Shown: piece after piece, positions 1 to 64,000 of the stretch
How positions within the stretch are numbered: the stretch's first letter is position 1
How the letters are laid out: every line of letters starts with the position of its first letter
NCBI RefSeq assembly: GCF_000164635.1
Contig: NZ_GG770777.1
Coordinates: forward strand, 599,130-663,129
Source: Pseudoroseomonas cervicalis ATCC 49957
GTDB taxonomy: Bacteria; Pseudomonadota; Alphaproteobacteria; Acetobacterales; Acetobacteraceae
DNA length: 64,000 nucleotides
Direction: 5' to 3'
Position numbers and translations under genes: made by a program
The notes under the pieces: model-generated
What the model saw: the letters and a program-made list of their open reading frames with translations, nothing else
Databases searched by the model: none
Told to the model about the DNA's origin: nothing

Positions 1-103
1 CAGAAAAAGAAGATCTTGGCTTTCCCTGCCCCCGCTTCGCACCCTGGGCTTGCCTCGCCCCCCACCCCTTCGCTACGGTGCCCGGCGAGGGTGTGAACAA
101 GAC

Positions 104-2077
104 ATGAACGATCTGTTTGGCGGCCGTGGTGCCAAGGCGCAGGCCGGCGCTTCCTATTCGGCCAAGGATATCGAGGTTCTGGAGGGGCTGGAGCCCGTCC
201 GGCGGCGCCCCGGCATGTATATCGGCGGCACCGACGAGAACGCCCTGCACCATCTGGCGGCCGAGGTCATCGACAACGCGATGGACGAGGCGGTGGCCGG
301 CCATGCCGACCGCATCGAGGTCACGCTGGAGAAGGACAACTGGCTGACCGTCCGCGACAATGGCCGCGGCATCCCGACCGACCCGCACCCGAAATTCCCG
401 AAGCTCTCGGCGCTGGAGGTGATCCTCACCACGCTGCATTCGGGCGGCAAGTTCTCCGGCAAGGCCTATGACACCTCGGGCGGCCTGCACGGCGTCGGCT
501 CCTCGGTCGTCAACGCGCTGTCGGAGCGGCTGGAGGTCGAGGTCGCGCGCGACCGCACTTTGTTCACCCAGGCCTATTCGCGCGGCAAGCCGCTGTCGAA
601 GCTGAAGAACGCGGGCGCCGTGCACAACCGTCGCGGCACCACCATCCGCTTCAAGCCGGACCCCGAGATCTTCGGCACGCAGCCCTTCCTGGCCGCGCGC
701 CTGTTCCGCCTCTGCCGTTCCAAGGCCTATCTGTTCCGTGGCGTGGAGATCCGCTGGTCCTGCGACCCGGCGCTGGTCAAGGACGACACCCCCTCCCAGG
801 CGACGCTGCATTTCCCGGGCGGGCTGTCGGACTTCCTGGCGGCGGCGGTGGAGAACCGCGCCCCCGTCATCCCCGCCCCCTGGGCCGGGGAGAGCACCTT
901 CCCGCAGGGCGCCGGCCGCTGCGAATGGGCGGTGACCTGGCTGGAGCAGGGCGAGGGTTTCCTGCACACCTATGCCAACACCATCCCGACGCCGCAGGGC
1001 GGCACGCATGAGGCCGGGCTGCGCGCCGCGCTGGTCAAGGGCCTGCGCGCCTATGGCGAGCTGAAGAAGGAGAAGCGCGCCGCCGCCATCACCGCCGAGG
1101 ATGTGTTCGGCGGGCTGGCGGGCATGCTCTCGGTCTTCATCCGCGAGCCGCAATTCCAGGGTCAGACCAAGGACAAGCTGACCAGCCCGGAGGCGGCGAA
1201 GCTGGTCGAGCAGGGCCTGCGCGACCATTTCGACCATTGGCTGGCCGGCGACCCGGCCATGGCCGGCAATTTGCTGACCTGGGCGATCGAGCGCGCCGAG
1301 GAGCGGCTGCGCCGGCGCGAGCAGAAGGACACGCCGCGCAAATCGGCGACGCGCCGGCTGCGCCTGCCCGGCAAGCTGGCCGATTGCGCGCGCGAGGCGG
1401 CGGACGGCACCGAGCTGTTCCTGGTCGAGGGCGATTCCGCCGGCGGCTCCGCCAAGCAGGCGCGCGACCGCGAGACCCAGGCGGTGCTGCCGCTGCGTGG
1501 CAAGATCCTGAACGTCGCCTCGGCCAGCGCCGACAAGCTGCGGCAGAACCAGGAGCTGAAGGACCTGATCGAGGCGCTGGGCTGCGGCGCCGGCGACAAG
1601 TTCGACCTCGCCCGGCTGCGCTATGGCCGCGTCGTCATCATGACGGATGCCGATGTCGATGGCGCGCACATCGCGGCCCTGCTGATGACCTTCTTCTACA
1701 AGGAGCTGCCGGAGCTGGTGCGCCAGGGCCGGGTCTATCTGGCGCAGCCGCCGCTCTACCGTTTGGCGACGCCGGGCAAGACGCTCTACGCGATGGACGA
1801 TGCCGAGCGCGAGAAGCTGCTGAAGAAGGCCTTCAAGCCCGGCCAGAAGGTCGAGGTCAGCCGCTTCAAGGGCCTGGGCGAGATGCCGCCGGCCTCGCTG
1901 AAGGAGACCACGATGGACCCGCGCAAGCGGACCCTGCTGCGCGTGGTGCTGCCGCCGGAGGAGCGCGCCCGCACCTCCGAGCTGATCGAGGCGCTGATGG
2001 GCCGCAAGCCCGAGCTGCGCTTCAAGTTCATCCAGGACAATGCCGGCAAGCTGGATCTGGAGGAAGTGGACGCCTGA
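104..2077 (+). CDS. parE: DNA topoisomerase IV subunit B (ParE)
   Basis: ATPase subunit of topoisomerase IV, which decatenates daughter chromosomes with ParC. The 657-residue product has the GHKL ATPase elements EVIDNAMDEA and DNGRGIP, followed by GGLHGVGSSVVNALS. The TOPRIM region shows LVEGDSAGGSAKQARDR and later MTDADVDGAHI, and the C-terminus has the RFKGLGEM motif. Length is normal for alphaproteobacterial ParE. I chose the ATG at 104 because the protein MNDLFGG... matches the family N-terminus; an upstream TTG at 50 would add an unlikely Pro/Arg-rich leader. This is the only clear housekeeping gene in the window and probably marks the chromosomal edge of the accessory region. Confidence 0.97.
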   Translation: MNDLFGGRGAKAQAGASYSAKDIEVLEGLEPVRRRPGMYIGGTDENALHHLAAEVIDNAMDEAVAGHADRIEVTLEKDNWLTVRDNGRGIPTDPHPKFPKLSALEVILTTLHSGGKFSGKAYDTSGGLHGVGSSVVNALSERLEVEVARDRTLFTQAYSRGKPLSKLKNAGAVHNRRGTTIRFKPDPEIFGTQPFLAARLFRLCRSKAYLFRGVEIRWSCDPALVKDDTPSQATLHFPGGLSDFLAAAVENRAPVIPAPWAGESTFPQGAGRCEWAVTWLEQGEGFLHTYANTIPTPQGGTHEAGLRAALVKGLRAYGELKKEKRAAAITAEDVFGGLAGMLSVFIREPQFQGQTKDKLTSPEAAKLVEQGLRDHFDHWLAGDPAMAGNLLTWAIERAEERLRRREQKDTPRKSATRRLRLPGKLADCAREAADGTELFLVEGDSAGGSAKQARDRETQAVLPLRGKILNVASASADKLRQNQELKDLIEALGCGAGDKFDLARLRYGRVVIMTDADVDGAHIAALLMTFFYKELPELVRQGRVYLAQPPLYRLATPGKTLYAMDDAEREKLLKKAFKPGQKVEVSRFKGLGEMPPASLKETTMDPRKRTLLRVVLPPEERARTSELIEALMGRKPELRFKFIQDNAGKLDLEEVDA

Positions 2078-2156
2078 CTATAGGCGCGCACCAAACGGGA
2101 GACTCAGGCACCATTCGGAAGACTCCCAAACTCGCTCCCCTCTGTTTTCTCTGCAT

Positions 2157-2196
2157 TTGCCCCGGCAGGCATGGTCCTCGCCGGGGCATTCCTTTT
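2157..2196 (+). terminator. Rho-independent terminator after parE
   Basis: The 8-bp arms GCCCCGGC (2159-2166) and GCCGGGGC (2180-2187) are perfectly complementary. The loop can extend the stem with AGG/CCT. The hairpin is followed by ATTCCTTTT. It lies 80 nt after the parE stop, so it probably ends that transcript. Confidence 0.75.
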
Positions 2197-2348
2197 ATGG
2201 GCCACGGCTGCCTTCGATCAGGACTTGCGCGGTTTTCCAGCATCCCTGCCGCAACACCACCAACTCGGTGACGGCGAACTCGTTCGGGAGAGGCCGAATG
2301 CCAGCGAATCCTTCGAAACCAAACGTTCGCCCGGACATTCCTTGATGC

Positions 2349-3023
2349 ATGGAACGCCCGGACCTCTGCAGCCCCCTTGAGGAGTTCATTGCTCACCTAG
2401 AGCAATGGCAGGAGGCGGCACAAGATCGATGCCTCGAGCTGAAGAGGGCGCTTGAGAAGGCGCTTCTCGACGCTGAGTTTGGCGACACGGAACCAGGCCA
2501 AGCTGATCGGTGCCGGGGGGAACTGGAGCAGGCCGTCCAGGAGGAAGTCGACGCCACTGAGGCGATACGCTGGTCTTGGCGCCTACACGGCTTCGTTAAC
2601 GGCACGCGGAGTTCGGTAGCACCACCGAGGACGCTGCGCGCCCTGGATGCCATAAGCGGACCGACACCGCTGGCTCCAACAGGCAAGGCCAGGGGCAAGA
2701 CTTCGCGCATTTGCACGATGATAGAGTCGGCACTCCGTCAGCACGGTCCGCTCCATCGGCAGCGACTGCTCGAGATCCTCGTCGCCGACGGGGTGATGGG
2801 CACGGAAACGCGGCCTATCAACCGGCTGGCGTCGATCCTCACGGAGAACCGTCACCTATTCAGTTCGGATGGCCGAGGTACCTACTCCCTCGCAGCCGCC
2901 GGACACACGGAACAGCGCCCGGTCCTGGAACCGACCGGCCTGTCAGGACAGCGGCAGCACGTTGATCCTGCCCCGTCACTCCAACCAGGAGGTGAATGCA
3001 ATGCGTCCACGTGCTCGTTGTAG
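2349..3023 (+). CDS. Hypothetical protein with C-terminal winged-helix-like domain
   Basis: A 224-residue protein of unknown function. The N-terminal 75 residues are highly charged and probably helical (many E, R, L, A). A Pro/Thr-rich linker follows. Residues about 122-182 (TMIESALRQHGPLHRQ, then a loop and LASILTENRHLF with SDGRGTYSL) resemble the winged-helix fold of HARE-HTH-like domains, in which a GRG-Y-L turn forms the wing. A DNA- or RNA-binding role is inferred. No strong ribosome-binding site precedes the ATG, so the start is uncertain. It stands alone between the parE terminator and a long non-coding stretch. Confidence 0.6.
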   Translation: MERPDLCSPLEEFIAHLEQWQEAAQDRCLELKRALEKALLDAEFGDTEPGQADRCRGELEQAVQEEVDATEAIRWSWRLHGFVNGTRSSVAPPRTLRALDAISGPTPLAPTGKARGKTSRICTMIESALRQHGPLHRQRLLEILVADGVMGTETRPINRLASILTENRHLFSSDGRGTYSLAAAGHTEQRPVLEPTGLSGQRQHVDPAPSLQPGGECNASTCSL

Positions 3024-3589
3024 AAGAGCCTCGGGGTGAGCGACACGCCGCAGAGCCGAAAATTGCCGCTCACCTGAACCAAAAAACGTCAGGGACGGCC
3101 GCCACGGATCTGAACATCCGGAGCGCCCGTCCCTGCTGCCAGGTCCTGGAACACCCACAGAATGCCTAAGTGGGAGTTTGGTTGCGCCCGCCCATTATGA
3201 TGCGCAGTATTCCGCCAGCCCGCCTGCGGGGCGGCTCCTAATCGCATTTTCGCCAGCGGGGCGCGACGCGGGTGCAGGTGCCATCCGGACAAAAAGGGTG
3301 GTCGTCGTCAGCGTGCAACCATACTGCCGCCGAGTCGGAGATGCAGGAAGGTGCCCGTGCCTAGCTCCTGCTACATAGGCGTCACTGCTCCCGGCCTATA
3401 GCCTTGGGCCGCGCCGTTTGCGAGACGTACGCTTGGACCCTAGGTCCACGTCCGGGATCTGCGTCTTGGCGCCACCCCGGCCGCCCGTGACACCTTGCTC
3501 CGAACGTGGCGTCCGCCGTGGCAGCGAATCGAAAACCATACGAGCGAACGAACTAGCGCCTTAGCATCCTGATGGCGCTCGAAGGCTTC
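3024..3589. other. Intergenic region without a convincing gene
   Basis: About 570 bases with no open frame that has a credible start, ribosome-binding site or recognisable product. The only clear structure is the leftward-pointing hairpin plus T-run at 3081-3135, listed separately. It would end a minus-strand transcript entering from the right. Confidence 0.6.
3081..3135 (-). terminator. Leftward intrinsic terminator-like hairpin
   Basis: Complementary 9-bp arms CAGGGACGG (3090-3098) and CCGTCCCTG (3127-3135) enclose a 28-nt loop that can fold further. On the minus strand the stem is followed by ACG and six T residues (3086-3081). It could end the transcript of the gene at 3590-3853 or of an unannotated small RNA between 3136 and 3590. 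Confidence 0.5.
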
Positions 3590-3853
3590 TCAGCCCCGGG
3601 AACGGACAGCCGCTCCCCGCCGCTCCCGCCAGAACTCCCAGCCCAGCCAAATGAACCCGGCGATGCCCCCTACCGTGGACGCCGCGCCCACCGCCCACAT
3701 GCCCATCACGACCGCTGCTTTTCCGACAGTGGCCCCGGGATCCACGATGCCCTCGAGCCAGCCTGTGGGCATCGGCTCGCCACCAAAGACCAGCAGCGCG
3801 GCGGCCGGGGCGGTCACGGCCGCCAGCTTCAAGGTGTAGGTTGCCAGGCTCAT
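3590..3853 (-). CDS. Small predicted membrane protein, unknown function
   Basis: About 87 residues from the ATG at 3853, where a purine-rich AGAGAGCGG lies just upstream; an upstream start at 3895 is possible but looks less natural. Two hydrophobic segments are visible, one near the N-terminus (LKLAAVTAPAAALLVFGG) and one after residue 50 (VGAASTVGGIAGFIWLGW), separated by a short Pro/Asp-containing loop. The C-terminus is basic (WRERRGAAVRSRG). It looks like a two-pass inner-membrane protein. No family was recognised. Confidence 0.5.
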   Translation of the reverse strand: MSLATYTLKLAAVTAPAAALLVFGGEPMPTGWLEGIVDPGATVGKAAVVMGMWAVGAASTVGGIAGFIWLGWEFWRERRGAAVRSRG

Positions 3854-3962
3854 TGTCCGCTCTCTGTCTTCGGCACCGATACGTTCGGGCAGCATAGGAG
3901 GTTCATCGGCGCTTGCCAGGGCTCATGGCGCCCGGGCTAGGCTGGCGGCCGGAGGACTGCGG

Positions 3963-4214
3963 ATGCCGTCCTATTCAGTTGATCCGGCCATCCAAGCTGA
4001 GGCCCGCCGACGCGCCTTGGAAGACCTCGACCGTGACCTTGGCTCGGCGGCCGAGTTGCTGGCTGGGCGTGGCTACCATAGCCCCGATAGCAGGCCCTAC
4101 CCCACTCAGGAAGCGATTGCACTGAGGCGAACATCGGCCGTTGAGGGATCGAACAAGCCTATCGTCCGGCCAAGCTTCGAGGGAGACGGACCATCTGCAA
4201 CCTCTACTCCATGA
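3963..4214 (+). CDS. Small hypothetical protein upstream of the SRAP gene
   Basis: An 83-residue frame beginning MPSYSVDPAIQAEARRRALE. A good Shine-Dalgarno sequence (GGAGG) lies 7 nt before the ATG, which is the main reason for calling it. The N-terminal third is an amphipathic helix; the rest is low complexity. Its end overlaps the inferred start of the SRAP gene by about 20 nt, which would fit translational coupling. No family recognised. Confidence 0.45.
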   Translation: MPSYSVDPAIQAEARRRALEDLDRDLGSAAELLAGRGYHSPDSRPYPTQEAIALRRTSAVEGSNKPIVRPSFEGDGPSATSTP

Positions 4215-4837
4215 CCAGCAACCAGCGGGCCATCCTGGAGCTGACCCGGGCCACGAGGGACCGCACCGGAAACCTCCCTCCCCTTCCCGCCATCTATCCC
4301 GACAGCATGGCGCCGGTTGTGCGGCAGGGTGAGAACGGTGAGCGGGAACTGACCATGATGCGCTGGGGCATGCCGGGCCCCGTGCAGTACGGCGGCCACC
4401 CGGTGACCAACATCCGCAACACCCGCAGCCCGCACTGGCGCCGCTGGCTTGGCCCGGCGCAGCGCTGCTTGGTGCCGGTGACGTCCTTCAGCGAGTGGGA
4501 GGACACTAAGCCCAAGAAGACGCCGGTGTGGTTCGCGCTGTCGGAGGAGCGGCCGCTGTTCGCCTTCGCGGGCATTTGGACCACTTGGACCGGCACGCGC
4601 GGGCCGAAGTCGGCTCCGGTCGAGGGCGAGCACGAGCTCTACGGCTTCCTGACCTGCGATCCGAACGAGACGGTCGGTGCCATTCATCCCAAGGCGATGC
4701 CGGTGCTGCTGACCACGCCGGACGAGATGGACACTTGGCTGGAGGCGCCGTGGGAGATCGCCCGCGAGTTGCAGCGCCCGTTGCCGGACGACGACATGCT
4801 CATCGTGGCCAGGGGAGATAGGAGGGATCCGGCATAA
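4193..4837 (+). CDS. SRAP-domain (YedK/HMCES-like) protein with ATC at the start position
   Basis: SRAP proteins protect abasic sites in single-stranded DNA by forming a covalent thiazolidine link through the Cys exposed as residue 1 after Met removal. The match runs through NIRN (after VT), CLVPVTSFSEW, FAFAGIW, FLTCDPNETV, IHPKAMPVLL and LQRPLP, so the Asn, Glu and His catalytic positions are present. The family begins Met-Cys-Asn-Leu-Tyr-Ser; here the DNA reads ATC TGC AAC CTC TAC TCC ATG, preceded by GAGGGAG. No ATG, GTG or TTG lies upstream in frame. Either ATC is used as a rare start, or translation starts at 4211 and loses the catalytic Cys. Confidence 0.88.
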   Translation: MCNLYSMTSNQRAILELTRATRDRTGNLPPLPAIYPDSMAPVVRQGENGERELTMMRWGMPGPVQYGGHPVTNIRNTRSPHWRRWLGPAQRCLVPVTSFSEWEDTKPKKTPVWFALSEERPLFAFAGIWTTWTGTRGPKSAPVEGEHELYGFLTCDPNETVGAIHPKAMPVLLTTPDEMDTWLEAPWEIARELQRPLPDDDMLIVARGDRRDPA

Positions 4838-4873
4838 GGGCGTTCTTAGATGCCCACGGCTTGGGACTCGAGA

Positions 4874-5479
4874 TCAGCGGGGCAGGAACAAACCCTTGAT
4901 GCAGGCGTCATTGCATACCGCAATCTGGGTATGGGATTTCAGATAGAAGCCGCCGTCTGGGTAGGCAGGCTCGCCTTCGGTGAACAGGCCGCGGACTGTA
5001 TCGAAGGGAGCCAGTGCTTCGGTGCCGCGAGGCAGATCATCCTTCTGCTCCAGGATGGAATGGAGGCGGCGGATGACGGCGCAGTCCAGATTGCGAAGCA
5101 GCTTATCGTTGGTGGTGCTGCCCTTAATGTCCTTGTTGCGAGGCAGCGCTAACCCGCTCTTCTCGTGCGAAGCTGCAAGGCTCTCATAAGCGATCTTCAG
5201 CCAGTCAAGGTTCTCGCGGACCAGAAGATCCAGGCAATTGCCCAAGTCAATGACTGCCCCAAGAACGAACGGCTTCTTATAGGCGCCGCGAGCAACCTTC
5301 TCCTCGGCCCACTCGCGTGCGCGCCCGGGATCGCCCTCCCAGAAATAGACGCCTGGGCCAAGCCAGTCGTAATCTCTTTCGCTGCGTAGCAGGCTTACTT
5401 CGCCAGCAAGGGCTTTCCTGCCCACCTCTTCGTCGCAGCCGTGATAGCCGAGAACGAAGGAAGTAGCGTACCGGCTCAA
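4874..5479 (-). CDS. ADP-ribosyltransferase-fold-like protein, candidate toxin
   Basis: A 201-residue protein. Near the N-terminus it has GYHGCD (residues 11-16), then YDWLGPGVYFWE (about 37-48) and a helix REWAEEK. This His-Gly, then Gly-x-Gly-x-Tyr, then Trp-Ala pattern recalls DUF3990 and other ADP-ribosyltransferase-like domains in toxin-antitoxin and effector proteins. The C-terminus carries FDTVRGLFTEG and IAVCNDACIKGLF. The start ATG overlaps the stop of the small gene at 5476-5670 by 4 bases (ATGA), so the two are co-translated. Enzyme activity and toxicity are inference; I recognise the pattern but not a named characterised protein. Confidence 0.7.
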   Translation of the reverse strand: MSRYATSFVLGYHGCDEEVGRKALAGEVSLLRSERDYDWLGPGVYFWEGDPGRAREWAEEKVARGAYKKPFVLGAVIDLGNCLDLLVRENLDWLKIAYESLAASHEKSGLALPRNKDIKGSTTNDKLLRNLDCAVIRRLHSILEQKDDLPRGTEALAPFDTVRGLFTEGEPAYPDGGFYLKSHTQIAVCNDACIKGLFLPR

Positions 5480-5670
5480 CTACGGACCGCGGCTGGCTTC
5501 TTTGCTGACTTCTTCAACGCTGTGCCGCCGTACTCAGGAGCAAGACGGCCATCAGCAAGCCGGATACCCTCGCGAACCAAAGCAGCCCGGGCAACATTAC
5601 GGGTAGTGGTGTTCACCTCAGTGTACCGCTTGGCCATCATCTCGAAGGTCTTGCGCTGGGCTTCCGTCAT
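5476..5670 (-). CDS. Small partner protein, candidate antitoxin
   Basis: A 64-residue protein starting MTEAQRKTFEMMAKRYTEVN and continuing RNVARAALVREGI, then LADGRLAPEYGG and a Lys/Ala-rich tail. It is mostly helical and charged. It is the first gene of a two-gene minus-strand unit, overlapping the start of the ADP-ribosyltransferase-like gene by 4 nt. Gene order (small first, larger enzyme-like second) and tight overlap are typical of toxin-antitoxin pairs, which is the basis of the suggestion. No DNA-binding motif was identified with confidence. Confidence 0.65.
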   Translation of the reverse strand: MTEAQRKTFEMMAKRYTEVNTTTRNVARAALVREGIRLADGRLAPEYGGTALKKSAKKPAAVRS

Positions 5671-5888
5671 CTACCGCTCCTGTCACTCAACAACCTAGTG
5701 CGCCTCGTGGCTGAAAACAACGCTCCCCGTAGCCTATCAGGAGCTTGGTGCCTGCGTGAGACACCTTGCTGGTATAGGGTAAGTCACTGATAAAGTCTTA
5801 CTTTAAGCGCTTTCGAGTCGTTGGACAGCCTCCCGCCACCGCTGATTAAAGGCTTGATACCTCGTCCTCCAAGGCATAGCCTCCCGAT

Positions 5889-6311
5889 ATGTCGAAGCAG
5901 CCCTCCCTCCAGGCCGTCCAGCGCCCCTCTCCGGACTTCACGGATCGCGCCTACTGGGCCGGGACCATCAAGATGGCCTTGAGCCGCTTCTTCGTTCTCC
6001 AGGTCCTCCATGACGGCCCGGCGCACGGCTACGACATCGCCCGGGCGGTCGAGCGGACCACCAATGGCTGCTGCTCGCCGTCCGAGGGCGCCCTTTATCC
6101 AACGCTGCGGGAGTTCGAGCAGGGCGGCTACCTGACCTCCGAAGCCGAGGTCGTCTCCGGCCGCGAACGCAAGGTCTACACGCTGACCGACAAGGGCCGG
6201 GACGCCTTCAAGGTCGGCCTGGATGCCTGGATGGACGCCACGGCGACCCTGACCGAGACCGGCCGCGCCGCCGCCGCCCGCGACCAGGCCACAGGCGCCT
6301 GCCGATGCTGA
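5889..6311 (+). CDS. PadR-family transcriptional regulator with paired cysteines
   Basis: A 140-residue winged-helix repressor-type protein. The PadR core is clear: FVLQVLHDGPAHGYDIARAV, then GALYPTLREFEQGGYL and a wing with GRERKVYTLTDKG. It carries C61-C62 just before the recognition helix and C138/C140 at the very C-terminus. Four cysteines placed like this, in a gene heading an arsenic cluster, suggest it senses As(III) or a related metalloid. That sensing role is inference; the family assignment is firm. It probably controls the downstream flavoprotein, exporter and acetyltransferase genes, which follow on the same strand. Confidence 0.85.
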   Translation: MSKQPSLQAVQRPSPDFTDRAYWAGTIKMALSRFFVLQVLHDGPAHGYDIARAVERTTNGCCSPSEGALYPTLREFEQGGYLTSEAEVVSGRERKVYTLTDKGRDAFKVGLDAWMDATATLTETGRAAAARDQATGACRC

Positions 6312-6366
6312 CCGTTGGGTTGACCGCATACATCGCCCACCGAGGCATATCGAAGGGGACCGACAG

Positions 6367-7830
6367 ATGACCTCCTGCTGCTCCGCCACGCCGCGCCCTC
6401 AGAACAGGGCCTCTGAGGGCCACGCCGCCCTCGAATCGCTACCTGTCGCCATCATAGGTGGCGGTCCGGTCGGCCTCGCCGCCGCGGCGCATTTGCTGGA
6501 GCGTGGCCTCGAGCCGGTCATCCTGGAAGCCGGTCACTCGATCGGCACGGCGCCGCTCGCCTGGGGCCACGTCCCCATGTTCTCCCCCTGGCGCTACAAC
6601 ATCGACCGGGCGGCCCAGGCCCTGCTGGAGCGGCACGGCTGGGCGGCGCCGGACCCCGACGGCTTCCCGACGGGCCGCGAGCTGGTCGGACGCTACCTGG
6701 CGCCGCTTGCCGCGCTTCCGGACATCGCCAGCTGCCTGCGGCTGAGCACGCGCGTCACCGGCGTTGCCCGATGCCGCGTTGGCAAGGTCCGGGACGCCAG
6801 CCGGGAGCAGCAGCCCTTCGAAATCCGGTTCCAGGCCGATGGCCGCGAGGGCCGCCTCCTCGCCCGCGCCGTCATCGTGGCGACGGGCACTTGGGGCAAC
6901 CCGAGCCCGGCGGGTGCGTCCGGCCTGCCTGCCATCGGCGAGCGGGACGCAGCCGACCGTATCCGCCACGGCATGCCAGACGTCCTCGGCGCTGAGCGCG
7001 GCCGCTACGCGGGCAAGCGCGTCCTCGTCGTCGGGTCGGGCCACTCGGCCGTTGGCACCCTCATCGACCTCGCCCGCCTGGCCGAACAGGCGCCGGGCAC
7101 GGCTGTCCTGTGGGCGGCCCGCGGCGCCGACCTGACGCGGGCCTACGGCGGTGGCGCCGCCGACCAGCTGCCGGAGCGCGGCGCCCTCGGCCAACGGCTG
7201 CGGCGCCTCGTGGAGGCCGGTGCCGTCGAGCTGCTCGCGCCCTTCGCGGTGGATGAGGTTCGCCGGGGCACCGGTGGTTCCCTGCAGGTCAAGGGTCTCG
7301 AAGGCAGGACGGTGGCGGCGGACGAGATGGTGGTCGCCACCGGCCTACGGCCCGACCTCGGAATCCTTGGCGAGGTCCGCCTGGACCTGGACCCGGCGCT
7401 GGAGTGCCCGCGCGTGCTGGCGCCGCTGATCGATCCCAACCTGCACTCCTGCGGCACCGTCCGGCCGCACGGCGCCTTCGAGCTCCAGCAGCCGGACAGC
7501 GGGCTTTTCCTTGCCGGGATGGCCAGCTACGGCCGGGCGCCGACCTTCCTGCTGGCCACCGGCCACGAGCAGGTGCGCTCCATCGCCGCCTTCCTGGCGG
7601 GCGACCTCGAGGCGGCGCGCCGGGTCGAGCTCGATCTGCCGGAGACCGGCGTCTGCAGCTCGAGCCGCGTGGTGCCCGGCGCCGCCGACGCGGTGTCCTC
7701 TTGCTGCGCTCCCGCGGCACCCCCGGTCGCCTGCTGCTCCCCGCGGCCGGAGCAGGAGCTGGTCAATGAAACGACGTGCTGCGGGACCGAGACCAAGCGG
7801 GCGACCGCACCGGCGGAGCCCGCCGAATGA
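6367..7830 (+). CDS. arsO: ArsO-like FAD/NAD(P)-dependent oxidoreductase with Cys-rich ends
   Basis: A 487-residue flavoprotein. The FAD Rossmann motif is IIGGGPVGLAAAAHLLERG near residue 31, and a second nucleotide site is VLVVGSGHSAVGTLIDLA near 220. The sequence ATGLRPDLG belongs to the C-terminal FAD motif. Such ArsO-like monooxygenases occur in ars operons, but their substrate is not settled. Unusually, it begins MTSCC and ends with several Cys pairs (SSCCAP, ACCSP, TCCGTE), suggesting thiol binding of As(III) or metals. It ends with an ATGA overlap with the MFS gene, so the two are co-translated. Confidence 0.75.
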   Translation: MTSCCSATPRPQNRASEGHAALESLPVAIIGGGPVGLAAAAHLLERGLEPVILEAGHSIGTAPLAWGHVPMFSPWRYNIDRAAQALLERHGWAAPDPDGFPTGRELVGRYLAPLAALPDIASCLRLSTRVTGVARCRVGKVRDASREQQPFEIRFQADGREGRLLARAVIVATGTWGNPSPAGASGLPAIGERDAADRIRHGMPDVLGAERGRYAGKRVLVVGSGHSAVGTLIDLARLAEQAPGTAVLWAARGADLTRAYGGGAADQLPERGALGQRLRRLVEAGAVELLAPFAVDEVRRGTGGSLQVKGLEGRTVAADEMVVATGLRPDLGILGEVRLDLDPALECPRVLAPLIDPNLHSCGTVRPHGAFELQQPDSGLFLAGMASYGRAPTFLLATGHEQVRSIAAFLAGDLEAARRVELDLPETGVCSSSRVVPGAADAVSSCCAPAAPPVACCSPRPEQELVNETTCCGTETKRATAPAEPAE

Positions 7831-9053
7831 GCCAGGCCACGGCACCGGGACGCGCCCCCGCCGGTGCGGCGGCGGGCCGCAACCGGCTGACGGTCGTCTC
7901 GGCCATCGGCGTCGGCCAAATCCTTGCCTGGGGTTCCTCCTACTACCTGCTAGCCGTCCTGGCCGGACCGATTGCCGCGGACACCGGCTGGCCGCTCACC
8001 TGGATCATGGGCGCCCTGTCTATTGGCATGCTGGTGTCCGGCTTGGCTTCGCCGCGCATCGGCCACCTGATTCACCGGCACGGCGGCCGCCCCGTGCTCG
8101 CCGCCAGCGCCGTCCTGCTCTCCGCGGGCCTGCTGCTGCTCGGGCTGGCGCCGAGCCTGCCGGTGTTCGTAGTCGCCTGGGTGGTGCTCGGGCTGGCCAT
8201 GGGGGCCGGGCTCTACGACCCGGCATTCTCGACGCTGGGGCGTCTCTGTGGCGAGCAGGCGCGCTCGGCCATCACCCACGTCACCCTGTTCGGCGGCTTC
8301 GCCAGCACGGTCTGCTGGCCGCTCAGTGCCTTCCTGGTTGACCACCTGGGCTGGCGCGGCGCCTGCCTGACCTACGCCGCCATCCACCTCGCCGTGGTGC
8401 TGCCGCTCTACCTGTTCGGCGTGCCGCGCGAGTTGGCCAAGCCCGCTGCGGCACCCACGGCCGCCAAGGCTGCCGTGGCGCCAGGCCATGTGCAGGCGGG
8501 CCAGCGCTACGCCTTCGTCGTGCTGGCAGCGGGGTTCACCCTGGCGGCGGTCATCATGACCGTCATCTCCGTCCACCTGCTGACACTGCTGCAGTCGCAA
8601 GGGCTGGCGCTGGCGGCGGCCGTCGCCTTGGGCACGCTGATCGGCCCGGCGCAGGTCGGCGCCCGCGTGCTGGAGATGCTGTTCGGCAAGAAGGCGCATC
8701 CCATCTGGAGCCTGGTCGCGTCCGCGGTGCTGGTGGCGGTCGGCCTGGGCATGCTGGTGGGTGCGCCCGGCGTCGTGGCCGCAGGCATCGTCATGTACGG
8801 CATGGGCAGTGGCGTCCGCTCCATCGCCCGCGACACGGTGCCCTTGGCCCTGTTCGGCAAGGAGGGCTACGCCGTGCTGATGGGCCGCATCGCCATGCCG
8901 ACCCTCATCGCGCAGGCAGCCTCGCCCTTTCTCGGCGCCTGGCTGCTGGACAGCTTCGGCACGCAGGCGACGCTGGCTATCCTGTGCGGGGCAGCGATGC
9001 TGAACATCCTGATGGTGCTGGCACTCGTGCCCAATGCGCTCCGGCGTTCCTGA
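7827..9053 (+). CDS. MFS transporter of the arsenic cluster
   Basis: A 408-residue major facilitator superfamily permease with about 12 hydrophobic segments. The first begins VVSAIGVGQILAWGSSYYLLAVLAGPIA. The loop ASPRIGHLIHRHGGRPVL matches the MFS motif between helices 2 and 3. I chose the ATG at 7827 because it overlaps the stop of the flavoprotein (ATGA); a GTG at 7776 would add an improbable leader inside that gene. Position between an ArsO-like enzyme and ArsN suggests export of an arsenic species or its modified form; ArsK-type efflux is one candidate. Substrate is not deducible from sequence. Confidence 0.8.
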   Translation: MSQATAPGRAPAGAAAGRNRLTVVSAIGVGQILAWGSSYYLLAVLAGPIAADTGWPLTWIMGALSIGMLVSGLASPRIGHLIHRHGGRPVLAASAVLLSAGLLLLGLAPSLPVFVVAWVVLGLAMGAGLYDPAFSTLGRLCGEQARSAITHVTLFGGFASTVCWPLSAFLVDHLGWRGACLTYAAIHLAVVLPLYLFGVPRELAKPAAAPTAAKAAVAPGHVQAGQRYAFVVLAAGFTLAAVIMTVISVHLLTLLQSQGLALAAAVALGTLIGPAQVGARVLEMLFGKKAHPIWSLVASAVLVAVGLGMLVGAPGVVAAGIVMYGMGSGVRSIARDTVPLALFGKEGYAVLMGRIAMPTLIAQAASPFLGAWLLDSFGTQATLAILCGAAMLNILMVLALVPNALRRS

Positions 9054-9086
9054 CAGTCATCCTCCATCCAAGAAAACGAGGTTCCC

Positions 9087-9659
9087 GTGCCTGAACTGAT
9101 CACAACCGCCCTCACCAATCAGCCCGCCGAGGTGACCATCCGGCCTGCCAGAGAGGCCGACATGGACGCTGTTGCCACCATCTATCGGCACCACGTGCTC
9201 CATGGCACCGCCACCTTCGAGACAGAGGCACCGACGGCCGAAGATATGCGGCAGCGACGCATCGCCATCACCGAACGCGGGCTGCCCTACCTGGTGGCCG
9301 AGGACACCGATTGTCGCGTGCTCGGCTACGCCTACGCGGGCGCTTATCGGCCCAGGCCTGCCTACCGGAATACACTCGAGAACTCGGTCTACATCAGCGA
9401 GGAGGCCCGAGGGCGCGGCATCGGCCGCCGCCTGCTCGAGGCCCTCATCCAGGAGTGCGCCGCACTCGGCTACCGGCAGATGGTGGCCGTCATCGGCGAC
9501 AGCGCGAACGAGGCGTCCATCCGCCTGCACAAGGCGTTCGGATTTCAGCCGATCGGCACCTTGCGCTCGGTTGGCCGCAAGCACGGGCGATGGCTGGATA
9601 CTGTGCTGATGCAGTTGGCTTTGGGGGACGGTGACGAGACGGCACCCGAGGTGGAGTAA
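9087..9659 (+). CDS. arsN: GNAT N-acetyltransferase, ArsN/phosphinothricin acetyltransferase type
   Basis: A 190-residue GNAT enzyme of the PAT/Bar/ArsN1 group. Visible features are IYRHHVLHGTATFETEAP near the N-terminus, GYAYAGAYRPRPAYRNTLENSVYI, and the acetyl-CoA loop RGRGIGRRLLEAL. The end has GFQPIGTLRSVGRKHGRWLD. ArsN1 proteins acetylate the antibiotic arsinothricin, and relatives act on phosphinothricin; both share this architecture, so the substrate is inferred from the ars context. The gene lies 33 nt after the MFS stop on the same strand, so it is probably the last gene of arsenic cluster 1. Confidence 0.85.
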   Translation: MPELITTALTNQPAEVTIRPAREADMDAVATIYRHHVLHGTATFETEAPTAEDMRQRRIAITERGLPYLVAEDTDCRVLGYAYAGAYRPRPAYRNTLENSVYISEEARGRGIGRRLLEALIQECAALGYRQMVAVIGDSANEASIRLHKAFGFQPIGTLRSVGRKHGRWLDTVLMQLALGDGDETAPEVE

Positions 9660-9677
9660 GGGCCTTCCCCCTGACAT

Positions 9678-9701
9678 CCTTCGCCAGCAAACTGGCGAAG
9701 G
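9678..9701. terminator. Perfect 10-bp hairpin between convergent genes
   Basis: The arms CCTTCGCCAG (9678-9687) and CTGGCGAAGG (9692-9701) are perfectly complementary around a CAAA tetraloop. It sits just after arsN and faces the convergent merR-type gene. There is no T-run, so it may be a Rho-assisted or bidirectional terminator or an mRNA 3-prime stabiliser. Confidence 0.55.
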
Positions 9702-9852
9702 CGGTACTCGGCATGGTGGGAACCAGCCTCCGCATCAGCAAATGCAGATCAGCTTGGCGACGCTGCCGATTTGGCCGCTATGCCCGACGCAATGGCCGCC
9801 ACGACCACTCACAGCAATCGACTGCTAGCCCATGGCCCTCCTTGCGCTGCGC

Positions 9853-10257
9853 CTAGGTAGTGGCCGCTGTTCCCGACAAGGTCTCAATCAGTGGGCATGT
9901 GGCCTGCTCCCCGGATTGACATTGCTGCACGGCACCATCCAGTACACGCTCCATCGCCTGGAGGTCGGCAATTCGAGAGCGGACATCCGCGAGGTGTGCT
10001 GCGGCGATGCCATGGACCTCGGTGCAGGCGCCTGCACCAAGTTCGAGGAGCGCGCCCACCTCGTTCAGGGTGAAGCCAAGCTCCCGCGCGCGCCGCACGA
10101 ACCTCAGCCGCCTGATGTCCTCCTCACCGAAGAGGCGGTAGCGCCCCCGGCGGGCCGGTATTGGAAGCAAGCCAATCCGCTCGTAATAGCGGATCGTCTC
10201 GATGTTGCAGCCCGTCCGCCGCGAGAGTTCACCGATGGCAACGCCGCTCTGCCCCAT
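9853..10257 (-). CDS. merR: MerR-family metal-responsive regulator
   Basis: A 134-residue MerR-family activator/repressor. It has the N-terminal helix-turn-helix (AIGELSRRTGCNIETIRYYERIGLLP), the RYRLFGEEDIRRLRFVRRARELGF segment, and the dimerisation helix. Metal-ligand cysteines are C78, C113 and C121. The C78-C113 spacing of 35 matches MerR, but C113 to C121 is one residue shorter than in Tn501 MerR and equals the spacing in the CadR-like protein at 18066. It is divergent from merT across a 19-bp-spacer promoter. A mercury role rests on merT next door; Zn/Cd/Pb sensing is an alternative. Confidence 0.85.
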   Translation of the reverse strand: MGQSGVAIGELSRRTGCNIETIRYYERIGLLPIPARRGRYRLFGEEDIRRLRFVRRARELGFTLNEVGALLELGAGACTEVHGIAAAHLADVRSRIADLQAMERVLDGAVQQCQSGEQATCPLIETLSGTAATT

Positions 10258-10281
10258 CCCATGCGCCTCCTCAGAAAGGAC

Positions 10282-10312
10282 TTGAGTCTGTAGTCGCTAC
10301 AGACGGTAGGTA
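10282..10312 (+). promoter_or_regulatory. MerR-type promoter/operator for merT
   Basis: The -35 TTGAGT (10282-10287) and a weak -10 TAGGTA (10307-10312) are separated by a 19-bp spacer, the long spacing typical of promoters that MerR-family proteins untwist. The spacer holds the dyad CTGTAG-TCG-CTACAG (10288-10302). The dyad is identical to the one in the cadR/zntA promoter at 18041-18055 and unlike the classical mer dyad with GTAC half-sites. Confidence 0.75.
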
Positions 10313-10342
10313 GGCTGCATAGCTGAGACAAGGAGGCCGACC

Positions 10343-10723
10343 GTGTCCGACACCCAAGTGAATGCTACCCCGGCACATGGGGCGGTCCAGGAAGCCGGTG
10401 CGATGGTGCTGACGACGACGGGCATCGCCGCAGCCTTCGGTGCGGCCTCCTGCTGTGCGCTGCCGATGCTTCTTGGCTCCCTCGGGCTGGGAAGCGCTTG
10501 GCTCTTCGGGCTGGCGGTCCTTCTGGGGCCGTACCGCACGATCCTGCTCGCCGCCGCAGCCGCGTGCCTGGCTGGCGGAGCGGTCCTGCTCTGGCGCCAG
10601 CGGGCAGCGGTTGCCTGCGAGCCGGGCTCCGCCTGCTCCCCCAACCCAGCCCTCCGGCTTGTCGTTCCGGCAGGTTTGGCGGTCGGGATCATCCTGTTGG
10701 TGCTCGGTTATGCGTACGTGTGA
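10343..10723 (+). CDS. merT: Mercuric ion transporter MerT
   Basis: A 126-residue inner-membrane protein with three hydrophobic segments. The Cys pair C37-C38 (FGAASCCALPMLLGSLG) lies in the first membrane segment. A second Cys pair, C92 and C98 (CEPGSAC), lies in the loop after the second. This is the classical MerT arrangement for passing Hg(II) into the cytoplasm. It follows the MerR-type promoter directly. No MerP periplasmic partner and no MerA reductase are encoded anywhere in the window, so imported Hg(II) would have to be reduced by an enzyme encoded elsewhere. Confidence 0.88.
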   Translation: MSDTQVNATPAHGAVQEAGAMVLTTTGIAAAFGAASCCALPMLLGSLGLGSAWLFGLAVLLGPYRTILLAAAAACLAGGAVLLWRQRAAVACEPGSACSPNPALRLVVPAGLAVGIILLVLGYAYV

Positions 10724-10730
10724 GGACCCG

Positions 10731-10964
10731 ATGATCCTGGAGTCGACAATCACCTGCCCGCACTGCGGCACGGCGAGAACCGAGACAATGCCGACCGATG
10801 CCTGCCAGTACTTCTATGACTGCACCGGCTGCGGAACGCTGCTCCGGCCCAAGCAGGGCGACTGCTGTGTGTTCTGCTCCTACGGCACGGTGCCGTGCCC
10901 GCCTGTCCAGGTGGACGGGAAGGGTTGTTGCCACGCGGAAGATCCGCCGCCAGCGGCTGGCTGA
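10731..10964 (+). CDS. GDCCVxC-domain small Cys-rich protein
   Basis: A 77-residue protein with Cys clusters: ITCPHCG near the N-terminus, YDCTGCGTLLRPKQ, then GDCCVFCSYG, CPP and a terminal CC. This is the GDCCVxC family, often found next to mer genes; some members are selenoproteins, but here all the key codons are ordinary Cys codons (TGC/TGT). The zinc-ribbon-like CxxC pairs suggest metal binding. It starts 7 nt after merT and is surely co-transcribed with it. Its molecular role is unknown; mercury trafficking or sequestration is inferred from context. Confidence 0.85.
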   Translation: MILESTITCPHCGTARTETMPTDACQYFYDCTGCGTLLRPKQGDCCVFCSYGTVPCPPVQVDGKGCCHAEDPPPAAG

Positions 10965-11001
10965 CCCTTTCCCCGCGTGGTCGGCAACGGCGGGATGACC
11001 G

Positions 11002-11979
11002 TCACTCCGCAGCAAGGCCGGGGTTGGCGGGCACCAGCCTCGGCACCCAGCGGATGTAGACCAGCATGGCGACGAGTTCGACGAGCGTCTGCGTCACCAC
11101 CGCGGCAGGCAGCAGCGCACCGGCTTCCGGGATAGCGAAGGCCAGCGGCAGGACGACCAGGGAGTTCCGGGTGCCGCCGCTGAAGGTGACCGCCCTCGCC
11201 GCGCCCGCCTCCAGGCCCGCATACCTGGAGATGACGCTACCTACGACCGGCATCAGCGCGGCGAAAGCGACGTAGACCGGCACCAGCATGGCGACGGAGC
11301 CTGCCTGGGCCGCCACGTTCGGGGCAACGGCCGCGATGACCACCAACAGCACCACGGCCATCAGGGGAACGGGCAGCCATCCCATGGCGTCCGCGACCGC
11401 CTTCCCGGCGCCGAAGCGCGCCGCCCACGCCTGAGTGGCCGCGGCGAGAGCCAGGGGCACGGCGATCAGCCAGACGAAGGCTTCGATGAAGGGACCGGGC
11501 TGCATCATCGCCATGGCCCGCTCGCCGATGAACAGGCCGAGGTAGACGGGGAGCAGCAGCATCTGCGCCACCAGCAGCACCGGCGTCGCCGCCAGGATGA
11601 GGCGGGCGTCCCCGCGGCCGAGGTGGGTGAACACGACCACGTAGTCGATGCAGGGCGCCAGCAGCACCATCAGGACACCCAGGCGCAGCACCCATTGCTC
11701 GCCGGGCAGCATGGAAGCCAGGGCGAACGCCACCAGGGGCGCGGCAACGAAGTTCACCGCCAGCAGCGTCAGCAGGAAGCGCCCGTTGGCCAGGCTCCTT
11801 CGCAGGTCCGCCAGCGGCACCTGGAGGAAGGTCACGTACAGCAGGGCCGCGAGGGCGGGGTTGATGACCGCCCCCCACGCCGCGCCGGGCGCGGCGACGG
11901 CCGCGATCGCGCCCGCCACGACGGCGGCGAAGTAGATGGCGACTTGGTTCTCTTCCAGGCCGGTGCGGGTGATGGCCAA
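11002..11979 (-). CDS. Arsenite permease of the BASS/ACR3-like family
   Basis: A 325-residue membrane protein with about 10 hydrophobic segments, of the bile acid:Na symporter superfamily that includes Acr3. Landmarks are LEENQVAIYFAAVVAGA at the N-terminus, VLMVLLAPCIDYVVVFTHLGRGD (Cys in the fourth segment, as in Acr3-type carriers) and FSGGTRNSLVVLPLA. I chose the TTG start at 11979 because a strong GGAGGAG sits 8 nt upstream of it; the more distal start at 12009 has none. It likely exports As(III) or a similar oxyanion. It is the second of four arsenic exporters proposed here. Confidence 0.8.
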   Translation of the reverse strand: MAITRTGLEENQVAIYFAAVVAGAIAAVAAPGAAWGAVINPALAALLYVTFLQVPLADLRRSLANGRFLLTLLAVNFVAAPLVAFALASMLPGEQWVLRLGVLMVLLAPCIDYVVVFTHLGRGDARLILAATPVLLVAQMLLLPVYLGLFIGERAMAMMQPGPFIEAFVWLIAVPLALAAATQAWAARFGAGKAVADAMGWLPVPLMAVVLLVVIAAVAPNVAAQAGSVAMLVPVYVAFAALMPVVGSVISRYAGLEAGAARAVTFSGGTRNSLVVLPLAFAIPEAGALLPAAVVTQTLVELVAMLVYIRWVPRLVPANPGLAAE

Positions 11980-12286
11980 GTTGTCGGCTCCTCCGTGGTG
12001 AGCGGGCAACCGATGTCACGCCGCGGGTGTGGTGACGTGGTTAGGCTCGCCAGCCGCAGCAGGCAGCCCGCTTTGCAAGGACCGGAACGGAAAGGTCTTC
12101 CAGGAAGGTGCACCGGCTGGCCGGGCCCCGGCGCAAGCCGCCGTGCCATACCCCAGGAAGCCGCGCCCTCGCTGTGGCGCCTGCCCACCTGCTGCTCCTG
12201 CCAAGGGCAGCAACGATGGGCAGCGCCGTTATCATCATGCCTGTTGCATGCACCACCAAGCAGGCAAGCTGATAAGTTGATGGCGG
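11980..12286. other. Intergenic region
   Basis: About 300 bases between the CDF gene end and the BASS-type permease start. Apart from the GGAGGAG Shine-Dalgarno next to the TTG at 11979, I see no recognisable operator, hairpin with T-run or small gene. Confidence 0.5.
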
Positions 12287-12925
12287 CTATCGGTCGGACT
12301 GCTGTTCTCCCTGGCCTGCCTTATCAAGGTCGCTACGAGCATCACGGATGATTGCCCAGGCGGATTGCAGGAACAGCCCGGCGATGACGAACGCCACGGC
12401 GAGGTCTGGCCACGCAGTTTCGGTCCACCAGACCAGGCCCGCCGCGACCACCACGGCCAGGTTGCCGATGGCATCGTTGCGACTGAACAGCCAGACGGCC
12501 CGGACGTTGGCGTCGCCCTCGCGGTGCGGCATGAGGACCGCTGCGGAGGCCACGTTCACCACCAGCGCGACGGCGCCGAAGAGGCCCATGAGCTCGGCCT
12601 CGGGCTGGTTCAGCACCAGCACCCGATAGCCGGTGGTGGCGAGCACGCCCACGCCAAGCACGGCAAGAAACAGGCCCTGAATGAGGGCGGAGCGGGCACG
12701 CCAGGCGAGGCTCCAGCCGATCGCCAGCAGGCCAAGGAAGCTGATTAGGCCATCGCCGAGGAAGTCGAGGGCGTCCGCCTTGAGCGCCTGGCTGCCGGAG
12801 ATGAAGCCGCCGACCATCTCCACCAGGCCATAACCGACATTGAGGCCGACCACGATCCAGAGCGCCCGGCGGTAGGCGGGCGTGATGTGGGCGAGGTCCT
12901 TGGGCAGGTCGTCGTCGTCGCTCAT
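12287..12925 (-). CDS. Cation diffusion facilitator-family transporter
   Basis: A 212-residue, six-segment membrane protein of the CDF superfamily (CzcD/TMEM163-like). Two acidic pairs that replace the classical HxxxD metal sites are visible, ADALDFLGDG in the second segment and SRNDAIGN in the fifth. The C-terminal cytoplasmic domain is very short. The ATG at 12925 is preceded by GGGAG, and that upstream sequence is a copy of the 3-prime end of ccdA (see the 24-bp repeat). It probably exports Zn, Co or Cd alongside the P-type ATPase upstream in the same direction; the exact metal is unknown. Confidence 0.8.
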   Translation of the reverse strand: MSDDDDLPKDLAHITPAYRRALWIVVGLNVGYGLVEMVGGFISGSQALKADALDFLGDGLISFLGLLAIGWSLAWRARSALIQGLFLAVLGVGVLATTGYRVLVLNQPEAELMGLFGAVALVVNVASAAVLMPHREGDANVRAVWLFSRNDAIGNLAVVVAAGLVWWTETAWPDLAVAFVIAGLFLQSAWAIIRDARSDLDKAGQGEQQSDR

Positions 12926-12942
12926 CCGATGCTCCCGAGCCA
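12919..12942. repeat. 24-bp direct repeat, copy 1
   Basis: Identical 24-bp sequence also present at 14249-14272 (offset exactly 1330). This copy spans the ATG of the CDF gene and its Shine-Dalgarno; the other covers the last codons and stop of ccdA. The pair brackets the MBL hydrolase gene. Confidence 0.9.
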
Positions 12943-13157
12943 AGACCGTACCGATACGTTCAGGGGGTGCCGGATCTGAAATAGCGGACCGGCGCGGCGC
13001 CCATGGCCATCAAGATGTCGCGTGCTACGAGGTGACGGGCGCCTTTCGTACATTGGAAAGACCTCAGCACCGCCACCCAGATGCACGGCCCAAGATGACC
13101 GTGAGCTCAATGCTGGGATCGCTGGCCGCTTCGGAGAGGCCGTCCAAAACCGGCCGA

Positions 13158-14057
13158 TCATTCTGCGTCCATCGCCCTGGCAGCGCTCGTTCGAAAGCGG
13201 TCAATCGGCAGCTTCAGGTATGAGGTGCCATTCGCTTCCGGCTTCGGCAGACGTCCGCCGCGGAGGTTCACTTGCAATGCAAAGAGCATCATCGCTGGCA
13301 GAGGAAGCGTTCGATCACGTTCCTCCCGCAGCCGAACGAACCCGTCCTCTCCGCCGCTGTCCCGTAGGTGAATGTTGGTTGCCCGCTGCTCCGCTACGGT
13401 GGACTCCCAACGCGGTTCGCGCCCGCCCGGACGGTAATCGTGGCCGGTGAAGAGGCGTGTCGTCGGTGGCAACGCGAGGATGCTCTGGATGCTGCGGTAC
13501 AAGGCCCGCGCGTTACCACCAGGGAAGTCGGCTCGTGCCGTGCCCGCATCCGGCATGAAGAGGGTGTCATGCACGAACGCGGCGTCGCCAACGACGTAGG
13601 TGACCGAGGCCGCGGTGTGGCCTGGGGAAAAAATCACCCTCACTTCCGAGGCGCCAAGATTGAAGCAGTGACCATCTGCAAACATGTGGTCCCAATAGTC
13701 GCGGCCACCGACCTCGAGATCGGGGATGTTATAGATGTCCGACCAGATCGCCTGAACTGCGAGGGTCTGTTCGCCAATGCCTGTTGGCACGCCAAGGCGC
13801 TCGCCCAGGTAGGCGACGGCAGAAAGGTGGTCAGCATGCGGGTGGGTGTCGAGCACCCATTCCGGGATCAGTCCGCGCTCCCGGATATGGGTGGCAATCT
13901 CGTCGGCTGGCTGGGTCGCAAGGCTGCATGAATTGCGGTCGAAGCTTAACAAGGGATCGATAACCGCGCATTTCTTTGTTTGCGGATCCGCCACGACGTA
14001 GGAGACGCTTCCGGTCTGATCATCGTAAAAGCCCCGTACGATCGGCTGAGACGGCAT
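13158..14057 (-). CDS. MBL-fold persulfide dioxygenase-like hydrolase
   Basis: A 299-residue metallo-beta-lactamase-fold protein of the ETHE1/Blh type. The zinc/iron motif THPHADHLSA (HxHxDH) is near residue 72, with FSPGHTAASVTY and the terminal-side LFTGHDYRPGGR supplying further ligands. Such enzymes oxidise glutathione persulfide or detoxify sulfide. The ATG at 14057 has GGGAG 6 nt upstream; an earlier in-frame start at 14108 lacks one. It lies between two 24-bp direct repeats that look like a duplicated ccdA-CDF junction, so it was probably inserted into a pre-existing operon. Confidence 0.82.
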   Translation of the reverse strand: MPSQPIVRGFYDDQTGSVSYVVADPQTKKCAVIDPLLSFDRNSCSLATQPADEIATHIRERGLIPEWVLDTHPHADHLSAVAYLGERLGVPTGIGEQTLAVQAIWSDIYNIPDLEVGGRDYWDHMFADGHCFNLGASEVRVIFSPGHTAASVTYVVGDAAFVHDTLFMPDAGTARADFPGGNARALYRSIQSILALPPTTRLFTGHDYRPGGREPRWESTVAEQRATNIHLRDSGGEDGFVRLREERDRTLPLPAMMLFALQVNLRGGRLPKPEANGTSYLKLPIDRFRTSAARAMDAE

Positions 14058-14248
14058 TCTGTTCTCCCTGTTTTTGCGCGGTGTCGCGGAAGCCGCGATG
14101 GTGGCCACCTTGGGACACCGAGCACGATGTCTTTCGGCAAGGGCGCACCCGGCGAGGGCCGAGGAGCGCTAAACCCAGCCGGGCGGAGTTGCATGCTTCG
14201 CGGTGTGGCTGACGGCGTATTAGGCGCGCTTCTTAGAATCCGCGGCGC

Positions 14249-14272
14249 CGCTCATCCGATGCTCCCGAGCCA
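14249..14272. repeat. 24-bp direct repeat, copy 2
   Basis: Second identical copy of the repeat at 12919-12942. Here it covers the ccdA C-terminus (Trp-Leu-Gly-Ser-Ile-Gly) and its stop, which overlaps an ATG as ATGA on the minus strand, exactly as expected if the CDF gene once began here. Confidence 0.9.
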
Positions 14273-14989
14273 GGGGAAGAGTTGGAGCATCAGGATGGCG
14301 AAGTCAGTCAGGTGGCCGGTAATCATTGCCACCCCCATCGCCACCATGATGCCACCCGCCACGATCTGAAGAACGCGCCCGACGCGTCGCAGGCTGCGGA
14401 ACGGGCCGCGTAGAAAGGCGTCGGCGAAGGCGGCCACCAGCAGGAAGGGCACGCCCAGCCCGGCCGCATAGGCGGCCAGGAGCATGATGCCGAGGTGGCT
14501 GATTTCGCTGGTGGCGGTCAGCGCCAGGATGGCGCCCAGCACCGGACCGATGCAGGGCGTCCAGCCGAAGGCAAAGGCCAGCCCGAGCACGTAGGCGGAG
14601 AGCGGCGTGCCGCCGCTGAGAGTCGGCATGAAGCGGAGGTCGCGTTGTAACGGCATCAATCGCAGAACACCCGCAGTCATCAGGCCGAACAGGATAACGA
14701 CCACCCCGCCCACGATCCCAGCCTCGTAGCGGTAGCGCAGCAGGGCTTGGCTCAGCGCCGAGGCGCCCGCGCCCATCGCCACGAAGACGGTCGCGAAGCC
14801 CAGGACGAAGCAGAGGCCGAGGCCGACCGTGGCGAGGCGATCCGGCGCGGTGCGCTCGGCGGCGACCGAGCGCCCGGCGACATAAGAGACGTAGCCGGGC
14901 ACCAGCGGCAGCACGCAGGGCGAGAGGAAGGAAACCATCCCCGCCAGGAAAGCGGTCAGGAGGCCGGACATCTGGAGGAGCGGGTTCAC
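14252..14989 (-). CDS. ccdA: CcdA-family cytochrome c biogenesis / thiol transport protein
   Basis: A 245-residue six-segment membrane protein of the CcdA/DsbD-beta family, moving reducing equivalents across the inner membrane. The first segment has FLSPCVLPLVPGYVSYVAG and the fourth FAFGWTPCIGPVLGAILALT, supplying the two redox cysteines. A GTG at 14989 starts 13 nt after the lspA stop, with GAGGGCGGG upstream; an internal ATG (MSGLLTAF) is an alternative. CcdA genes often accompany metal-resistance operons, where they help keep periplasmic thiols reduced. The gene order lspA-ccdA suggests a single minus-strand operon from 17975. Confidence 0.85.
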   Translation of the reverse strand: MNPLLQMSGLLTAFLAGMVSFLSPCVLPLVPGYVSYVAGRSVAAERTAPDRLATVGLGLCFVLGFATVFVAMGAGASALSQALLRYRYEAGIVGGVVVILFGLMTAGVLRLMPLQRDLRFMPTLSGGTPLSAYVLGLAFAFGWTPCIGPVLGAILALTATSEISHLGIMLLAAYAAGLGVPFLLVAAFADAFLRGPFRSLRRVGRVLQIVAGGIMVAMGVAMITGHLTDFAILMLQLFPWLGSIG

Positions 14990-15002
14990 GCCGGTCCCGC
15001 CC

Positions 15003-15513
15003 TCAGGGTCGCGCCACGGAGGTCGGCGCGCCCGCCGGTTCGCGCCGCCCGCTGACGAGGAGCAGGAGCGCAACGCCGACGAAGATCGCGCTGTCGGCGA
15101 GGTTGAAGGCGGGCCAGTGGTAGCCAGCCACGTGGAAGTCCAGGAAGTCCGTCACGGCGCCGTGCCGCAGCCGGTCGACGACGTTTCCCAGGGCGCCACC
15201 GACGATGAACCCGATCGAAGCCGCCATCCCGGGGCGCCGGTCGCGCGTCGTCCAGACGACGAGGCCTGCGATGACGGCGAGCGCGAGGGAGGACAGGAGC
15301 CAGGGCGTCGCGGGGTGGTCCGCCGACAGCAGGCCGAAGCTGACGCCCCGGTTCCATGCCAGCACCAGGTTGAAGAACGGGGTGACGGGGATGACGCGGG
15401 GCGGATCCATGAGATGGGCCAGCACCCACCACTTCGTCGCCTGGTCCAGCGCGAAGGCCAGCGCGGCCGTCCCCGCGCCCCAGGTCCAGGCGAGCCGCGC
15501 CCTAAGCAGGCCC

Positions 15514-15521
<8 letters not shown>
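15003..15521 (-). CDS. lspA: Lipoprotein signal peptidase II (LspA)
   Basis: A 172-residue four-segment aspartyl protease that removes signal peptides from prolipoproteins. The family motifs are present: DQATKWW, WNRGVSFGLL, and the two catalytic Asp regions GNVVDRLRHGAVTDFLDF and PAFNLADSAI. This is an accessory copy; lspA copies adjacent to czcD or zntA genes are a recurring feature of heavy-metal islands. It overlaps the end of the P-type ATPase gene by 8 nt and is followed closely by ccdA, so it belongs to the same operon. Confidence 0.93.
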
Positions 15522-17715
<2,194 letters not shown>

Positions 17716-17729
17716 CCTGTTCCTGTTGG

Positions 17730-17975
17730 TTACGCCAGGGCCGCGACACCGTAGCCCAGACCGCGGATCTTCTCCTCGACGGCCGAGCGTGGCGTGGTCG
17801 CCTCATTCAGGCGGAACTCCAGGGTCTGCGTCTTGTAGTTGACCTGGATGTCCTCGGCGCCGCCGATCTGCTCGACCGCACCCTCGATCTTCAGGGCGCA
17901 GCCGGAGCAATCCATGCCCTCCACCCGGTAACGCAGGTCGACCGATGTTCCTGCTGCCGTGTCACCATTCGCCAT
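17730..17975 (-). CDS. Orphan heavy-metal-associated (HMA) domain protein
   Basis: An 81-residue ferredoxin-like HMA domain with GMDCSGCALKIEGAV. It closely parallels the N-terminal domain of the following ATPase: both have RYxVEGMDC, GGAEDI, VNYxxQ and FRLxEA. It looks like a duplication of the ATPase metal-binding domain. It is the first gene of the leftward operon, downstream of the 19-bp-spacer MerR-type promoter and 14 nt before the ATPase start. A role as metallochaperone or buffer for the pump is inferred. Confidence 0.88.
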   Translation of the reverse strand: MANGDTAAGTSVDLRYRVEGMDCSGCALKIEGAVEQIGGAEDIQVNYKTQTLEFRLNEATTPRSAVEEKIRGLGYGVAALA

Positions 17976-18030
17976 CGCTTGCCTCCTTCGCAGGTGGGTC
18001 CCCGCTGGTTGCGGGGAACTGATGACGTCT

Positions 18031-18061
18031 TATATAGACCCTGTAGTCGCTACAGGGTCAA
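18031..18061 (-). promoter_or_regulatory. CadR/PbrR-type promoter with 19-bp spacer, leftward
   Basis: On the minus strand, -35 TTGACC (18061-18056) and -10 TATATA (18036-18031) enclose a 19-bp spacer with the dyad CTGTAG and CTACAG. This is the classical architecture of a MerR-family-activated promoter. It drives the HMA-zntA-lspA-ccdA operon. The same dyad overlaps the region just before the regulator ATG at 18066, allowing autoregulation. Confidence 0.85.
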
Positions 18062-18065
18062 GGTG

Positions 18066-18482
18066 ATGTCTTTGGAGAACTTGCTGAACATCGGCGCTCT
18101 CGCCAGGGCGACCGGGACGAAGGTGGAAACCATTCGCTGGTATGAGCGTGTGGGGCTGCTCCCGGCCCCGGCCCGCAGCGCCGGGAACTACCGGACCTAC
18201 GGCGAGGCCCACCTTGGCCGCCTGAGCTTCATCCGGCGTGCGCGGGACCTCGGCTTCTCGCTGGATCAGATCCGCACACTGCTCGACTTGGCCGAGGACC
18301 GCGAGCGCTCCTGCGACGCGGTGGACGTCATCGCCAGCGAGCACCTGGAGGATGTGGACCGGAAGATTGCCGACCTCCAGGCACTGCGCCGCGAACTGGA
18401 TTCCCTCATCGGACAGTGCCGCCACGGCAAGGTGGCGGAGTGCCGCATCATCGAAGCCCTCGGTCCCAGCACTGGCGCCTGA
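18066..18482 (+). CDS. cadR: CadR/PbrR-like MerR-family regulator
   Basis: A 138-residue MerR-family protein. It has the helix-turn-helix IGALARATGTKVETIRWYERVGLLP, the RTYGEAHLGRLSFIRRARDLGF segment and ligand cysteines C83, C118 and C126. These fit Zn/Cd/Pb sensors. It is divergent from the HMA-zntA operon across a single dyad, the standard CadR/PbrR arrangement. The ATG at 18066 lies only 5 nt after the operator, leaving little room for a Shine-Dalgarno, so the mRNA may be leaderless or nearly so. Exact metal preference cannot be read from sequence. Confidence 0.85.
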   Translation: MSLENLLNIGALARATGTKVETIRWYERVGLLPAPARSAGNYRTYGEAHLGRLSFIRRARDLGFSLDQIRTLLDLAEDRERSCDAVDVIASEHLEDVDRKIADLQALRRELDSLIGQCRHGKVAECRIIEALGPSTGA

Positions 18483-18488
18483 CCGTTC

Positions 18489-18510
18489 ACACGGCTCTTC
18501 CCAGCCGTGT
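18489..18510. terminator. Hairpin between convergent genes
   Basis: The arms ACACGGCT (18489-18496) and AGCCGTGT (18503-18510) pair perfectly around a 6-nt loop. The hairpin lies between the cadR stop and the convergent beta-propeller gene. There is no T-run, so terminator strength is uncertain. Confidence 0.4.
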
Positions 18511-18556
18511 CCACTCCGGGCCGTTTCAGCGGTTGCCCGCCGGAACGGCCATGATC

Positions 18557-19654
18557 TTAGGCGCGGATCAGGCTCACCGTGTCACCGTTCGGGTCCTCGG
18601 GCGCCGGGGCCGGAGGCTGGCCCTGGGCAGGACGCGGCGCCGAGCGGGCTTTGTTGCTGACATAGGCGAGCCCCGTGCGCCGATCCACGGCCACGGTGTT
18701 CGGGTGCGTGCCGGTCTGCAGGCTCGCCAGCACGGTCAGCGCGCGCGTGTCCACCAGGCTGACCGTGCCAGCCCCACGGTTGGTGACATAGGCCAGCGCA
18801 CCGTCGGTCGAGAAGGTGACGGCCAGCGCGCCCGCACCTGTCTCCAGCACCTTGACCGGCTGGCCGGACGCGGCATCCAGCACGGCCAGTTGGCCGCTCT
18901 TCTGGTTGGTGCAGAACAGGCGCCCGCTGGCGGCGTGGAAGGCCAAGTTGATTGGCCCGTCCCCGCCGGAGGCGAAGCGGCGCACCCCGGCGCGGCGGGC
19001 AAGGCTCACTTCCACCACCTCGTTCGTCTGCAAGGCGGCCACGAAGACCCGGTCTCCCGCAGGGTCATGGGTAAGGCCCGAGATACCCCCTTCCAGCCCT
19101 TCCGTGATGACGCTGGCGAGGGTGTTGGCAGCCGTGTCCACCACCCACACGGCGCTCGGCTTCTCCCGGAAGCCGAAGTTGGAGACGAAGGCGCGGTTGC
19201 GCGCCTCGTCCACGACGACCTGCCGCGGATGGTTGTTCTCGCCCTCGCCGATCTCCGTCTTGACCTTGCCGGTGCGGAGGTCAATGGCGAGCACCCTGCC
19301 TTTGCGCGTGCCGGTGCCGAACAGCATGCCGGTGCTGTCGTTCACGCCGAGGCCGAAAGCTGTGTTCGCGCCGAGCTCGATGGTGGAGCGGACCTCCAGG
19401 GTACGCGGATCCAGGCCAAGGATCTTGGCGTCGTCGGCGCCGCGCGGGCCGGTGCTCGCCACATGCACAAGGCCTGTGGTGGTGCTGACAACCAGTTCGC
19501 AGAGGCCGGGCGCCAGCTTCACGCTCTTCTCCACCGCGGCGGCACGCGCCGGTGCAGTCCGCAGGGCAAAGCCAGCCGCGCCGAGCAGCGCGAGCGCGTG
19601 GCGGCGGCGAAGCGTGGGCATGGCGGGATAGGTGACGGAGTTCGTGTTTGTCAT
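18557..19654 (-). CDS. YncE-family beta-propeller protein, exported
   Basis: A 365-residue protein with a Tat-like signal (LRRRHALALLGAAGFALRTAPARA) followed by repeated blades of the form V-D-xx-xx-xAFVSNFG, TGxVLAIDLRTG and AYVTNRGAGTVSLVDTR. These repeats are typical of YncE/cytochrome-D1-like seven-bladed propellers. The substrate is unknown. It has AAAGG 6 nt before its ATG. It lies between the cadR regulator and arsH and is on the same strand as the ars operon, but a gap of 190 nt and a small TTAAC/GTTAA inverted repeat (19688-19701) upstream suggest its own promoter. Confidence 0.8.
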   Translation of the reverse strand: MTNTNSVTYPAMPTLRRRHALALLGAAGFALRTAPARAAAVEKSVKLAPGLCELVVSTTTGLVHVASTGPRGADDAKILGLDPRTLEVRSTIELGANTAFGLGVNDSTGMLFGTGTRKGRVLAIDLRTGKVKTEIGEGENNHPRQVVVDEARNRAFVSNFGFREKPSAVWVVDTAANTLASVITEGLEGGISGLTHDPAGDRVFVAALQTNEVVEVSLARRAGVRRFASGGDGPINLAFHAASGRLFCTNQKSGQLAVLDAASGQPVKVLETGAGALAVTFSTDGALAYVTNRGAGTVSLVDTRALTVLASLQTGTHPNTVAVDRRTGLAYVSNKARSAPRPAQGQPPAPAPEDPNGDTVSLIRA

Positions 19655-19842
19655 GGCGGGCCTTTCCCGGTGGACGGGTAGCTGAGATTAACTCTCGTTA
19701 ACAATAACGCGCCGCACCAACAATCCTGTCAGCTACCTGAGCCCGGCCTTCTCGTGGGCTTGGTGTCAGTGGAAACGTCTTTATCCGTTCACGAGCAGAG
19801 GTTGTCCTCTCTTGCCTACTGTCCGCACGAGAGCTCCAGCGC

Positions 19843-20580
19843 CTATCCGACGGCGCCCGAGAGCTTAGCCAAGTCCGCCTTGGCCTGCTTCTCCGCCCGC
19901 TCCTTGCGCTCGCTGTAGCGGTCGGTCAGGTGGCTCGAAATGTCACGAGTCAGCAGGGTGAACTTCACCAGTTCCTCCATGACGTCGACGACGCGGTCAT
20001 AGAGCGGCCCCGGCAGCATGCGTCCCGCCTCGTCGAACTGCTCATGCGCTTTGGGCACGGAGGATTGGTTGGGGATGGTGATCATCCGCATCCAGCGCCC
20101 GAGCAGGCGCAGGGTGTTGACGCTGTTGAAGCTCTGGCTGCCGCCGGACACCTGCATCACCGCCAGCGTGCGCCCCTGGGTCGGGCGGACGCCGCGGTTC
20201 TCCAGCGGCAGCCAGTCGATTTGGTTCTTCAGGATGCCCGTGACGGCGCCGTGCCGCTCCGGACTGCACCAGACCTGACCCTCGGACCACAGGGAGAGTT
20301 CCCGGAGTTCGGTGACCTTGGGGTGGTCGGCGGGCACGCTGTCGACCACCGGCAGGTCGCGGGGGTCGAAAACCCGCGTCTGAGCGCCCAGGCGGCGCAG
20401 GATGCGCTCGGCCTCCAGCGTCAGCAGCTTGCTGTAGGACCGCTCCCGCAGCGAGCCGTAGAGCAGCAGGATGCGTGGCGGGTGCTGGCTGGCGCCGGGA
20501 ATGCCAAGCCGGGCAAGGTCCGGCATCTCCAGGTGGTCTTCGGCCACGTTGGGCAGCGAGAGATCGAGGTCGGAGCTCAT
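19843..20580 (-). CDS. arsH: NADPH-dependent FMN oxidoreductase ArsH
   Basis: A 245-residue flavodoxin-like protein. ArsH oxidises trivalent organoarsenicals such as methylarsenite to the less toxic pentavalent forms. The FMN-binding loop [15 protein letters not shown], followed by [20 protein letters not shown], and the dimer-region [21 protein letters not shown] are all present. GGAG sits 6 nt before the ATG. It is the last gene of the arsRCBH operon, 52 nt after arsB. Confidence 0.93.
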
Positions 20581-20632
20581 CAGGGTCTCCCCGTCGTCTG
20601 GATCTGTTGCAGGGTTCGGAAGGTCAGGTTGG

Positions 20633-21946
20633 TCACGGCTGGCCCACCACCGGCAGCCACAGCGCCAGGGCGGCCAGCGCGGCCAGCAGCACCGGCGGCG
20701 TGATGACGAGGCCGACCTTCATGTACTGCCCCCAGGTGATGGTGGTGCCCTTGCGAGCCAGCACGTGCAGCCAGAGCAGCGTCGCCAGGCTGCCGATGGG
20801 GGTGAACTTCGGCCCGAGGTCGCAGCCGATGACGTTGGCGTAGACCATGGCCTCGCGGATGGCGGGCGGGATGCCCTGGGCCTGCTCGATAGCCAGAGCG
20901 CCGACCAGCACGCTGGGCATGTTGTTCATCACCGAGGAGATGAGCGCGGCACCGAAGCCGGTGCCGATGGTCGCCGCCCACAACCCGTGCCCGGCCAGCC
21001 ACTCCAGCGCGCCTGCCAAGTGGTCCGTCAATCCGGCATTCCGCAAGCCGTAGACCACCAGGTACATGCCGAGCGAGAAGACGACGATCTGCCAGGGCGC
21101 CTCGCCCAGCACCTTGCGGATGGAGACCGCGGCGCCGTTGCCGCCCCGGTGCCAGCGCCCGGCCAGCACCAGCAGCACCAGGGCGGCCGCGCCGGTCACG
21201 GCGGCAACCGGCACGCCGAGCGGCGCCAGGACGAAGTAGGCCAGCAGCAGCACGGCCAGCAGCGGGAAGGCGGCGCGGAAGACGAGGTGGTCGCGGATGG
21301 CGGCACCTGGCCGCTCCAGTTGGTCCATCGCGTAGGCGGCGGGCACTTGGCGTCCGTAGTAGGCCCAGAGCACACCAAGCGTCGCCGCGAGCGCCACCAG
21401 ATTCACCGGCGCCATCACGGCGGCGTAGCGGTCGAACCCGATGCCGAAGTAGTTGGCCGAGACGATGTTGACGAGGTTCGAGATGACCAGCGGCAGGCTG
21501 GTGGTGTCGGCCACGAAGCCGCAGGCCACAATGAAGGCCAGCGTGGCGGCCGCGGAGAAGTTGAGCCGCAGCAGGATGGCCATGACGATGGGCGTCAGCA
21601 GCAGGGCAGCGCCGTCATTGGCGAAGAAGGCGGCAATGACGGCGCCGAGAACCACGACGAGCGGGAACAGCCGCCGCCCGTTGCCGCCACCCCAGCGCGC
21701 CACGTGGAGCGCGGCCCACTGGAAGAACCCGGCCTCGTCCAGCAGCAGCGAGATGATGATGAGGGCCACGAAGGTGAAGGTGGCGTCCCAGACGATGTCC
21801 CAGACCACCGGCACGTCGGCCCAGCCGATGACGCCGGTCAGCAGCGCCAGCGCGGCGCCACCCATGGCGGACCAGCCGATGCCGAGCCCGCGCGGCTGCC
21901 ATATGACCAGGACGAGGGTGAGGACGAAGATGGCAAGGGCCAGCAT
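20633..21946 (-). CDS. arsB: Arsenite efflux transporter ArsB
   Basis: A 437-residue membrane protein with about 12 hydrophobic segments, of the ArsB/NhaD ion-transporter superfamily. Conserved stretches include [60 protein letters not shown] and [22 protein letters not shown]. It exports As(III)/Sb(III) by proton exchange. I chose the ATG at 21946, which gives a normal N-terminus ([11 protein letters not shown]); a start at 21985 would add an unlikely basic leader. Confidence 0.95.
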
Positions 21947-22053
21947 GCGGTGGGTTCTCTCGGGCGTCAGGGCGCGCCGGACCACCCGCGGTCCGGCATG
22001 GTCAGCGGCGTGGCTCGTCGGGTCGAGGAATGGGAAGGGGCGGACGCCCCGCC

Positions 22054-22479
22054 TCAGATCAGGCGGCGGCCTTGATCGTCGACGACCTTCTCGCCGTCTT
22101 CCTTGGCGTAGGCGCCCCGCTGCGGGTTTGGCAGGATGTCCAGCACCGCCTCGGATGGCCTGCAGAGCCTCACGCCGAGCGGCGTCACCACGATGGGCCG
22201 GTTGATGAGGATGGGGTGCGCCATCATCACGTCGAGCAACTGGTCATCGGTCAGTGACAGGTCGCCGAGGCCAAGCTCCTCGTAGGGGGTGCCCTTCTGG
22301 CGCAGAGCGTCGCGCACCGGCACGCCCATGCGCCGGATGAGGTCGGCCAACACCTCCCTCGTCGGCGGCGTCTTCAGGTACTCGATGACTTCCGGGTCCT
22401 CGCCGCTGTTGCGGATGAGGGCCAGCGTGTTGCGGGACGTCCCGCAAGCGGGGTTGTGGTAGATGGTCACTTCGCTCAT
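22054..22479 (-). CDS. arsC: Glutaredoxin-dependent arsenate reductase ArsC
   Basis: A 141-residue reductase of the R773/Spx-like fold, converting As(V) to As(III) with glutathione and glutaredoxin. The catalytic Cys is C12 in [13 protein letters not shown]. The arginine-containing segments [14 protein letters not shown] and [17 protein letters not shown] match the oxyanion-binding residues of the family. Its ATG overlaps the arsR stop by 4 nt (ATGA), so the two are co-translated. It differs in fold from the second arsenate reductase in this window (the ArsR-ArsC fusion at 48887). Confidence 0.95.
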
Positions 22480-22829
22480 CGGGCGGCCTTCTCAGGAGGG
22501 CAGCAGGGAAGCAGGTCGGCAATCAGGGGCTGGCACAGGTCGGCGCGGCCACCGCAGCAGTCCTTGACCAGGAACAGCATCATCTCCCGCAGGCGCCCCA
22601 CTTCGGCCCGGTAGACGATGGACCGGCTGAGGCGCTCGGAGCGCAGCAGCCCGGCCCGCGCCAGGACCGCCAGGTGCGTGGACATCGTGTTCTGCGGGAC
22701 ATCGAGCTGGCGAGCCACCTCACCGGCAGGCAGGCCCTCGGGCTCGTGGCGCACCAACAGCCGGAAAGTCTCCAGGCGGGTGCCTTGGGACAAAGCGCTC
22801 AGGCAGGCCAAGGCGTCTGAAACATCCAT
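22476..22829 (-). CDS. arsR: ArsR-family arsenite-responsive repressor
   Basis: A 117-residue winged-helix repressor. The DNA-binding helix is VPQNTMSTHLAVLARAGLL. The C-terminal triad C91-C92 and C99 (DCCGGRADLC) resembles the As(III) site of Acidithiobacillus-type ArsR rather than the alpha3 site of the R773 protein. The ATG at 22829 directly abuts the inverted-repeat operator, so the transcript may have almost no leader. It heads arsRCBH, which runs leftward. Confidence 0.93.
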   Translation of the reverse strand: MDVSDALACLSALSQGTRLETFRLLVRHEPEGLPAGEVARQLDVPQNTMSTHLAVLARAGLLRSERLSRSIVYRAEVGRLREMMLFLVKDCCGGRADLCQPLIADLLPCCPPEKAAR

Positions 22830-22849
22830 ATATCGAGCATGGTCGATTT
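22830..22849. promoter_or_regulatory. ArsR-type operator upstream of arsR
   Basis: The half-sites ATATCGA (22830-22836) and TCGATTT (22843-22849) form an inverted repeat with one mismatch around a 6-nt spacer. The TCGA core and 6-nt spacer match the perfect dyad in front of pstS at 54460-54481, suggesting recognition by the same class of ArsR protein. Confidence 0.65.
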
Positions 22850-23045
22850 GAAACCGAAGTCAAGCCCGCTGGGCGTGCACATGCGAACGCCGAGAGCATC
22901 CGTCTCCCGCAGCGCTCGACAGCCCGCTGAAATATCTTGTCACACTCGGGCAATCTACGGCTCGCACTGGGCGGCCATCCTGGCTCCACCTACGGCGGGC
23001 GGACCTTCCAGCGCTCCGCCCACGCTTATCTCGGGGAGTCCACAG

Positions 23046-23588
23046 ATGCGTCTCGTCACCTCACTCGCGGTTGCCGTCGTGGCCCTCGGCGCCGTCGCGG
23101 CCCAACCTGCCGCGGCGGACTCGGCCTACGAGGCGTTCGGCGCCCGCGGCCGCGCCCAGGACGCCAAGCGGACTGTGGACATCGTCATGCGGGACAACAG
23201 CTACCAGCCCCAGCGCATCCAGGTCCGTGCCGGGGAGACCGTCCGCTTCCGGGTGCGCAACGCGGGCGAGCTGCTGCACGAGTTCAACATCGGCACCGCC
23301 GCCATGCACCGGCAGCACCAGCGCGAGATGCAGGCCATGTTCGACAGCGGCATGATGTCGGCGACCAGCAAGGACGCCATGGCTGGCATGGATCACTCCA
23401 GGATGGCGGGCATGAACCACGGCGCCGCCACTATGGGCCACGACGACCCGAACGCCGTGCTGGTGAACCCCGGTCAGACCGGCGAGATGGTCTTCAAGTT
23501 CACCAGGGCCGCCGAGCTCGAGTTCGCCTGCAACATCCCGGGCCACTACGAGTCCGGCATGGTGGGCAACGTCGTCTTCACGCGCTGA
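23046..23588 (+). CDS. copI: CopI-like periplasmic cupredoxin
   Basis: A 180-residue exported cupredoxin. A signal peptide ends at about AQPAAA. The blue-copper ligands appear as LLHEFNIG (His) and FACNIPGHYESGMVG (Cys, His, Met) near the C-terminus. Between them lies a Met/His-rich insert (MAGMDHSRMAGMNHG). This combination is typical of CopI-type copper-tolerance proteins. The ATG at 23046 follows GGGGAG. It is divergent from arsR and begins the copper operon. Confidence 0.85.
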   Translation: MRLVTSLAVAVVALGAVAAQPAAADSAYEAFGARGRAQDAKRTVDIVMRDNSYQPQRIQVRAGETVRFRVRNAGELLHEFNIGTAAMHRQHQREMQAMFDSGMMSATSKDAMAGMDHSRMAGMNHGAATMGHDDPNAVLVNPGQTGEMVFKFTRAAELEFACNIPGHYESGMVGNVVFTR

Positions 23589-23635
23589 CCAGCAAGCAGG
23601 GCCCTGCCTTGCCAACCGCGGCCAAGGATCGAACG

Positions 23636-25633
23636 ATGACCGACAACAAGCTGAGCAGGCGGCAGGCGCTGGGCCTCGGGGTCGCCGCCCTGGCGTTCCC
23701 GGCGGCGCCCGCCGCCCTGGCGCAGCCCGCCATCGGGCGGGCGATGCCGCGCGAGTTCAACCTGACACTGTCCCACGTCACGGCCAACATCACCGGGCGC
23801 CGCCGCCCGGCCATGGCCATCAACGGGCAGATCCCGGGTCCGGTCCTGCGCTTCCGCGAGGGCGAGGAGGTGGTGATCAACGTCACCAACCAGCTGCGCG
23901 AGCACACCTCGATCCACTGGCACGGCCTGATCCTGCCGAGCGGCCAGGACGGCGTGCCCGGCATCAGCGACGGCTTCCAGGGCATCAACGCGGGCGCGAC
24001 GCACCAGTACCGCTTCCCCCTCGTCCAGGCCGGGACCTACTGGTACCACAGCCACTCGGGCGTGCAGGAGCAGTCCGGCATCTACGGCTCCATCGTCATC
24101 GACCCCGCGACGCCGGATCCCCACGGCTTCGACCGCGACTACGTCATCCAGCTGTCGGACTGGACGGACGAGACACCGAGCCACGTCATCGCCAACCTCA
24201 AGCGGGACCCCGGCTACTACAACTACAACAAGCGCACCCTGGCCAGCCTGGTCAGCGAGCTCCGCCGGGCGCCGGACGGCGCCTCGCGGCGCGCCATCGT
24301 CTCCGACCGCATCATGTGGGGCGACATGCGGATGGATCCGACCGACATCGAGGATGTCGGCGGCTACACCTACCTGGTCAACGGCCACACCCCGGCGCAG
24401 AACTTCACCGCGCCGTTCCGGCCGGGCGAGACGGTGCGCCTGCGCTTCATCAACAGCGGCGCCATGACGCACTTCGACGTGCGCATCCCCGGTCTCGAGA
24501 TGACCGTGGTGCAGGCACACGGCCTCAACGTGCGCCCCGTCACCGTGGACGAGTTCCGCATCGCCCCCGCCGAGACCTTCGACGTGCTGGTCCGCCCACG
24601 CGACGGACGCCAGTACCAGGTGCTGGCGGAATCGATGGGTCGCCAGGGCTTCGCGCAGTTCAGCCTGGCCACGCGCGAGGGCCTCCCCGCCCTGCCGCTG
24701 CCGCCGCACCGCCCGCGTCCGGTGCTGACCATGGCCGACATGGGCATGAACTACGGGCCGAGCGGCCTGGACCGCGGCACGCCGATGCCGGAGGTGGACG
24801 CCCCCGGCCACGTCGCGCCCATGGACATGGGCGGCATGGGTGGCATGGACCACTCTGCGATGCAGATGCCCGCCGGAAGCTCCGTGGGCACGCAGGGCGG
24901 CTCCTTGGGGGGCATGAACCACGGAAACATGGCAGGCATGGACAACTCGTCCATGGCCGGGATGAACCACGGCGCCTCGGGCGGCATGGCGGGCATGAAC
25001 CACGGCAGCATGCCTGGCATGGACCACTCGTCCATGGCCGGGATGAACCACGGCGCCTCGGGCGGCATGGCGGGCATGAACCACGGCGCCGCAGGTGGAG
25101 CTGCGATGGGCGGCATGGACCACGGCACCATGGGCCATGGCGGCATGGCGATGCCGGATCCGCTGGTGAACGACGTCGGCGCCCCGCCGGGCGCCCGGGT
25201 GCTGTCCTACCGCGACCTTCGGGCCGCCAAGCCGCTCTACCCGGTGCGCGAGCCAACCCGGATCATCGAGATCCGGCTGACCGGCAACATGGAGCGGTAC
25301 TTCTGGTCCATCAACGGCAACAGCTTCAGCCAGGCGCAGCCCATCCAGCTGCACCTGGGCGAGCGGGCGCGCTTCCGCTTCGTCAACGAGACCATGATGA
25401 ACCACCCGATGCACCTACACGGCATGTGGATGATGCCCCAGGTCGGCAACGGGGCCGAGAATCCCTTGCTGCACACGGTCAACATCAAGCCGGGCTCGAC
25501 GGTCGACGTGGACATCGAGGCCGACGCGCTCGGCGGCTGGGCCTTCCACTGCCACATGCTCTACCACATGGAGACCGGGATGATGCGCAAGGTATCGGTT
25601 GTTCCGGCACGCCAGACGGCGTCGGCTCGGTGA
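23636..25633 (+). CDS. copA: Copper-resistance multicopper oxidase (CopA/PcoA type)
   Basis: A 665-residue periplasmic Cu(I) oxidase with a Tat signal (LSRRQALGLGVAALAFPAAPAALA). All four copper-ligand blocks are visible: SIHWHG (94-97), YWYHSHSG, HPMHLHGM and AFHCHMLYHMETGM. Residues about 380-505 form an unusually long Met/His/Gly-rich insert with repeated MxGMNHG and MDHSSM units, which would bind Cu(I). Part of that insert is duplicated at the DNA level with an 81-bp period. ATG at 23636 is 47 nt after copI. Together with CopB it forms the periplasmic copper defence. Confidence 0.95.
   Translation: MTDNKLSRRQALGLGVAALAFPAAPAALAQPAIGRAMPREFNLTLSHVTANITGRRRPAMAINGQIPGPVLRFREGEEVVINVTNQLREHTSIHWHGLILPSGQDGVPGISDGFQGINAGATHQYRFPLVQAGTYWYHSHSGVQEQSGIYGSIVIDPATPDPHGFDRDYVIQLSDWTDETPSHVIANLKRDPGYYNYNKRTLASLVSELRRAPDGASRRAIVSDRIMWGDMRMDPTDIEDVGGYTYLVNGHTPAQNFTAPFRPGETVRLRFINSGAMTHFDVRIPGLEMTVVQAHGLNVRPVTVDEFRIAPAETFDVLVRPRDGRQYQVLAESMGRQGFAQFSLATREGLPALPLPPHRPRPVLTMADMGMNYGPSGLDRGTPMPEVDAPGHVAPMDMGGMGGMDHSAMQMPAGSSVGTQGGSLGGMNHGNMAGMDNSSMAGMNHGASGGMAGMNHGSMPGMDHSSMAGMNHGASGGMAGMNHGAAGGAAMGGMDHGTMGHGGMAMPDPLVNDVGAPPGARVLSYRDLRAAKPLYPVREPTRIIEIRLTGNMERYFWSINGNSFSQAQPIQLHLGERARFRFVNETMMNHPMHLHGMWMMPQVGNGAENPLLHTVNIKPGSTVDVDIEADALGGWAFHCHMLYHMETGMMRKVSVVPARQTASAR
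24945..25087 (+). repeat. 81-bp-period duplication inside the copA Met-rich region
   Basis: The 62 bases at 24945-25006 recur identically at 25026-25087, an offset of 81 bp or 27 codons. The repeat encodes part of the Met/His-rich copper-binding insert. It is a recent in-frame expansion by slippage or unequal recombination. Confidence 0.9.
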
Positions 25634-25638
25634 CGGCC

Positions 25639-26397
25639 ATGAACAGCAAGAGCATCCTGACCACCATCGCCTCGATGGCCGTCCTGGCCGTGGGAACCTT
25701 CCAGGCCGCACCGGCGCGCTCCCAGGCGATGCAGCACAGCACGAACCCGCCATTCAGCCATGAGGTGTTCACGGGCGCGGTGCTGTTCGAGAAGCTGGAG
25801 TACGGCTGGGGCCTGGACGGTCCCAACGTCGGCCGCTGGGATGGCCAGGCCTGGTACGGCGGCGACGTCAACCGTTTCTGGCTGAAGACCGAGGGCGAGA
25901 CGGCACGCAACGGGCGTGTCGAGAGCGCCGAGATCCAGCTGCTCTACTCGCGCCTGCTCAGCTACTACTGGGACCTCCAGGCGGGCGTCCGCTACGACAT
26001 CCGCCCGCGGCCGGACCGCTTCTACGGCGTCATCGGCCTGCAGGGGCTGGCGCCCGGCATGTTCGAGGTGGATGTCCAGGGCTTCGTCAGCGAGCGCGGC
26101 GACCTGTCGGCGCGTGCCGAGGTGTCCTACGACGCCTACATCACGCAGCGCCTGGTGCTCCAGCCGAACGTCGAAGCCAACTTCGCGCTCCAGAAGGTGC
26201 CCGAGCTCCACATCGGCAGCGGCATCAACGACATCGAGGCTGGCCTGCGCCTGCGCTACGAGTTCACCCGCGAGCTGTCGCCCTACATCGGCGTCTCCTA
26301 CGAGCGGAAGCTCGGCGACACGGCCCGCTACGCCCGCAACGACGGCGAGGGTGTCGGCGGCTGGTCCTTCCTGACCGGCATCCGGCTGTTCTTCTGA
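25639..26397 (+). CDS. copB: Copper resistance protein B (outer membrane)
   Basis: A 252-residue CopB-family outer-membrane beta-barrel protein with an N-terminal signal (ILTTIASMAVLAVGTFQAAPARSQA). Family features are FEKLEYGW, GGDVNRFWLKTEGE, the VESAEIQLLYSRLLSYYWDLQAGVRYD stretch and a C-terminal strand ending in Phe-Phe (GIRLFF), as required for barrel assembly. Unlike some CopB proteins it lacks a long Met-rich N-terminal stretch, that role perhaps being taken by CopA and the lipoprotein. It begins 5 nt after copA. Confidence 0.93.
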   Translation: MNSKSILTTIASMAVLAVGTFQAAPARSQAMQHSTNPPFSHEVFTGAVLFEKLEYGWGLDGPNVGRWDGQAWYGGDVNRFWLKTEGETARNGRVESAEIQLLYSRLLSYYWDLQAGVRYDIRPRPDRFYGVIGLQGLAPGMFEVDVQGFVSERGDLSARAEVSYDAYITQRLVLQPNVEANFALQKVPELHIGSGINDIEAGLRLRYEFTRELSPYIGVSYERKLGDTARYARNDGEGVGGWSFLTGIRLFF

Positions 26398-26405
26398 GGC
26401 GCGCC

Positions 26406-26867
26406 ATGACGATCCGCATCGCCCTGGCCGCCTTGGCCGTCCTGCTCGCCACCGGCCAGGGCGCCGCGGCGGAGCCTGCCGCCACGGTACGCGAGCTGAA
26501 CCGCGGACCTGTGGCTGGCGAGACCTTCGCCTACGACCCCGCCCTGGTGCGCATCCCGGTGGGCGGCGCCGTCCGCTTCGAGCCGACCGACAAGGGCCAC
26601 AACGTGACCCCCATCCAGGCTCTGTGGCCCGCGGGTGCGCCGAGCCTGAACGTGCCGTTCAACGCGGAGGCGACGGTGACCTTCGACAGCCCCGGCGTTT
26701 ACCCGGTGCAGTGCACGCCCCACACTGGCCTGGGGATGGTTGCCCTGATCGTGGTGGGAGACGCCGACATGAACGAGTTCGCAGCGAAGGCTGCATCCGC
26801 CCCCGGCCTCGCTCCGAAGGCACGGGCCAAGCTGGGTGTCCTCGCCGGTGCCGCCGGTCGGCCCTGA
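26406..26867 (+). CDS. Pseudoazurin-like cupredoxin
   Basis: A 153-residue exported blue-copper protein. The signal peptide is hydrophobic and ends near AAAEPA. Type 1 copper ligands are His (TDKGHNVTP), Cys and His (VQCTPHTGLGM) and Met (GLGM), the pseudoazurin pattern. It probably serves as a periplasmic electron carrier, perhaps accepting electrons in copper oxidation. The gene follows copB by 8 nt. Its 3-prime end overlaps the start of the response-regulator gene. Confidence 0.88.
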   Translation: MTIRIALAALAVLLATGQGAAAEPAATVRELNRGPVAGETFAYDPALVRIPVGGAVRFEPTDKGHNVTPIQALWPAGAPSLNVPFNAEATVTFDSPGVYPVQCTPHTGLGMVALIVVGDADMNEFAAKAASAPGLAPKARAKLGVLAGAAGRP

Positions 26868-27615
26868 CGCCGAGCGGGAGGGGCGCACCAGCTCCCTTCC
26901 CCTCGAAGCCCACATCCTCGTCGTCGAGGACGACGGGGAGATGCGCACCCTCATCGCCAAGCTCCTGCGCCAGAATGGCTTCCGGGTGACGGGCGCGCGG
27001 AACGGTGCCGAGATGTGGGACACCATGGCGCTGTCGCCGGTGGACCTTGTGCTGCTGGACGTGATGTTGCCGGGCCAGTCCGGCCTCGACCTGTGCCGGA
27101 CGATCCGCGCCAGGTCGGAGGTCCCGATCATCATGGTGACCGCCCGCGGCGAGGAGGCCGACAGGGTGGTGGGCCTCGAGCTCGGCGCCGACGACTACCT
27201 TCCCAAGCCGTTCAGCCGCCCGGAGCTGCTGGCCCGGATCCGGGCCGTCCTGCGGCGCGCCCAGGCGGGCGCGAACCGGGCCGGGATGGTCAGCGGCGAC
27301 CGCATGGTGTTCTCGGACTGGGTGCTCGACACGCGGCGCCGCGAACTGGCGGCGCCGGACGGCTCGGCGGTCGACCTGTCCAGCGGCGAGTACGACCTGC
27401 TGCTGGCCTTCTGCGAGCATCCGCAGCGCGTCCTGTCGCGGGACCAGCTGCTGGACCTCGCCCGCAACCGCATCTCGGACAGCGTCGACCGCTCGGTGGA
27501 CGTGATGGTCAGCCGCCTGCGCCGCAAGCTGGAACCGCTGCCCGACAGCCCGGCCGTCATCAAGACCGTCCGGGGCGCGGGCTACATGTTCGTCCCCGCG
27601 GTGGCGCGCCGGTGA
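26836..27615 (+). CDS. OmpR-family response regulator (copper locus, first pair)
   Basis: A 259-residue receiver plus winged-helix protein. The acidic pocket is VVEDDGEM, the phospho-acceptor Asp lies in LVLLDVMLPGQ, and the conserved Lys in DDYLPKPFSRPEL. The C-terminal OmpR domain has DLSSGEYDLLLAF and VMVSRLRRKLEP. The GTG at 26836 overlaps the end of the pseudoazurin gene; other GTG codons nearby could be used, so the start is uncertain. It overlaps the following kinase gene by GTGA. Confidence 0.9.
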   Translation: MSSPVPPVGPDAEREGRTSSLPLEAHILVVEDDGEMRTLIAKLLRQNGFRVTGARNGAEMWDTMALSPVDLVLLDVMLPGQSGLDLCRTIRARSEVPIIMVTARGEEADRVVGLELGADDYLPKPFSRPELLARIRAVLRRAQAGANRAGMVSGDRMVFSDWVLDTRRRELAAPDGSAVDLSSGEYDLLLAFCEHPQRVLSRDQLLDLARNRISDSVDRSVDVMVSRLRRKLEPLPDSPAVIKTVRGAGYMFVPAVARR

Positions 27616-28847
27616 GCCGCCTTTTGCCCGGCACCCTGGCGGGCCGCATCATCCTGGTGCTGCTGGTGGGCCTGATGGCCTTCCATGTCGGCAGCCTGTG
27701 GCTGCACCAGACGGGCAGCGACATCCTGCTGGGGAGCACGCAGCAGAAGGTCACCGCCGAGCGTGTCGCCGCCGCCGCCCGAGCCGTTGGCATGGTGCCA
27801 GCGGACGCGCGGGAAGCGGTGGCGCAGGCCCTGTCCTCGCCGGGCTTCCAGGTACGCTGGCAAACCGGCGGCGCGGCGGGCGCGACGGCCGCCCAGGACC
27901 TCGCGCTCACGGGTCACATGGAGGCGGAAGGCGCAGTCGGCCTGCCGGACGGCAGCCACCTCTGGTACCACGCCGACCCGCTGCAGGCGCAGCCGGAGCA
28001 CGCCACGCTGCTCTCCACGACCGCAATGGCGGTCGGCATCCTGGTGCTCGGACTGCTGGTGGTTCGCTTGATCGCGCGGCCGCTGCGGCAGCTCTCCAAC
28101 GCAGCCGACCGCATCGGCAGGCCTGGCCAGACGGTCACCGTGCCCGAGGAGGGCCCCCGCGAGGTCCGGCAGGCGGCCCAGGCGTTCAACCGCATGCAGG
28201 CGCGCATCGACCGCCTCATCGCCGACCGCACCCAGGCGCTGGCGGCCGTCAGCCACGACCTGCGCACGCCGCTGGCGCGCCTGCGCCTGCGGGCGGGCTT
28301 CCTGGACGACGTCGAGGTGCAGCGGCAGATCGACGCCGACCTCGACGAGATGGACGCCATGATCGGCTCCACGCTCGCCTACCTGCGGGGCGACGAGGAG
28401 CAGGAGGAGGTCCGGTCCTCCGACGTCGCGGCGATGCTCCAGACCCTCTGCGGCGACGCCGAGGACATGGGCAAGTCGGTCACCTACGAGGGGCCGCCAC
28501 AGGCGCGGCTCCCCTGCCGGGCCGTCGCCCTCAAGCGCGCCTTCGCCAACGTCATCGACAACGCGGTGAAGTACGGCACCTCCGCCCGCGTGACGCTGTC
28601 CGACATGGGCCGGGAACTCGTGGTCCGCGTCGAGGACGCGGGGCCCGGGATACCGGAGGAGAAGCTGGAGAGCGTCTTCCAGCCCTTCTACCGCCTGGAG
28701 GAATCCCGCAACCGCGGCACCGGCGGCTCGGGTCTCGGGCTGGCCATCGCGCGCCAGGCGATCGGCCGCCACGGCGGTTCGGTGACGCTGCAGAACCTCG
28801 CGGACGGCGGGCTGCGCGCCAGCATCCGCCTGCCCAGGCCAGCCTAG
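27612..28847 (+). CDS. Sensor histidine kinase (first pair)
   Basis: A 411-residue inner-membrane kinase. Two membrane segments (near residues 10-28 and 140-158) bracket a periplasmic domain of about 110 residues. HAMP, H-box AVSHDLRTPLARLRL, N-box NVIDNAVKYG, and G-boxes VEDAGPGIPEEK and GGSGLGLAIARQAIGRHGG follow. The GTG start overlaps the regulator stop (GTGA). It likely senses periplasmic copper or a related signal and controls nearby cop genes; this is inferred from location. Its stop codon is TAG. Confidence 0.9.
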   Translation: MSRLLPGTLAGRIILVLLVGLMAFHVGSLWLHQTGSDILLGSTQQKVTAERVAAAARAVGMVPADAREAVAQALSSPGFQVRWQTGGAAGATAAQDLALTGHMEAEGAVGLPDGSHLWYHADPLQAQPEHATLLSTTAMAVGILVLGLLVVRLIARPLRQLSNAADRIGRPGQTVTVPEEGPREVRQAAQAFNRMQARIDRLIADRTQALAAVSHDLRTPLARLRLRAGFLDDVEVQRQIDADLDEMDAMIGSTLAYLRGDEEQEEVRSSDVAAMLQTLCGDAEDMGKSVTYEGPPQARLPCRAVALKRAFANVIDNAVKYGTSARVTLSDMGRELVVRVEDAGPGIPEEKLESVFQPFYRLEESRNRGTGGSGLGLAIARQAIGRHGGSVTLQNLADGGLRASIRLPRPA

Positions 28848-28857
28848 GAGAATGACG

Positions 28858-29331
28858 ATGCCCACCTGGACCACGCGCCGGAGCCTCGCCACTGGCCTGC
28901 TCGGCCTGGCCGTGCTGCCCGCCGCCTGCGGCGGGCCGCCCAAGGTGGAGGCGTGGCGGGACCGGACCTGCGGCTGCTGCGGCGGCTGGGTCGAGCACCT
29001 GAGGGCCGAGGGCTTCGAGGTGGCGGACAACTTGGTGGACGCCGTCGGCCCGCACCGGCAGGCGCTCGGAACGCCTCCAGACCTGATGTCCTGCCACGCG
29101 GGGAAGGTCGGCCGCTACGCCCTGGAAGGCCATGTTCCCGCGGCCGCCATCCGGCGGCTGCTCAGGGAGGCTCCTTCGGGAGTCGCCGGGCTGTCCGTGC
29201 CCGCCATGCCCGTCGGCGTGCCGGGGATGGAGGTGCCGGGAGCGGAGCCTTCCACCTACGAGGTCGTCACCTTCGGACGCGACGGCGCCTGGCGGCCGTG
29301 GATGCGCTTCCGCGGCCTGGAGGCCGTGTGA
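28858..29331 (+). CDS. DUF411 metal-binding exported protein
   Basis: A 157-residue protein with an N-terminal export signal (TRRSLATGLLGLAVLPAACGG, Tat-like; a lipobox is imperfect). The DUF411 core is present: EAWRDRTCGCCGGWVEHL, SCHAGKVGRYALEGHVP and IRRLL. The family binds soft metals and occurs in copper and silver loci. I chose the ATG at 28858 because AGGAG lies 7 nt before it; the ATG at 28852 is too close. It follows the kinase gene by about 10 nt and is part of the copper operon. Confidence 0.85.
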   Translation: MPTWTTRRSLATGLLGLAVLPAACGGPPKVEAWRDRTCGCCGGWVEHLRAEGFEVADNLVDAVGPHRQALGTPPDLMSCHAGKVGRYALEGHVPAAAIRRLLREAPSGVAGLSVPAMPVGVPGMEVPGAEPSTYEVVTFGRDGAWRPWMRFRGLEAV

Positions 29332-29503
29332 GCGCGTCCGTGACCCACTCCTGCGGCGGGCCCTCCGGGAGCCTGCCCGAACCAACGTCGTGCATGGCGT
29401 CGTCGGCTGCCCCCTGCCCCCGCGCGCCACGCATCGTCGTCACCCTGGCCCGTCTCGATGGGCCAGGGCGCCTGCAGAACCCCTGCCACCCCTAGGAGGA
29501 CAC

Positions 29504-29887
29504 ATGGTCCAAATCATATCGAAGGCGACCGGCAAGATCGCCTTGGCTGCCACCCTGCTGCTCGGTCTCGCCGCCTGCGCGCAGCCCGGCGGTCCCCCGG
29601 CCGCCACTCCCACCTCGTCCCAGATGTCCCTGCCCCCGGCCGCGGGCACCCCGCCTGGCTCGTCCGCCGCCACGGCCACCTCGGCCGCCCAGGGCGGCAT
29701 GAGCTCCATGCCCGGCCACAACATGTCCGAGATGCAGGGTCAGGGCATGCAGGGCCACAACATGGGCGGCATGAACATGCAGCAGATGATGCAGCACTGC
29801 CAGCAGATGAAGGCGCAGGCCCAGCAGGGCACCCTGTCGCCGCAGATGCAGCAGATGATGCAGCACTGTCAGATGATGAACCACTGA
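29504..29887 (+). CDS. Met/His/Gln-rich lipoprotein
   Basis: A 127-residue predicted lipoprotein with lipobox LAAC at residues about 22-25. The mature part is Pro/Thr/Ser-rich and then carries NMSEMQGQGMQGHNMGGMN and two MQQMMQHCQ units. Met, His and a few Cys make it a likely periplasmic copper or silver buffer; binding is inferred from composition. It has AGGAGG before the ATG and is isolated by about 170 nt from the preceding gene. No named family recognised. Confidence 0.75.
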   Translation: MVQIISKATGKIALAATLLLGLAACAQPGGPPAATPTSSQMSLPPAAGTPPGSSAATATSAAQGGMSSMPGHNMSEMQGQGMQGHNMGGMNMQQMMQHCQQMKAQAQQGTLSPQMQQMMQHCQMMNH

Positions 29888-29940
29888 CCGACCCGGCGGG
29901 GCGCCACGGAGCGCCCCGTCACATGGCCTCGCCCAGCGTC

Positions 29941-30141
29941 CTAGGCGGCCGCATCGTTGGCGTAGCCCGCTGCCTGGATCGCGGCGGCGAACTCCGCCCG
30001 GGGGACGGAGGAGGTCACGGTGACGCGCCTGTTCTCGACGTCCGCGGCGAACCCAGCCGAGGCGTCCTTCTCCTTGACGGCGCGCTCCACCTTCTTGGCG
30101 CAGCCGCCGCACTTCATGCCTGGAATGTCGAAGCGGTACAT
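29941..30141 (-). CDS. Copper chaperone-like HMA protein (CopZ type)
   Basis: A 66-residue HMA domain with the metal motif GMKCGGCAKKVERAV. It is divergent from the Cu P-type ATPase, which itself lacks an N-terminal HMA domain, so this free domain probably delivers Cu(I) to the pump. ATG at 30141 has AGGGAG 6 nt upstream; a more distal start at 30213 would run through the promoter. A CueR-like -35 (30195-30200, minus strand) precedes it. Confidence 0.85.
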   Translation of the reverse strand: MYRFDIPGMKCGGCAKKVERAVKEKDASAGFAADVENRRVTVTSSVPRAEFAAAIQAAGYANDAAA

Positions 30142-30194
30142 CGTGCTCTCCCTGCGGATAACCGCATCACAGGTGGGGCTTGCCCCTGTGGGAA

Positions 30195-30251
30195 GGTCAA
30201 GGCGCCGCGACACGCCCGCTGCCCGCTTGACCTTCCCACATTGGGAAACCC
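30195..30251. promoter_or_regulatory. Divergent CueR-like promoter elements
   Basis: Rightward, TTGACC (30227-30232) is followed by the dyad TTCCCA-CAT-TGGGAA (30233-30247), the typical CueR copper operator within a long spacer. Leftward, TTGACC on the minus strand (30200-30195) is followed by TTCCCACAGGGGCAAG, a less symmetrical version. These would drive the ATPase and the HMA chaperone. No CueR gene lies in the window, so the regulator is presumably elsewhere or is one of the MerR-type proteins. Confidence 0.65.
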
Positions 30252-30305
30252 CACCTCCGGGAACAGCCGAGTGTCGGCCACAGCAGCCGCGGAGGAACCC
30301 CGCAG

Positions 30306-32678
30306 ATGGACGAGCATCAACACCACCATCACGGTCACGGCGCCCACCACGGTGGGCGCATGCCAGCGAACGACATGGAGGCCAAGGCTCGTGACCCGGT
30401 CTGCGGCATGTCCGTCGACCCGGCCAAGACGCCGCACCACGCCCACCACGGTGGTGCCGCGTTCCATTTCTGCTCGGCTGGATGCAAGGGGAAGTTCGAG
30501 GCAGATCCCGGCAAGTACCTGAAGCCTGAGCAGGCGGCTGCCCCGACGGCGGCGCAGAAGGCCGCTACCTACACCTGCCCGATGCACCCCGAGATCCGCC
30601 AGCAGGGACCGGGCAGCTGCCCCATCTGCGGGATGGCCCTGGAGCCGCTGGAGGTCACCGCCGAGGCCGTGCCCAACGCGGAACTCGCCGACATGACGCG
30701 GCGGTTCTGGGTCGGCCTCGTGCTCACCCTGCCAATCTTCATCCTGGAGATGGGCTCGCATGTTCCGGGCCTCGGCCTGCACCACTTGGTGCCACCCAGG
30801 GTCTCGGTGTGGCTCCAGTTCCTCCTGGGGACGCCTGTGGTGCTCTGGGCGGGCTGGCCGTTCTTCGTGCGCGGCTGGCAATCGGTTGTGAACCGCAGCC
30901 TGAACATGTTCAGCCTGATCGCGCTCGGCACCGGCGCCGCCTACCTCTACAGCCTGGTCGCGACCTTCACGCCTGGCGTCTTCCCGGATGGGTTCCGCGG
31001 TATGGACGGCACGGTGGCCGTCTACTTCGAAGCCGCCGCCGTCATCACCGTGCTCGTCCTGCTCGGCCAGGTGCTCGAGCTGCGCGCCCGCGAGCAGACC
31101 GGCGGCGCCATCCGCGCGCTTCTGAATATGGCGCCCAAGACCGCGCGGCGCCTCAAGGAAAACGGCGAGGACGAGGAGATCCCGCTGGCCGAGGTGCATG
31201 CGGGCGACCGGCTGCGCGTGCGCCCGGGCGAGAGCGTGCCGGTGGACGGCGAGGTGCTGGAGGGGAGCGGCGCCGTGGACGAGTCCATGGTCACCGGCGA
31301 ATCCTTGCCCGTGGAGAAGCAGCCCGGCGCCAAGGTCATTGGCGGCACGGTGAACGGCACCGGCGCGCTGGTGATGCGGGCGGACAAGGTCGGCTCCGAC
31401 ACCATGCTTTCGCGCATCGTCGCCATGGTCGCCGAGGCACAGCGCAGCCGGGCGCCCATCCAGCGCATGGCCGACACGGTGGCGGGCTGGTTCGTCCCAG
31501 CGGTCATCGTCATCGCCGTCACCGCCTTCGTCGCTTGGGCGGTGTGGGGCCCGTCGCCTGCGCTCTCCTACGGGCTGATCGCCGCCGTCTCCGTGCTCAT
31601 CATCGCCTGCCCCTGCGCGCTCGGCCTGGCCACGCCCATGAGCATCATGGTGGGCGTCGGCAAGGGAGCGTCCGCGGGCGTGCTCATCAAGAACGCCGAG
31701 GCGCTCGAGCGCATGGAGAAGGTCGACACCCTGGTGGTGGACAAGACTGGCACGCTCACCGAGGGCAAGCCCAAGGTCGTGGCCGTGGTTCCTGGGCCGG
31801 GCCTGACCGAGGCCGAGGTGCTGCCGCTGGCCGCCAGCCTGGAGCGCTCCAGCGAGCACCCGCTGGCGGCCGCTGTGGTGGCGGCGGCCAAGGAGCGCGG
31901 CGTGGCTTTCGGCGAACCCTCCGGCTTCGCCTCCATCACCGGAAAGGGCGTGACCGGCACCGTGGGCGGGCGCCAGGTCGCGCTGGGCAACGCGCGGCTG
32001 ATGCAGGAGCTTGGCGTGGAACTGGGCGACCTCGTTGCCAAGGCCGACGAGCTCCGGCGCGAGGGCGGCACGGCGCTGTTCCTGGCCGTGGACGGCGCGC
32101 CGGGCGGCGTCATCGCTGTCGCCGACCCTGTCAAGCAGAGCACGCCCGCCGCGCTGGAGAGCCTGCGTGCCAGCGGCATCCACATCGTCATGCTGACGGG
32201 CGACAACCGCACGACGGCGGAGGCGGTGGCCCGCAGGCTCGGCATCGAGGAGTTTCAGGGCGACGTGCTGCCCGAGGACAAGCACCGCATCGTCCGGGAA
32301 CTTCGCGCCCAGGGGAAGGTCGTCGCCATGGCGGGCGATGGCGTCAACGACGCTCCGGCGCTGGCGGAGGCCGACGTCGGCATCGCCATGGGCACCGGCA
32401 CTGATGTCGCCATGCAGAGCGCGGGCGTGACGCTGGTGAAGGGCGACCTCGCGGGGATCGCGCGGGCGCGGCTCCTGTCGCGTGCGGTCATGCGCAACAT
32501 CCGGCAGAACCTGTTCTTTGCCTTCGTCTACAACGCGGCCGGGGTGCCGCTGGCGGCGGGTGTGCTCTACCCGGTGCTGGGCCTGCTGCTCAGCCCCATC
32601 GTCGCGGCCCTGGCCATGGCGCTGAGCTCGGTCTCGGTGATCGGCAACGCACTGCGCCTGCGCACCACGCGCATCTGA
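30306..32678 (+). CDS. Cu(I)/Ag(I)-translocating P1B-type ATPase with YHS and HMBD domains
   Basis: A 790-residue copper-export ATPase. It begins with a His-rich stretch, then a YHS domain ([12 protein letters not shown], ~28-75) and a heavy-metal-binding domain (YTCPMHPEI ... CPICGM, ~88-115) instead of a CxxC HMA domain. The membrane core has the CPC motif in [35 protein letters not shown] and [12 protein letters not shown]. It matches SilP/CopF-like pumps, which use a separate chaperone, here probably the divergent HMA protein. Regulation by a CueR-type promoter is likely. The response regulator follows after 6 nt. Confidence 0.95.
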
Positions 32679-32684
32679 CGGGCG

Positions 32685-33497
32685 ATGCCGGGGAAAGACG
32701 AGTTGGCGGACCGCTTCGACACCGAAGGACATCGGGGGCCATTGCCCGCGGACCTCCCCCCGATGTCCGGCGAAGGGAGGCATATCCTTGTCGTCGAGGA
32801 TGACGGGGATCTTCGCAAGCTCCTGCTCTCCCTGCTGCGCCGGAACGGGTTCCGGGCCACCGGCGCCCAGGACGGCGTGGAGATGCGGCGCCTCCTCGCG
32901 ACGGCGCCGGTGGACCTCGTCCTGCTCGACGTGATGCTGCCCGGCAAGTCGGGGTTCGAGCTCTGCCGCGACCTGCGGACCGAGGGACGGGTGCCGGTGA
33001 TCGTCCTCACCGCCCTGGCCGAGACCTCGGACCGGGTCATCGGCCTGGAGCTGGGTGCCGACGACTTCGTCGTGAAGCCAGCCGATCCCCGTGAGCTGGT
33101 CGCGCGCATCCGGGCAGTCCTGCGCCGCGCCGGGGGAGCAGAGGGATCACCGGGTGCGCACGGCCGCGTCGTGGCGCGCTTCGCCGGATGGGCTCTGGAT
33201 ACCCGGCGGCGCGAACTGCTCCGGCCGGATGGGGCGGCCGTCGAACTGACCAGCGGCGAGTACGACCTGCTGCTCGCCTTCGTCGAGCGGCCGCAGCGCA
33301 TCCTGACCAGGGACCAGCTCCTCGACCTCGCCCGGAACCGGCCCTACGGCGGGCTGGACCGCTCCATGGACGTGCAGATCAGCCGCTTGCGCGCCAAGCT
33401 GGGGCCTCGCCCGCACGGGGATGGCGAGATGGGCCTGATCAAGACCGTGCGTGGCATCGGCTACCTGCTCTCCAGCCCCGTGGAATGGTCGGCGTGA
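32685..33497 (+). CDS. OmpR-family response regulator (second pair)
   Basis: A 270-residue receiver plus winged-helix regulator, similar to the one at 26836: VVEDDGDLRK, LVLLDVMLPGKSG, ADDFVVKPADPREL and LTSGEYDLLLAF. It therefore looks like a paralogous two-component system. Start at 32685 gives a 26-residue leader; ATG at 32763 (MSGEGRHILVVEDD) is an alternative start. It is closely coupled to the ATPase upstream and overlaps the kinase downstream. Confidence 0.88.
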   Translation: MPGKDELADRFDTEGHRGPLPADLPPMSGEGRHILVVEDDGDLRKLLLSLLRRNGFRATGAQDGVEMRRLLATAPVDLVLLDVMLPGKSGFELCRDLRTEGRVPVIVLTALAETSDRVIGLELGADDFVVKPADPRELVARIRAVLRRAGGAEGSPGAHGRVVARFAGWALDTRRRELLRPDGAAVELTSGEYDLLLAFVERPQRILTRDQLLDLARNRPYGGLDRSMDVQISRLRAKLGPRPHGDGEMGLIKTVRGIGYLLSSPVEWSA

Positions 33498-34843
33498 GGC
33501 GCCTTCTCCCGCAGTCCCTGGCCGCGCGGACGCTCGCGGCGCTGACGATCGGCTTCGCGGTCCTCTTCGCGGCCATGGTGGGGGTCCACGACATCCTCCT
33601 CCGGCAGGCGGTGGAGCGCGGGACCGAGGAACTGCTGGCCCACCGCCTCGCCGCGCTGATGGACGCCGTAGGCGCGGCGCCCGAGGCGGATCGCGACCAG
33701 GTGGCGCATGCCCTGTCCCGGGTGGACCTGAGCGTGCATTGGCAACGTGACCCGGTGCCCACGCCGGAACACCCTCTCAGGGGCGAATGGGGCACGGTGG
33801 CGGCCCGCACCATGGCGCTGTCCGGGCTGGCCACCGAGGTGCGGGTCCGTCCCGGGCGCCACGACGCGGCATCGGACCGGATCGTCGATATCGGTGCCAT
33901 GGCGCGCCTCCAGGACGGTTCGTGGCTCGACGTGGAGATCGCGTCCCTCAACGTCCTGTCGGCCGACCGGAGCGCGCTGCACCTCTACGCGGCCGCCATC
34001 GGCCTGGCGTTGCTGCTGGTCGTCGGTGTCGCCGTGCGCTCCGTCTCGGCGCCTGTCGCCGTCCTTGCGAGGACCGTCTCCGGCATGGACGTCGAGCGCG
34101 CGGCGCTGCTCCCGGCGGCTTCCGGCCCGCGCGAGGTGAGGCAGCTGGCCGAGGCGCTGAACGACATGGCCACGAGGACACGCGACGCGTTCCGGCAGCG
34201 GACGCTCGCCCTCGGCGCGCTCTCGCACGATCTGATGTCGCCGATCGCCCGCCTGCGCCTGCGCGCCGAGGAGATGCCGGACGAGGTACGCGAACCGGTC
34301 CGGCGCGACCTCGCCGAGATGGAGACCATGGTCTCCGACGTGCTCGCCTACCTGCGGGGGGGGCATGCCGGTGAGGCCGTCCAGCCTCTGGCGTTCGCCG
34401 CGCTCCTCCGCACCGTCGTGGACGAGTTCGCCGAGGTGGGCATCCCCGTCCGCGAGGGGCGCATGGACGAGGAGGCCGTCGCGCCGGGACGGCGCGTCGC
34501 CGTGAAGCGCGCCGTGACGAACCTGGTGGCCAATGCCGCACGGCATGGGCGCGATCCCTGGGTGGAGGTCGAGGCCCGTGCCGACGAGGTGCTGGTGCGG
34601 GTCGGCGACAACGGCCCCGGCATCCCTCTGGAGGACCTGCCCCGCGTCACCGAGCCGTTCTTCCGCGGCGACCGGACGCGCGCGGCGGGCGGCGGGAGCG
34701 GCCTCGGCCTCTCGACCGCGCGCGCCATTGTCGAGGCCCACAATGGCGGGCTGACGATCGAGAGCGCCGCAGGTCGCGGAACGCTGGTGACGGTGCGGCT
34801 TCCCCGCCGGGCTGTCGGCGTGGTCGGCAATAAAACGTTGTAA
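33485..34843 (+). CDS. Sensor histidine kinase (second pair)
   Basis: A 452-residue kinase with two membrane segments and a periplasmic region of about 130 residues. The H-box is ALSHDLMSPIARLRL, followed by NLVANAARHG, VGDNGPGIPLEDL and GGGSGLGLSTARAIVEAHNGG. The ATG at 33485 (or a GTG at 33494) overlaps the regulator's end. The H-box has Met-Ser in place of the usual Arg-Thr, a small variation. It resembles the first kinase in layout but the sensor domains have diverged, so the two may respond to different signals. Confidence 0.88.
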   Translation: MVGVRRLLPQSLAARTLAALTIGFAVLFAAMVGVHDILLRQAVERGTEELLAHRLAALMDAVGAAPEADRDQVAHALSRVDLSVHWQRDPVPTPEHPLRGEWGTVAARTMALSGLATEVRVRPGRHDAASDRIVDIGAMARLQDGSWLDVEIASLNVLSADRSALHLYAAAIGLALLLVVGVAVRSVSAPVAVLARTVSGMDVERAALLPAASGPREVRQLAEALNDMATRTRDAFRQRTLALGALSHDLMSPIARLRLRAEEMPDEVREPVRRDLAEMETMVSDVLAYLRGGHAGEAVQPLAFAALLRTVVDEFAEVGIPVREGRMDEEAVAPGRRVAVKRAVTNLVANAARHGRDPWVEVEARADEVLVRVGDNGPGIPLEDLPRVTEPFFRGDRTRAAGGGSGLGLSTARAIVEAHNGGLTIESAAGRGTLVTVRLPRRAVGVVGNKTL

Positions 34844-34969
34844 TCGGACGCCGGACCCGCCGCCCGTGGCGACCGTTGAGTCGGACAACGGGAACGATGT
34901 TCACCGGCCGTGCCGCGCACGGCTTGGTCCCTGGGCACCGCTTCCCGCCACAGGAAAGGACCGAACCCG

Positions 34970-35338
34970 ATGACGATCGACCGCCGCGCAGCCCATGCGG
35001 CCGCCCTGGCCATCCTTGCCGCCCCGCTCCTGTGGGCTGCGCCCTCGCTGGCCCAAGGCAGCCACCCGGCGACGGCCCAGGGCGCCACGGCCGGGTACCA
35101 CGCGGCCATGGAGAAGATGAACCGGGAGATGGCCGCCGAGGCTCCCTCCGGCAACGCGGACCGCGACTTCGCGAGCATGATGGCCAAGCACCACCAGGCC
35201 GCCATCGACATGGCCCGCGTGGAACTCGAGCACGGCCGCGACCCCGAGATGCGGAAGGTGGCCGAGGAGGTCATCCAGAAGCAGCAGCAGGAGATCAGCC
35301 ACCTGCGGACCTGGCTGTCCCGGCAGCCCGCGAGGTGA
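34970..35338 (+). CDS. DUF305 (CopM-like) exported protein
   Basis: A 122-residue protein with a signal peptide ending near PSLAQ. The DUF305 core is AMEKMNREM, then FASMMAKHHQAAIDMARVELEHG and VAEEVIQKQQQEISHLRTWL. The His- and Met-rich MMAKHHQAAIDM stretch is the putative copper-binding motif. A strong AGGAAAGGA precedes the ATG. It lies between the second two-component system and copC and is probably periplasmic. Confidence 0.88.
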   Translation: MTIDRRAAHAAALAILAAPLLWAAPSLAQGSHPATAQGATAGYHAAMEKMNREMAAEAPSGNADRDFASMMAKHHQAAIDMARVELEHGRDPEMRKVAEEVIQKQQQEISHLRTWLSRQPAR

Positions 35339-35489
35339 GATCCACCCGGCCTGCGGCCCCGACGCAGGCAGCACCGAGCAGTAACAAATTGGTGGAATAA
35401 CGCGGCTGCACCGCGTCAACTGCCTGCCTATTGAGGAGGTCGGACCTTCACCGGGACGGCAGACCCGGCGAGCGCTGACAGGAGATCCC

Positions 35490-35867
35490 ATGCATTCTCG
35501 CCTCACCTTCCTCCGCCACGGCATCCTGGCCGCAGCCCTCGGCATCCTGGCTCCCGGGGCCGCCTCGGCGCACGCGATGCTGCACTCGTCGGACCCGGCC
35601 GATGGCGCGACGCTGAACGCGTCTCCGCGCACGCTCAACCTGGCCTTCACCGAGGACTGCCGGGTGACCTCGCTGCGCCTGCTCGACGAGAGTGGCAAGG
35701 AGCAACAAGTGCGCCGCGAGGGCAGCCGTGCCGCCTCCAGCCAGGTGACCGCCACGGTGGCCGGGTCTCTGCGTCCCGGCGCCTACCGGCTCGAGTGGCG
35801 CGCGATGGGCGATGACGGCCACGTCATGAGCGGGGCGGCGCGCTTCGCGGTGAACCCGGCCCGGTGA
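35490..35867 (+). CDS. copC: Copper-binding protein CopC
   Basis: A 125-residue periplasmic CopC. The signal is cleaved before His in ASAHAMLHSSDPADGATL, giving the N-terminal His that CopC uses for Cu(II). The end has DDGHVMSGAARFAVNPA, the standard second His region. GAGACAGGAG-like purines precede the ATG. The copD start overlaps its stop as GTGA, so the two are co-translated. Confidence 0.93.
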   Translation: MHSRLTFLRHGILAAALGILAPGAASAHAMLHSSDPADGATLNASPRTLNLAFTEDCRVTSLRLLDESGKEQQVRREGSRAASSQVTATVAGSLRPGAYRLEWRAMGDDGHVMSGAARFAVNPAR

Positions 35868-36754
35868 TCCTCGAGCTGCTGAGGGCCGAGCCGGACCCCC
35901 TGCGCGCCCTCTCCGTGGCGCTGCGCCTCGCCTATTACGTGTCGTGCCTCGGTGCGGTGGGCCTTGCCATCTTCGCCATGGGCTTCGGGCGCCTGCAGGA
36001 GGCCGGTGACGTCGCCGCATGCCGCCGCCTCACCCTGGTCATGGTGGCGGCCGGGCTGGGGTCGAGCCTCGCCTGGCTGGCGGCCCAGGTCGCCTTGGCC
36101 TCGGACGGAGACCCGTTCGACGCCGAGGTCTGGGACATGATGTTGGGTTCCCGTCCCGGCGCGTCCGTGCTGGTCACCTGGGCAGGCCTCCTGGCCGTGG
36201 CGCTGGCGACCTGGATGGGCCGCGCGGCCCTGGTGCTCGGGGCCGCTGGCGTGCTGGCGGTCGCGGTGAGCTTCACGGAGGTCGGCCACACGACCCAGCA
36301 CCAGCCGCGGTGGCTGCTGGCCACGGCGCTGGTGGTGCACCTGCTCGCCGCGGCTTTCTGGGCGGGCAGCCTCTGGCCCCTCCTGATCGCTTCCAGGCGG
36401 GCCGGTCCGCGGGCCGCCAGCATGGTCGAGGGGTGGGCGCGGGCAGCCTCCTGGATCGTCGGCGGCCTCGTCGTGGCCGGGGTGACGCTGGCGTGGCTGC
36501 TGGTCGGGCAACTGGAGTTGCTCGTGACCACCGCCTACGGCTGGGTCCTGCTCACGAAGGTGGCGCTGGTCTGCGTCCTCCTGGGCTTCGCCGCCTGGCA
36601 CCGTTTCCGGCTGACACCGGCCCTGGCCGCGGGCGCGCCGGGCTCCGGCACCCGGTTGGCGGCCTCCATCGGCTGGGAGATCGTCGTGATGCTGCTGGTC
36701 TTCTGGGCCGTCGCCGAGATGACCTCGACCAGCCCACGTCCCGAGGGGATGTAG
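35864..36754 (+). CDS. copD: Copper resistance protein CopD
   Basis: A 296-residue inner-membrane protein with about eight hydrophobic segments, of the CopD family that takes up copper together with CopC. It has GHTTQHQPRWLLATALVVHLLAAAFWAGSLWPLL, the His-rich central segment, and LTKVALVCVLLGFAAWHRFRLTP. The GTG start overlaps the copC stop. A hairpin 110 nt after the TAG stop ends the copper operon. Confidence 0.92.
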   Translation: MILELLRAEPDPLRALSVALRLAYYVSCLGAVGLAIFAMGFGRLQEAGDVAACRRLTLVMVAAGLGSSLAWLAAQVALASDGDPFDAEVWDMMLGSRPGASVLVTWAGLLAVALATWMGRAALVLGAAGVLAVAVSFTEVGHTTQHQPRWLLATALVVHLLAAAFWAGSLWPLLIASRRAGPRAASMVEGWARAASWIVGGLVVAGVTLAWLLVGQLELLVTTAYGWVLLTKVALVCVLLGFAAWHRFRLTPALAAGAPGSGTRLAASIGWEIVVMLLVFWAVAEMTSTSPRPEGM

Positions 36755-36864
36755 TCAGCGGCGCCCCGGATGCTCCCGCCTCGACGAAGCACCTGCTTGC
36801 CGAAGCGGGATGCTGAATCCGAGGACCGGGCTGGCCCCGATGGGCGCTGCAGGCTCGCCTCCAG

Positions 36865-36890
36865 CCGGAGGGGAGACCCTGCCCCTCCGG
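36865..36890. terminator. GC-rich hairpin after copD
   Basis: The arms CCGGAGGGG (36865-36873) and CCCCTCCGG (36882-36890) pair perfectly around an 8-nt loop. It lies 110 nt beyond the copD stop and between convergent genes. A weak pyrimidine-rich stretch, CATCTTTCATCC, follows, so intrinsic termination of copCD is plausible. Confidence 0.6.
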
Positions 36891-36953
36891 AGCCGCCATC
36901 TTTCATCCATGACCGAGGTCTTGGCGACCGCCTGCGCCTCGCTGGGAGGTTGC

Positions 36954-37325
36954 TCAGCCGCCGAGGCTGCCAGCCGTGACCTGAGTGCTGCCGCCGGGCC
37001 GGGTCTGCAGCTGTGACAGGTGATGGCTCCAGGGATGACCGTCGTAGCTCAGCTGGTTGGCGTCGCTGCTCGGCGCGTTGTTCGTGAGCGCGATGCTCTC
37101 CTCCAGCGGAGGCAGGGTTCGCTCGCTGGTTTCCATGAGCACATTCAGGGGACTGCCCTCAGCGGACCGGCTGTTTCCCGGAGCACCCGCTCCAACCTCA
37201 CCCCGGCTCACCGCGATGCCGAAGCGGGTAGGGTTCTCCGACGCTCCCGCACTCTCCTGAGCGAGGGCGGGACCGGCCAGGAGAAGTACACCCAGACCAA
37301 GAGAAAGAACCTTCGAAACGTACAT
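36954..37325 (-). CDS. Small secreted protein of unknown function
   Basis: A 123-residue protein with a clear signal peptide (VSKVLSLGLGVLLLAGPALAQ). The mature part is low complexity, rich in Ser, Gly, Asn and Pro, with an acidic middle (METSERTLPPLEESIAL) and a tail NQLSYDGHPWSHHLSQLQ. GGAG precedes the ATG by 5 nt. It is convergent with copD. I do not recognise a family. The His cluster HPWSHH could bind metal, but that is only suggestive. Confidence 0.65.
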   Translation of the reverse strand: MYVSKVLSLGLGVLLLAGPALAQESAGASENPTRFGIAVSRGEVGAGAPGNSRSAEGSPLNVLMETSERTLPPLEESIALTNNAPSSDANQLSYDGHPWSHHLSQLQTRPGGSTQVTAGSLGG

Positions 37326-37629
37326 GGGAACTCCAGACCTGATTGATGATGGGCAGCGCGGCCGGTCGAGCTGACCTCCTGCCCTGACCCGCTCAGATCT
37401 AGGCGATGAACGTTGCGGTCCTTTTGTTCGTTCGCGACGAATGATTTCTGGCGATGGTTGGCTGTCGAGGTTGCGCCGCTGCCTGCACCTGCTGGTCCAT
37501 CCTCAGGGCTGGCGATCCTCAGGGCTGGCGATGCCACCGGCGTCGCTGGACAGCGTCACGGCCCGCCGGGCGAGCACCCAGGTAGACACCGGGCTTGCAA
37601 CAGATCCCGAGCCGGGACAGCAATCCCTC
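37326..37629. other. Intergenic region with a 16-bp tandem duplication
   Basis: About 300 bases between divergent genes. The only notable element is the perfect 16-bp tandem repeat CCTCAGGGCTGGCGAT at 37501-37516 and 37517-37532. Promoters for the two flanking genes are expected here but I could not assign -35/-10 boxes. Confidence 0.55.
37501..37532. repeat. 16-bp perfect tandem repeat
   Basis: Two adjacent identical copies of CCTCAGGGCTGGCGAT. It is non-coding and could be a slippage product or, less likely, two protein-binding sites. Confidence 0.85.
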
Positions 37630-38358
37630 ATGGATCACGCCGTCATCCTGACCTTCATCATTGCCTGCGTGTCGCTCCTCTACGCCACTGTCGGGCAGGC
37701 GGGAGGGACGGCGTTCCTCGCCGTCATGGCCTTCGCGAGCTTCCCGGCCGCCGAGATGCGGCCGACCGCGTTGCTGCTGAACATCGTGGCCGCCAGCTAC
37801 GCCACGTGGCGGCTCCGTCGCGCCGCGGCCATCGGTTGGGGCCTTCTGCTCCCGATCACCCTGCCGTCGTTGGTGACCGCGTTCCTCGGCGGCCTACTGG
37901 TCCTCGACGGCCCTCTCTACTTCACGGCAACCGGGATCCTGCTCATCGCGGCGGCGGGCCTCATGCTGTTCCGACGGAAGGCGACACCCGACACCGCCAC
38001 GGTGCGCCTGCTGCCCGCGATGCTGGCGGGGGCGGCGGCCGGGTTCCTGTCCGGGGTGACCGGCATCGGGGGCGGCGTCTTCCTGGTGCCGCAGCTCGTG
38101 CTCTTCGGCTGGGCCTCGGCCAAGCGCGCGGCGGGCATCTCGGCCCCGTTCATCCTGTTCAACTCGGTGCTCGGCCTCGCGGGCGCCCTGATCGCGGGCC
38201 AGCAGATCGCCCAGGGCACCGGCCTCTACTCGGTCGGGGCCATCGTTGGCGCCGTGCTGGGCGCCTTCATCGGCCAGCGCTGGATGTCCGAGCGGGCCAT
38301 TCGCTCCATCCTCGCTGCCATCCTGCTGTTCGCCGGAAGCCGACTGCTACTTCGATAG
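37630..38358 (+). CDS. TauE/SafE-family membrane permease
   Basis: A 242-residue, seven- to eight-segment permease of the TauE/SafE (sulfite exporter) family. Conserved pieces are YATVGQAGGTAFLAVMAF at the N-terminus and GFLSGVTGIGGGVFLVPQLVLFG in the second half, the two matching Gly-rich repeats of the fold. The substrate is a small anion, possibly sulfite or an organic sulfonate. ATG at 37630 is chosen because the protein begins as the family does; upstream starts add an unlikely leader. It ends in TAG. No direct link to the arsenic genes is visible. Confidence 0.85.
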   Translation: MDHAVILTFIIACVSLLYATVGQAGGTAFLAVMAFASFPAAEMRPTALLLNIVAASYATWRLRRAAAIGWGLLLPITLPSLVTAFLGGLLVLDGPLYFTATGILLIAAAGLMLFRRKATPDTATVRLLPAMLAGAAAGFLSGVTGIGGGVFLVPQLVLFGWASAKRAAGISAPFILFNSVLGLAGALIAGQQIAQGTGLYSVGAIVGAVLGAFIGQRWMSERAIRSILAAILLFAGSRLLLR

Positions 38359-38438
38359 GCCAAACTTGGCCGCCAATGCTTCAAAGCAAACCGCTTCGGG
38401 TCGAACCGGCGGTGGGGTGCCTGACGGCCGATGCCCAG

Positions 38439-39053
38439 TCATGCCAGATCAGGTTCCAGGACCTGCCAGTTCGGTATTGGCCAGATCTGGCCGCATGCCT
38501 CTCTCCGAGCTGCTCTGGCAGAGCCTAGCCGCTCAGGATACCTGCGAAGGGCAGGAACTCGACCGCGGTCCCAGCCTCCAGCCGTCCCCATCCAGAAATC
38601 CTCGGCTAGTCGGCCGATGTTGGCGCCTTGCATGACTGTCCGCGGACCGGCGCCGGGATGCGGGTCCACTCGGCAGCCCTCCTGCATCGCCACGGCCCAG
38701 AGCCCTTCGGGGACGGCCGCGCCGGTCAGCAGGCGCACCGCCCCACCGGCGCCGACAAGCAGGAATCTAATCGTGCCAGCCGGAAGGTGGCCGACCAGCC
38801 GGAGAGGCCCTGGTCCTGCCCCGCCGACGCCGTATCTGTCCACGGCCGCCCGATCGAAAGGCGGCATGTCATACGTCGCCAGCACGGGATCCACCAGCAC
38901 CCGTCCGGACACAGCGGACAAGGACATGTGCTCGACGTCCCGCACCGGCTGAACGTCGCCGAGAAGCCGCGCGCGTGCGGTCTAGATGTCCTCAAGGCGG
39001 GCCTGCAGATCGCAGTCGAGGTCCGCGGGACGGGGCGCGGCGCCGGTGGTCAC
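38439..39053 (-). pseudogene. moeA: Broken molybdopterin molybdenumtransferase (moeA) remnant
   Basis: MoeA inserts molybdate into molybdopterin, needed by AioA. MoeA-like sequence is visible: SGRVLVDPVLATYDMPPFDRAAVDRYGV, then GGAVRLLTGAAVPEG, AVAMQEG and GANIGRLAEDF. The frame opens with a GTG overlapping the cytochrome stop (GTGA) but hits an in-frame TAG at 38984-38982 after 23 codons, with clear homology resuming in the same frame. Downstream of LAEDFWMG a frameshift seems to occur near 38585-38590. Only the first third to half of a normal 400-residue MoeA remains before an unrelated gene. Confidence 0.75.
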
Positions 39054-39427
39054 GACCCCGCATTCTCCTTGAGGTAGGCCATCAAAGCGTCGAGGCGCGC
39101 CTCGTCCTTCATGCCAACATAGGACATGCTGCCGCCGGGCACGACCTGCTTGGGGGCCTGCAAGTAGGCGTGCAGCGTCGCCTCGTCCCAGGTCAATCCT
39201 TCTGCCGCCTTGGCGCGCATGGCGTTCGAGTAGCGGAAGCTCTCGACGGCCGCCGCGCGGCGGCCCAGCACCCCGGCAAGCCCGGGGCCGACCCGGTTGC
39301 GGCTGTCCACGCCGTGGCAGGCGCCGCACTGGCTGCGGAACAGCTGCTCGCCCGAGGGGGCGGTCTGGGCGGAAGCCGGGAACGCGAAGAGCGGCAGGCA
39401 GAGCATTGCCGAGGCAAGGAATCGCAT
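39050..39427 (-). CDS. Class I cytochrome c of the arsenite oxidase operon
   Basis: A 125-residue periplasmic cytochrome c with signal peptide (MRFLASAMLCLPLFAFPASAQ). The haem-binding site is CGACH (residues 34-38), and the distal Met ligand lies in GGSMSYVGM. NRVGPGLAGVLGR is the usual loop of this family. It is the electron acceptor expected for AioBA and follows aioA by 65 nt in the same operon. The stop overlaps the GTG of the moeA remnant. Confidence 0.9.
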   Translation of the reverse strand: MRFLASAMLCLPLFAFPASAQTAPSGEQLFRSQCGACHGVDSRNRVGPGLAGVLGRRAAAVESFRYSNAMRAKAAEGLTWDEATLHAYLQAPKQVVPGGSMSYVGMKDEARLDALMAYLKENAGS

Positions 39428-39492
39428 GGGGTCTCCAATGGCAGGGGAGCAAGGCGACGCAGCCGGACGGCCGCGTCGCAGGGTACCCAATC

Positions 39493-42117
39493 TCAAGCCT
39501 GGGCCCGGTACTCCTGCGACTTCCAGGACAGGTGGCGGACGGCCTCGGGGGCGTCGCTTAGCTTCCGGATGTTCGCCCAGGTCTGCTTGTAGTTCGGGAT
39601 GATCAGCTCGTTGGTCGCCTTGCTGACCACGTTGCCCTGCACGCCCGTCGGGTAGCCGAACAGCATGAAAGTCTGGTTGCGGCCGAGGCCCGCCTCCGGC
39701 CAGGCGACCGCCTGAGTGGCACCGTTGCCGTTGAAGACCTCGACGAGGTCGCCCGGCTTCAGCGCCAGCTCGCCCATGTCGTCCGGGTTCATGCCGATGT
39801 AGGGATACGGGAAGCGGTCGCGGACGAAGTCGTTGTGCTGGTCCAGGTAGGCCGACTGCCAGACGTGGTTGGCGCGGCCGTTGTTCACCAGGAAGCGGTG
39901 CGAGTCCTTCTCGGCCTGCTTGCCCTCGGCCTGCAGCCCCCGCCACTGGGTGGCGGCGAACACCGCCCTGCCGTCCGGCCGGTTGAACTTGCCATCTGCA
40001 TAGAGGCGCTGGGTGCCAAGGATCCGCTCGCTGCCGCCATTGGCCGCCGCCGGGGCGCCGGTCGCCCCGGCATGGGGCGCCGCCTGCTGCACCGGCTCGC
40101 GGCCGCGGGCGCCCTCGATCGCCGGACCCTGCACCACCATGCCGGGCGAGGCGCCGGTGGTGGTGCCGCCAGCCACCGCGCCGGTGGTCTCCAGCCCGAC
40201 CGCGGGCTCCTGGAAGCCGTTGGTGCCCATGGCGCGCAGGCGGGCATAGGTGACGAACTCGCCGCCCTTCTCGTGCCGGTGGTAGCCGTCCATGAACGCC
40301 TCCTCCTCCGTCTTCCAGTCATAGCCCCGGAAGCGGTCGGCCACGGCGGCGTTCCCGGCCGTGCGGAAGGAGCGCTCCAGGGCCTGGGCCAGGCGCGCGA
40401 CGATGAGGCAGTCCGGCATGGCATTGCCCGGCGGGTCCATGTAGCGCTCGGTCAGGCGCATCCGGCGCTCGCCGTTCATGGAGGTAAGGTTCATCTCGCC
40501 GGAGGTCGCGGCCGGGAGGACGACATGCGCGCAGGAGCCGATTTGCGTCGGCACGATGTCGACATTCACGCTGAACAGGCCGCCTGCACGGATGGCTCCG
40601 ATGATGGCCTCCAGCTGCGCAGCACGGTCACCGGCCGGGACGGAGTCCATCGCCTCCTTCACCATGTTGGTGCGACGCTGGTAGACGCGCTTGAACTCGG
40701 AGGCGTTCAACGTGGTCTTGAAGTGGTCGCAGCCCCAGACATGGTGGACACCGCCCCTGCCGCCGATGAGGAGCTCGTCGACGTTCTGGGCGGGCTTGCC
40801 GACATGGGCGTCGGACGGGCGGGCATAGCCTTCCTGGTGGCCGCCGAGGCGGACGCAGCCGCCGCCCGGGCGACCGATGTTGCCTGTCGCCAGCGCGATG
40901 TTCACCAGGGACTGGTTGGTGCGGTAGTTGTCGTTGCCCCAGATGATCCCCTTCTCGTAGGCGAACATCGTGCGGCGCCGGGCGCCGCCCTGCTTGGGCT
41001 CCGCGATCCAGGCGGCCGCCTTGCGGATGTCTTCCGCCGACACGCCGGTGAGCCGGGCTGCCTCCTCCACTGTGGTGCGATTGGCGCCGACCGCGGCGTC
41101 GAAATTGCTGGTGCTGGCGGCGATGAACGCCTTGTCGGTCCAGCCCCTCGCGGCGATCTCGGTGAACAATGCGTTGAACAGCACCAGGTCGGTGCCGCTG
41201 TTGAGGCGCAGGTGGAGGACATTCTCCTTGCCTGCCTCGGCTTCGCAGGCGGCGATGGTCACCGTCCGGCGCGGGTCCACCACGACGATGCGCGCGGCGG
41301 CGTGCGGCTCGTTCGGCAGCTGGCTCTGCTTCTTGTCCAGCGTCGAGCCGCGCAGGTTCGGCACCCAATGGTTCAGGAAGTAGTTGGTCTGGGTCTCGAG
41401 GGAGTTGGCGCCCGCGATGAACAGGGTGTCCGCGAGCTCGGCGTCCTCGTAGCAGTTGTTCAGCTCGCCCACGCCCATGTCGCGGGAGCCGTGCACCTCG
41501 GAGTTGTAGGCCGGGCGGTTGTGGATCCGGATGTTCTTCACCTTCATGCTCTGAAAGTAGAGCTTCCCGGTCGCCCAGGTGTTCTCGTAGCCGCCACCCG
41601 CGCCGCCGTGGTCGTAGGCGGAGACCAGCAGGCCGTCTTCGCCCTGCTCCTCGATGACCCGACGGGTGACCTCGGCGACCAGCCCGACGCTGTCGTCCCA
41701 GGAGGCGGGCGACATGGTGCCGTAGCGCCAGACCAGCGGGTCGGTCAGGCGTGCCTGCTGCGTCCCGGTGACAGTGGAGTAGGACATCTCGGCCATCCGG
41801 GCACCACGGATGGAGCCGAGGCCGGAGTTCACCACGCAGTCGTGGTCGGGCTTGATGACGATGTGGACGTCCTGCCCATTCTGCCGGACGACGTTGTACA
41901 TGGACGGTGCCACCCAGGCGGCGCTGTCAGCGCCGAGCTGGGCGCGCATGTCCTCGCCGAAGGCGTTGTCGCCCGGCGCCGGGCCGCCCTGGCGGTTCAC
42001 GGGCCAGGAGTAGGCTTTGTAGCCGCAGCCTACGATGCAGTAGTGGCAGACGACGTTGTTGACCCTGGCGTCCCGGGGCGGGATCGGCAGGCGGTCAATG
42101 TTGCGCTTGTAGGCCAT
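39493..42117 (-). CDS. aioA: Arsenite oxidase large (molybdopterin) subunit AioA
   Basis: An 874-residue DMSO-reductase-family enzyme oxidising As(III) to As(V). The 3Fe-4S ligands are C24, C27 and C31 (VVCHYCIVGCGY), as in Alcaligenes AioA. Family stretches such as GDNAFGEDMRAQLGADSAAWV, IIWGNDNYRTNQSLVNIALATGNIGRPGGG and NNGRANHVWQSAY are present. ATG at 42117 has GGAGG 8 nt upstream. About 45 residues near 640-695, rich in Gly, Ala, Thr and Pro, are an insertion relative to the proteins I know. No Tat signal is expected because AioB carries it. Confidence 0.95.
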   Translation of the reverse strand: MAYKRNIDRLPIPPRDARVNNVVCHYCIVGCGYKAYSWPVNRQGGPAPGDNAFGEDMRAQLGADSAAWVAPSMYNVVRQNGQDVHIVIKPDHDCVVNSGLGSIRGARMAEMSYSTVTGTQQARLTDPLVWRYGTMSPASWDDSVGLVAEVTRRVIEEQGEDGLLVSAYDHGGAGGGYENTWATGKLYFQSMKVKNIRIHNRPAYNSEVHGSRDMGVGELNNCYEDAELADTLFIAGANSLETQTNYFLNHWVPNLRGSTLDKKQSQLPNEPHAAARIVVVDPRRTVTIAACEAEAGKENVLHLRLNSGTDLVLFNALFTEIAARGWTDKAFIAASTSNFDAAVGANRTTVEEAARLTGVSAEDIRKAAAWIAEPKQGGARRRTMFAYEKGIIWGNDNYRTNQSLVNIALATGNIGRPGGGCVRLGGHQEGYARPSDAHVGKPAQNVDELLIGGRGGVHHVWGCDHFKTTLNASEFKRVYQRRTNMVKEAMDSVPAGDRAAQLEAIIGAIRAGGLFSVNVDIVPTQIGSCAHVVLPAATSGEMNLTSMNGERRMRLTERYMDPPGNAMPDCLIVARLAQALERSFRTAGNAAVADRFRGYDWKTEEEAFMDGYHRHEKGGEFVTYARLRAMGTNGFQEPAVGLETTGAVAGGTTTGASPGMVVQGPAIEGARGREPVQQAAPHAGATGAPAAANGGSERILGTQRLYADGKFNRPDGRAVFAATQWRGLQAEGKQAEKDSHRFLVNNGRANHVWQSAYLDQHNDFVRDRFPYPYIGMNPDDMGELALKPGDLVEVFNGNGATQAVAWPEAGLGRNQTFMLFGYPTGVQGNVVSKATNELIIPNYKQTWANIRKLSDAPEAVRHLSWKSQEYRAQA

Positions 42118-42130
42118 GTTCCCGCCCTCC

Positions 42131-42658
42131 TCAGGCCAGCACGTTGGCGTGGCGGCCGTAGAGCAGCTCGTCCACGCCCTCGGCGTGGATGTCGCCGCTC
42201 GCATCGACCCGCAGGCGGAACTGGGCCAAATTCTGGGTGGCGTGGCCCCAGACCTGCAGGCCGCCCTTCTCGCAGTCGAAGCGGCTGTAGTGGCCGGGGC
42301 AGTTCAGGGTCCGGTCGTCCGCCTAGTAGAACATCGGGTAGCCCTTGTGCGGGCAGAGGTTGGAGAAGGCGACGATGTCGCGCTCCGGGCCGACGCCGTC
42401 CGGAACCGGCGAGCCGAGCTTGATGAGCACCCCCGTGCTGTCGGCGTCGGGATAGGCGATGTCCATCGGCTCGTTGACCTTCAGGTCGCGCAGATTGGCC
42501 AGCCTGCTGACAGGATAGCTCACGCGTGCCAGGGCCGGTGTCGCCTTGGCAGAGGTTTGGGGCACCGTGGAGGCCACCGCCGCGCCAGCCACCGCCAGCG
42601 CACCCCGTCCCAGGAAGAAGCGGCGGCCGCTTTCCGTGAGCTTTTTGCAACCCGACAT
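42131..42658 (-). pseudogene. aioB: Arsenite oxidase Rieske subunit (aioB) interrupted by in-frame TAG
   Basis: AioB is the [2Fe-2S] Rieske subunit that exports AioA through its Tat signal (SGRRFFLGRGALAVAGAAV). The first Rieske ligands are in NLCPHKGYPMFY. Codon 112 is TAG (42325-42323), where the family normally has Ser. The same frame then continues ADDRTLNCPGHYS, with C-x2-H, and ends GVDELLYGRHANVLA, as AioB does. The H-to-C spacing of 15 is intact if the TAG is read. ATG at 42658 has GGGAG 6 nt upstream. Without readthrough the protein stops before its second ligand pair and would be non-functional. Confidence 0.85.
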
Positions 42659-42690
42659 TTCCATCTCCCGCATTCAGACGAGATAGGCAT

Positions 42691-42706
42691 TGCAGCGGGC
42701 ATGCCA
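42691..42706 (-). promoter_or_regulatory. Sigma-54 (-24/-12) promoter of aioBA
   Basis: On the minus strand TGGCATGCCCGCTGCA has the GG and GC dinucleotides exactly 10 nt apart, as in the consensus TGGCAC-N5-TTGC. It lies 33 nt before the aioB ATG. It fits activation by AioR, whose sequence is that of a sigma-54 enhancer-binding protein. Confidence 0.75.
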
Positions 42707-42850
42707 GAGCGGGCAGGCAGGCGAGCGTTGACCTGACCCAGTGGAATCAACGTGTTGATGATCGCCCAACGGCCACAGAGGTGCTGAACGAGTCCAGGAA
42801 CTCGGACTAAGCGCGGTCCAGGTCCGGCGACCGGGACTCCAGCCCTCGCG

Positions 42851-44182
42851 TCACGTCGTCTCCGGCCGCCGCAGGCCCAGCTTCCGAATCTTCTCGAACA
42901 GCGTCGAACGGCCAACGCCGAGGATGCTTGCCGCGATCTCCACCTCTCCGGAAGCTTTCGCCAGCGCCAGGGTGACCGCCCGGCGCTCCGCCTCCATGAC
43001 CGCTTCGGCGAGCGTGGACGCCTCTGCCATGGGACAGGTTCCGGTGGACGCGGCGCCGCCAAAGACGTCGTCCACCCCGACCCAGGGTCCATCGGACAGG
43101 GCCGCCGCACGCTCGACCCGGTTGCGGAGCTCCCTGGCGTTGCCCCGCCACTCCGCGTCTTCCATGGCCCGCTCCGCCCGGCTGTCGAAGCCACGGATGC
43201 CACGGGCCGCCGCCAGGGATGCCCTGGCGAGGAACTGGCGCGCCAGGGGCACGATATCCTCTCGGCGCATGCGGAGCGGTGGGATCTCAACCCGGATGAC
43301 GTCGAGCCGGTAGAGCAGGTCCTCCCGGAAGCGGCCCTCGCGCACCCGCTGGTCCAGGTCGGCGTTGGTCGCCGCCACGACACGCGCGTGGAACGGCAGC
43401 GTTCCGGAGCCGCCCACGCGCGTATACTCCCCCGCCTCGAGGAGCCGAAGTAGCTTCGCCTGAAGCACGGGTGCCAGTTCAGCCACCTCATCCAGGAACA
43501 GGGTTCCCGCCCCTGCCCGCTCGGCATAGCCGTGGCGCCGGGTCGCGGCACCGGTGAAGGCGCCGCGCTCATGGCCGAAGAACTCGCTTTCTGCCAGGTC
43601 GGCCGGGACGGCGGCGCAGTTCACGGCGACGAAGGGGGCCGCCGCTCGCGGCGACAGTCCGTGCAAGAGCCTGGCTGCCACCTCCTTGCCGGTTCCCGTC
43701 TCGCCCAGCAGGAGGACCGCGCAGTCGCTGGGCGCCGCCCGGCGCACCGTCGCCTCGACTCGGCGGATGGCGGCCGAGACGCCCAGGGTGGCGTCTGCCG
43801 CGGGCACCACGCGCCGGGCCATCAGGGCACCGACGCGGCCGAGGAGGTCCTGGATCTCAACGGGCTTTACCAGGAAATCGTCGGCGCCCGCCTTCATCAG
43901 CCGGATGGCCTGGTCCACGCCAGCGTAGGCCGTCATCACCAGTACGGGCGTCCCGGCGAGGCGGCTGCGCTGCGACAGGAAGAGCTCCTCGCCCGAGCCG
44001 TCCGGCAGGTGCAGATCGGACAGCAGCAGATCGGGCACCCTACGCTCAAGCGAGGCCGCGGCGTCTATGGCGCCCGTCGCGACCTCGACGCCATACCCTT
44101 CGATGCGCAGGCGCTGGGCCATGGTACCCGCCGTCGTCGGGTCGTCCTCCACGAGGAGGATCCGGCCACGTTCAGCTGGCAT
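42851..44182 (-). CDS. aioR: Sigma-54-dependent response regulator AioR
   Basis: A 443-residue NtrC-type regulator. Receiver: ILLVEDDPTTAG and LLLSDLHLPDGSGEE (phospho-Asp), VKPVEIQDL. AAA+ domain: LLGETGTGKEVAARL (Walker A), the GAFTGA loop contacting sigma-54, LFLDEVAEL (Walker B) and FREDLLYRLDVI. C-terminal Fis-type helix-turn-helix: IAASILGVGRSTLFEKIRKLGL. GGAGG lies 6 nt before the ATG at 44182. It overlaps the kinase gene by 11 nt and activates the aioB promoter in characterised systems. Confidence 0.93.
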   Translation of the reverse strand: MPAERGRILLVEDDPTTAGTMAQRLRIEGYGVEVATGAIDAAASLERRVPDLLLSDLHLPDGSGEELFLSQRSRLAGTPVLVMTAYAGVDQAIRLMKAGADDFLVKPVEIQDLLGRVGALMARRVVPAADATLGVSAAIRRVEATVRRAAPSDCAVLLLGETGTGKEVAARLLHGLSPRAAAPFVAVNCAAVPADLAESEFFGHERGAFTGAATRRHGYAERAGAGTLFLDEVAELAPVLQAKLLRLLEAGEYTRVGGSGTLPFHARVVAATNADLDQRVREGRFREDLLYRLDVIRVEIPPLRMRREDIVPLARQFLARASLAAARGIRGFDSRAERAMEDAEWRGNARELRNRVERAAALSDGPWVGVDDVFGGAASTGTCPMAEASTLAEAVMEAERRAVTLALAKASGEVEIAASILGVGRSTLFEKIRKLGLRRPETT

Positions 44183-45653
44183 GGGCAACCTCCTTGCCAT
44201 GGGAGGGGACCGGCAGCTCCGCGACCAGCCGCGTCCCCCGCGGTGTCGGCTCACGCGTGATACGGCCGCCCTGGCTGCGCGCCAGCCTGGCGGCGGTCCA
44301 GAGTCCGAGCCCGCCGCCGGAGGGCGGTAGACCCTCCGGGTCCGTGAGGAGGCTTTCGGCGTCGGCGGGGAGGCCCGTGCCGACATCGCTCACCTCGATG
44401 ACCGCGCCGCCCTGACTGAGCCCTTGCGCCCGGAAGCTGAGGACGCTTTTCGGGGGCGAGGCGGCGGCCGCGTTGAGGAGCAGGTTCAGCGCGATCTGCC
44501 GAGCCAGCGTCCGGTCAACACGCACGCCGCCCGGCAGGTCGTTGCGCCAGTCCAGGGTCAGGCCACGGCGCGACACCTCGTGGCGGATGAGCAGCCGCAG
44601 GTCCTCAAAGTCCTGGGCCGCGAGCGGTGCCTCGCCGGGCCCGGTCTTCCAGGATGACAGCCCTGCGCGGACGACCTTGCGGATGTCGTCCAAGCCCCGC
44701 CTGAGCAGGCCGACGGCCTCCTCCCGGATCTCCCGCCGGTCGCCGTACTCGGAGATGGTGTCCACGGCCGTCATCAGGCCACCGAGCGGGTTGTTCACCT
44801 CGTGGGCCATTGCCGCCGTCAGGCGCCCAAGCTGGGCGCGGCCCTCCTCCCGGGCCAGTCGCGCGGCCATGAGGTCCCGCTCCGCTATGGCGGCCACGGC
44901 GCCATTCCATGCGTTCACCAAGGCCAGATGCTCAGAGCCGGATCCCGCCTGCGCATCCAGTGGCTCAGGGCGACGCCCCATGGCGGCCTCGAGGAGCCGT
45001 TGGCGGAGCCGCTCGGTCGGTAGAAGGATACGCCGGACTAAAAGTGCGCCTGCGGCTGCGAAGAATGCCGCGATGCCGAGGTTAGCCAGGATCAGCGTTC
45101 TGACCACTGCGTTACGCTCTGCCAGGAGCGCACCAATATCCGCCTCCGCCACCAGGCGCCCGACGGGCACACCGCCCTCGAGAAGCACGCGCGCTACGAC
45201 CGCCCGCCCGAATTCCTCCTCTATGGCGGGCGAGCCAATGGCGGCCGCCTGATCCGCCAGGCGCGAGAGCGGCTCCGGCAGCGCGGCCCCGGTCCGCAGC
45301 ACCCGAGGGCTCGACGACGCCAAGACCGAACCGTCAGGCAGCACCAGCACCGAGATGGTGGGCCGGAGCGCCTCATACTGCCTGCTGGCGCGGTCCAGTG
45401 CGTCGAACGCCTCCCAGATGTCCGCCCGGACGGCCGCTGGCTGGACGGCCGTGGCCAGCCCATCCAGAAAAGCCGACCCCAGGGCCGCCAGGTGGCGCTC
45501 CTGGTCCGCCTTCAGGCGCGCCAGCACCGCCTGCCCGGTCAAGGTGGCCACACCAGCCACCAACGCGGCGACCGTCAGAGGCACGGTGAGCAGCAACGGC
45601 CAACGCCTCGGGTCCAGCCGCCGCCCAAGGCGCCATGATCCCTGCCTGCTCAT
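44172..45653 (-). CDS. aioS: Sensor histidine kinase AioS
   Basis: A 493-residue membrane kinase. A first hydrophobic segment (PLLLTVPLTVAALVAGVATL) and a second at about 188-208 (LILANLGIAAFFAAAGALLV) flank a periplasmic domain. The H-box is TAAMAHEVNNPLGGLMTAVD, with later NLLLNAAAASPP, VSDVGTGLP and GGGLGLWTAARLA. Its ATG overlaps the aioX stop (ATGA), so AioX, AioS and AioR are translationally linked. AioS is thought to read out AioX loaded with arsenite. Confidence 0.92.
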   Translation of the reverse strand: MSRQGSWRLGRRLDPRRWPLLLTVPLTVAALVAGVATLTGQAVLARLKADQERHLAALGSAFLDGLATAVQPAAVRADIWEAFDALDRASRQYEALRPTISVLVLPDGSVLASSSPRVLRTGAALPEPLSRLADQAAAIGSPAIEEEFGRAVVARVLLEGGVPVGRLVAEADIGALLAERNAVVRTLILANLGIAAFFAAAGALLVRRILLPTERLRQRLLEAAMGRRPEPLDAQAGSGSEHLALVNAWNGAVAAIAERDLMAARLAREEGRAQLGRLTAAMAHEVNNPLGGLMTAVDTISEYGDRREIREEAVGLLRRGLDDIRKVVRAGLSSWKTGPGEAPLAAQDFEDLRLLIRHEVSRRGLTLDWRNDLPGGVRVDRTLARQIALNLLLNAAAASPPKSVLSFRAQGLSQGGAVIEVSDVGTGLPADAESLLTDPEGLPPSGGGLGLWTAARLARSQGGRITREPTPRGTRLVAELPVPSHGKEVAHAS

Positions 45654-46513
45654 GCCCGCCTCTCGAGGTCGTCGGACATCGCGCGGATGCCTTCGTAGAG
45701 GCCGGGATTACCGGGGACGAAGCCGTCGAGGCGAAGTGCGCGGAGTATCTCCGAGCCAGTGGCCGAGTCCGCCATGTTCAGCAGGGTCGCCTCAATGCCG
45801 CGCACCGCTGTGCTCTGCCGTGCCCCGGTGAGGCAGCAGACCGGCGGGAAGCCTTGCCATTCTGAGCGGGCGACGACGTCGGTCGTTGAGGTGAGCATAG
45901 GCTCCGTCTCGGCCATGGTCTCCCAGACATAGCCGTCGACGGACCCGCTTTCCGCCAAGCCGCTGCTTACGGCCCGGACCACGTTCCGGTGGCCGTAGGT
46001 GAAGAAGGTGGCGCGGAAGAACGCCCCCGGGGACTGGTGCTGGCCCGCGAGCAGCCAGCGGGTCGTCAGGCAGCCGGAGTTGCTGTCGGGGTCGGAGAAG
46101 GCATGGGTACCTCCCCGCAGGTCAGCAAGCGACCGCACCCGCAGGCTGGCGTCGGCGATGAGGTACGACTGGTAGAGCGGGCGCCCGCGATGGACAGGCA
46201 CGGCAAGCACCGACAGGCGGTCGGCGTGCCGGACATAGGGAAAGCCGCAGATCCAGGCGGCGTCGAGTTGCCCGGCAAGCAGGAGGCCGACGACCTCCTG
46301 ATAGGTTCGCCGCTTCACAAGCTCCACCGGGGTGCCAAGCGCCGCCTGCATGTGGTCGGACAACGCCCGCAGAAGGGCGAGGTCTGATTCAAGGAACACA
46401 GGGGTAAGGCCGAAGCGGACCGGCGCCCTTCCGGCAGCGCGGGCCGCACCCCCGGCGCCGATGGCTGCGGCCGCCAGGACGGCCCTGCGGCCCAGCAGGC
46501 GGTGTGACACCAT
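45650..46513 (-). CDS. aioX: Periplasmic arsenite-binding protein AioX
   Basis: A 287-residue periplasmic binding protein of the PhnD/phosphonate-binding fold, with a Tat-like N-terminus (GRRAVLAAAAIGAGGAARAAG). AioX proteins bind arsenite through a conserved cysteine; cysteines in AWICGFPYV and DSNSGCLTT are candidates here. The ATG at 46513 is preceded by GGAGG at 8 nt; starting at 46552 would add a poor leader. It is the first gene of aioXSR. Confidence 0.9.
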   Translation of the reverse strand: MVSHRLLGRRAVLAAAAIGAGGAARAAGRAPVRFGLTPVFLESDLALLRALSDHMQAALGTPVELVKRRTYQEVVGLLLAGQLDAAWICGFPYVRHADRLSVLAVPVHRGRPLYQSYLIADASLRVRSLADLRGGTHAFSDPDSNSGCLTTRWLLAGQHQSPGAFFRATFFTYGHRNVVRAVSSGLAESGSVDGYVWETMAETEPMLTSTTDVVARSEWQGFPPVCCLTGARQSTAVRGIEATLLNMADSATGSEILRALRLDGFVPGNPGLYEGIRAMSDDLERRA

Positions 46514-46609
46514 TCGCACGCCCTCCCGGACCCCGTTCTTGAGGGTCTTCAACTAGGGTCGTATTCGGCTCTCCCATTCCGCCTTTGTCACGACAAATGC
46601 TCGGAACCT

Positions 46610-47836
46610 TCACACCGCAGCTGGCTGCGGCTGCCTTCCCGTCGGCAGTATGAACGTCAGGAGGACGCAGGCGACGAGCATGGCGGCAGAGCCCCACAGG
46701 CACCCTTCTAGCCCGGCGTACTGGGTCAGGATGCCCGAGAGCAGGATGCCGCCCAGTCGCCCGGCCGCATTGGCGGCGTAGTAGAAGCCGACGTCCTCTG
46801 CCGCCTTCTCGGACCCGGCGTAGGCCAGAATGAGGTAGGAGTGCAGGGAGGAGTTGACGGCGAAGGCGAAGCCGAAGACGGCCAGCCCGGCGACCACCAG
46901 CAGGTCGGGGCGGCCAATCGAGCCCATCGCCAGTGCGATGCCGAGCAGGACGGGGATAGCCGCAAGCACCATCCCCCAGAGCCGCGCCTCCGGCACCTCG
47001 CGCGACAGGCCGTCGGGGCTGCGGCGCACCACCTGCGGCGCCAGGGCCTGCACCGCGCCGTAGCCGATCGTCCAGGCGGCCAGGAAGGTCGAGACGCCGA
47101 CGTAATTCCAGCCCTGGCTGTACAGGAAGACGGGCAGGCCGACGACGAACCAGACGTCGCGCGAGCCGAACATGAACACCCGGGCGCCCGCCAGCAAGTT
47201 GACGCCCCGGTTCTTGGCGAAGAGTTCCTTGAAGCTCTTGGATGACTTGGCCTTGCCCAGCTCGCGGGGAAGCGACAGCAGCACGCCCCCCAGTGCCACC
47301 GCCAGCAACGCCACCAGCGCCCAGAGAGCCAGACGGAAGCCGACGGCCTGGAGCAGGAAGCCCCCGAGGAAAAAGCCGAAGCCTTTCATGGCGTTCTTGG
47401 AGCCGGTGAACCAGGCGACCCACCGGAAGAGCTGCCCGGCGCCCTGCTGCGACGAAGCCTTGATCGCCGACTTCGAGGCCGTCTTGGTCAGGTCCTTGGC
47501 CACGCCCGAGATGCCCTGGGCGCAGACCACCCAGGCGACCGAGGCGGCGGCGCTCCAGGCCGGGTCGAGCGCCGACAGCATGAGCAGGCCGCCGATCTGC
47601 AGCGTCAGCCCGATCGCCAGCATGCGCGGGATGCCGAATTTTGCGGCCAGCCACCCGCCGCCGAGGTTGGCGAAGATGCCCGCCGCCTCGTAGAGCAGGA
47701 ACAGGAAGGCCAGGGTGAACGGGGTGTAGCCGAGCTGGTAGAAGTGCAGCAGCACCAGCATCCGCAACGCGCCATCGGTGAGCGTGAAGCCCCAGTAGGC
47801 GCCGGTCACGATGAGATAGTTGCGGACAGCGGACAT
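46610..47836 (-). CDS. arsJ: Organoarsenical efflux permease ArsJ
   Basis: A 408-residue MFS protein that exports 1-arseno-3-phosphoglycerate. Landmarks are NYLIVTGAYWGFTLTDGALRMLVLLHFYQLGYTPF, GVAKDLTKTASKSAIKA and FGSRDVWFVVGLPVFL. Its ATG overlaps the GAPDH stop (TGATG), so the two proteins are translated together, which fits product handover from enzyme to exporter. Confidence 0.93.
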   Translation of the reverse strand: MSAVRNYLIVTGAYWGFTLTDGALRMLVLLHFYQLGYTPFTLAFLFLLYEAAGIFANLGGGWLAAKFGIPRMLAIGLTLQIGGLLMLSALDPAWSAAASVAWVVCAQGISGVAKDLTKTASKSAIKASSQQGAGQLFRWVAWFTGSKNAMKGFGFFLGGFLLQAVGFRLALWALVALLAVALGGVLLSLPRELGKAKSSKSFKELFAKNRGVNLLAGARVFMFGSRDVWFVVGLPVFLYSQGWNYVGVSTFLAAWTIGYGAVQALAPQVVRRSPDGLSREVPEARLWGMVLAAIPVLLGIALAMGSIGRPDLLVVAGLAVFGFAFAVNSSLHSYLILAYAGSEKAAEDVGFYYAANAAGRLGGILLSGILTQYAGLEGCLWGSAAMLVACVLLTFILPTGRQPQPAAV

Positions 47837-48885
47837 CAGGCGCCTCGCTCCCGCACGATGCAGGCGAGGTCCACCATCCGGCAGGCATAGCCCATCTCGT
47901 TGTCGTACCAGGCATAGACCTTCAGCATGGTGCCGTCGGTCACCAGGGTGCTGGGCGCATCGACGATGGCGCTGCGGGTGTCGTTGGCGTAGTCGGCCGA
48001 GACCAGCGGACGCTCCTCGTAGCCGAGAATCCCGGCGAGAGACCCCGCGGCGGCGTCGCGGAACAGGGCGTTCACCTCCTCGGCCGTGGTCTCGCGCCGC
48101 AGCTCGAGGACGGCGTCCGTGAGCGAGGCGTTCAGCACCGGCGCCCGCACGGCGTGGCCGTTCAGCCGCCCCCTCAGTTCCGGGTAGATGAGCGCGATGG
48201 CGGTGGCACTGCCGGTCGTGGTCGGCTGGAGGGACAGCATGGCCGACCGCGCCCGCCGCAGATCCTTGTGCGGCGCGTCCACCACGACGTTGGTGTTCGT
48301 CGGGTCGTGGATCGTGGTGATCTGGCCGTGGCGGATGCCGATGGCCTCGTGGACCACCTTCACCACCGGCGCCAGGCAGTTCGTCGTGCAGGACGCCGCC
48401 GTCAGCAGGCGGTGCCGCGCCGGGTCGTACTCGTGGTCGTTGACGCCCACCACGATGTTCAGGGCCGCCGCCGCAGAGTCCTTCACCGGCGCCGCCACGA
48501 TGACGCGTTTCACGCCGCGGTCGAAGTAAGCCTGGAACTGCTCCTGCTTCAGGAACTTGCCCGTGCATTCCAGGACGACGTCGCAGCCGAGGTCGCCCCA
48601 GGGGACGTCACCCGGTGCTGCGGCGGCGCTGAAGCCGACGCGCCGGTCGCCCAGGCGCAGCGCCTCGCCGCCCTCCGCCGCAATCCGCTCGCGCCACCGG
48701 CCGTGGATGGTGTCGAACTCCAGCAGGTGCGCCGTGGCCTCGACTCCACCCTTAAGCTCGTTGACGTGGACGATGTCCAGCCGGTTGCCTGCGCGCGGGT
48801 CGTCTGCCTCGCGGTGGACGCCGCCCAGGGCGGCGCGGAAGGCCAGGCGGCCGATGCGGCCCATGCCGTTGATCCCGACGCGCAT
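47836..48885 (-). CDS. ArsJ-associated glyceraldehyde-3-phosphate dehydrogenase
   Basis: A 349-residue GAPDH specialised for arsenate detoxification, forming 1-arseno-3-phosphoglycerate for ArsJ. The NAD fold starts [19 protein letters not shown], the catalytic Cys is in [17 protein letters not shown], and [17 protein letters not shown] and [15 protein letters not shown] follow. Position between the ArsR-ArsC fusion and arsJ is the standard one for this specialised copy. It starts directly after the fusion gene. Confidence 0.93.
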
Positions 48886-48886
48886 G

Positions 48887-49747
48887 TCAGTGCTCCCTGG
48901 CTACGGTCAGAGGGGCCCCGCGGAGGTCGTCCAGCCGGTGCCGGAGCGACATGCGATCAAGAGCCTCCATCTTGAGGCTGGTGAAGATGCCAAGGCGGCG
49001 GAACAGGCTGGCGTAGAGTTCGTTCAGCATCAGGGCGCGCTCATGGGAGCCTGCCTCGAACTTCCCGGGCCCCGGGAGCGGCCACGAGGCCGTAATGGCC
49101 TGGCCACCGAAATCCGGGCAGCGCTGGCCTTCCAGCTCGTCGCAGAGCGTAATGACGAAGTCCATCCGGGGCGCATCGGGCTTCTGGAACTCCCGGTACG
49201 ACTTGCTCCGGACGCTTGAGACGTCGTGCCCGAGGCTTTCCAGCTTCTCCAGCACCTCGGGCATCGGCCTCGGCGCCGGGTCCGAGCCTGCCGAATAGGC
49301 CCGGAAGCGATCGCCGCCGAGCTTGTTCAGGATGGCCTCGGCCATCAGCGAGCGGGCGGAGTTGCGCGTGCACAGGAAGAGGACGTTGAAGGCCGGGGTC
49401 ATAGGTCCGTTCTCCGAAGGGCTGGCGGGCCAGGCCCGCATCAGGTCTCCGCAAAGTTCAGGGCGTCCGCCGCAGCAGTCCTGCGACAGGAAGGTGACCA
49501 GATGGCGCAGGCGCTCGATCTGCGCGGCGTAGATCAGGCTGCGGCCCTGCCGGGTGGGGCGGACGAGCCCGACCTGCTCCAGGGCGCGCAGGTGGAAGGA
49601 CAGGGTCGACGGGACGATACCGAGGGCCACCCCGATGGCGCCCGCCGACATGCCGGTCGGCCCCGCCTCCAGAAGAGTTCGGAGAAGGTCCAGGCGGGAC
49701 GCCTGGCCCAGGGCGGCGAAGACGGCAGCAGCATCGTTCTGTTCCAT
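48887..49747 (-). CDS. ArsR repressor fused to LMW-phosphatase-type arsenate reductase
   Basis: A 286-residue natural fusion. Residues 1-105 form an ArsR winged helix with C91-C92 and C99 ([10 protein letters not shown]), at the same positions as in the ArsR at 22476. Residues 117-286 form a low-molecular-weight tyrosine-phosphatase-like Ars[20 protein letters not shown] with the CX5R loop at C126-R132, then [17 protein letters not shown] and the Asp-Pro-like [12 protein letters not shown] single protein could therefore sense arsenite and make it. It is the first gene before GAPDH and arsJ. The upstream spacer has an AT-rich ArsR half-site but no full dyad. Confidence 0.93.
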
Positions 49748-49794
49748 GCTTCCATCTTAATCGAAATATTTGCCTGTGTCGTCTGGCGCCGCGC

Positions 49795-50616
49795 TTAGGT
49801 GATGGCTTTCCGAACTCGAGCACTGACCCACTCGCTGACCACCACGGTCGCCAGGATGAGCAGAAGGATGACGCTGACTTGCGGCCAGGCGAGGGTCGCC
49901 ACCGAAGCTTCCAGTTGAAGGCCGATGCCACCAGCTCCGACCAGACCGAGCACGGTGGCCTCACGGATGTTGATGTCCCAGCGGAAGACCCCGATGCCCG
50001 CGATGGCGGGTGCCACCTGGGGCAGGATTCCCCAGCTCAGGACCTGGGCGCGGGTGGCGCCTGTGGCTTCCGCGGCCTCGACCTGGACCGGGTCGATTTC
50101 CTCGATGGCTTCGTAGAGCAGCTTGCCGATGAAGCCGACGGAGCGCAGCGCGATGGCCAGGGTGCCCGCCAGCGGCCCAGGGCCGATGATGACCACCAGG
50201 ACCAGCGCCCAGATCAGGCTGTTGATTGACCGACTGGCGACGATGACGAACAAGGCCAACGGCCGGACGAGCAGGACACTGGGGGTAGTGTTGCGTGCCG
50301 CAAGCACGGCCACGGGGATGCCGAGGATGACGGCCAGCAGGGTCCCCAGCGTGGCCATGTTGACGGTGTCCCAGAGCGGCTTCCACAGCACGCTGGAGTA
50401 ACTCCAGCGGGGCGGCACGGCGCGAGAGAGCAGGTCGGCGCCCTGCTGGGGCGCGTCCCAGACGAAATTCCAGATGGTCGCGTCCGAGATCTGCCGGAAC
50501 GAGAGGACCGTCGCCAGCACGATGGTGAGCCATGCGCCCCAAGCCAGCAGATCACCCATCGGTGTCCGCCGACGCCACACCACATCCTGCGTCCGGGCTT
50601 CGGTGTTGGCACTCAT
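49795..50616 (-). CDS. phnE: Phosphonate/phosphite-type ABC permease (second)
   Basis: A 273-residue permease with six hydrophobic segments and the PhnE EAA-loop stretch EAAEATGATRAQVLSWGILPQVAPAIAG. Start ATG at 50616 overlaps the preceding permease stop (TGATG). It is a paralogue of the neighbour at 50616-51443. In arsenic islands this cassette occurs near aio and pst genes. Whether it imports phosphate, phosphonate or phosphite is not decidable from sequence. Confidence 0.85.
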   Translation of the reverse strand: MSANTEARTQDVVWRRRTPMGDLLAWGAWLTIVLATVLSFRQISDATIWNFVWDAPQQGADLLSRAVPPRWSYSSVLWKPLWDTVNMATLGTLLAVILGIPVAVLAARNTTPSVLLVRPLALFVIVASRSINSLIWALVLVVIIGPGPLAGTLAIALRSVGFIGKLLYEAIEEIDPVQVEAAEATGATRAQVLSWGILPQVAPAIAGIGVFRWDINIREATVLGLVGAGGIGLQLEASVATLAWPQVSVILLLILATVVVSEWVSARVRKAIT

Positions 50617-51443
50617 CAGAGGGCGGCCCTGCGGATGACACCGCTGGCATACTCGCACGCCATGACGATGAGGATGATGAGCAGAAGGATGGCGGCCGCC
50701 GTGTCGAACTCGTAGCGATCCAGCGACGTGTTCAGGGTCGCCCCGATCCCGCCTGCGCCGACGATGCCGAGGACGGCCGACTCCCTGAAGTTGATGTCGA
50801 CGCGGTACAGCGAGAGGCCCAGGAGCCGTGGCTTGACCTGTGGCAGAATGCCCCAAGTCAATCCTTGCAGCCATGAGCCTCCGGTCGCCCGCACCGCCTC
50901 AAGCTGTGCCGGATCCGTGGCCTCGATGTCTTCGGCCATGAGCTTGCCCACGAAGCCGATGGTGGCGAAGGCGAGCGTCAGCGTGCCCGCCAGCGGGCCG
51001 AAGCCGAACATCGCGACGAACAGGATGGCGATGAGCACCTCCTGAAAGGTGCGGCTAACCACAAGGACCGCCCTGCAGAGAAGGTAAACCGGGCGCGGTG
51101 CCAGATTGCGCGCGGCTCCCACGGCCACCGGCACCGACAGCACAAGGCCGAGCACCGTGGAGACGACGGTCATCGTCACGCTCTCCAGCAGCCCCTCGGC
51201 GATGTCATCCCATTTCGAGACGAAATCAGGGGGCACGAAGGCCGCCAGGAAGCGCGCCCCGCGCTGCCATCCCTCGGCCGCCCGGGCCCAGTTGATCTCC
51301 ATGGTCATCAAGGCGGCCACGAGCCAGGCCAGGCTGCCCAGCAGCAGGGCCCAGCGCAGCGCCCAGCTGCCGATGAGAGGCGGCGGGCGCCAGGCGGCGG
51401 CCTGCGCCGAGTAGGGGCTCGCCAAGGGCCGGGCGACGGTCAT
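50616..51443 (-). CDS. phnE: Phosphonate/phosphite-type ABC permease (first)
   Basis: A 275-residue six-segment permease. The loop [28 protein letters not shown] matches PhnE, and [23 protein letters not shown] is the C-terminal family signature. Its start overlaps the end of the ATPase gene (ATGA). It likely pairs with the second permease to form the transmembrane channel. Confidence 0.87.
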
Positions 51444-52303
51444 GCAAGCCCCGCGAGACGCTCGACGTCCGGGACCGCGGAGCGGCGCTCCTCCTCCTCG
51501 TCCGTGGCCTTGCCCTGGCCCAGCGTGGCCGACCAGTCCTCGTCGCCGTAGATCGCGGTCAGGGCGGCGGCGTCCAGGCTGTCGGGCGGGCCGTCGAAGA
51601 CAATGGCGCCCGCGCGCAGGCCGACGATGCGCTGCGCGAACTGCCGCGCCAGGGCCACGTCGTGGATGTTGATGATGGCCGCCAGACCCCGTTCGGTGCA
51701 GAGCTCGAGGATAAGCCGCATGATCTGGCGGCTGGTCTTGGGGTCCAGGCTGGCGGTGGGTTCGTCCACCAGCAGGAGTTCCGGGCGCTGCATCAGGGCG
51801 CGCACGATGCCCACGCGCTGGCGCTGGCCGCCGGACAGTGCGTCCGCCCGCTTGTTCGCCATCTCCTTGAGGCCGACCCGGTCGAGCAGCGCGAAGGCTT
51901 CCGCAACGTCGGCCTGGGGAAAGCGGCGAAACCAGGAACGCCAGAAGCCGGTGTAGCCAAGGCGGCCGGAGAGCGCGTTCTCCATCACGGTCAGCCGCTC
52001 GATGAGCGCGTATTCCTGGAAGATCATGCCCATGCGCCTGCGCTCCCGGCGCAGCGCCGTGCTGCCGAGGCCCGTCACTTCGGCACCATCCAGGCGGACC
52101 GAGCCGGATGTCGGCTGCACGAGCCGGTTGACGCAGCGGATCAGGGTGGACTTCCCGGCCCCCGAGGGGCCGATGAGGGCCACCACCTCTCCGCGGCCGA
52201 TCCGGAGATCCACGTTCCGAAGGGCGAGGTCGCCCGTGGGGTAGCGCTTGACCAGGCGCGCCACCTCCAGGACGGCCGAGGGCAGGATTCCCGACTCACT
52301 CAT
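51440..52303 (-). CDS. phnC: Phosphonate-type ABC transporter ATPase
   Basis: A 287-residue ATP-binding subunit. Walker A is [20 protein letters not shown], the signature motif is [19 protein letters not shown], and Walker B is [12 protein letters not shown], with H-loop INIHDVALA. The ATG at 52303 is used here; a GTG at 52312, directly after the upstream stop, would add 3 residues. It energises the two PhnE-type permeases. Confidence 0.9.
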
Positions 52304-52312
52304 TTCCGACAC

Positions 52313-53284
52313 TCAGCGGCAGGCGTAGGAAACGTTGGTGGCCTGGTCGATCTGCCGGATAACACTCCATTGCTCGCTGTAGGTGATCGGGATGAACTTC
52401 TCCTGCGGCGGCTCGGACTTGCCAAACTCCTCAAGCAGCGCGGAGCCTTCCCAGTTGAAGGAGAAGAAGGCCGCCCGGATCTTCTCGGCCAGCTCGGGCT
52501 TCAGGTTGTGGGCGATGCCATAGGCCGTGGTCGGGAAGCTGTCGCTCTTGTAGATGGTGCGGATGCGGGCACCATCGACCGTGCCGCGGGCGATCATCCG
52601 GCGCATGACGCTGTTGGCAACGGCCGCGGCCTCGTAGTCCCGGTTCGCCACCCCGATGACCGAGTTGTCGTGGCGGCCCGAGAAGTTGGAGCGGTAGTCG
52701 GTACCCTCACGCAGGTTGAACTGGCCCTGCAACAGGGCGACCGGCGCCTTGTAGCCGGAGTTCGACGTCTGCTGAGAGAAGGTCAGGGTGCGGCCGCGCA
52801 GATCCTCAAGCTTCTGGATGGGGCTGTCGGAGGGCACGATGACCTCCATCTCGTAACCGAACTCGCCGGACTTGGAGGCCATCATGGCGAAGGGCACGAA
52901 GCCGGAGCAGTTGACCGCCAGGGGAGTGGATCCGGTGTTGAACCCGGCGACGTGCAGGCGCCCGGCGCGCATCGCCTCGATCTGAGCGGCGTTGTTCTGC
53001 ACGGCGAAGAACTGGACCCGCTTGCCCGTTTCCTTGGCCAGGTGCACCAGGAAGCCGTCCCAGACCTTGCGGTAGACAGCAGGGTCCTCCACCGGCGTGT
53101 AGGCGAAGATCAACGTGGACGGGTCCACCTGCTGTCTGGTGTCCTGCGGCGTGTCTGCGACCATGTCACCGCCGCGGTCCGTGTACCGGCCGTCCAGGGA
53201 GGTCGCCGCGGGTGCCTGCTGCGCGGCCACCGGCGAGGCGGCGAGGCTTGCCAGAGCCAGAAGCGACGTGCGTCTGCTGATCAT
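52313..53284 (-). CDS. phnD: Phosphonate/phosphite-type periplasmic binding protein
   Basis: A 323-residue PhnD-like binding protein with signal peptide (RRTSLLALASLAASPVAAQ). Family sequence includes FAYTPVEDPAVYRKVWDGF, VNCSGFVPFAMMASK and LTFSQQTSNSGYKAP. The ATG at 53284 has GGAG 8 nt upstream; ATG at 53302 lacks one. It follows pstS by 27 nt. Ligand could be phosphate, phosphite or phosphonate. Confidence 0.88.
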   Translation of the reverse strand: MISRRTSLLALASLAASPVAAQQAPAATSLDGRYTDRGGDMVADTPQDTRQQVDPSTLIFAYTPVEDPAVYRKVWDGFLVHLAKETGKRVQFFAVQNNAAQIEAMRAGRLHVAGFNTGSTPLAVNCSGFVPFAMMASKSGEFGYEMEVIVPSDSPIQKLEDLRGRTLTFSQQTSNSGYKAPVALLQGQFNLREGTDYRSNFSGRHDNSVIGVANRDYEAAAVANSVMRRMIARGTVDGARIRTIYKSDSFPTTAYGIAHNLKPELAEKIRAAFFSFNWEGSALLEEFGKSEPPQEKFIPITYSEQWSVIRQIDQATNVSYACR

Positions 53285-53311
53285 AGGCCAGTCTCCTGTC
53301 ATCGAAGAAAT

Positions 53312-54436
53312 TCAACCGTTCGGCCGACGGGTCATGACGGCACGCTCGCGCACCGCATCTTGGATCGCGCGAAGCCGGTCCGCTGGTGGCGGCACCAGCC
53401 CGATGCGGGCCAGGTAGCCGTCCTGACCCAGGGCCCGGTCGGACACGTACTCGGCCAGGAACTCCTTGAGGCCGGGCACTCGGTCGATGTTCGGCCGCTT
53501 CACGTAGAGGAAGAGCGGGCGGGAGAGGGGGTAGCGGCCGGAGGAGATGGTCTCGGCGGTGTCGTCGATCCCGCCGACCATGGAGCCCTCGATACGATCT
53601 CGGGCGGCTTCCAGGAAGCTGAAGCCAAAGATGCCTAACGTGCCGTCGGCGCCGTCCGCGATCTTGGCGACGATGGCCTGATCGTCCTCCCCGGCATCGG
53701 TCCAGCGACCGTCCTCGCGCACGCTCGTGCATACCCGACTCCGCTCGGCGGCGTCGGCAATGGCTTGCACCTCCGGCGCCGCTTGGCACCCCGCCATCAT
53801 CGCGAGCTCGGTGAAGCTGTCGCGCGTGCCCGAGGTCGGTGGCGGGCCGATGACGCGGATGGGCCAGTCCGGCAGGTCCGGGGAGATCTGGCGCCAGGAG
53901 GTGTACGGGTTCGGCACGAGGCGCCCGTCCCTCGGCACCTCCTTGGCCACTCCGAGCCAGAGCTGGGCCAGCGTGAAGTTCGGCGAGGCGAGACCCTTCC
54001 GGTGAGCGACGACGATGCCGTCGAAGCCGATGGGGATCTCCATGATCTCGTTGATACCGTTCCTCAGGCACAGCGTGAACTCGCCCGAGGTGATGCGGCG
54101 CGAGGCGTCCTGCACGTCCGGGCTGCCGAGGCCGTTGCTGCGGCAGAACTGGGCGAAACCGTGCACCGTGCCTGTGCTGGCCACCCGGACCCGCTCCCCG
54201 CCCGCTGCCTTACCGACCGCCTCTGCGACGGCCCGGCTGAACGGAGCCACCGTGGAGCTGCCGGTGACCTGAGTGACCTCTCGGGTCTGGGCCTGCGCGG
54301 ACGCGGCCACCCCGAGGAAAGCCGCCGCGGTCCCCACCAGCGCGAGCAGCCTACCCGCCCGCGGCACCAGGGCCCCTGCCCGGTTCGGCTTCGTGGTCCC
54401 GGCCGCTGTGGCGCCGGACGTCGGCTTCGACGACAT
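53312..54436 (-). CDS. pstS: PstS-like phosphate-binding protein
   Basis: A 374-residue periplasmic binding protein of the PstS/SphX family. A cleavable signal (LLALVGTAAAFLGVAASAQAQ) precedes VTGSSTVAPFSRAVAEAVG, the phosphate-binding loop. DASRRI and the central GTRDSFTELAM are also typical. It is the first gene of the pstS-phnDCE cassette and lies 23 nt downstream of a perfect ArsR-type dyad, so it is probably repressed until arsenite appears. Such a protein could improve phosphate selectivity over arsenate. Confidence 0.9.
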   Translation of the reverse strand: MSSKPTSGATAAGTTKPNRAGALVPRAGRLLALVGTAAAFLGVAASAQAQTREVTQVTGSSTVAPFSRAVAEAVGKAAGGERVRVASTGTVHGFAQFCRSNGLGSPDVQDASRRITSGEFTLCLRNGINEIMEIPIGFDGIVVAHRKGLASPNFTLAQLWLGVAKEVPRDGRLVPNPYTSWRQISPDLPDWPIRVIGPPPTSGTRDSFTELAMMAGCQAAPEVQAIADAAERSRVCTSVREDGRWTDAGEDDQAIVAKIADGADGTLGIFGFSFLEAARDRIEGSMVGGIDDTAETISSGRYPLSRPLFLYVKRPNIDRVPGLKEFLAEYVSDRALGQDGYLARIGLVPPPADRLRAIQDAVRERAVMTRRPNG

Positions 54437-54459
54437 CGCCGTGAACTCCTGCTTCGCGC

Positions 54460-54481
54460 ATATCGAACGTTAATTCGATAT
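54460..54481. promoter_or_regulatory. Perfect ArsR-type operator upstream of pstS
   Basis: ATATCGAA (54460-54467) and TTCGATAT (54474-54481) are a perfect 8-bp inverted repeat around CGTTAA. It sits in an AT-rich pocket within very GC-rich DNA. The TCGA core and 6-nt spacer match the dyad at 22830. One of the two ArsR proteins in this window is the likely ligand. Confidence 0.8.
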
Positions 54482-55054
54482 ATGCGGAAACGTCGTATCA
54501 TATCGCCGAGAAGCTGTCTGTTTCAGTTCCGTGAACTCTCCCCGCCGGGGAGGGGGCATTTGATGCCAGTTGGTGGCGGGCGTACGTCGCATCAGCGAAG
54601 CCCTGGCGGGCTGCCAGCCGTCCTCCCCGCGCCGGGCGGAAGCCGGATGGGAGCCTCCGCGCAGCCAACGACGTGCGCGGAACCCGGAGCGATCAACCCG
54701 TTTTGTCGGCCTGCCGCCGCACCTCCTCGCTGGCCGACTGAGGCATGCCGAACCGGCGGCGCGCGGTCCCCCTGGAATCTATTCAAGATTCGGAGCGGAT
54801 TCCGCTGGTGGAATCAGTCGGTTACGGGGCTCTTCCCCTACGGATCGCGCGGAACTTCACTACGGATCGCGCCCGGAAGGTTTTGCCTGGGACGACATCG
54901 GCGACATGGCGGCGCCGGTGGCCGATCGACCCTGCGCATTTACCGTGGAGCTCCACGCCGGTGGGGCGGCACTTGCTGACCGTGGAGTTCCACGGTATTC
55001 GCGTTGCCCCTTGGCACCGCCGAGGTCCGTCGAGAAACAAGGATTGGGCGCTGC
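54482..55054. promoter_or_regulatory. Intergenic region with palindromes and direct repeats
   Basis: About 570 bases without a convincing gene. Two similar palindromes lie at 54942-54957 (ACCGTGGA-GC-TCCACG, one arm imperfect) and 54979-54996 (ACCGTGGA-GT-TCCACGGT, perfect), 37 bp apart. They end 59 nt before the gene at 55055, whose product has a ribbon-helix-helix-like tail, so they may be its operators. The 13-bp direct repeat CTACGGATCGCGC occurs at 54838-54850 and 54860-54872, two helical turns apart. Confidence 0.6.
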
Positions 55055-55588
55055 ATGGGCACGCCACCGATAGCAGAACGCGACAAGGAACTGCTGCGGC
55101 TGCTGCGGTCCGAGTTCGGATTCGACCTCGAAGGCTGGCTGCGGGCGCACGGCGCCAAGCTGTACTCGGATGCTCTCAGAAGCGTCCTGCACGCGTACTC
55201 GCGCGGCCCCGTTGCGGCCAGCGGCGGGTCGGAGCCGATAGGCGAGGCCGCCAGGCAGAGATTTCTCCGGTCGCGCCAGCGCCACGAGGACGATTGGCTG
55301 CTGCGCCACGTGCTGGACCCGGTTTCCCCTGACTGCCTGCTTCCTCCGGACCGGGCGAAAGCGCTGCGCGCCCGTCTGCTGGCCAAGCTCCGCGACCGGG
55401 CGCGGATCGCCCGTGGCCCTGTCCTGACGGTCCGCGTTTCCGAGGAGACGGCCCTCGGGCTGGACGAGATCGGCCGCAGGCTGTTCGAGTCCACGAGCCG
55501 CTCCGTGACGGTGAAGGCGATGGCCCGGGTCGCGACCACGCACCTGCGGTCATCAGAAGGAAAACGGGATGGGTCGGGCGCCGGGTAA
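55055..55588 (+). CDS. Unknown protein with RHH-like C-terminus, tandem paralogue 1
   Basis: A 177-residue protein. It shares a layout with the gene at 55633: a variable N-terminal half, a core LLRHVLDPVSPDCLLPP, then RARLLAKLRDRARIA, and a C-terminal VLTVRVSEETALGLDEIG with TSRSVTVKAMARVA. The last part has the strand-helix-helix look of ribbon-helix-helix DNA-binding domains. The start at 55055 is approximate, since no strong Shine-Dalgarno is visible. Two palindromes upstream fit autoregulation. Function unknown. Confidence 0.65.
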   Translation: MGTPPIAERDKELLRLLRSEFGFDLEGWLRAHGAKLYSDALRSVLHAYSRGPVAASGGSEPIGEAARQRFLRSRQRHEDDWLLRHVLDPVSPDCLLPPDRAKALRARLLAKLRDRARIARGPVLTVRVSEETALGLDEIGRRLFESTSRSVTVKAMARVATTHLRSSEGKRDGSGAG

Positions 55589-55632
55589 CCGGGGTTGCCC
55601 GGCGCCACGCCGTCGGGGAAAGGACAGCCACC

Positions 55633-56184
55633 ATGGGCCGCCGCACGACGCCGAGGCGTGAGAGGATGGCCGCCATGCTGCTCCAGCAGGAGGTCGGCGA
55701 CGACTGCTTCGCGTGGCTGGCCAAAGCTGGCGTGGCCATGCGGCACCCGGGCGTGCTGAGGCGCGTCGGGCAGTACCGGGAGGCTGGGGGGCCGGAACCC
55801 ATCCTGTCCTTTCCCCCCGAGGCGTCCGACGGAGAGCACAACGCGCTCGCAGATTCCTTCCCGGCGCGCCGCGCGGCGTGGCGCGCAGCACGGGGCGCCG
55901 CGCAGGCGGATTGGCTGACCCGGCACGTGCTGGATCCGCGTTCGCCCGACCTGCTGGTGACCGAGAAGTTCGCCGCGGCAACTCGGGCGCGGCTACTGGC
56001 GAGGCTGCGCGACGAGGTGCGCCGGGCGGCGGATTTCCGCACGATCCGCATCGATGCCGAGACCGCCGGGTGGCTGGACGCGCTGGCCCGCCACAACGGG
56101 CTGGGCAGCCGGTCGGAGGCCGTCGAGATGATGGTCCGTGTCGTCATGGAGGCGTCCGGCGGCGAGGCGACGGCGAAGGATTGA
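55633..56184 (+). CDS. Unknown protein with RHH-like C-terminus, tandem paralogue 2
   Basis: A 183-residue paralogue of the previous product. Shared elements are WLTRHVLDPRSPDLLVTEK, TRARLLARLRDEVRRA and a C-terminal FRTIRIDAETAGWLDALARH followed by GSRSEAVEMMVRVVM, a good ribbon-helix-helix candidate. N-terminal halves differ more, suggesting different partners. It starts 44 nt after the first gene and is probably co-transcribed. I know no named family. Confidence 0.65.
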   Translation: MGRRTTPRRERMAAMLLQQEVGDDCFAWLAKAGVAMRHPGVLRRVGQYREAGGPEPILSFPPEASDGEHNALADSFPARRAAWRAARGAAQADWLTRHVLDPRSPDLLVTEKFAAATRARLLARLRDEVRRAADFRTIRIDAETAGWLDALARHNGLGSRSEAVEMMVRVVMEASGGEATAKD

Positions 56185-56352
56185 CGCCCGGTCATGCGGG
56201 CCGTCGCGCGGCCGTCGCCTCCGTCCCGCCGCGCGGCGCCGTTCCTGTGATTGGACCGGCGATCGCGTCGGCGCCACCTTCGCCGCCGCACGCCAGCAAG
56301 GCTTGGTCGTTGGTCACTAAGGACAGCGTGCGCGGAAGCAGAAGGAATGCGC

Positions 56353-56646
56353 ATGCCCAGCAAGGACACGACGTTCATCGGCCACACCCCTGCCCCGCTG
56401 GCACGCCCGGAGGGACAGCCGCCGGTGGTGCAGGGCGCCGACGGGTCCTGGATGCTGGAGCTGGCGCGTGGGGCCAATGGCGCGTTCGCCTTCGCCTACG
56501 AGCGGGTCGGCGGCATCGTCCGCGTGACCGGCCAGGCGGTGCTGCGGCATCCGGCCGGTCATGTGCTCCAGCCGGTCACCGTCGTCTTGCGCGAGGAGGA
56601 CGCCGGGAAGCTGGGGGCCGGAATACTTGGCATCATCGGATCATGA
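56353..56646 (+). CDS. Small hypothetical protein
   Basis: A 97-residue protein beginning MPSKDTTFIGHTPAPLARPEG. The middle WMLELARGANGAFAFAYERVGGIVRVTG and the end HVLQPVTVVLREEDAGKLG suggest an all-beta fold. The ATG at 56353 has AAGGA 7 nt upstream; another ATG at 56347 is too close to it. No family recognised. Same strand as the tandem paralogues but separated by 168 nt. Confidence 0.55.
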   Translation: MPSKDTTFIGHTPAPLARPEGQPPVVQGADGSWMLELARGANGAFAFAYERVGGIVRVTGQAVLRHPAGHVLQPVTVVLREEDAGKLGAGILGIIGS

Positions 56647-56801
56647 GGGACACCACCGCCATCTGAAGCCCGCCTCCGGACGCCCCGCTTGTAGGGGTCG
56701 AGCCACTTCAGCCCGCGCACTCCAACCTATCGGAGGCACCCACTACCTGGACTACGCCCGCGCTTCCGCCGTATCCGGACGCGGCGAATGGGGCAAACCT
56801 G

Positions 56802-57272
56802 ATGAAAGAGCAGTTCGATGTGGCCGGTGGCGGCCATGTGTGGTCCGTCGTACTGGATCCGGACGCTCGGCCGCCGCTGGCGAGTTGGTTTGGCCGGGGT
56901 CCGACTGGTAGGCTGCTGGGTCCTTTCGCGCGCGGTGGTCTCGTTGAGCTCGCGGTGGCGGACGACGTCCGCAAGTTCGGCGATAAGGCTGCGACCGCCA
57001 AGCGAGAGGGGAGCGTGCCTGAGGAACCGGCGTCGGCTCAGCCCACCTCGGCGGATCCCGTCGGACCCGCCTTTCTCGAGGCACGCGCCAGCGCGGACCC
57101 GGACTGGCGAATCTGGAGGATTGAGCAGGCCGACGGGGGTGAGTGTTTCATCGTTGCAGGACCCGAGGCCCTTCTTCCCGACCTTTTTCCGGAGGAGATC
57201 TTCGAAAGCTGGGAGGAGGCTTCGAACGCAATTGACGAAGTCCCCGGTAACGGGCCGGGCGGACCTCGCTAG
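56802..57272 (+). CDS. Hypothetical protein, acidic
   Basis: A 156-residue protein. An N-terminal globular stretch (HVWSVVLDPDARPPLASWFGRG, then LLGPFARGGLVELAVADDV) is followed by a Pro/Ala/Ser linker and a second part with WRIWRIEQADGGECFIV, GPEALLPDLFPEE and SWEEASNAIDEV. The two parts may be separate small domains. The 3-prime end overlaps the convergent gene at 57269 by 4 nt. No family recognised; the start is tentative. Confidence 0.5.
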   Translation: MKEQFDVAGGGHVWSVVLDPDARPPLASWFGRGPTGRLLGPFARGGLVELAVADDVRKFGDKAATAKREGSVPEEPASAQPTSADPVGPAFLEARASADPDWRIWRIEQADGGECFIVAGPEALLPDLFPEEIFESWEEASNAIDEVPGNGPGGPR

Positions 57273-57649
57273 CTTTCGGAGCTGACCCGCCCCTGACTCT
57301 CCCGCAGCCTGCGCATCATCGCGTCCATGCGTATGTTAAACGGATGGTCGGGCTTACGAAGGCTCCCCTGCCCGTGGACGGCCTCGTAAGCCTCGGCTTC
57401 CTCCAGGCGGGCCCGAAGTTCACGCATGTGGGCTGCCAGCGAAGGTTCGGCAGAGGCGTCGAGATGGACCGCCTCCTTGCAGCCGAAGTAACGCCGGACG
57501 GCGGTCCACGCCCCTCGCGCCTCCGCCAGAGCTATGGCGTCGAGCAAGCTGGCTTCGTTCAGATGTAGATGGCCCCACCGCCGCGCCGACGCGGAACGGG
57601 AAAGCCCACCGTCTACCGAAGCCAGCGCATGTACCGCGCTGTCGCCCAT
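57269..57649 (-). CDS. Hypothetical helical protein
   Basis: A 126-residue, mostly helical protein. Features are SLLDAIALAEARGAWTAVRRYFGCKEAV, MRELRARLEEAEAYEAVHG and FNIRMDAMMRRLRES. It runs opposite to and overlaps the end of the preceding gene by 4 nt. I do not recognise a family; the coding call rests on composition and length. Confidence 0.5.
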   Translation of the reverse strand: MGDSAVHALASVDGGLSRSASARRWGHLHLNEASLLDAIALAEARGAWTAVRRYFGCKEAVHLDASAEPSLAAHMRELRARLEEAEAYEAVHGQGSLRKPDHPFNIRMDAMMRRLRESQGRVSSES

Positions 57650-57816
57650 GGAAGCCTCCTGATCGGTTGGGTAAGCCCATCCGATGATTGATCGCGGCTT
57701 CCCTGCGCCACAAGCCTGTCAGCCCATTGACGACGGCGGGCGCCCTGCACTGGTCCTTCCGATCGCGCGCCGAGCACAACCACCGCCGCCTGCCTGCGGG
57801 AGCCCATGTCGACAGC

Positions 57817-59778
57817 CTACCGCCGCCTGCCCTTGGGCAGCGCCGCGTCGAGCAGGCTCCTGCAGCGTTCGAGCGTCCGATCGTCGGCGCAGTGTTCCCA
57901 GGGCGAACGACCCAGTGCGGGGTGCTTGCCGCGCAGCCACATCTGCGCCCAGTCCGGCTGACCGGGGAAGCGGGCCACTACCTCCGCCTCCAGCCTGCTC
58001 CGGCAGCCTGCCACAACGGCGGCAGCCTCCGCCTCCTTGTCGAGGCGGCGCCTCTCGGCTTCCCGGGTCGCCATGATGCGGTCCCGCTCGCCCGCCATCG
58101 CCTCGCTGATGCGGTTCCTCGCCTGCCAGTCCAGCGCGAACTGCCCCTCGTCGAGGGGCAGCCCGGTTGCGGCGCTGACCGCATCACAGACCCAGGTCGT
58201 GCCCGCATGTTGACCCATCAAGGCGACGGCTCGTGTCATCAGGGTGCCCACGAAGTCCCCTGACTCTTGGCGGCGGCGTTCCGCAGCCTGCCGCGCGAAC
58301 TCCTCGCGCTCGAGGCGTGCGGCCTCCTGCCGGGCACGCGCCTCGTCCCGGCGCCTCTGCCGCACCGCCTCCAGCGGCAGGCCCAGCAAGCCGCCCTCGT
58401 ACGGGCTGGCGTGCGGCTGGACCATCCTCTCGAGCTCATCGAGCCTTCGCATGAGGCGTTCGAAGCCCTCGCCGCCCTCCTCGGCCAGCACACGAGGCGC
58501 CACACCGAACTCGGGGACAGCTTTGTCAAACCAGCCTGCCGTGTCCGTCCAGGGCAGCCCAGCCGCCTGCAGCAGGGTGTCCAGCTTGTCCTGGAGTCCG
58601 CCTTGGCGGCGCCTCGACTCACTCGCCGCCTCCATCCGCGGCCTGGCTTCCCACCCGACGGTCTGGGCGGCCGCCCAGCCCTGGCGGACGCGCATCAGCA
58701 GGCCGCGCTCCGCCAGCCAGTCGGCGTAGTCGGCGATAACCTCGTGGGGCGGGCGGAGGCCCGGCACGCGCTCCCGGATGTGCGCGACCAGCTCCGGCTC
58801 CCAGTTCCGCCGGATCTGGAACGGCGCCTTGAGCATCTGCCGCTTCTGGAGGGTCCGGAGTGCGGCGTCGCCCGTCACCAGGTGGCCCGCGGCGCTGATG
58901 GCGACATGGTCCAGGAAGGCCGCCTGCCACGTCTCGGCGTCCACCGCGAAGCACTCGGCCCCGGGAACGCTGCGGCCGACGAACCCGCCGAAACCGGCGT
59001 CGATGGCCCTGATCCGCCAGCCTGAATGGCCGGGGCTCGCGGGCTCAATCCAGGCGCCCGCCACCTCGTCGGCGATGCGGCCATGGAGCCGCTGCCTGCG
59101 CCGCCGCTCCACCGCGGCCTGCTCCTCGGCGATGCGCCGCAGGCGCGCCTCCTCGGCGGCCACCTTGGCATTGTGCAGCCAGTGGCGCGGCGCCCCGCGC
59201 AGCACCTGCTCGGCGTGCTCGGCCCGCGACGCGTGACGGGGGACGCGCGACAGGTCGATCTCGATCGCGGGCAGGTTCCGGACCCGCAGGAGAGCGAGCT
59301 TCTCGGGGCCGCAGGGATGGCGAACGTGGAACTCGAGGAGCAGCTCCCGGCCCCGGCCGCGGATGACGGCGTCGGGCCGCAGGCCACCCATATCGACCTC
59401 GGCCTCCGCCGCCTCGTAGGCGAAGATGGTGGCGAAGGCGACGTCCTGGCGCAGGCCGTCGACCTCGGCGACCGCGTCCGGCAGCAGGATCTCGCGGGCC
59501 TCCAGCACGATCTCCTTGGCCAGCCGGTGCAGGGTGGTCTCCCAGGCGCCGATGCAGGCGCGGTCCACGTGGTGGGCGAAGTGGTGGACCTTGATGGTCC
59601 CCTTGCGGGCCACCAGCCGCTCGCCGCAGCGTAGGCAGCGGCACCGGCAAGCCAGCCCCGAGGCCACCTCAGACACGTGGGCCAGGCGGCCATCCTCGGC
59701 CAAGCCGTAGGGGAGCCGGGTGCCCACCCTGTCCAGGTCATGCATCACGGGAGGCTGGCAGCTGGCTGGTCCGTCCAT
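57817..59778 (-). CDS. CoiA-like nuclease-domain protein with possible Xre/MbcA/ParS-like tail
   Basis: A 653-residue multi-domain protein. Residues ~40-75 form a Cys/His cluster (CRCRCLRCGERL and VHHFAHHVDRAC) as in competence protein CoiA. Next, TTLHRLAKEIVLEAREILL, GLRPDAVIRGRG and LLLEFHVRHPCG give a PD-(D/E)xK-like nuclease core, with His in place of the usual Lys. A long charged coiled-coil middle (RQRRRDEARARQEAARLER) follows. The tail LRGKHPALGRSPWEHCADD with CRSLLDAAL resembles the toxin-binding domain of Xre/MbcA/ParS antitoxins. Start at 59778 or 59745. DNA processing or defence is inferred. Confidence 0.65.
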   Translation of the reverse strand: MDGPASCQPPVMHDLDRVGTRLPYGLAEDGRLAHVSEVASGLACRCRCLRCGERLVARKGTIKVHHFAHHVDRACIGAWETTLHRLAKEIVLEAREILLPDAVAEVDGLRQDVAFATIFAYEAAEAEVDMGGLRPDAVIRGRGRELLLEFHVRHPCGPEKLALLRVRNLPAIEIDLSRVPRHASRAEHAEQVLRGAPRHWLHNAKVAAEEARLRRIAEEQAAVERRRRQRLHGRIADEVAGAWIEPASPGHSGWRIRAIDAGFGGFVGRSVPGAECFAVDAETWQAAFLDHVAISAAGHLVTGDAALRTLQKRQMLKAPFQIRRNWEPELVAHIRERVPGLRPPHEVIADYADWLAERGLLMRVRQGWAAAQTVGWEARPRMEAASESRRRQGGLQDKLDTLLQAAGLPWTDTAGWFDKAVPEFGVAPRVLAEEGGEGFERLMRRLDELERMVQPHASPYEGGLLGLPLEAVRQRRRDEARARQEAARLEREEFARQAAERRRQESGDFVGTLMTRAVALMGQHAGTTWVCDAVSAATGLPLDEGQFALDWQARNRISEAMAGERDRIMATREAERRRLDKEAEAAAVVAGCRSRLEAEVVARFPGQPDWAQMWLRGKHPALGRSPWEHCADDRTLERCRSLLDAALPKGRRR

Positions 59779-59961
59779 GGCGCCCGTGAGCTTCGGGGAA
59801 GCGGCAGCATAGCATTAACTCGCTGGTTCGGAGCCCCCCCGACGAGCAGGTCGGTCCCCGCGATGGCTTTGGCTGCCTCGCCGGGGCCATCGTTCAGCCC
59901 AACAGCCGACAATGTGTCCTGCGACTTTGCCAGCCTCGAGGTTCCCACCGCGGAGGTTCAG

Positions 59962-60288
59962 ATGCGTAGGATCGTAGTGGCGGCAGCAGCCGCAATGACA
60001 ACGAGCCTGCTCACGCTGACGGCGCACAACGCGTCCGCGGCCCCGGCCGCCACTTCCGTGGCCGCGCCGCCAGCGGTGGCGCAGACCGTGCAGTACTGGT
60101 ACCAGCGGCCGTACGACGGCAATTGGGAGCGGCGCCAGCAGTGGCGGGAGTGGCGCCGGGAGCGGGACGAGGCCCGCATCGCCGAGGCCGCGCGGCGCGA
60201 AGCCTGGCGCATCGAGCAGGAACGCGAGCAACGCCGGGCGTGGCGGCATCAGCACGGGTATGGCCCGCGCTACGAACGTGGGTGGTGA
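59962..60288 (+). CDS. Small exported Arg/Trp-rich protein
   Basis: A 108-residue protein with a signal peptide (VVAAAAAMTTSLLTLTAHNASA). The mature region has YWYQRPYDGNWERRQQWREW and long runs of R, E, W and Q, ending YGPRYERGW. GGAGG lies 5 nt before the ATG. It is probably a small periplasmic or envelope protein. No family recognised. Confidence 0.65.
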   Translation: MRRIVVAAAAAMTTSLLTLTAHNASAAPAATSVAAPPAVAQTVQYWYQRPYDGNWERRQQWREWRRERDEARIAEAARREAWRIEQEREQRRAWRHQHGYGPRYERGW

Positions 60289-60461
60289 CGGGAGGCTGTA
60301 GCGGCTAGCGGTCTTCCGACCACCAACATGGCACCGGATCCTTGGATCCGGTGGGCCGCGCCACGTGTGCCGCGAGGCGTAGCCAGTCCGGTTTGGTCGG
60401 GCTGGTCCCCTTCGGCAGGCGCCGCGCTATCATGCACCCCGCCATCGGCTGGAGATCGAGG

Positions 60462-61937
60462 ATGCGGCTGCGCCTGAATCACGAGTGGATGCTGGGAGAT
60501 CGGATCGGGGCCGGTGGCTTCGGGCAGGTGTTCGAGGCTCGGTGCACCTCCGGGGACGTTGGCCCCGCCGTGGCGAAGCTCGTTTCAAAGGCGCCGGGCG
60601 CCCAGCGCGAGATGCTGTTCACGGACCTGGACGGGATCCGGAACGTCGTCCCCATCATCGACAGCGGTGAGACCGACGGCCACTGGGTTCTGATTATGCC
60701 GCGCGCGCAGGCGTCATTGCGGCAGCACATCACGGACGCCGGGGGTACGATGCCCCTGGAGGATGCGCTGGCCGTGATGGCCGACATCGCCCTGGCGCTA
60801 TCCGACATGAACGGCAAGGTCGTGCACCGTGACCTGAAGCCAGAGAACGTCTTGCTTCTCGAAGGCAGGTGGTGCCTCGCAGATTTTGGCATCTCCCGGT
60901 ACGCCGAGGCGACCACGGCGCCGGACACCCTGAAGTACGCAATGAGCTTCGCGTACGCCGCCCCGGAGCGGTGGAGGGGAGAGCGGGCCACCGGCGCGGC
61001 CGACGTGTATGCCCTGGGCGTCATCGCCCAGGAACTCCTGTCCGGCTCCCGTCCGTTCCCGGGGCCTGACGTGCACGACTTCCGTGAGCAGCACCTGCAC
61101 GCCGACCCGGCGCCGTTGGCAGGCGTTTCCACCGCCCTGGCATCCATCATCGCGGAATGCCTCTACAAGTCGCCCGGTACCCGGCCCAGCCCCGCAAACC
61201 TGCTCGCGCGCCTGGAGGCGGCCCAGCGTGTCCCAAGTTCCCAAGGCAGAAGTCGCCTGCGCGAGGCAAACGGGCTGAACGTCGCTCGTATGGGCCAGGA
61301 CGCCCGGCTGGCTTCGTCAGCGCGTTCGGAGGCGGAGAGGCGCCGGGACCTCGTCCGCGACGCACGGGCTTCCTTCAGGCGGCTGAGCGAGCAGGTGCGC
61401 GACACCATCAAGACGGATGCTCCGACAGCTACCATCCGCCCTGCACAGGACGGCGGCTGGTCCGCGTCGCTTAACGGGGCAACCCTGTCCTTGAGCGGCG
61501 TTGTCGCCGTGGCCGAGAAGCCGTGGGAAGGCTGGGAGGCGCCCGCCTTCAACGTGGCTGCCGCGGCCTCCATTGAGTTGCGGGTGCCCTCGAACCGCCA
61601 CGACTACGACGGCCGCTCGCACACCCTCTGGTTCGGCGACATCAAGGTGGCAGGCCGGTACGGCTGGCACGAGGCCGCCTTCATGCTGAGCCCTTTCTCA
61701 CGCCAGCGTTCCCGGCTCGCGCCGTTCTCCCTGCCGCCCGGCGAGGCAGCCGCGAAGGCGCTGTGGACCGGGCTGGCGGAGTATCAGATGGCCTGGCCGT
61801 TCACCCCGTTCTCCTCGGAAAGCCTCGAGGACTTCATCGACCGATGGCTCGGCTGGTTCGCCGACGGGACACGCGGGAGCCTGCACCACCCGAACACCAT
61901 GCCGGAGCGGCCTTCGGAGGGATCCTGGCGGCGTTAG
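60462..61937 (+). CDS. Hanks-type Ser/Thr protein kinase with unassigned C-terminal half
   Basis: A 491-residue cytoplasmic protein. The kinase domain (1-265) has the Gly loop GDRIGAGGFGQVFEA, a Lys in VAKLV, catalytic VHRDLKPENVLLL, DFGIS and the APE-like YAAPERWRG. Residues ~300-491 form a second domain with no membrane segment or known repeat: ATIRPAQDGGWSASLNGATLSLSG, LWFGDIKVAGRYGWHEAAFML and LAEYQMAWPFTPFSSESLEDF. The ATG at 60462 has GGAG 7 nt upstream; 60432 is an alternative. Substrate unknown; similar soluble kinases occur in phage-defence settings, but that is only a suggestion here. Confidence 0.8.
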   Translation: MRLRLNHEWMLGDRIGAGGFGQVFEARCTSGDVGPAVAKLVSKAPGAQREMLFTDLDGIRNVVPIIDSGETDGHWVLIMPRAQASLRQHITDAGGTMPLEDALAVMADIALALSDMNGKVVHRDLKPENVLLLEGRWCLADFGISRYAEATTAPDTLKYAMSFAYAAPERWRGERATGAADVYALGVIAQELLSGSRPFPGPDVHDFREQHLHADPAPLAGVSTALASIIAECLYKSPGTRPSPANLLARLEAAQRVPSSQGRSRLREANGLNVARMGQDARLASSARSEAERRRDLVRDARASFRRLSEQVRDTIKTDAPTATIRPAQDGGWSASLNGATLSLSGVVAVAEKPWEGWEAPAFNVAAAASIELRVPSNRHDYDGRSHTLWFGDIKVAGRYGWHEAAFMLSPFSRQRSRLAPFSLPPGEAAAKALWTGLAEYQMAWPFTPFSSESLEDFIDRWLGWFADGTRGSLHHPNTMPERPSEGSWRR

Positions 61938-62603
61938 GTGCCAACTCCCAATGCTGACTCCGCTACCCGCGAAGGCAGAGTATCGCCAAACCCCAGACCT
62001 CCGCCGGGTAGTGGCTGTAACACCCTGACGAACCGTTCACGATTTGCGGAGCTATAGGCCGCATCCAGATGACGGCGGGCACCTCGGCACGGTTTATTCA
62101 GTGCCTTTTTCAACCCCGTGGTTTAATCGGCTTCCGGTACATGGTCTCTGGAATGGCATGCTCGGCGCCTAGCGTTAGGTATCTGATCCTACGACATTTC
62201 GGGCGTGACTATCGGCAGCCAGCCACGGCAAACATGCCATGGCCATCCTGCGCCAACCCAATGTTGCAAGGAAATCCGAAAGGATTCAGCACGGTAGATC
62301 CAGCCACCTGATGGACTGGCGGGCCTTCGCAAGCCAACCTCCGGTGCCTCCTTTGCTGGCAAATCACACCGACGCATGCCTATTGCGCCGGGCCAGATGT
62401 TCCGCTTCTGTTCTGCGCATGACGACCGCCCTTCCCCTCCCCGAGGCGACTGAACCGGGTCCCCCTGGCCCGGCGGGGCACGTCGGCGGGTGCGGAAACG
62501 GGCACTGGGTCGTCATCCCCGCGCCCGCATAGGGCGCCCGGCGACCGCACGCGCGGGCCGCCACCAACACCCCGACAATCACACATCAGAGACAGGAGGC
62601 ACC
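61938..62603. other. Intergenic region without recognised features
   Basis: About 660 bases between the kinase gene and the next gene. No convincing open frame, hairpin with T-run, repeat or tRNA was found. The last 20 bases hold the AGGAGG Shine-Dalgarno of the following gene. Confidence 0.5.
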
Positions 62604-62975
62604 ATGCTCATCATCGGTGAACGAGGAACCGTGCGCGGCGACGTCGAGGCGGAAGCCAGCAGGCTGGAAACGCTGGCCGCGGACCTGCGGCGGCTCGCGG
62701 CGACCGGGATGCCGTCGGCGGCGGAGCTGTCGGAGGCGCCGCTGCTGGAGGGGTGGGCCGTGACCTCGCGCCCGGTCTTGTGCCTCGTCGGCGCCGTCAC
62801 TGGCCATCCGTTGCTGGACGGCCCGTTCTGCCGCACCTCAGACCTGTGGGCCTTCGCGCCGACCGTGGGCTGGGCGCGTACGTTGAACCGCCTCTACCGC
62901 CTCGGCGCCCCGCGCGCGCCCATGCCGGTCGTGCCGCCGCCCGCCGACCGGACTTGCTCCCTGGGCCTGCGGTGA
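62604..62975 (+). CDS. DUF6634-like small protein
   Basis: A 123-residue protein. ASRLETLAADLRRLAATGMPSAAEL forms an N-terminal helix, and LLEGW, LVGAVTGHPLLDG, RTSDLWAFAPTVGWARTLNRLYRLG make up the conserved part. This looks like a DUF6634-type small protein, but the assignment is from memory and uncertain. AGGAGG precedes the ATG by 4 nt. It ends 4 nt before the AAA ATPase gene, so the two form an operon. Confidence 0.65.
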   Translation: MLIIGERGTVRGDVEAEASRLETLAADLRRLAATGMPSAAELSEAPLLEGWAVTSRPVLCLVGAVTGHPLLDGPFCRTSDLWAFAPTVGWARTLNRLYRLGAPRAPMPVVPPPADRTCSLGLR

Positions 62976-62979
62976 CACG

Positions 62980-64000
62980 ATGCCGAACCCCATCGCCAAC
63001 ACCTCCGCATCCGCCCCCTCACCCGCCCTGCCGCCCGGCGGGATGGGTGGCGCCGCCTCTCTCACCGGCGACGCGCTGGACCTTGCCATCAAAGGACTGG
63101 CCGAGGCCGTCGAGGAGGAGATCGGTGACGAGCCGTTCCACCTCGGTCCGAACCCGCCGCAGGCGCGGCAGCCGCAGCCGCCGCCCGCGCACCGGCCCTC
63201 GCGGGTGCGCCTGGAAGACCCTGCCGAGGCCGCCGCATACGCCATGGTGCGGCGACTTCTCCTGGCCGACCCCACCCTGCGTGACAGGGCGCGGGAGCAG
63301 GGCGCGGTCCTCGTGGTCGAGGTGCCGGACGCGGAGTGGGTCGTCCCCGTCGCCGAGACCTGGCGCATGCTGATCCAGGGCACGGACGAGGTACCGTTCG
63401 ACGGCGACGACGCCCAGGACCGGCCATACCGGCGGATCAGCAAGATTGAGCCGAGCTGGGCCGAGTTCCGCCGCGACGGCTCCGACCGCTGGCACCGCCC
63501 CGAGGACGGCAACGGCGCCGTCCGCACCATGGTCGCCAGCGGGCGCCCGGTCTACGGCTTCAGCCCGGCGCCAGCCCGCTGCCTGCCATCCGATCTGCTG
63601 CGGGCCGCCACGGCGAGGGTGACCGTCGGCCCGCCGGATCCGGCCGCGCTGGCCGAGGCGGCGACCATGTTGACCGGTGCCGCGCCGGTCACCGCGTCCG
63701 TACCGCCGGAGGTGGCGCGGCTGGTCACCGTCGGCGACCTGTGGCTGGCCCGGCTGCCCCACCAGGATGCCGACGACTACCTCCGGCGGCTGGCAGAGTT
63801 GGCGTCGCAGCGGCTCTCCGTCCGCCCGCTGACGCTCGACGGTCTGCACGGGATGGAGGAGGCAACGCGCTGGGGCAAGGACGTCGCGCGCGACCTCGCC
63901 GACTACGCCGGTGGCGCGCTGCCGTGGCGCGACGTGGACCGCGGCGCCGTGCTGGTCGGCCCCACCGGCACCGGTAAGACGACCTTCGCCAGGGCGCTGG
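62980..64000 (+). CDS. AAA-family ATPase, 3-prime end outside the window
   Basis: At least 340 residues, cut by the window edge. The N-terminal 270 residues are low complexity then mixed (VVEVPDAEWVVPVAETWRML, then RKW-poor loops and AEFRRDGSDRWHRP). A Walker A motif, VLVGPTGTGKTTFARAL, appears at the very end and implies an AAA+ domain beyond 64000. LDGLHGMEEATRWGKDVARDL precedes it. Likely co-transcribed with the small gene before it. Function cannot be assigned without the rest. Confidence 0.75.
   Translation, partial: MPNPIANTSASAPSPALPPGGMGGAASLTGDALDLAIKGLAEAVEEEIGDEPFHLGPNPPQARQPQPPPAHRPSRVRLEDPAEAAAYAMVRRLLLADPTLRDRAREQGAVLVVEVPDAEWVVPVAETWRMLIQGTDEVPFDGDDAQDRPYRRISKIEPSWAEFRRDGSDRWHRPEDGNGAVRTMVASGRPVYGFSPAPARCLPSDLLRAATARVTVGPPDPAALAEAATMLTGAAPVTASVPPEVARLVTVGDLWLARLPHQDADDYLRRLAELASQRLSVRPLTLDGLHGMEEATRWGKDVARDLADYAGGALPWRDVDRGAVLVGPTGTGKTTFARAL

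What the first reader, a model, noticed from the sequence alone, without database searches (positions are those of the whole stretch)
4187..4837. SRAP/YedK gene with ATC where the start codon should be
The family starts Met-Cys-Asn-Leu-Tyr-Ser, with Cys2 as the catalytic residue. Here the DNA reads ATC TGC AAC CTC TAC TCC ATG, with GAGGGAG correctly placed before the ATC and no other start codon upstream in frame. AUC initiation is very rare. If translation instead begins at the next ATG (4211), the protein lacks its catalytic Cys and would be inactive as a crosslinker.
Basis: partly seen in the sequence, partly recalled or inferred. Interest (0 to 1): 0.7.

Follow-up and report, generated by a model that had tools for sequence, protein, structure and literature searches.

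The report
DNA-repair gene beginning with ATC
A bacterial DNA-repair (SRAP) gene starts with ATC instead of ATG; it is otherwise intact, and relatives have reached the same odd start several times, often because a mobile element landed exactly on the start codon.

Summary
ATC (4193-4195) directly precedes Cys2 of an intact SRAP gene, behind a strong Shine-Dalgarno. No in-frame ATG/GTG/TTG lies between it and the stop at 4142; the next ATG (4211) has no Shine-Dalgarno and would drop Cys2. The nearest relatives (91% identical) have ATG. Lineage-specific changes (14 silent/7 replacement, against 15/8 in an ATG relative) show no relaxed selection, so weak AUC initiation is my best reading. It is unproven: start loss in a gene that two sister species have mostly deleted, or a base error, remain possible.

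In Siccirubricoccus and three Rhizobium plasmids an IS1111-type (IS110-family) element sits at codon 1-2, and its right end supplies both a Shine-Dalgarno and ATC; P. wenyumeiae and Paracoccus aeridis keep only that right end, with ATC and ATT. Two of the Rhizobium SRAP genes are already annotated from ATC. The window shows no detectable IS remnant, so here a G-to-C substitution is likeliest. All 4 ATH starts hit in 397 family genomes were ATC.

The parts
4193..4837 (+). SRAP (YedK/HMCES-type) gene, 214 codons plus stop, first codon ATC
4193..4195 (+). ATC in the start-codon position
   Evidence: ATG in the nearest relatives
4179..4185 (+). Shine-Dalgarno GAGGGAG, 7 nt before ATC; anti-SD pairing -8.5 kcal/mol
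4196..4198 (+). Cys2 codon (cross-linking residue)
   Evidence: role of Cys2: PMC9436759, passages
4142..4144 (+). in-frame TGA that bounds the open frame upstream
4211..4213 (+). next in-frame ATG (Met7); no Shine-Dalgarno; product would lack Cys2
3963..4214 (+). small ORF in another frame, cut short at about 4103-4107 compared with its relatives; its end overlaps the SRAP start
4108..4192 (+). 85-nt leader between the cut small ORF and ATC; no significant match to IS1111 right ends

Best explanation
This is an accessory SRAP gene whose ATG has become ATC inside a start region that otherwise works. The ribosome is placed by the strong GAGGGAG site and starts, at reduced rate, on AUC with initiator fMet-tRNA. 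Methionine aminopeptidase then removes Met and exposes Cys2, so the small amount of protein made would be a normal abasic-site cross-linker. Shown: the ATC, the Shine-Dalgarno site, the intact frame, the kept catalytic residues, ATG in the nearest relatives, and no sign of relaxed selection. Inferred: that AUC is used, that its rate is low, and that the change was a point substitution.
For: Only the frame opened by ATC 4193 contains Cys2, and ATC has a Shine-Dalgarno while ATG 4211 has none (-8.5 against 0 kcal/mol). In a set of 103 distinct SRAP starts only 7 of 78 ATG genes have pairing as strong. L003/L004 (91% identical) have GGGAGACAGGCG-ATG where the window has GGGAGACGGACC-ATC, 9 of 12 leader bases alike (a distant row, L118, also has 9 of 12). 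Pairwise dN/dS against seven ATG relatives is 0.065-0.154 and against one GTG relative 0.120. Lineage-specific changes are 14 silent/7 replacement in the window against 15/8 in L087, with five outgroups. Recurrence: the ATC/ATT label needs 7 changes on a tree of 99 frames of at least 195 residues, at least 6 forced by well-supported branches. ATC/ATT starts sit behind stronger Shine-Dalgarno sites than ATG/GTG/TTG ones (10 against 93 rows, p=2.8e-6; rows are not independent, several share one IS-derived leader). Two Rhizobium plasmid records annotate the SRAP gene from ATC (annotation, not a test). Met1 of YedK is removed by an aminopeptidase and the Cys2 amine is the nucleophile (PMC9436759, passages).
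Against: No expression data. The date of the ATC change is unknown, so the selection test may mostly describe the time before it. The window-L087 dN/dS (0.148) is above those of L087 with three other ATG relatives (0.069-0.107). Two relatives keep only a 161-nt 3' remnant of SRAP at this locus, and two other ATC copies are broken: G004 (frame of 107 aa) and G022 (frameshift). So accessory SRAP genes here are often lost. The genome has a second, distant SRAP with an MCGRYF start and Cys2, so loss of this one could be tolerated.
Confidence: 0.52

Rival explanations
1. Young pseudogene: the start codon was lost and the gene makes no active SRAP, at most a Cys-less fragment from ATG 4211.
For: ATG 4211 has no Shine-Dalgarno. 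SRAP copies in this genus are often broken: a TAA inside the G009 copy, the G010 copy split over two frames, the G004 copy cut short, a 161-nt remnant at this locus in G009 and G016. A second SRAP exists in the genome.
Against: Complete 214-codon frame, catalytic residues kept, same silent/replacement balance as an ATG relative; the strong Shine-Dalgarno is kept.
Confidence: 0.25
2. Sequencing or assembly error: the base at 4195 is really G.
For: One assembly, no reads available here; a single base decides the matter.
Against: ATC at the same codon occurs in other assemblies: 3 of 14 places in 17 genus genomes, the window included, and 4 of 4 ATH hits in 397 family genomes, the window included. 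So ATC is a real state of this codon in the family. The window frame has no frameshift or stop that would point to poor sequence.
Confidence: 0.12
3. The ATC is the scar of a lost IS1111-type element: insertion at codon 1-2 supplied ATC, and a later deletion removed the rest of the element but kept ATC.
For: In L137, L126, L154 and three Rhizobium plasmids the right end ...CCGTCCACAT(C/T) makes exactly this codon. The upstream small ORF is cut at about 4103-4107, so the region was rearranged. The three ATH starts without a visible element (window, G004, G022) are all ATC, never ATA.
Against: The 85 nt before ATC do not match IS right ends above shuffles (152 of 500 as good; 45 of 200 for 130 nt). 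No match to the L137 transposase in the genome (0 of 1; that call had no positive-control genome). The last 12 leader bases resemble those of the nearest ATG relatives.
Confidence: 0.08
4. Translation begins upstream on another unusual codon and the extra residues are clipped off at Cys2 by the SRAP domain itself.
For: Aravind et al. 2013 (PMC3765255, passages) proposed autoproteolysis N-terminal to the Cys, including release of a longer tag from E. coli YedK.
Against: No canonical start in the 16 codons between the upstream stop and ATC. YedK active-site mutants still lose Met1, so that removal is not autocatalytic (PMC9436759, passages).
Confidence: 0.03

Closest known systems
SRAP family (PF02586): YedK, HMCES
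   Same: Domain over residues 2-202, Cys directly after the first codon, Asn/Glu/His active-site residues
   Different: First codon ATC instead of ATG/GTG/TTG
SRAP genes behind an IS1111-type element on Rhizobium plasmids (L179, L180)
   Same: ATC-TGC start behind a strong Shine-Dalgarno; annotated from ATC in the public records
   Different: There the ATC and leader come from the element's right end; the window has no visible element
Escherichia coli infC (IF3), AUU start (reference titles seen; details recalled)
   Same: Gene with an AUH start in place of AUG
   Different: infC uses AUU as an autoregulatory device; no such link is shown here
Neisseria PAAR copy disrupted by a CREE repeat, ATG changed to ATC (PMC10210955, one passage)
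   Same: A mobile repeat's end turned a start codon into ATC; the authors leave its function open
   Different: Different gene, element and organism; in the window no element is visible
IS1111/IS110 elements with seekRNA-guided target choice (PMC11187229, passages)
   Same: The element before the ATC SRAP genes has a DEDD/Transposase_20 transposase, subterminal inverted repeats TGTGGACGGCC/GGCCGTCCACA and a noncoding region after the transposase
   Different: Its repeated landing on SRAP codon 1-2, replacing the start region, is not in the passages I saw; the window lacks the element

Membership tests
SRAP (PF02586) | Profile match above the curated cut-off | tested here: met
   96.1 bits against cut-off 27.1
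SRAP (PF02586) | Cysteine as second residue | tested here: met
   TGC at 4196-4198 directly after the first codon; it is residue 2 only if translation starts at ATC
SRAP (PF02586) | Conserved Asn, Glu and His of the active site | tested here: met
   Asn73 in NIRN, Glu101 in FSEWE, His165 in IHPKAMP; matched to YedK by motif, not by structure
SRAP (PF02586) | Covalent cross-linking to abasic DNA | not testable with these tools
   needs purified protein
Genes with a natural AUC start | No canonical start in frame that would keep Cys2, and a well-placed Shine-Dalgarno | tested here: met
Genes with a natural AUC start | Translation shown to begin at AUC | not testable with these tools
   needs N-terminal peptides or ribosome profiling
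IS1111-type insertion at SRAP start (window) | IS right end abutting codon 1 | tested here: not met
   152 of 500 shuffles match as well; no match to the L137 transposase in the genome (without positive control)
IS1111-type insertion at SRAP start (L137, L179, L180, L186) | Transposase, subterminal repeats, and SRAP coding sequence directly after the right end | tested here: met
   repeats and right end in all four; transposase by Pfam in L137, by record annotation in L179 and L180, by a short motif in L186, which has no annotation

The most novel reading that the evidence does not exclude
SRAP genes are a natural hot spot for near-cognate starts: RNA-guided IS1111-type elements repeatedly insert at codon 1-2 of SRAP genes and hand the gene a new leader with a strong Shine-Dalgarno and an AUC/AUU start, which keeps the gene alive at low output; the window gene uses the same AUC solution, whether reached by mutation or as a scar.
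Probability: 0.3. Interest if true: 0.75.

Novelty: new variant of a known kind. Interest (0 to 1): 0.5.

Why it matters
In SRAP proteins the catalytic residue is residue 2, so the true start codon can be read from DNA with unusual certainty. That makes the family a natural detector of non-standard starts, which an ORF list limited to ATG/GTG/TTG misses (in one search the window gene begins at Met7). If AUC is used, genes that look start-less are making active repair protein. The IS1111 cases also show a targeted mobile element that may replace a host gene's start region without silencing it, which can be tested directly with a reporter.

Tried and rejected
IS remnant in the window: not supported. 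Shared ancestry of the window's ATC with that of Siccirubricoccus (L137): not supported, since the window lies in a clade of otherwise ATG/GTG rows. dN/dS of the Rhizobium pair L179/L186 as proof of selection after the insertion: dropped, because the IS parts are 98.9% and the SRAP parts 75.1% identical, so the insertions look recent and independent. Four ATT hits in the class survey are chance: short frames without an SRAP continuation. A search of the IS noncoding region for 6-base target matches gave nothing clear; the joined empty sites used there came out short, by 1 base (L137) and 6 bases (L179), so that test is weak. In one search the L179 row is misplaced by 5 bases and is not used. 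In one search the L179 right end ran 5 bases too far and those of L181, L183 and L184 one base; one search has these ends within one base. The element's exact end bases stay unresolved: the published 7 bp left/3 bp right rule does not give back ATG-TGC exactly. I first took the annotated SRAP start in L179 to lie downstream of Cys2; one search shows that the annotated start is the ATC itself in L179 and L180. Denominator caveats: the search used ICNLYSMT as one of six peptide patterns, and searched for ATH only, so the 103-row set is enriched for ATH and its proportions are not frequencies. That set also dropped frames under 60 aa, frames with under 45 bases upstream and copies lacking a WG(M/F/L/I)P or W(R/K)(R/K/A)W motif, L018 (ATC, broken) among them. 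Hecht et al. 2017 on start-codon rates is not held; rates of AUC initiation are recalled.

Full report
THE OBSERVATION. The window reads GAGGGAG-ACGGACC-ATC-TGC-AAC-CTC-TAC-TCC-ATG, with ATC at 4193-4195. The frame runs 214 codons to TAA 4835-4837 and matches Pfam SRAP at E=2.8e-27, residues 2-202. Upstream the frame is open for only 16 codons to TGA 4142-4144 and holds no ATG, GTG or TTG. The next in-frame ATG is Met7 at 4211. The Shine-Dalgarno pairing before ATC is -8.5 kcal/mol and before ATG 4211 it is 0. Cys2, Asn73, Glu101 and His165 are present.

WHERE IT SITS. The genome is 5.1 Mb in 498 contigs. The genome holds one further, distant SRAP (33% identical, E=2e-9) with an ordinary MCGRYF start. 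Upstream of the window gene lies a small conserved ORF (3963) that is cut at about 4103-4107. So this is an accessory gene in a region that rearranges.

RELATIVES AT THE SAME CODON. In 17 genus genomes a pattern open at the first codon (CNN excluded) hit 14 places in 9 genomes: 9 ATG, 3 ATC, 1 GTG, 1 TTG. In 200 family genomes, 31 places in 24 genomes: third base G in 29, C in 2; the first base is not shown there. A search for ATH only, in 397 family genomes, found 4 places, all ATC: the window, a frameshifted copy (G022), a full-length Acidiphilium copy (G905, the same match as L159) and a full-length copy in G168 (L188). That sample overlaps the earlier one, and its pattern misses the G004 copy. 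In the class sample of 385 genomes the window was the only real hit; the four ATT places are short frames with no SRAP continuation. In 248 genomes of the Paracoccus aeridis family only that species itself hit. So the trait is rare. Pooled over all loci then fetched, 103 distinct starts were 78 ATG, 13 GTG, 9 ATC, 2 TTG, 1 ATT and nothing else; this set was partly gathered by ATH searches and is not a frequency.

CHANGES ON A TREE. On a maximum-likelihood tree of 99 SRAP frames of at least 195 residues, built without residue 1, the 9 ATC/ATT rows need 7 changes of state (gains or losses), at least 6 of them forced by well-supported branches. The window lies in an open clade of 8 whose other members are ATG or GTG.

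HOW OTHERS GOT THEIR ATC. Three ATC/ATT copies share a leader ending GGCCGTCCAC-AT(C/T) although their proteins belong to different branches: L126 (P. wenyumeiae), L137 (Siccirubricoccus soli) and L154 (Paracoccus aeridis, ATT). In L137 a transposase of the IS110 family (Transposase_20 E=3.2e-21, DEDD_Tnp_IS110 E=2.9e-11) precedes it. The same right end is found on Rhizobium and Leisingera plasmids before other sequences (L181-L185), and before SRAP with ATC in three Rhizobium plasmids (L179, L180, L186). The subterminal repeats are TGTGGACGGCC on the left and GGCCGTCCACA on the right. In L137, L179, L180 and L186 the left flank ends ...ATGTG, as expected if the element split the native ATG-TGC; GTG also stands there in a non-SRAP insertion (L184), so only the AT is informative. 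The IS1111 group has such repeats and a noncoding region after the transposase that encodes a target-choosing seekRNA (PMC11187229, passages). L179 and L186 have IS parts 98.9% alike but SRAP parts 75.1% alike, so the element probably hit the same spot at least twice in Rhizobium. L126 and L154 keep only about 110-135 bp of the right end before a full-length SRAP. L188 carries a diverged right end (0 of 200 shuffles as good; 17 of 500 for 85 nt); L159 is doubtful (7 of 200; 45 of 500). The annotated SRAP genes of L179 and L180 begin exactly at the ATC: the annotators' pipeline accepted AUC there, which is not a test of it.

THE WINDOW IS DIFFERENT. Its 85 nt before ATC match IS right ends no better than shuffles (152 of 500; 45 of 200 for 130 nt), and a search of its genome with the L137 transposase found nothing (which had no positive-control genome). 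Its last 12 leader bases agree at 9 of 12 with its nearest ATG relatives. The 40-nt comparison is less clear: against L087 30 of 500 shuffles were as good, while two other leaders, L126 (IS-derived) and L140, did better (5 of 500 each). A G-to-C substitution in the native start is the simplest reading; a scar of a lost element is not excluded.

IS IT ALIVE? Pairwise dN/dS is 0.065-0.154 against seven ATG relatives (L087, L089, L085, L088, L139, L006, L007) and 0.120 against a GTG one (L090). With L087 as comparison and five outgroups, the window has 14 silent and 7 replacement lineage changes, L087 15 and 8. This shows no relaxation, but a recent ATC would show none either. ATC/ATT starts lie behind stronger Shine-Dalgarno sites than other starts (p=2.8e-6, 10 against 93 rows, partly one IS-derived leader); the window's -8.5 is reached by 7 of 78 ATG rows. 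Against: broken ATC copies in G004 and G022, and remnants at this locus in two relatives.

MECHANISM. AUC start with fMet, Met removal, exposed Cys2. In YedK the Cys2 amine attacks the abasic site and Met1 is taken off by an aminopeptidase; active-site mutants still lose Met1 (PMC9436759, passages). This speaks against the older autoproteolysis idea (PMC3765255, passages). A protein from Met7 would lack the cross-linking residue. That AUC supports weak initiation in bacteria is recalled; a B. subtilis rny-lacZ fusion with an AUC start was expressed at much lower level than wild type (PMC10303841, one passage).

PRECEDENT AND NOVELTY. The nearest precedent seen is a Neisseria PAAR gene whose ATG became ATC through a CREE repeat, function left open (PMC10210955, one passage). 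Searches for SRAP + YedK + start codon (one paper, not read), IS110 + bridge RNA + target site + start codon (one paper, not read), IS1111 + insertion sequence + start codon + ribosome binding site (two papers, passages seen), 'AUC start codon' (five papers, one looked into) and 'ATC start codon' + bacteria (three papers, one looked into) listed no title or abstract start on an SRAP case. Only open-licence PMC papers are held, so this is no proof of absence. I call it a new variant of a known kind.

Noticed in passing
L137 1637-3003; L179 about 848-2224; L180; L186: IS1111-type element inserted at codon 1-2 of SRAP genes on several replicons, its right end forming a Shine-Dalgarno and an ATC start
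   Followed up: yes
window 3963-4107: Small conserved ORF (106 aa in G011, L083) cut short just upstream of the SRAP gene, so the region was rearranged
   Followed up: partly
L190, L191, L192 against window 3616-4836: The same locus holds an inverted SRAP in G011 and only a 161-nt 3' remnant, plus a short inverted copy of part of it, in G009 and G016
   Followed up: partly
L154 533-2732: ImuB/ImuA-like genes (named from their sequence, no profile search) run divergently from the ATT-start SRAP in Paracoccus; in Rhizobium L179 an annotated ImuA lies upstream and xth and dinB downstream
   Followed up: no
window 4874-5479 and 5476-5670 (- strand): Two ORFs after SRAP without Pfam match; window 4874 onward matches G009 and G016 as one block at about 88%
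   Followed up: no
L178 1501-1561: On Acidiphilium plasmid pACRY02 the SRAP gene has ATG-TGC at 1501 but is annotated from a later ATG at 1561, which would omit Cys2
   Followed up: no
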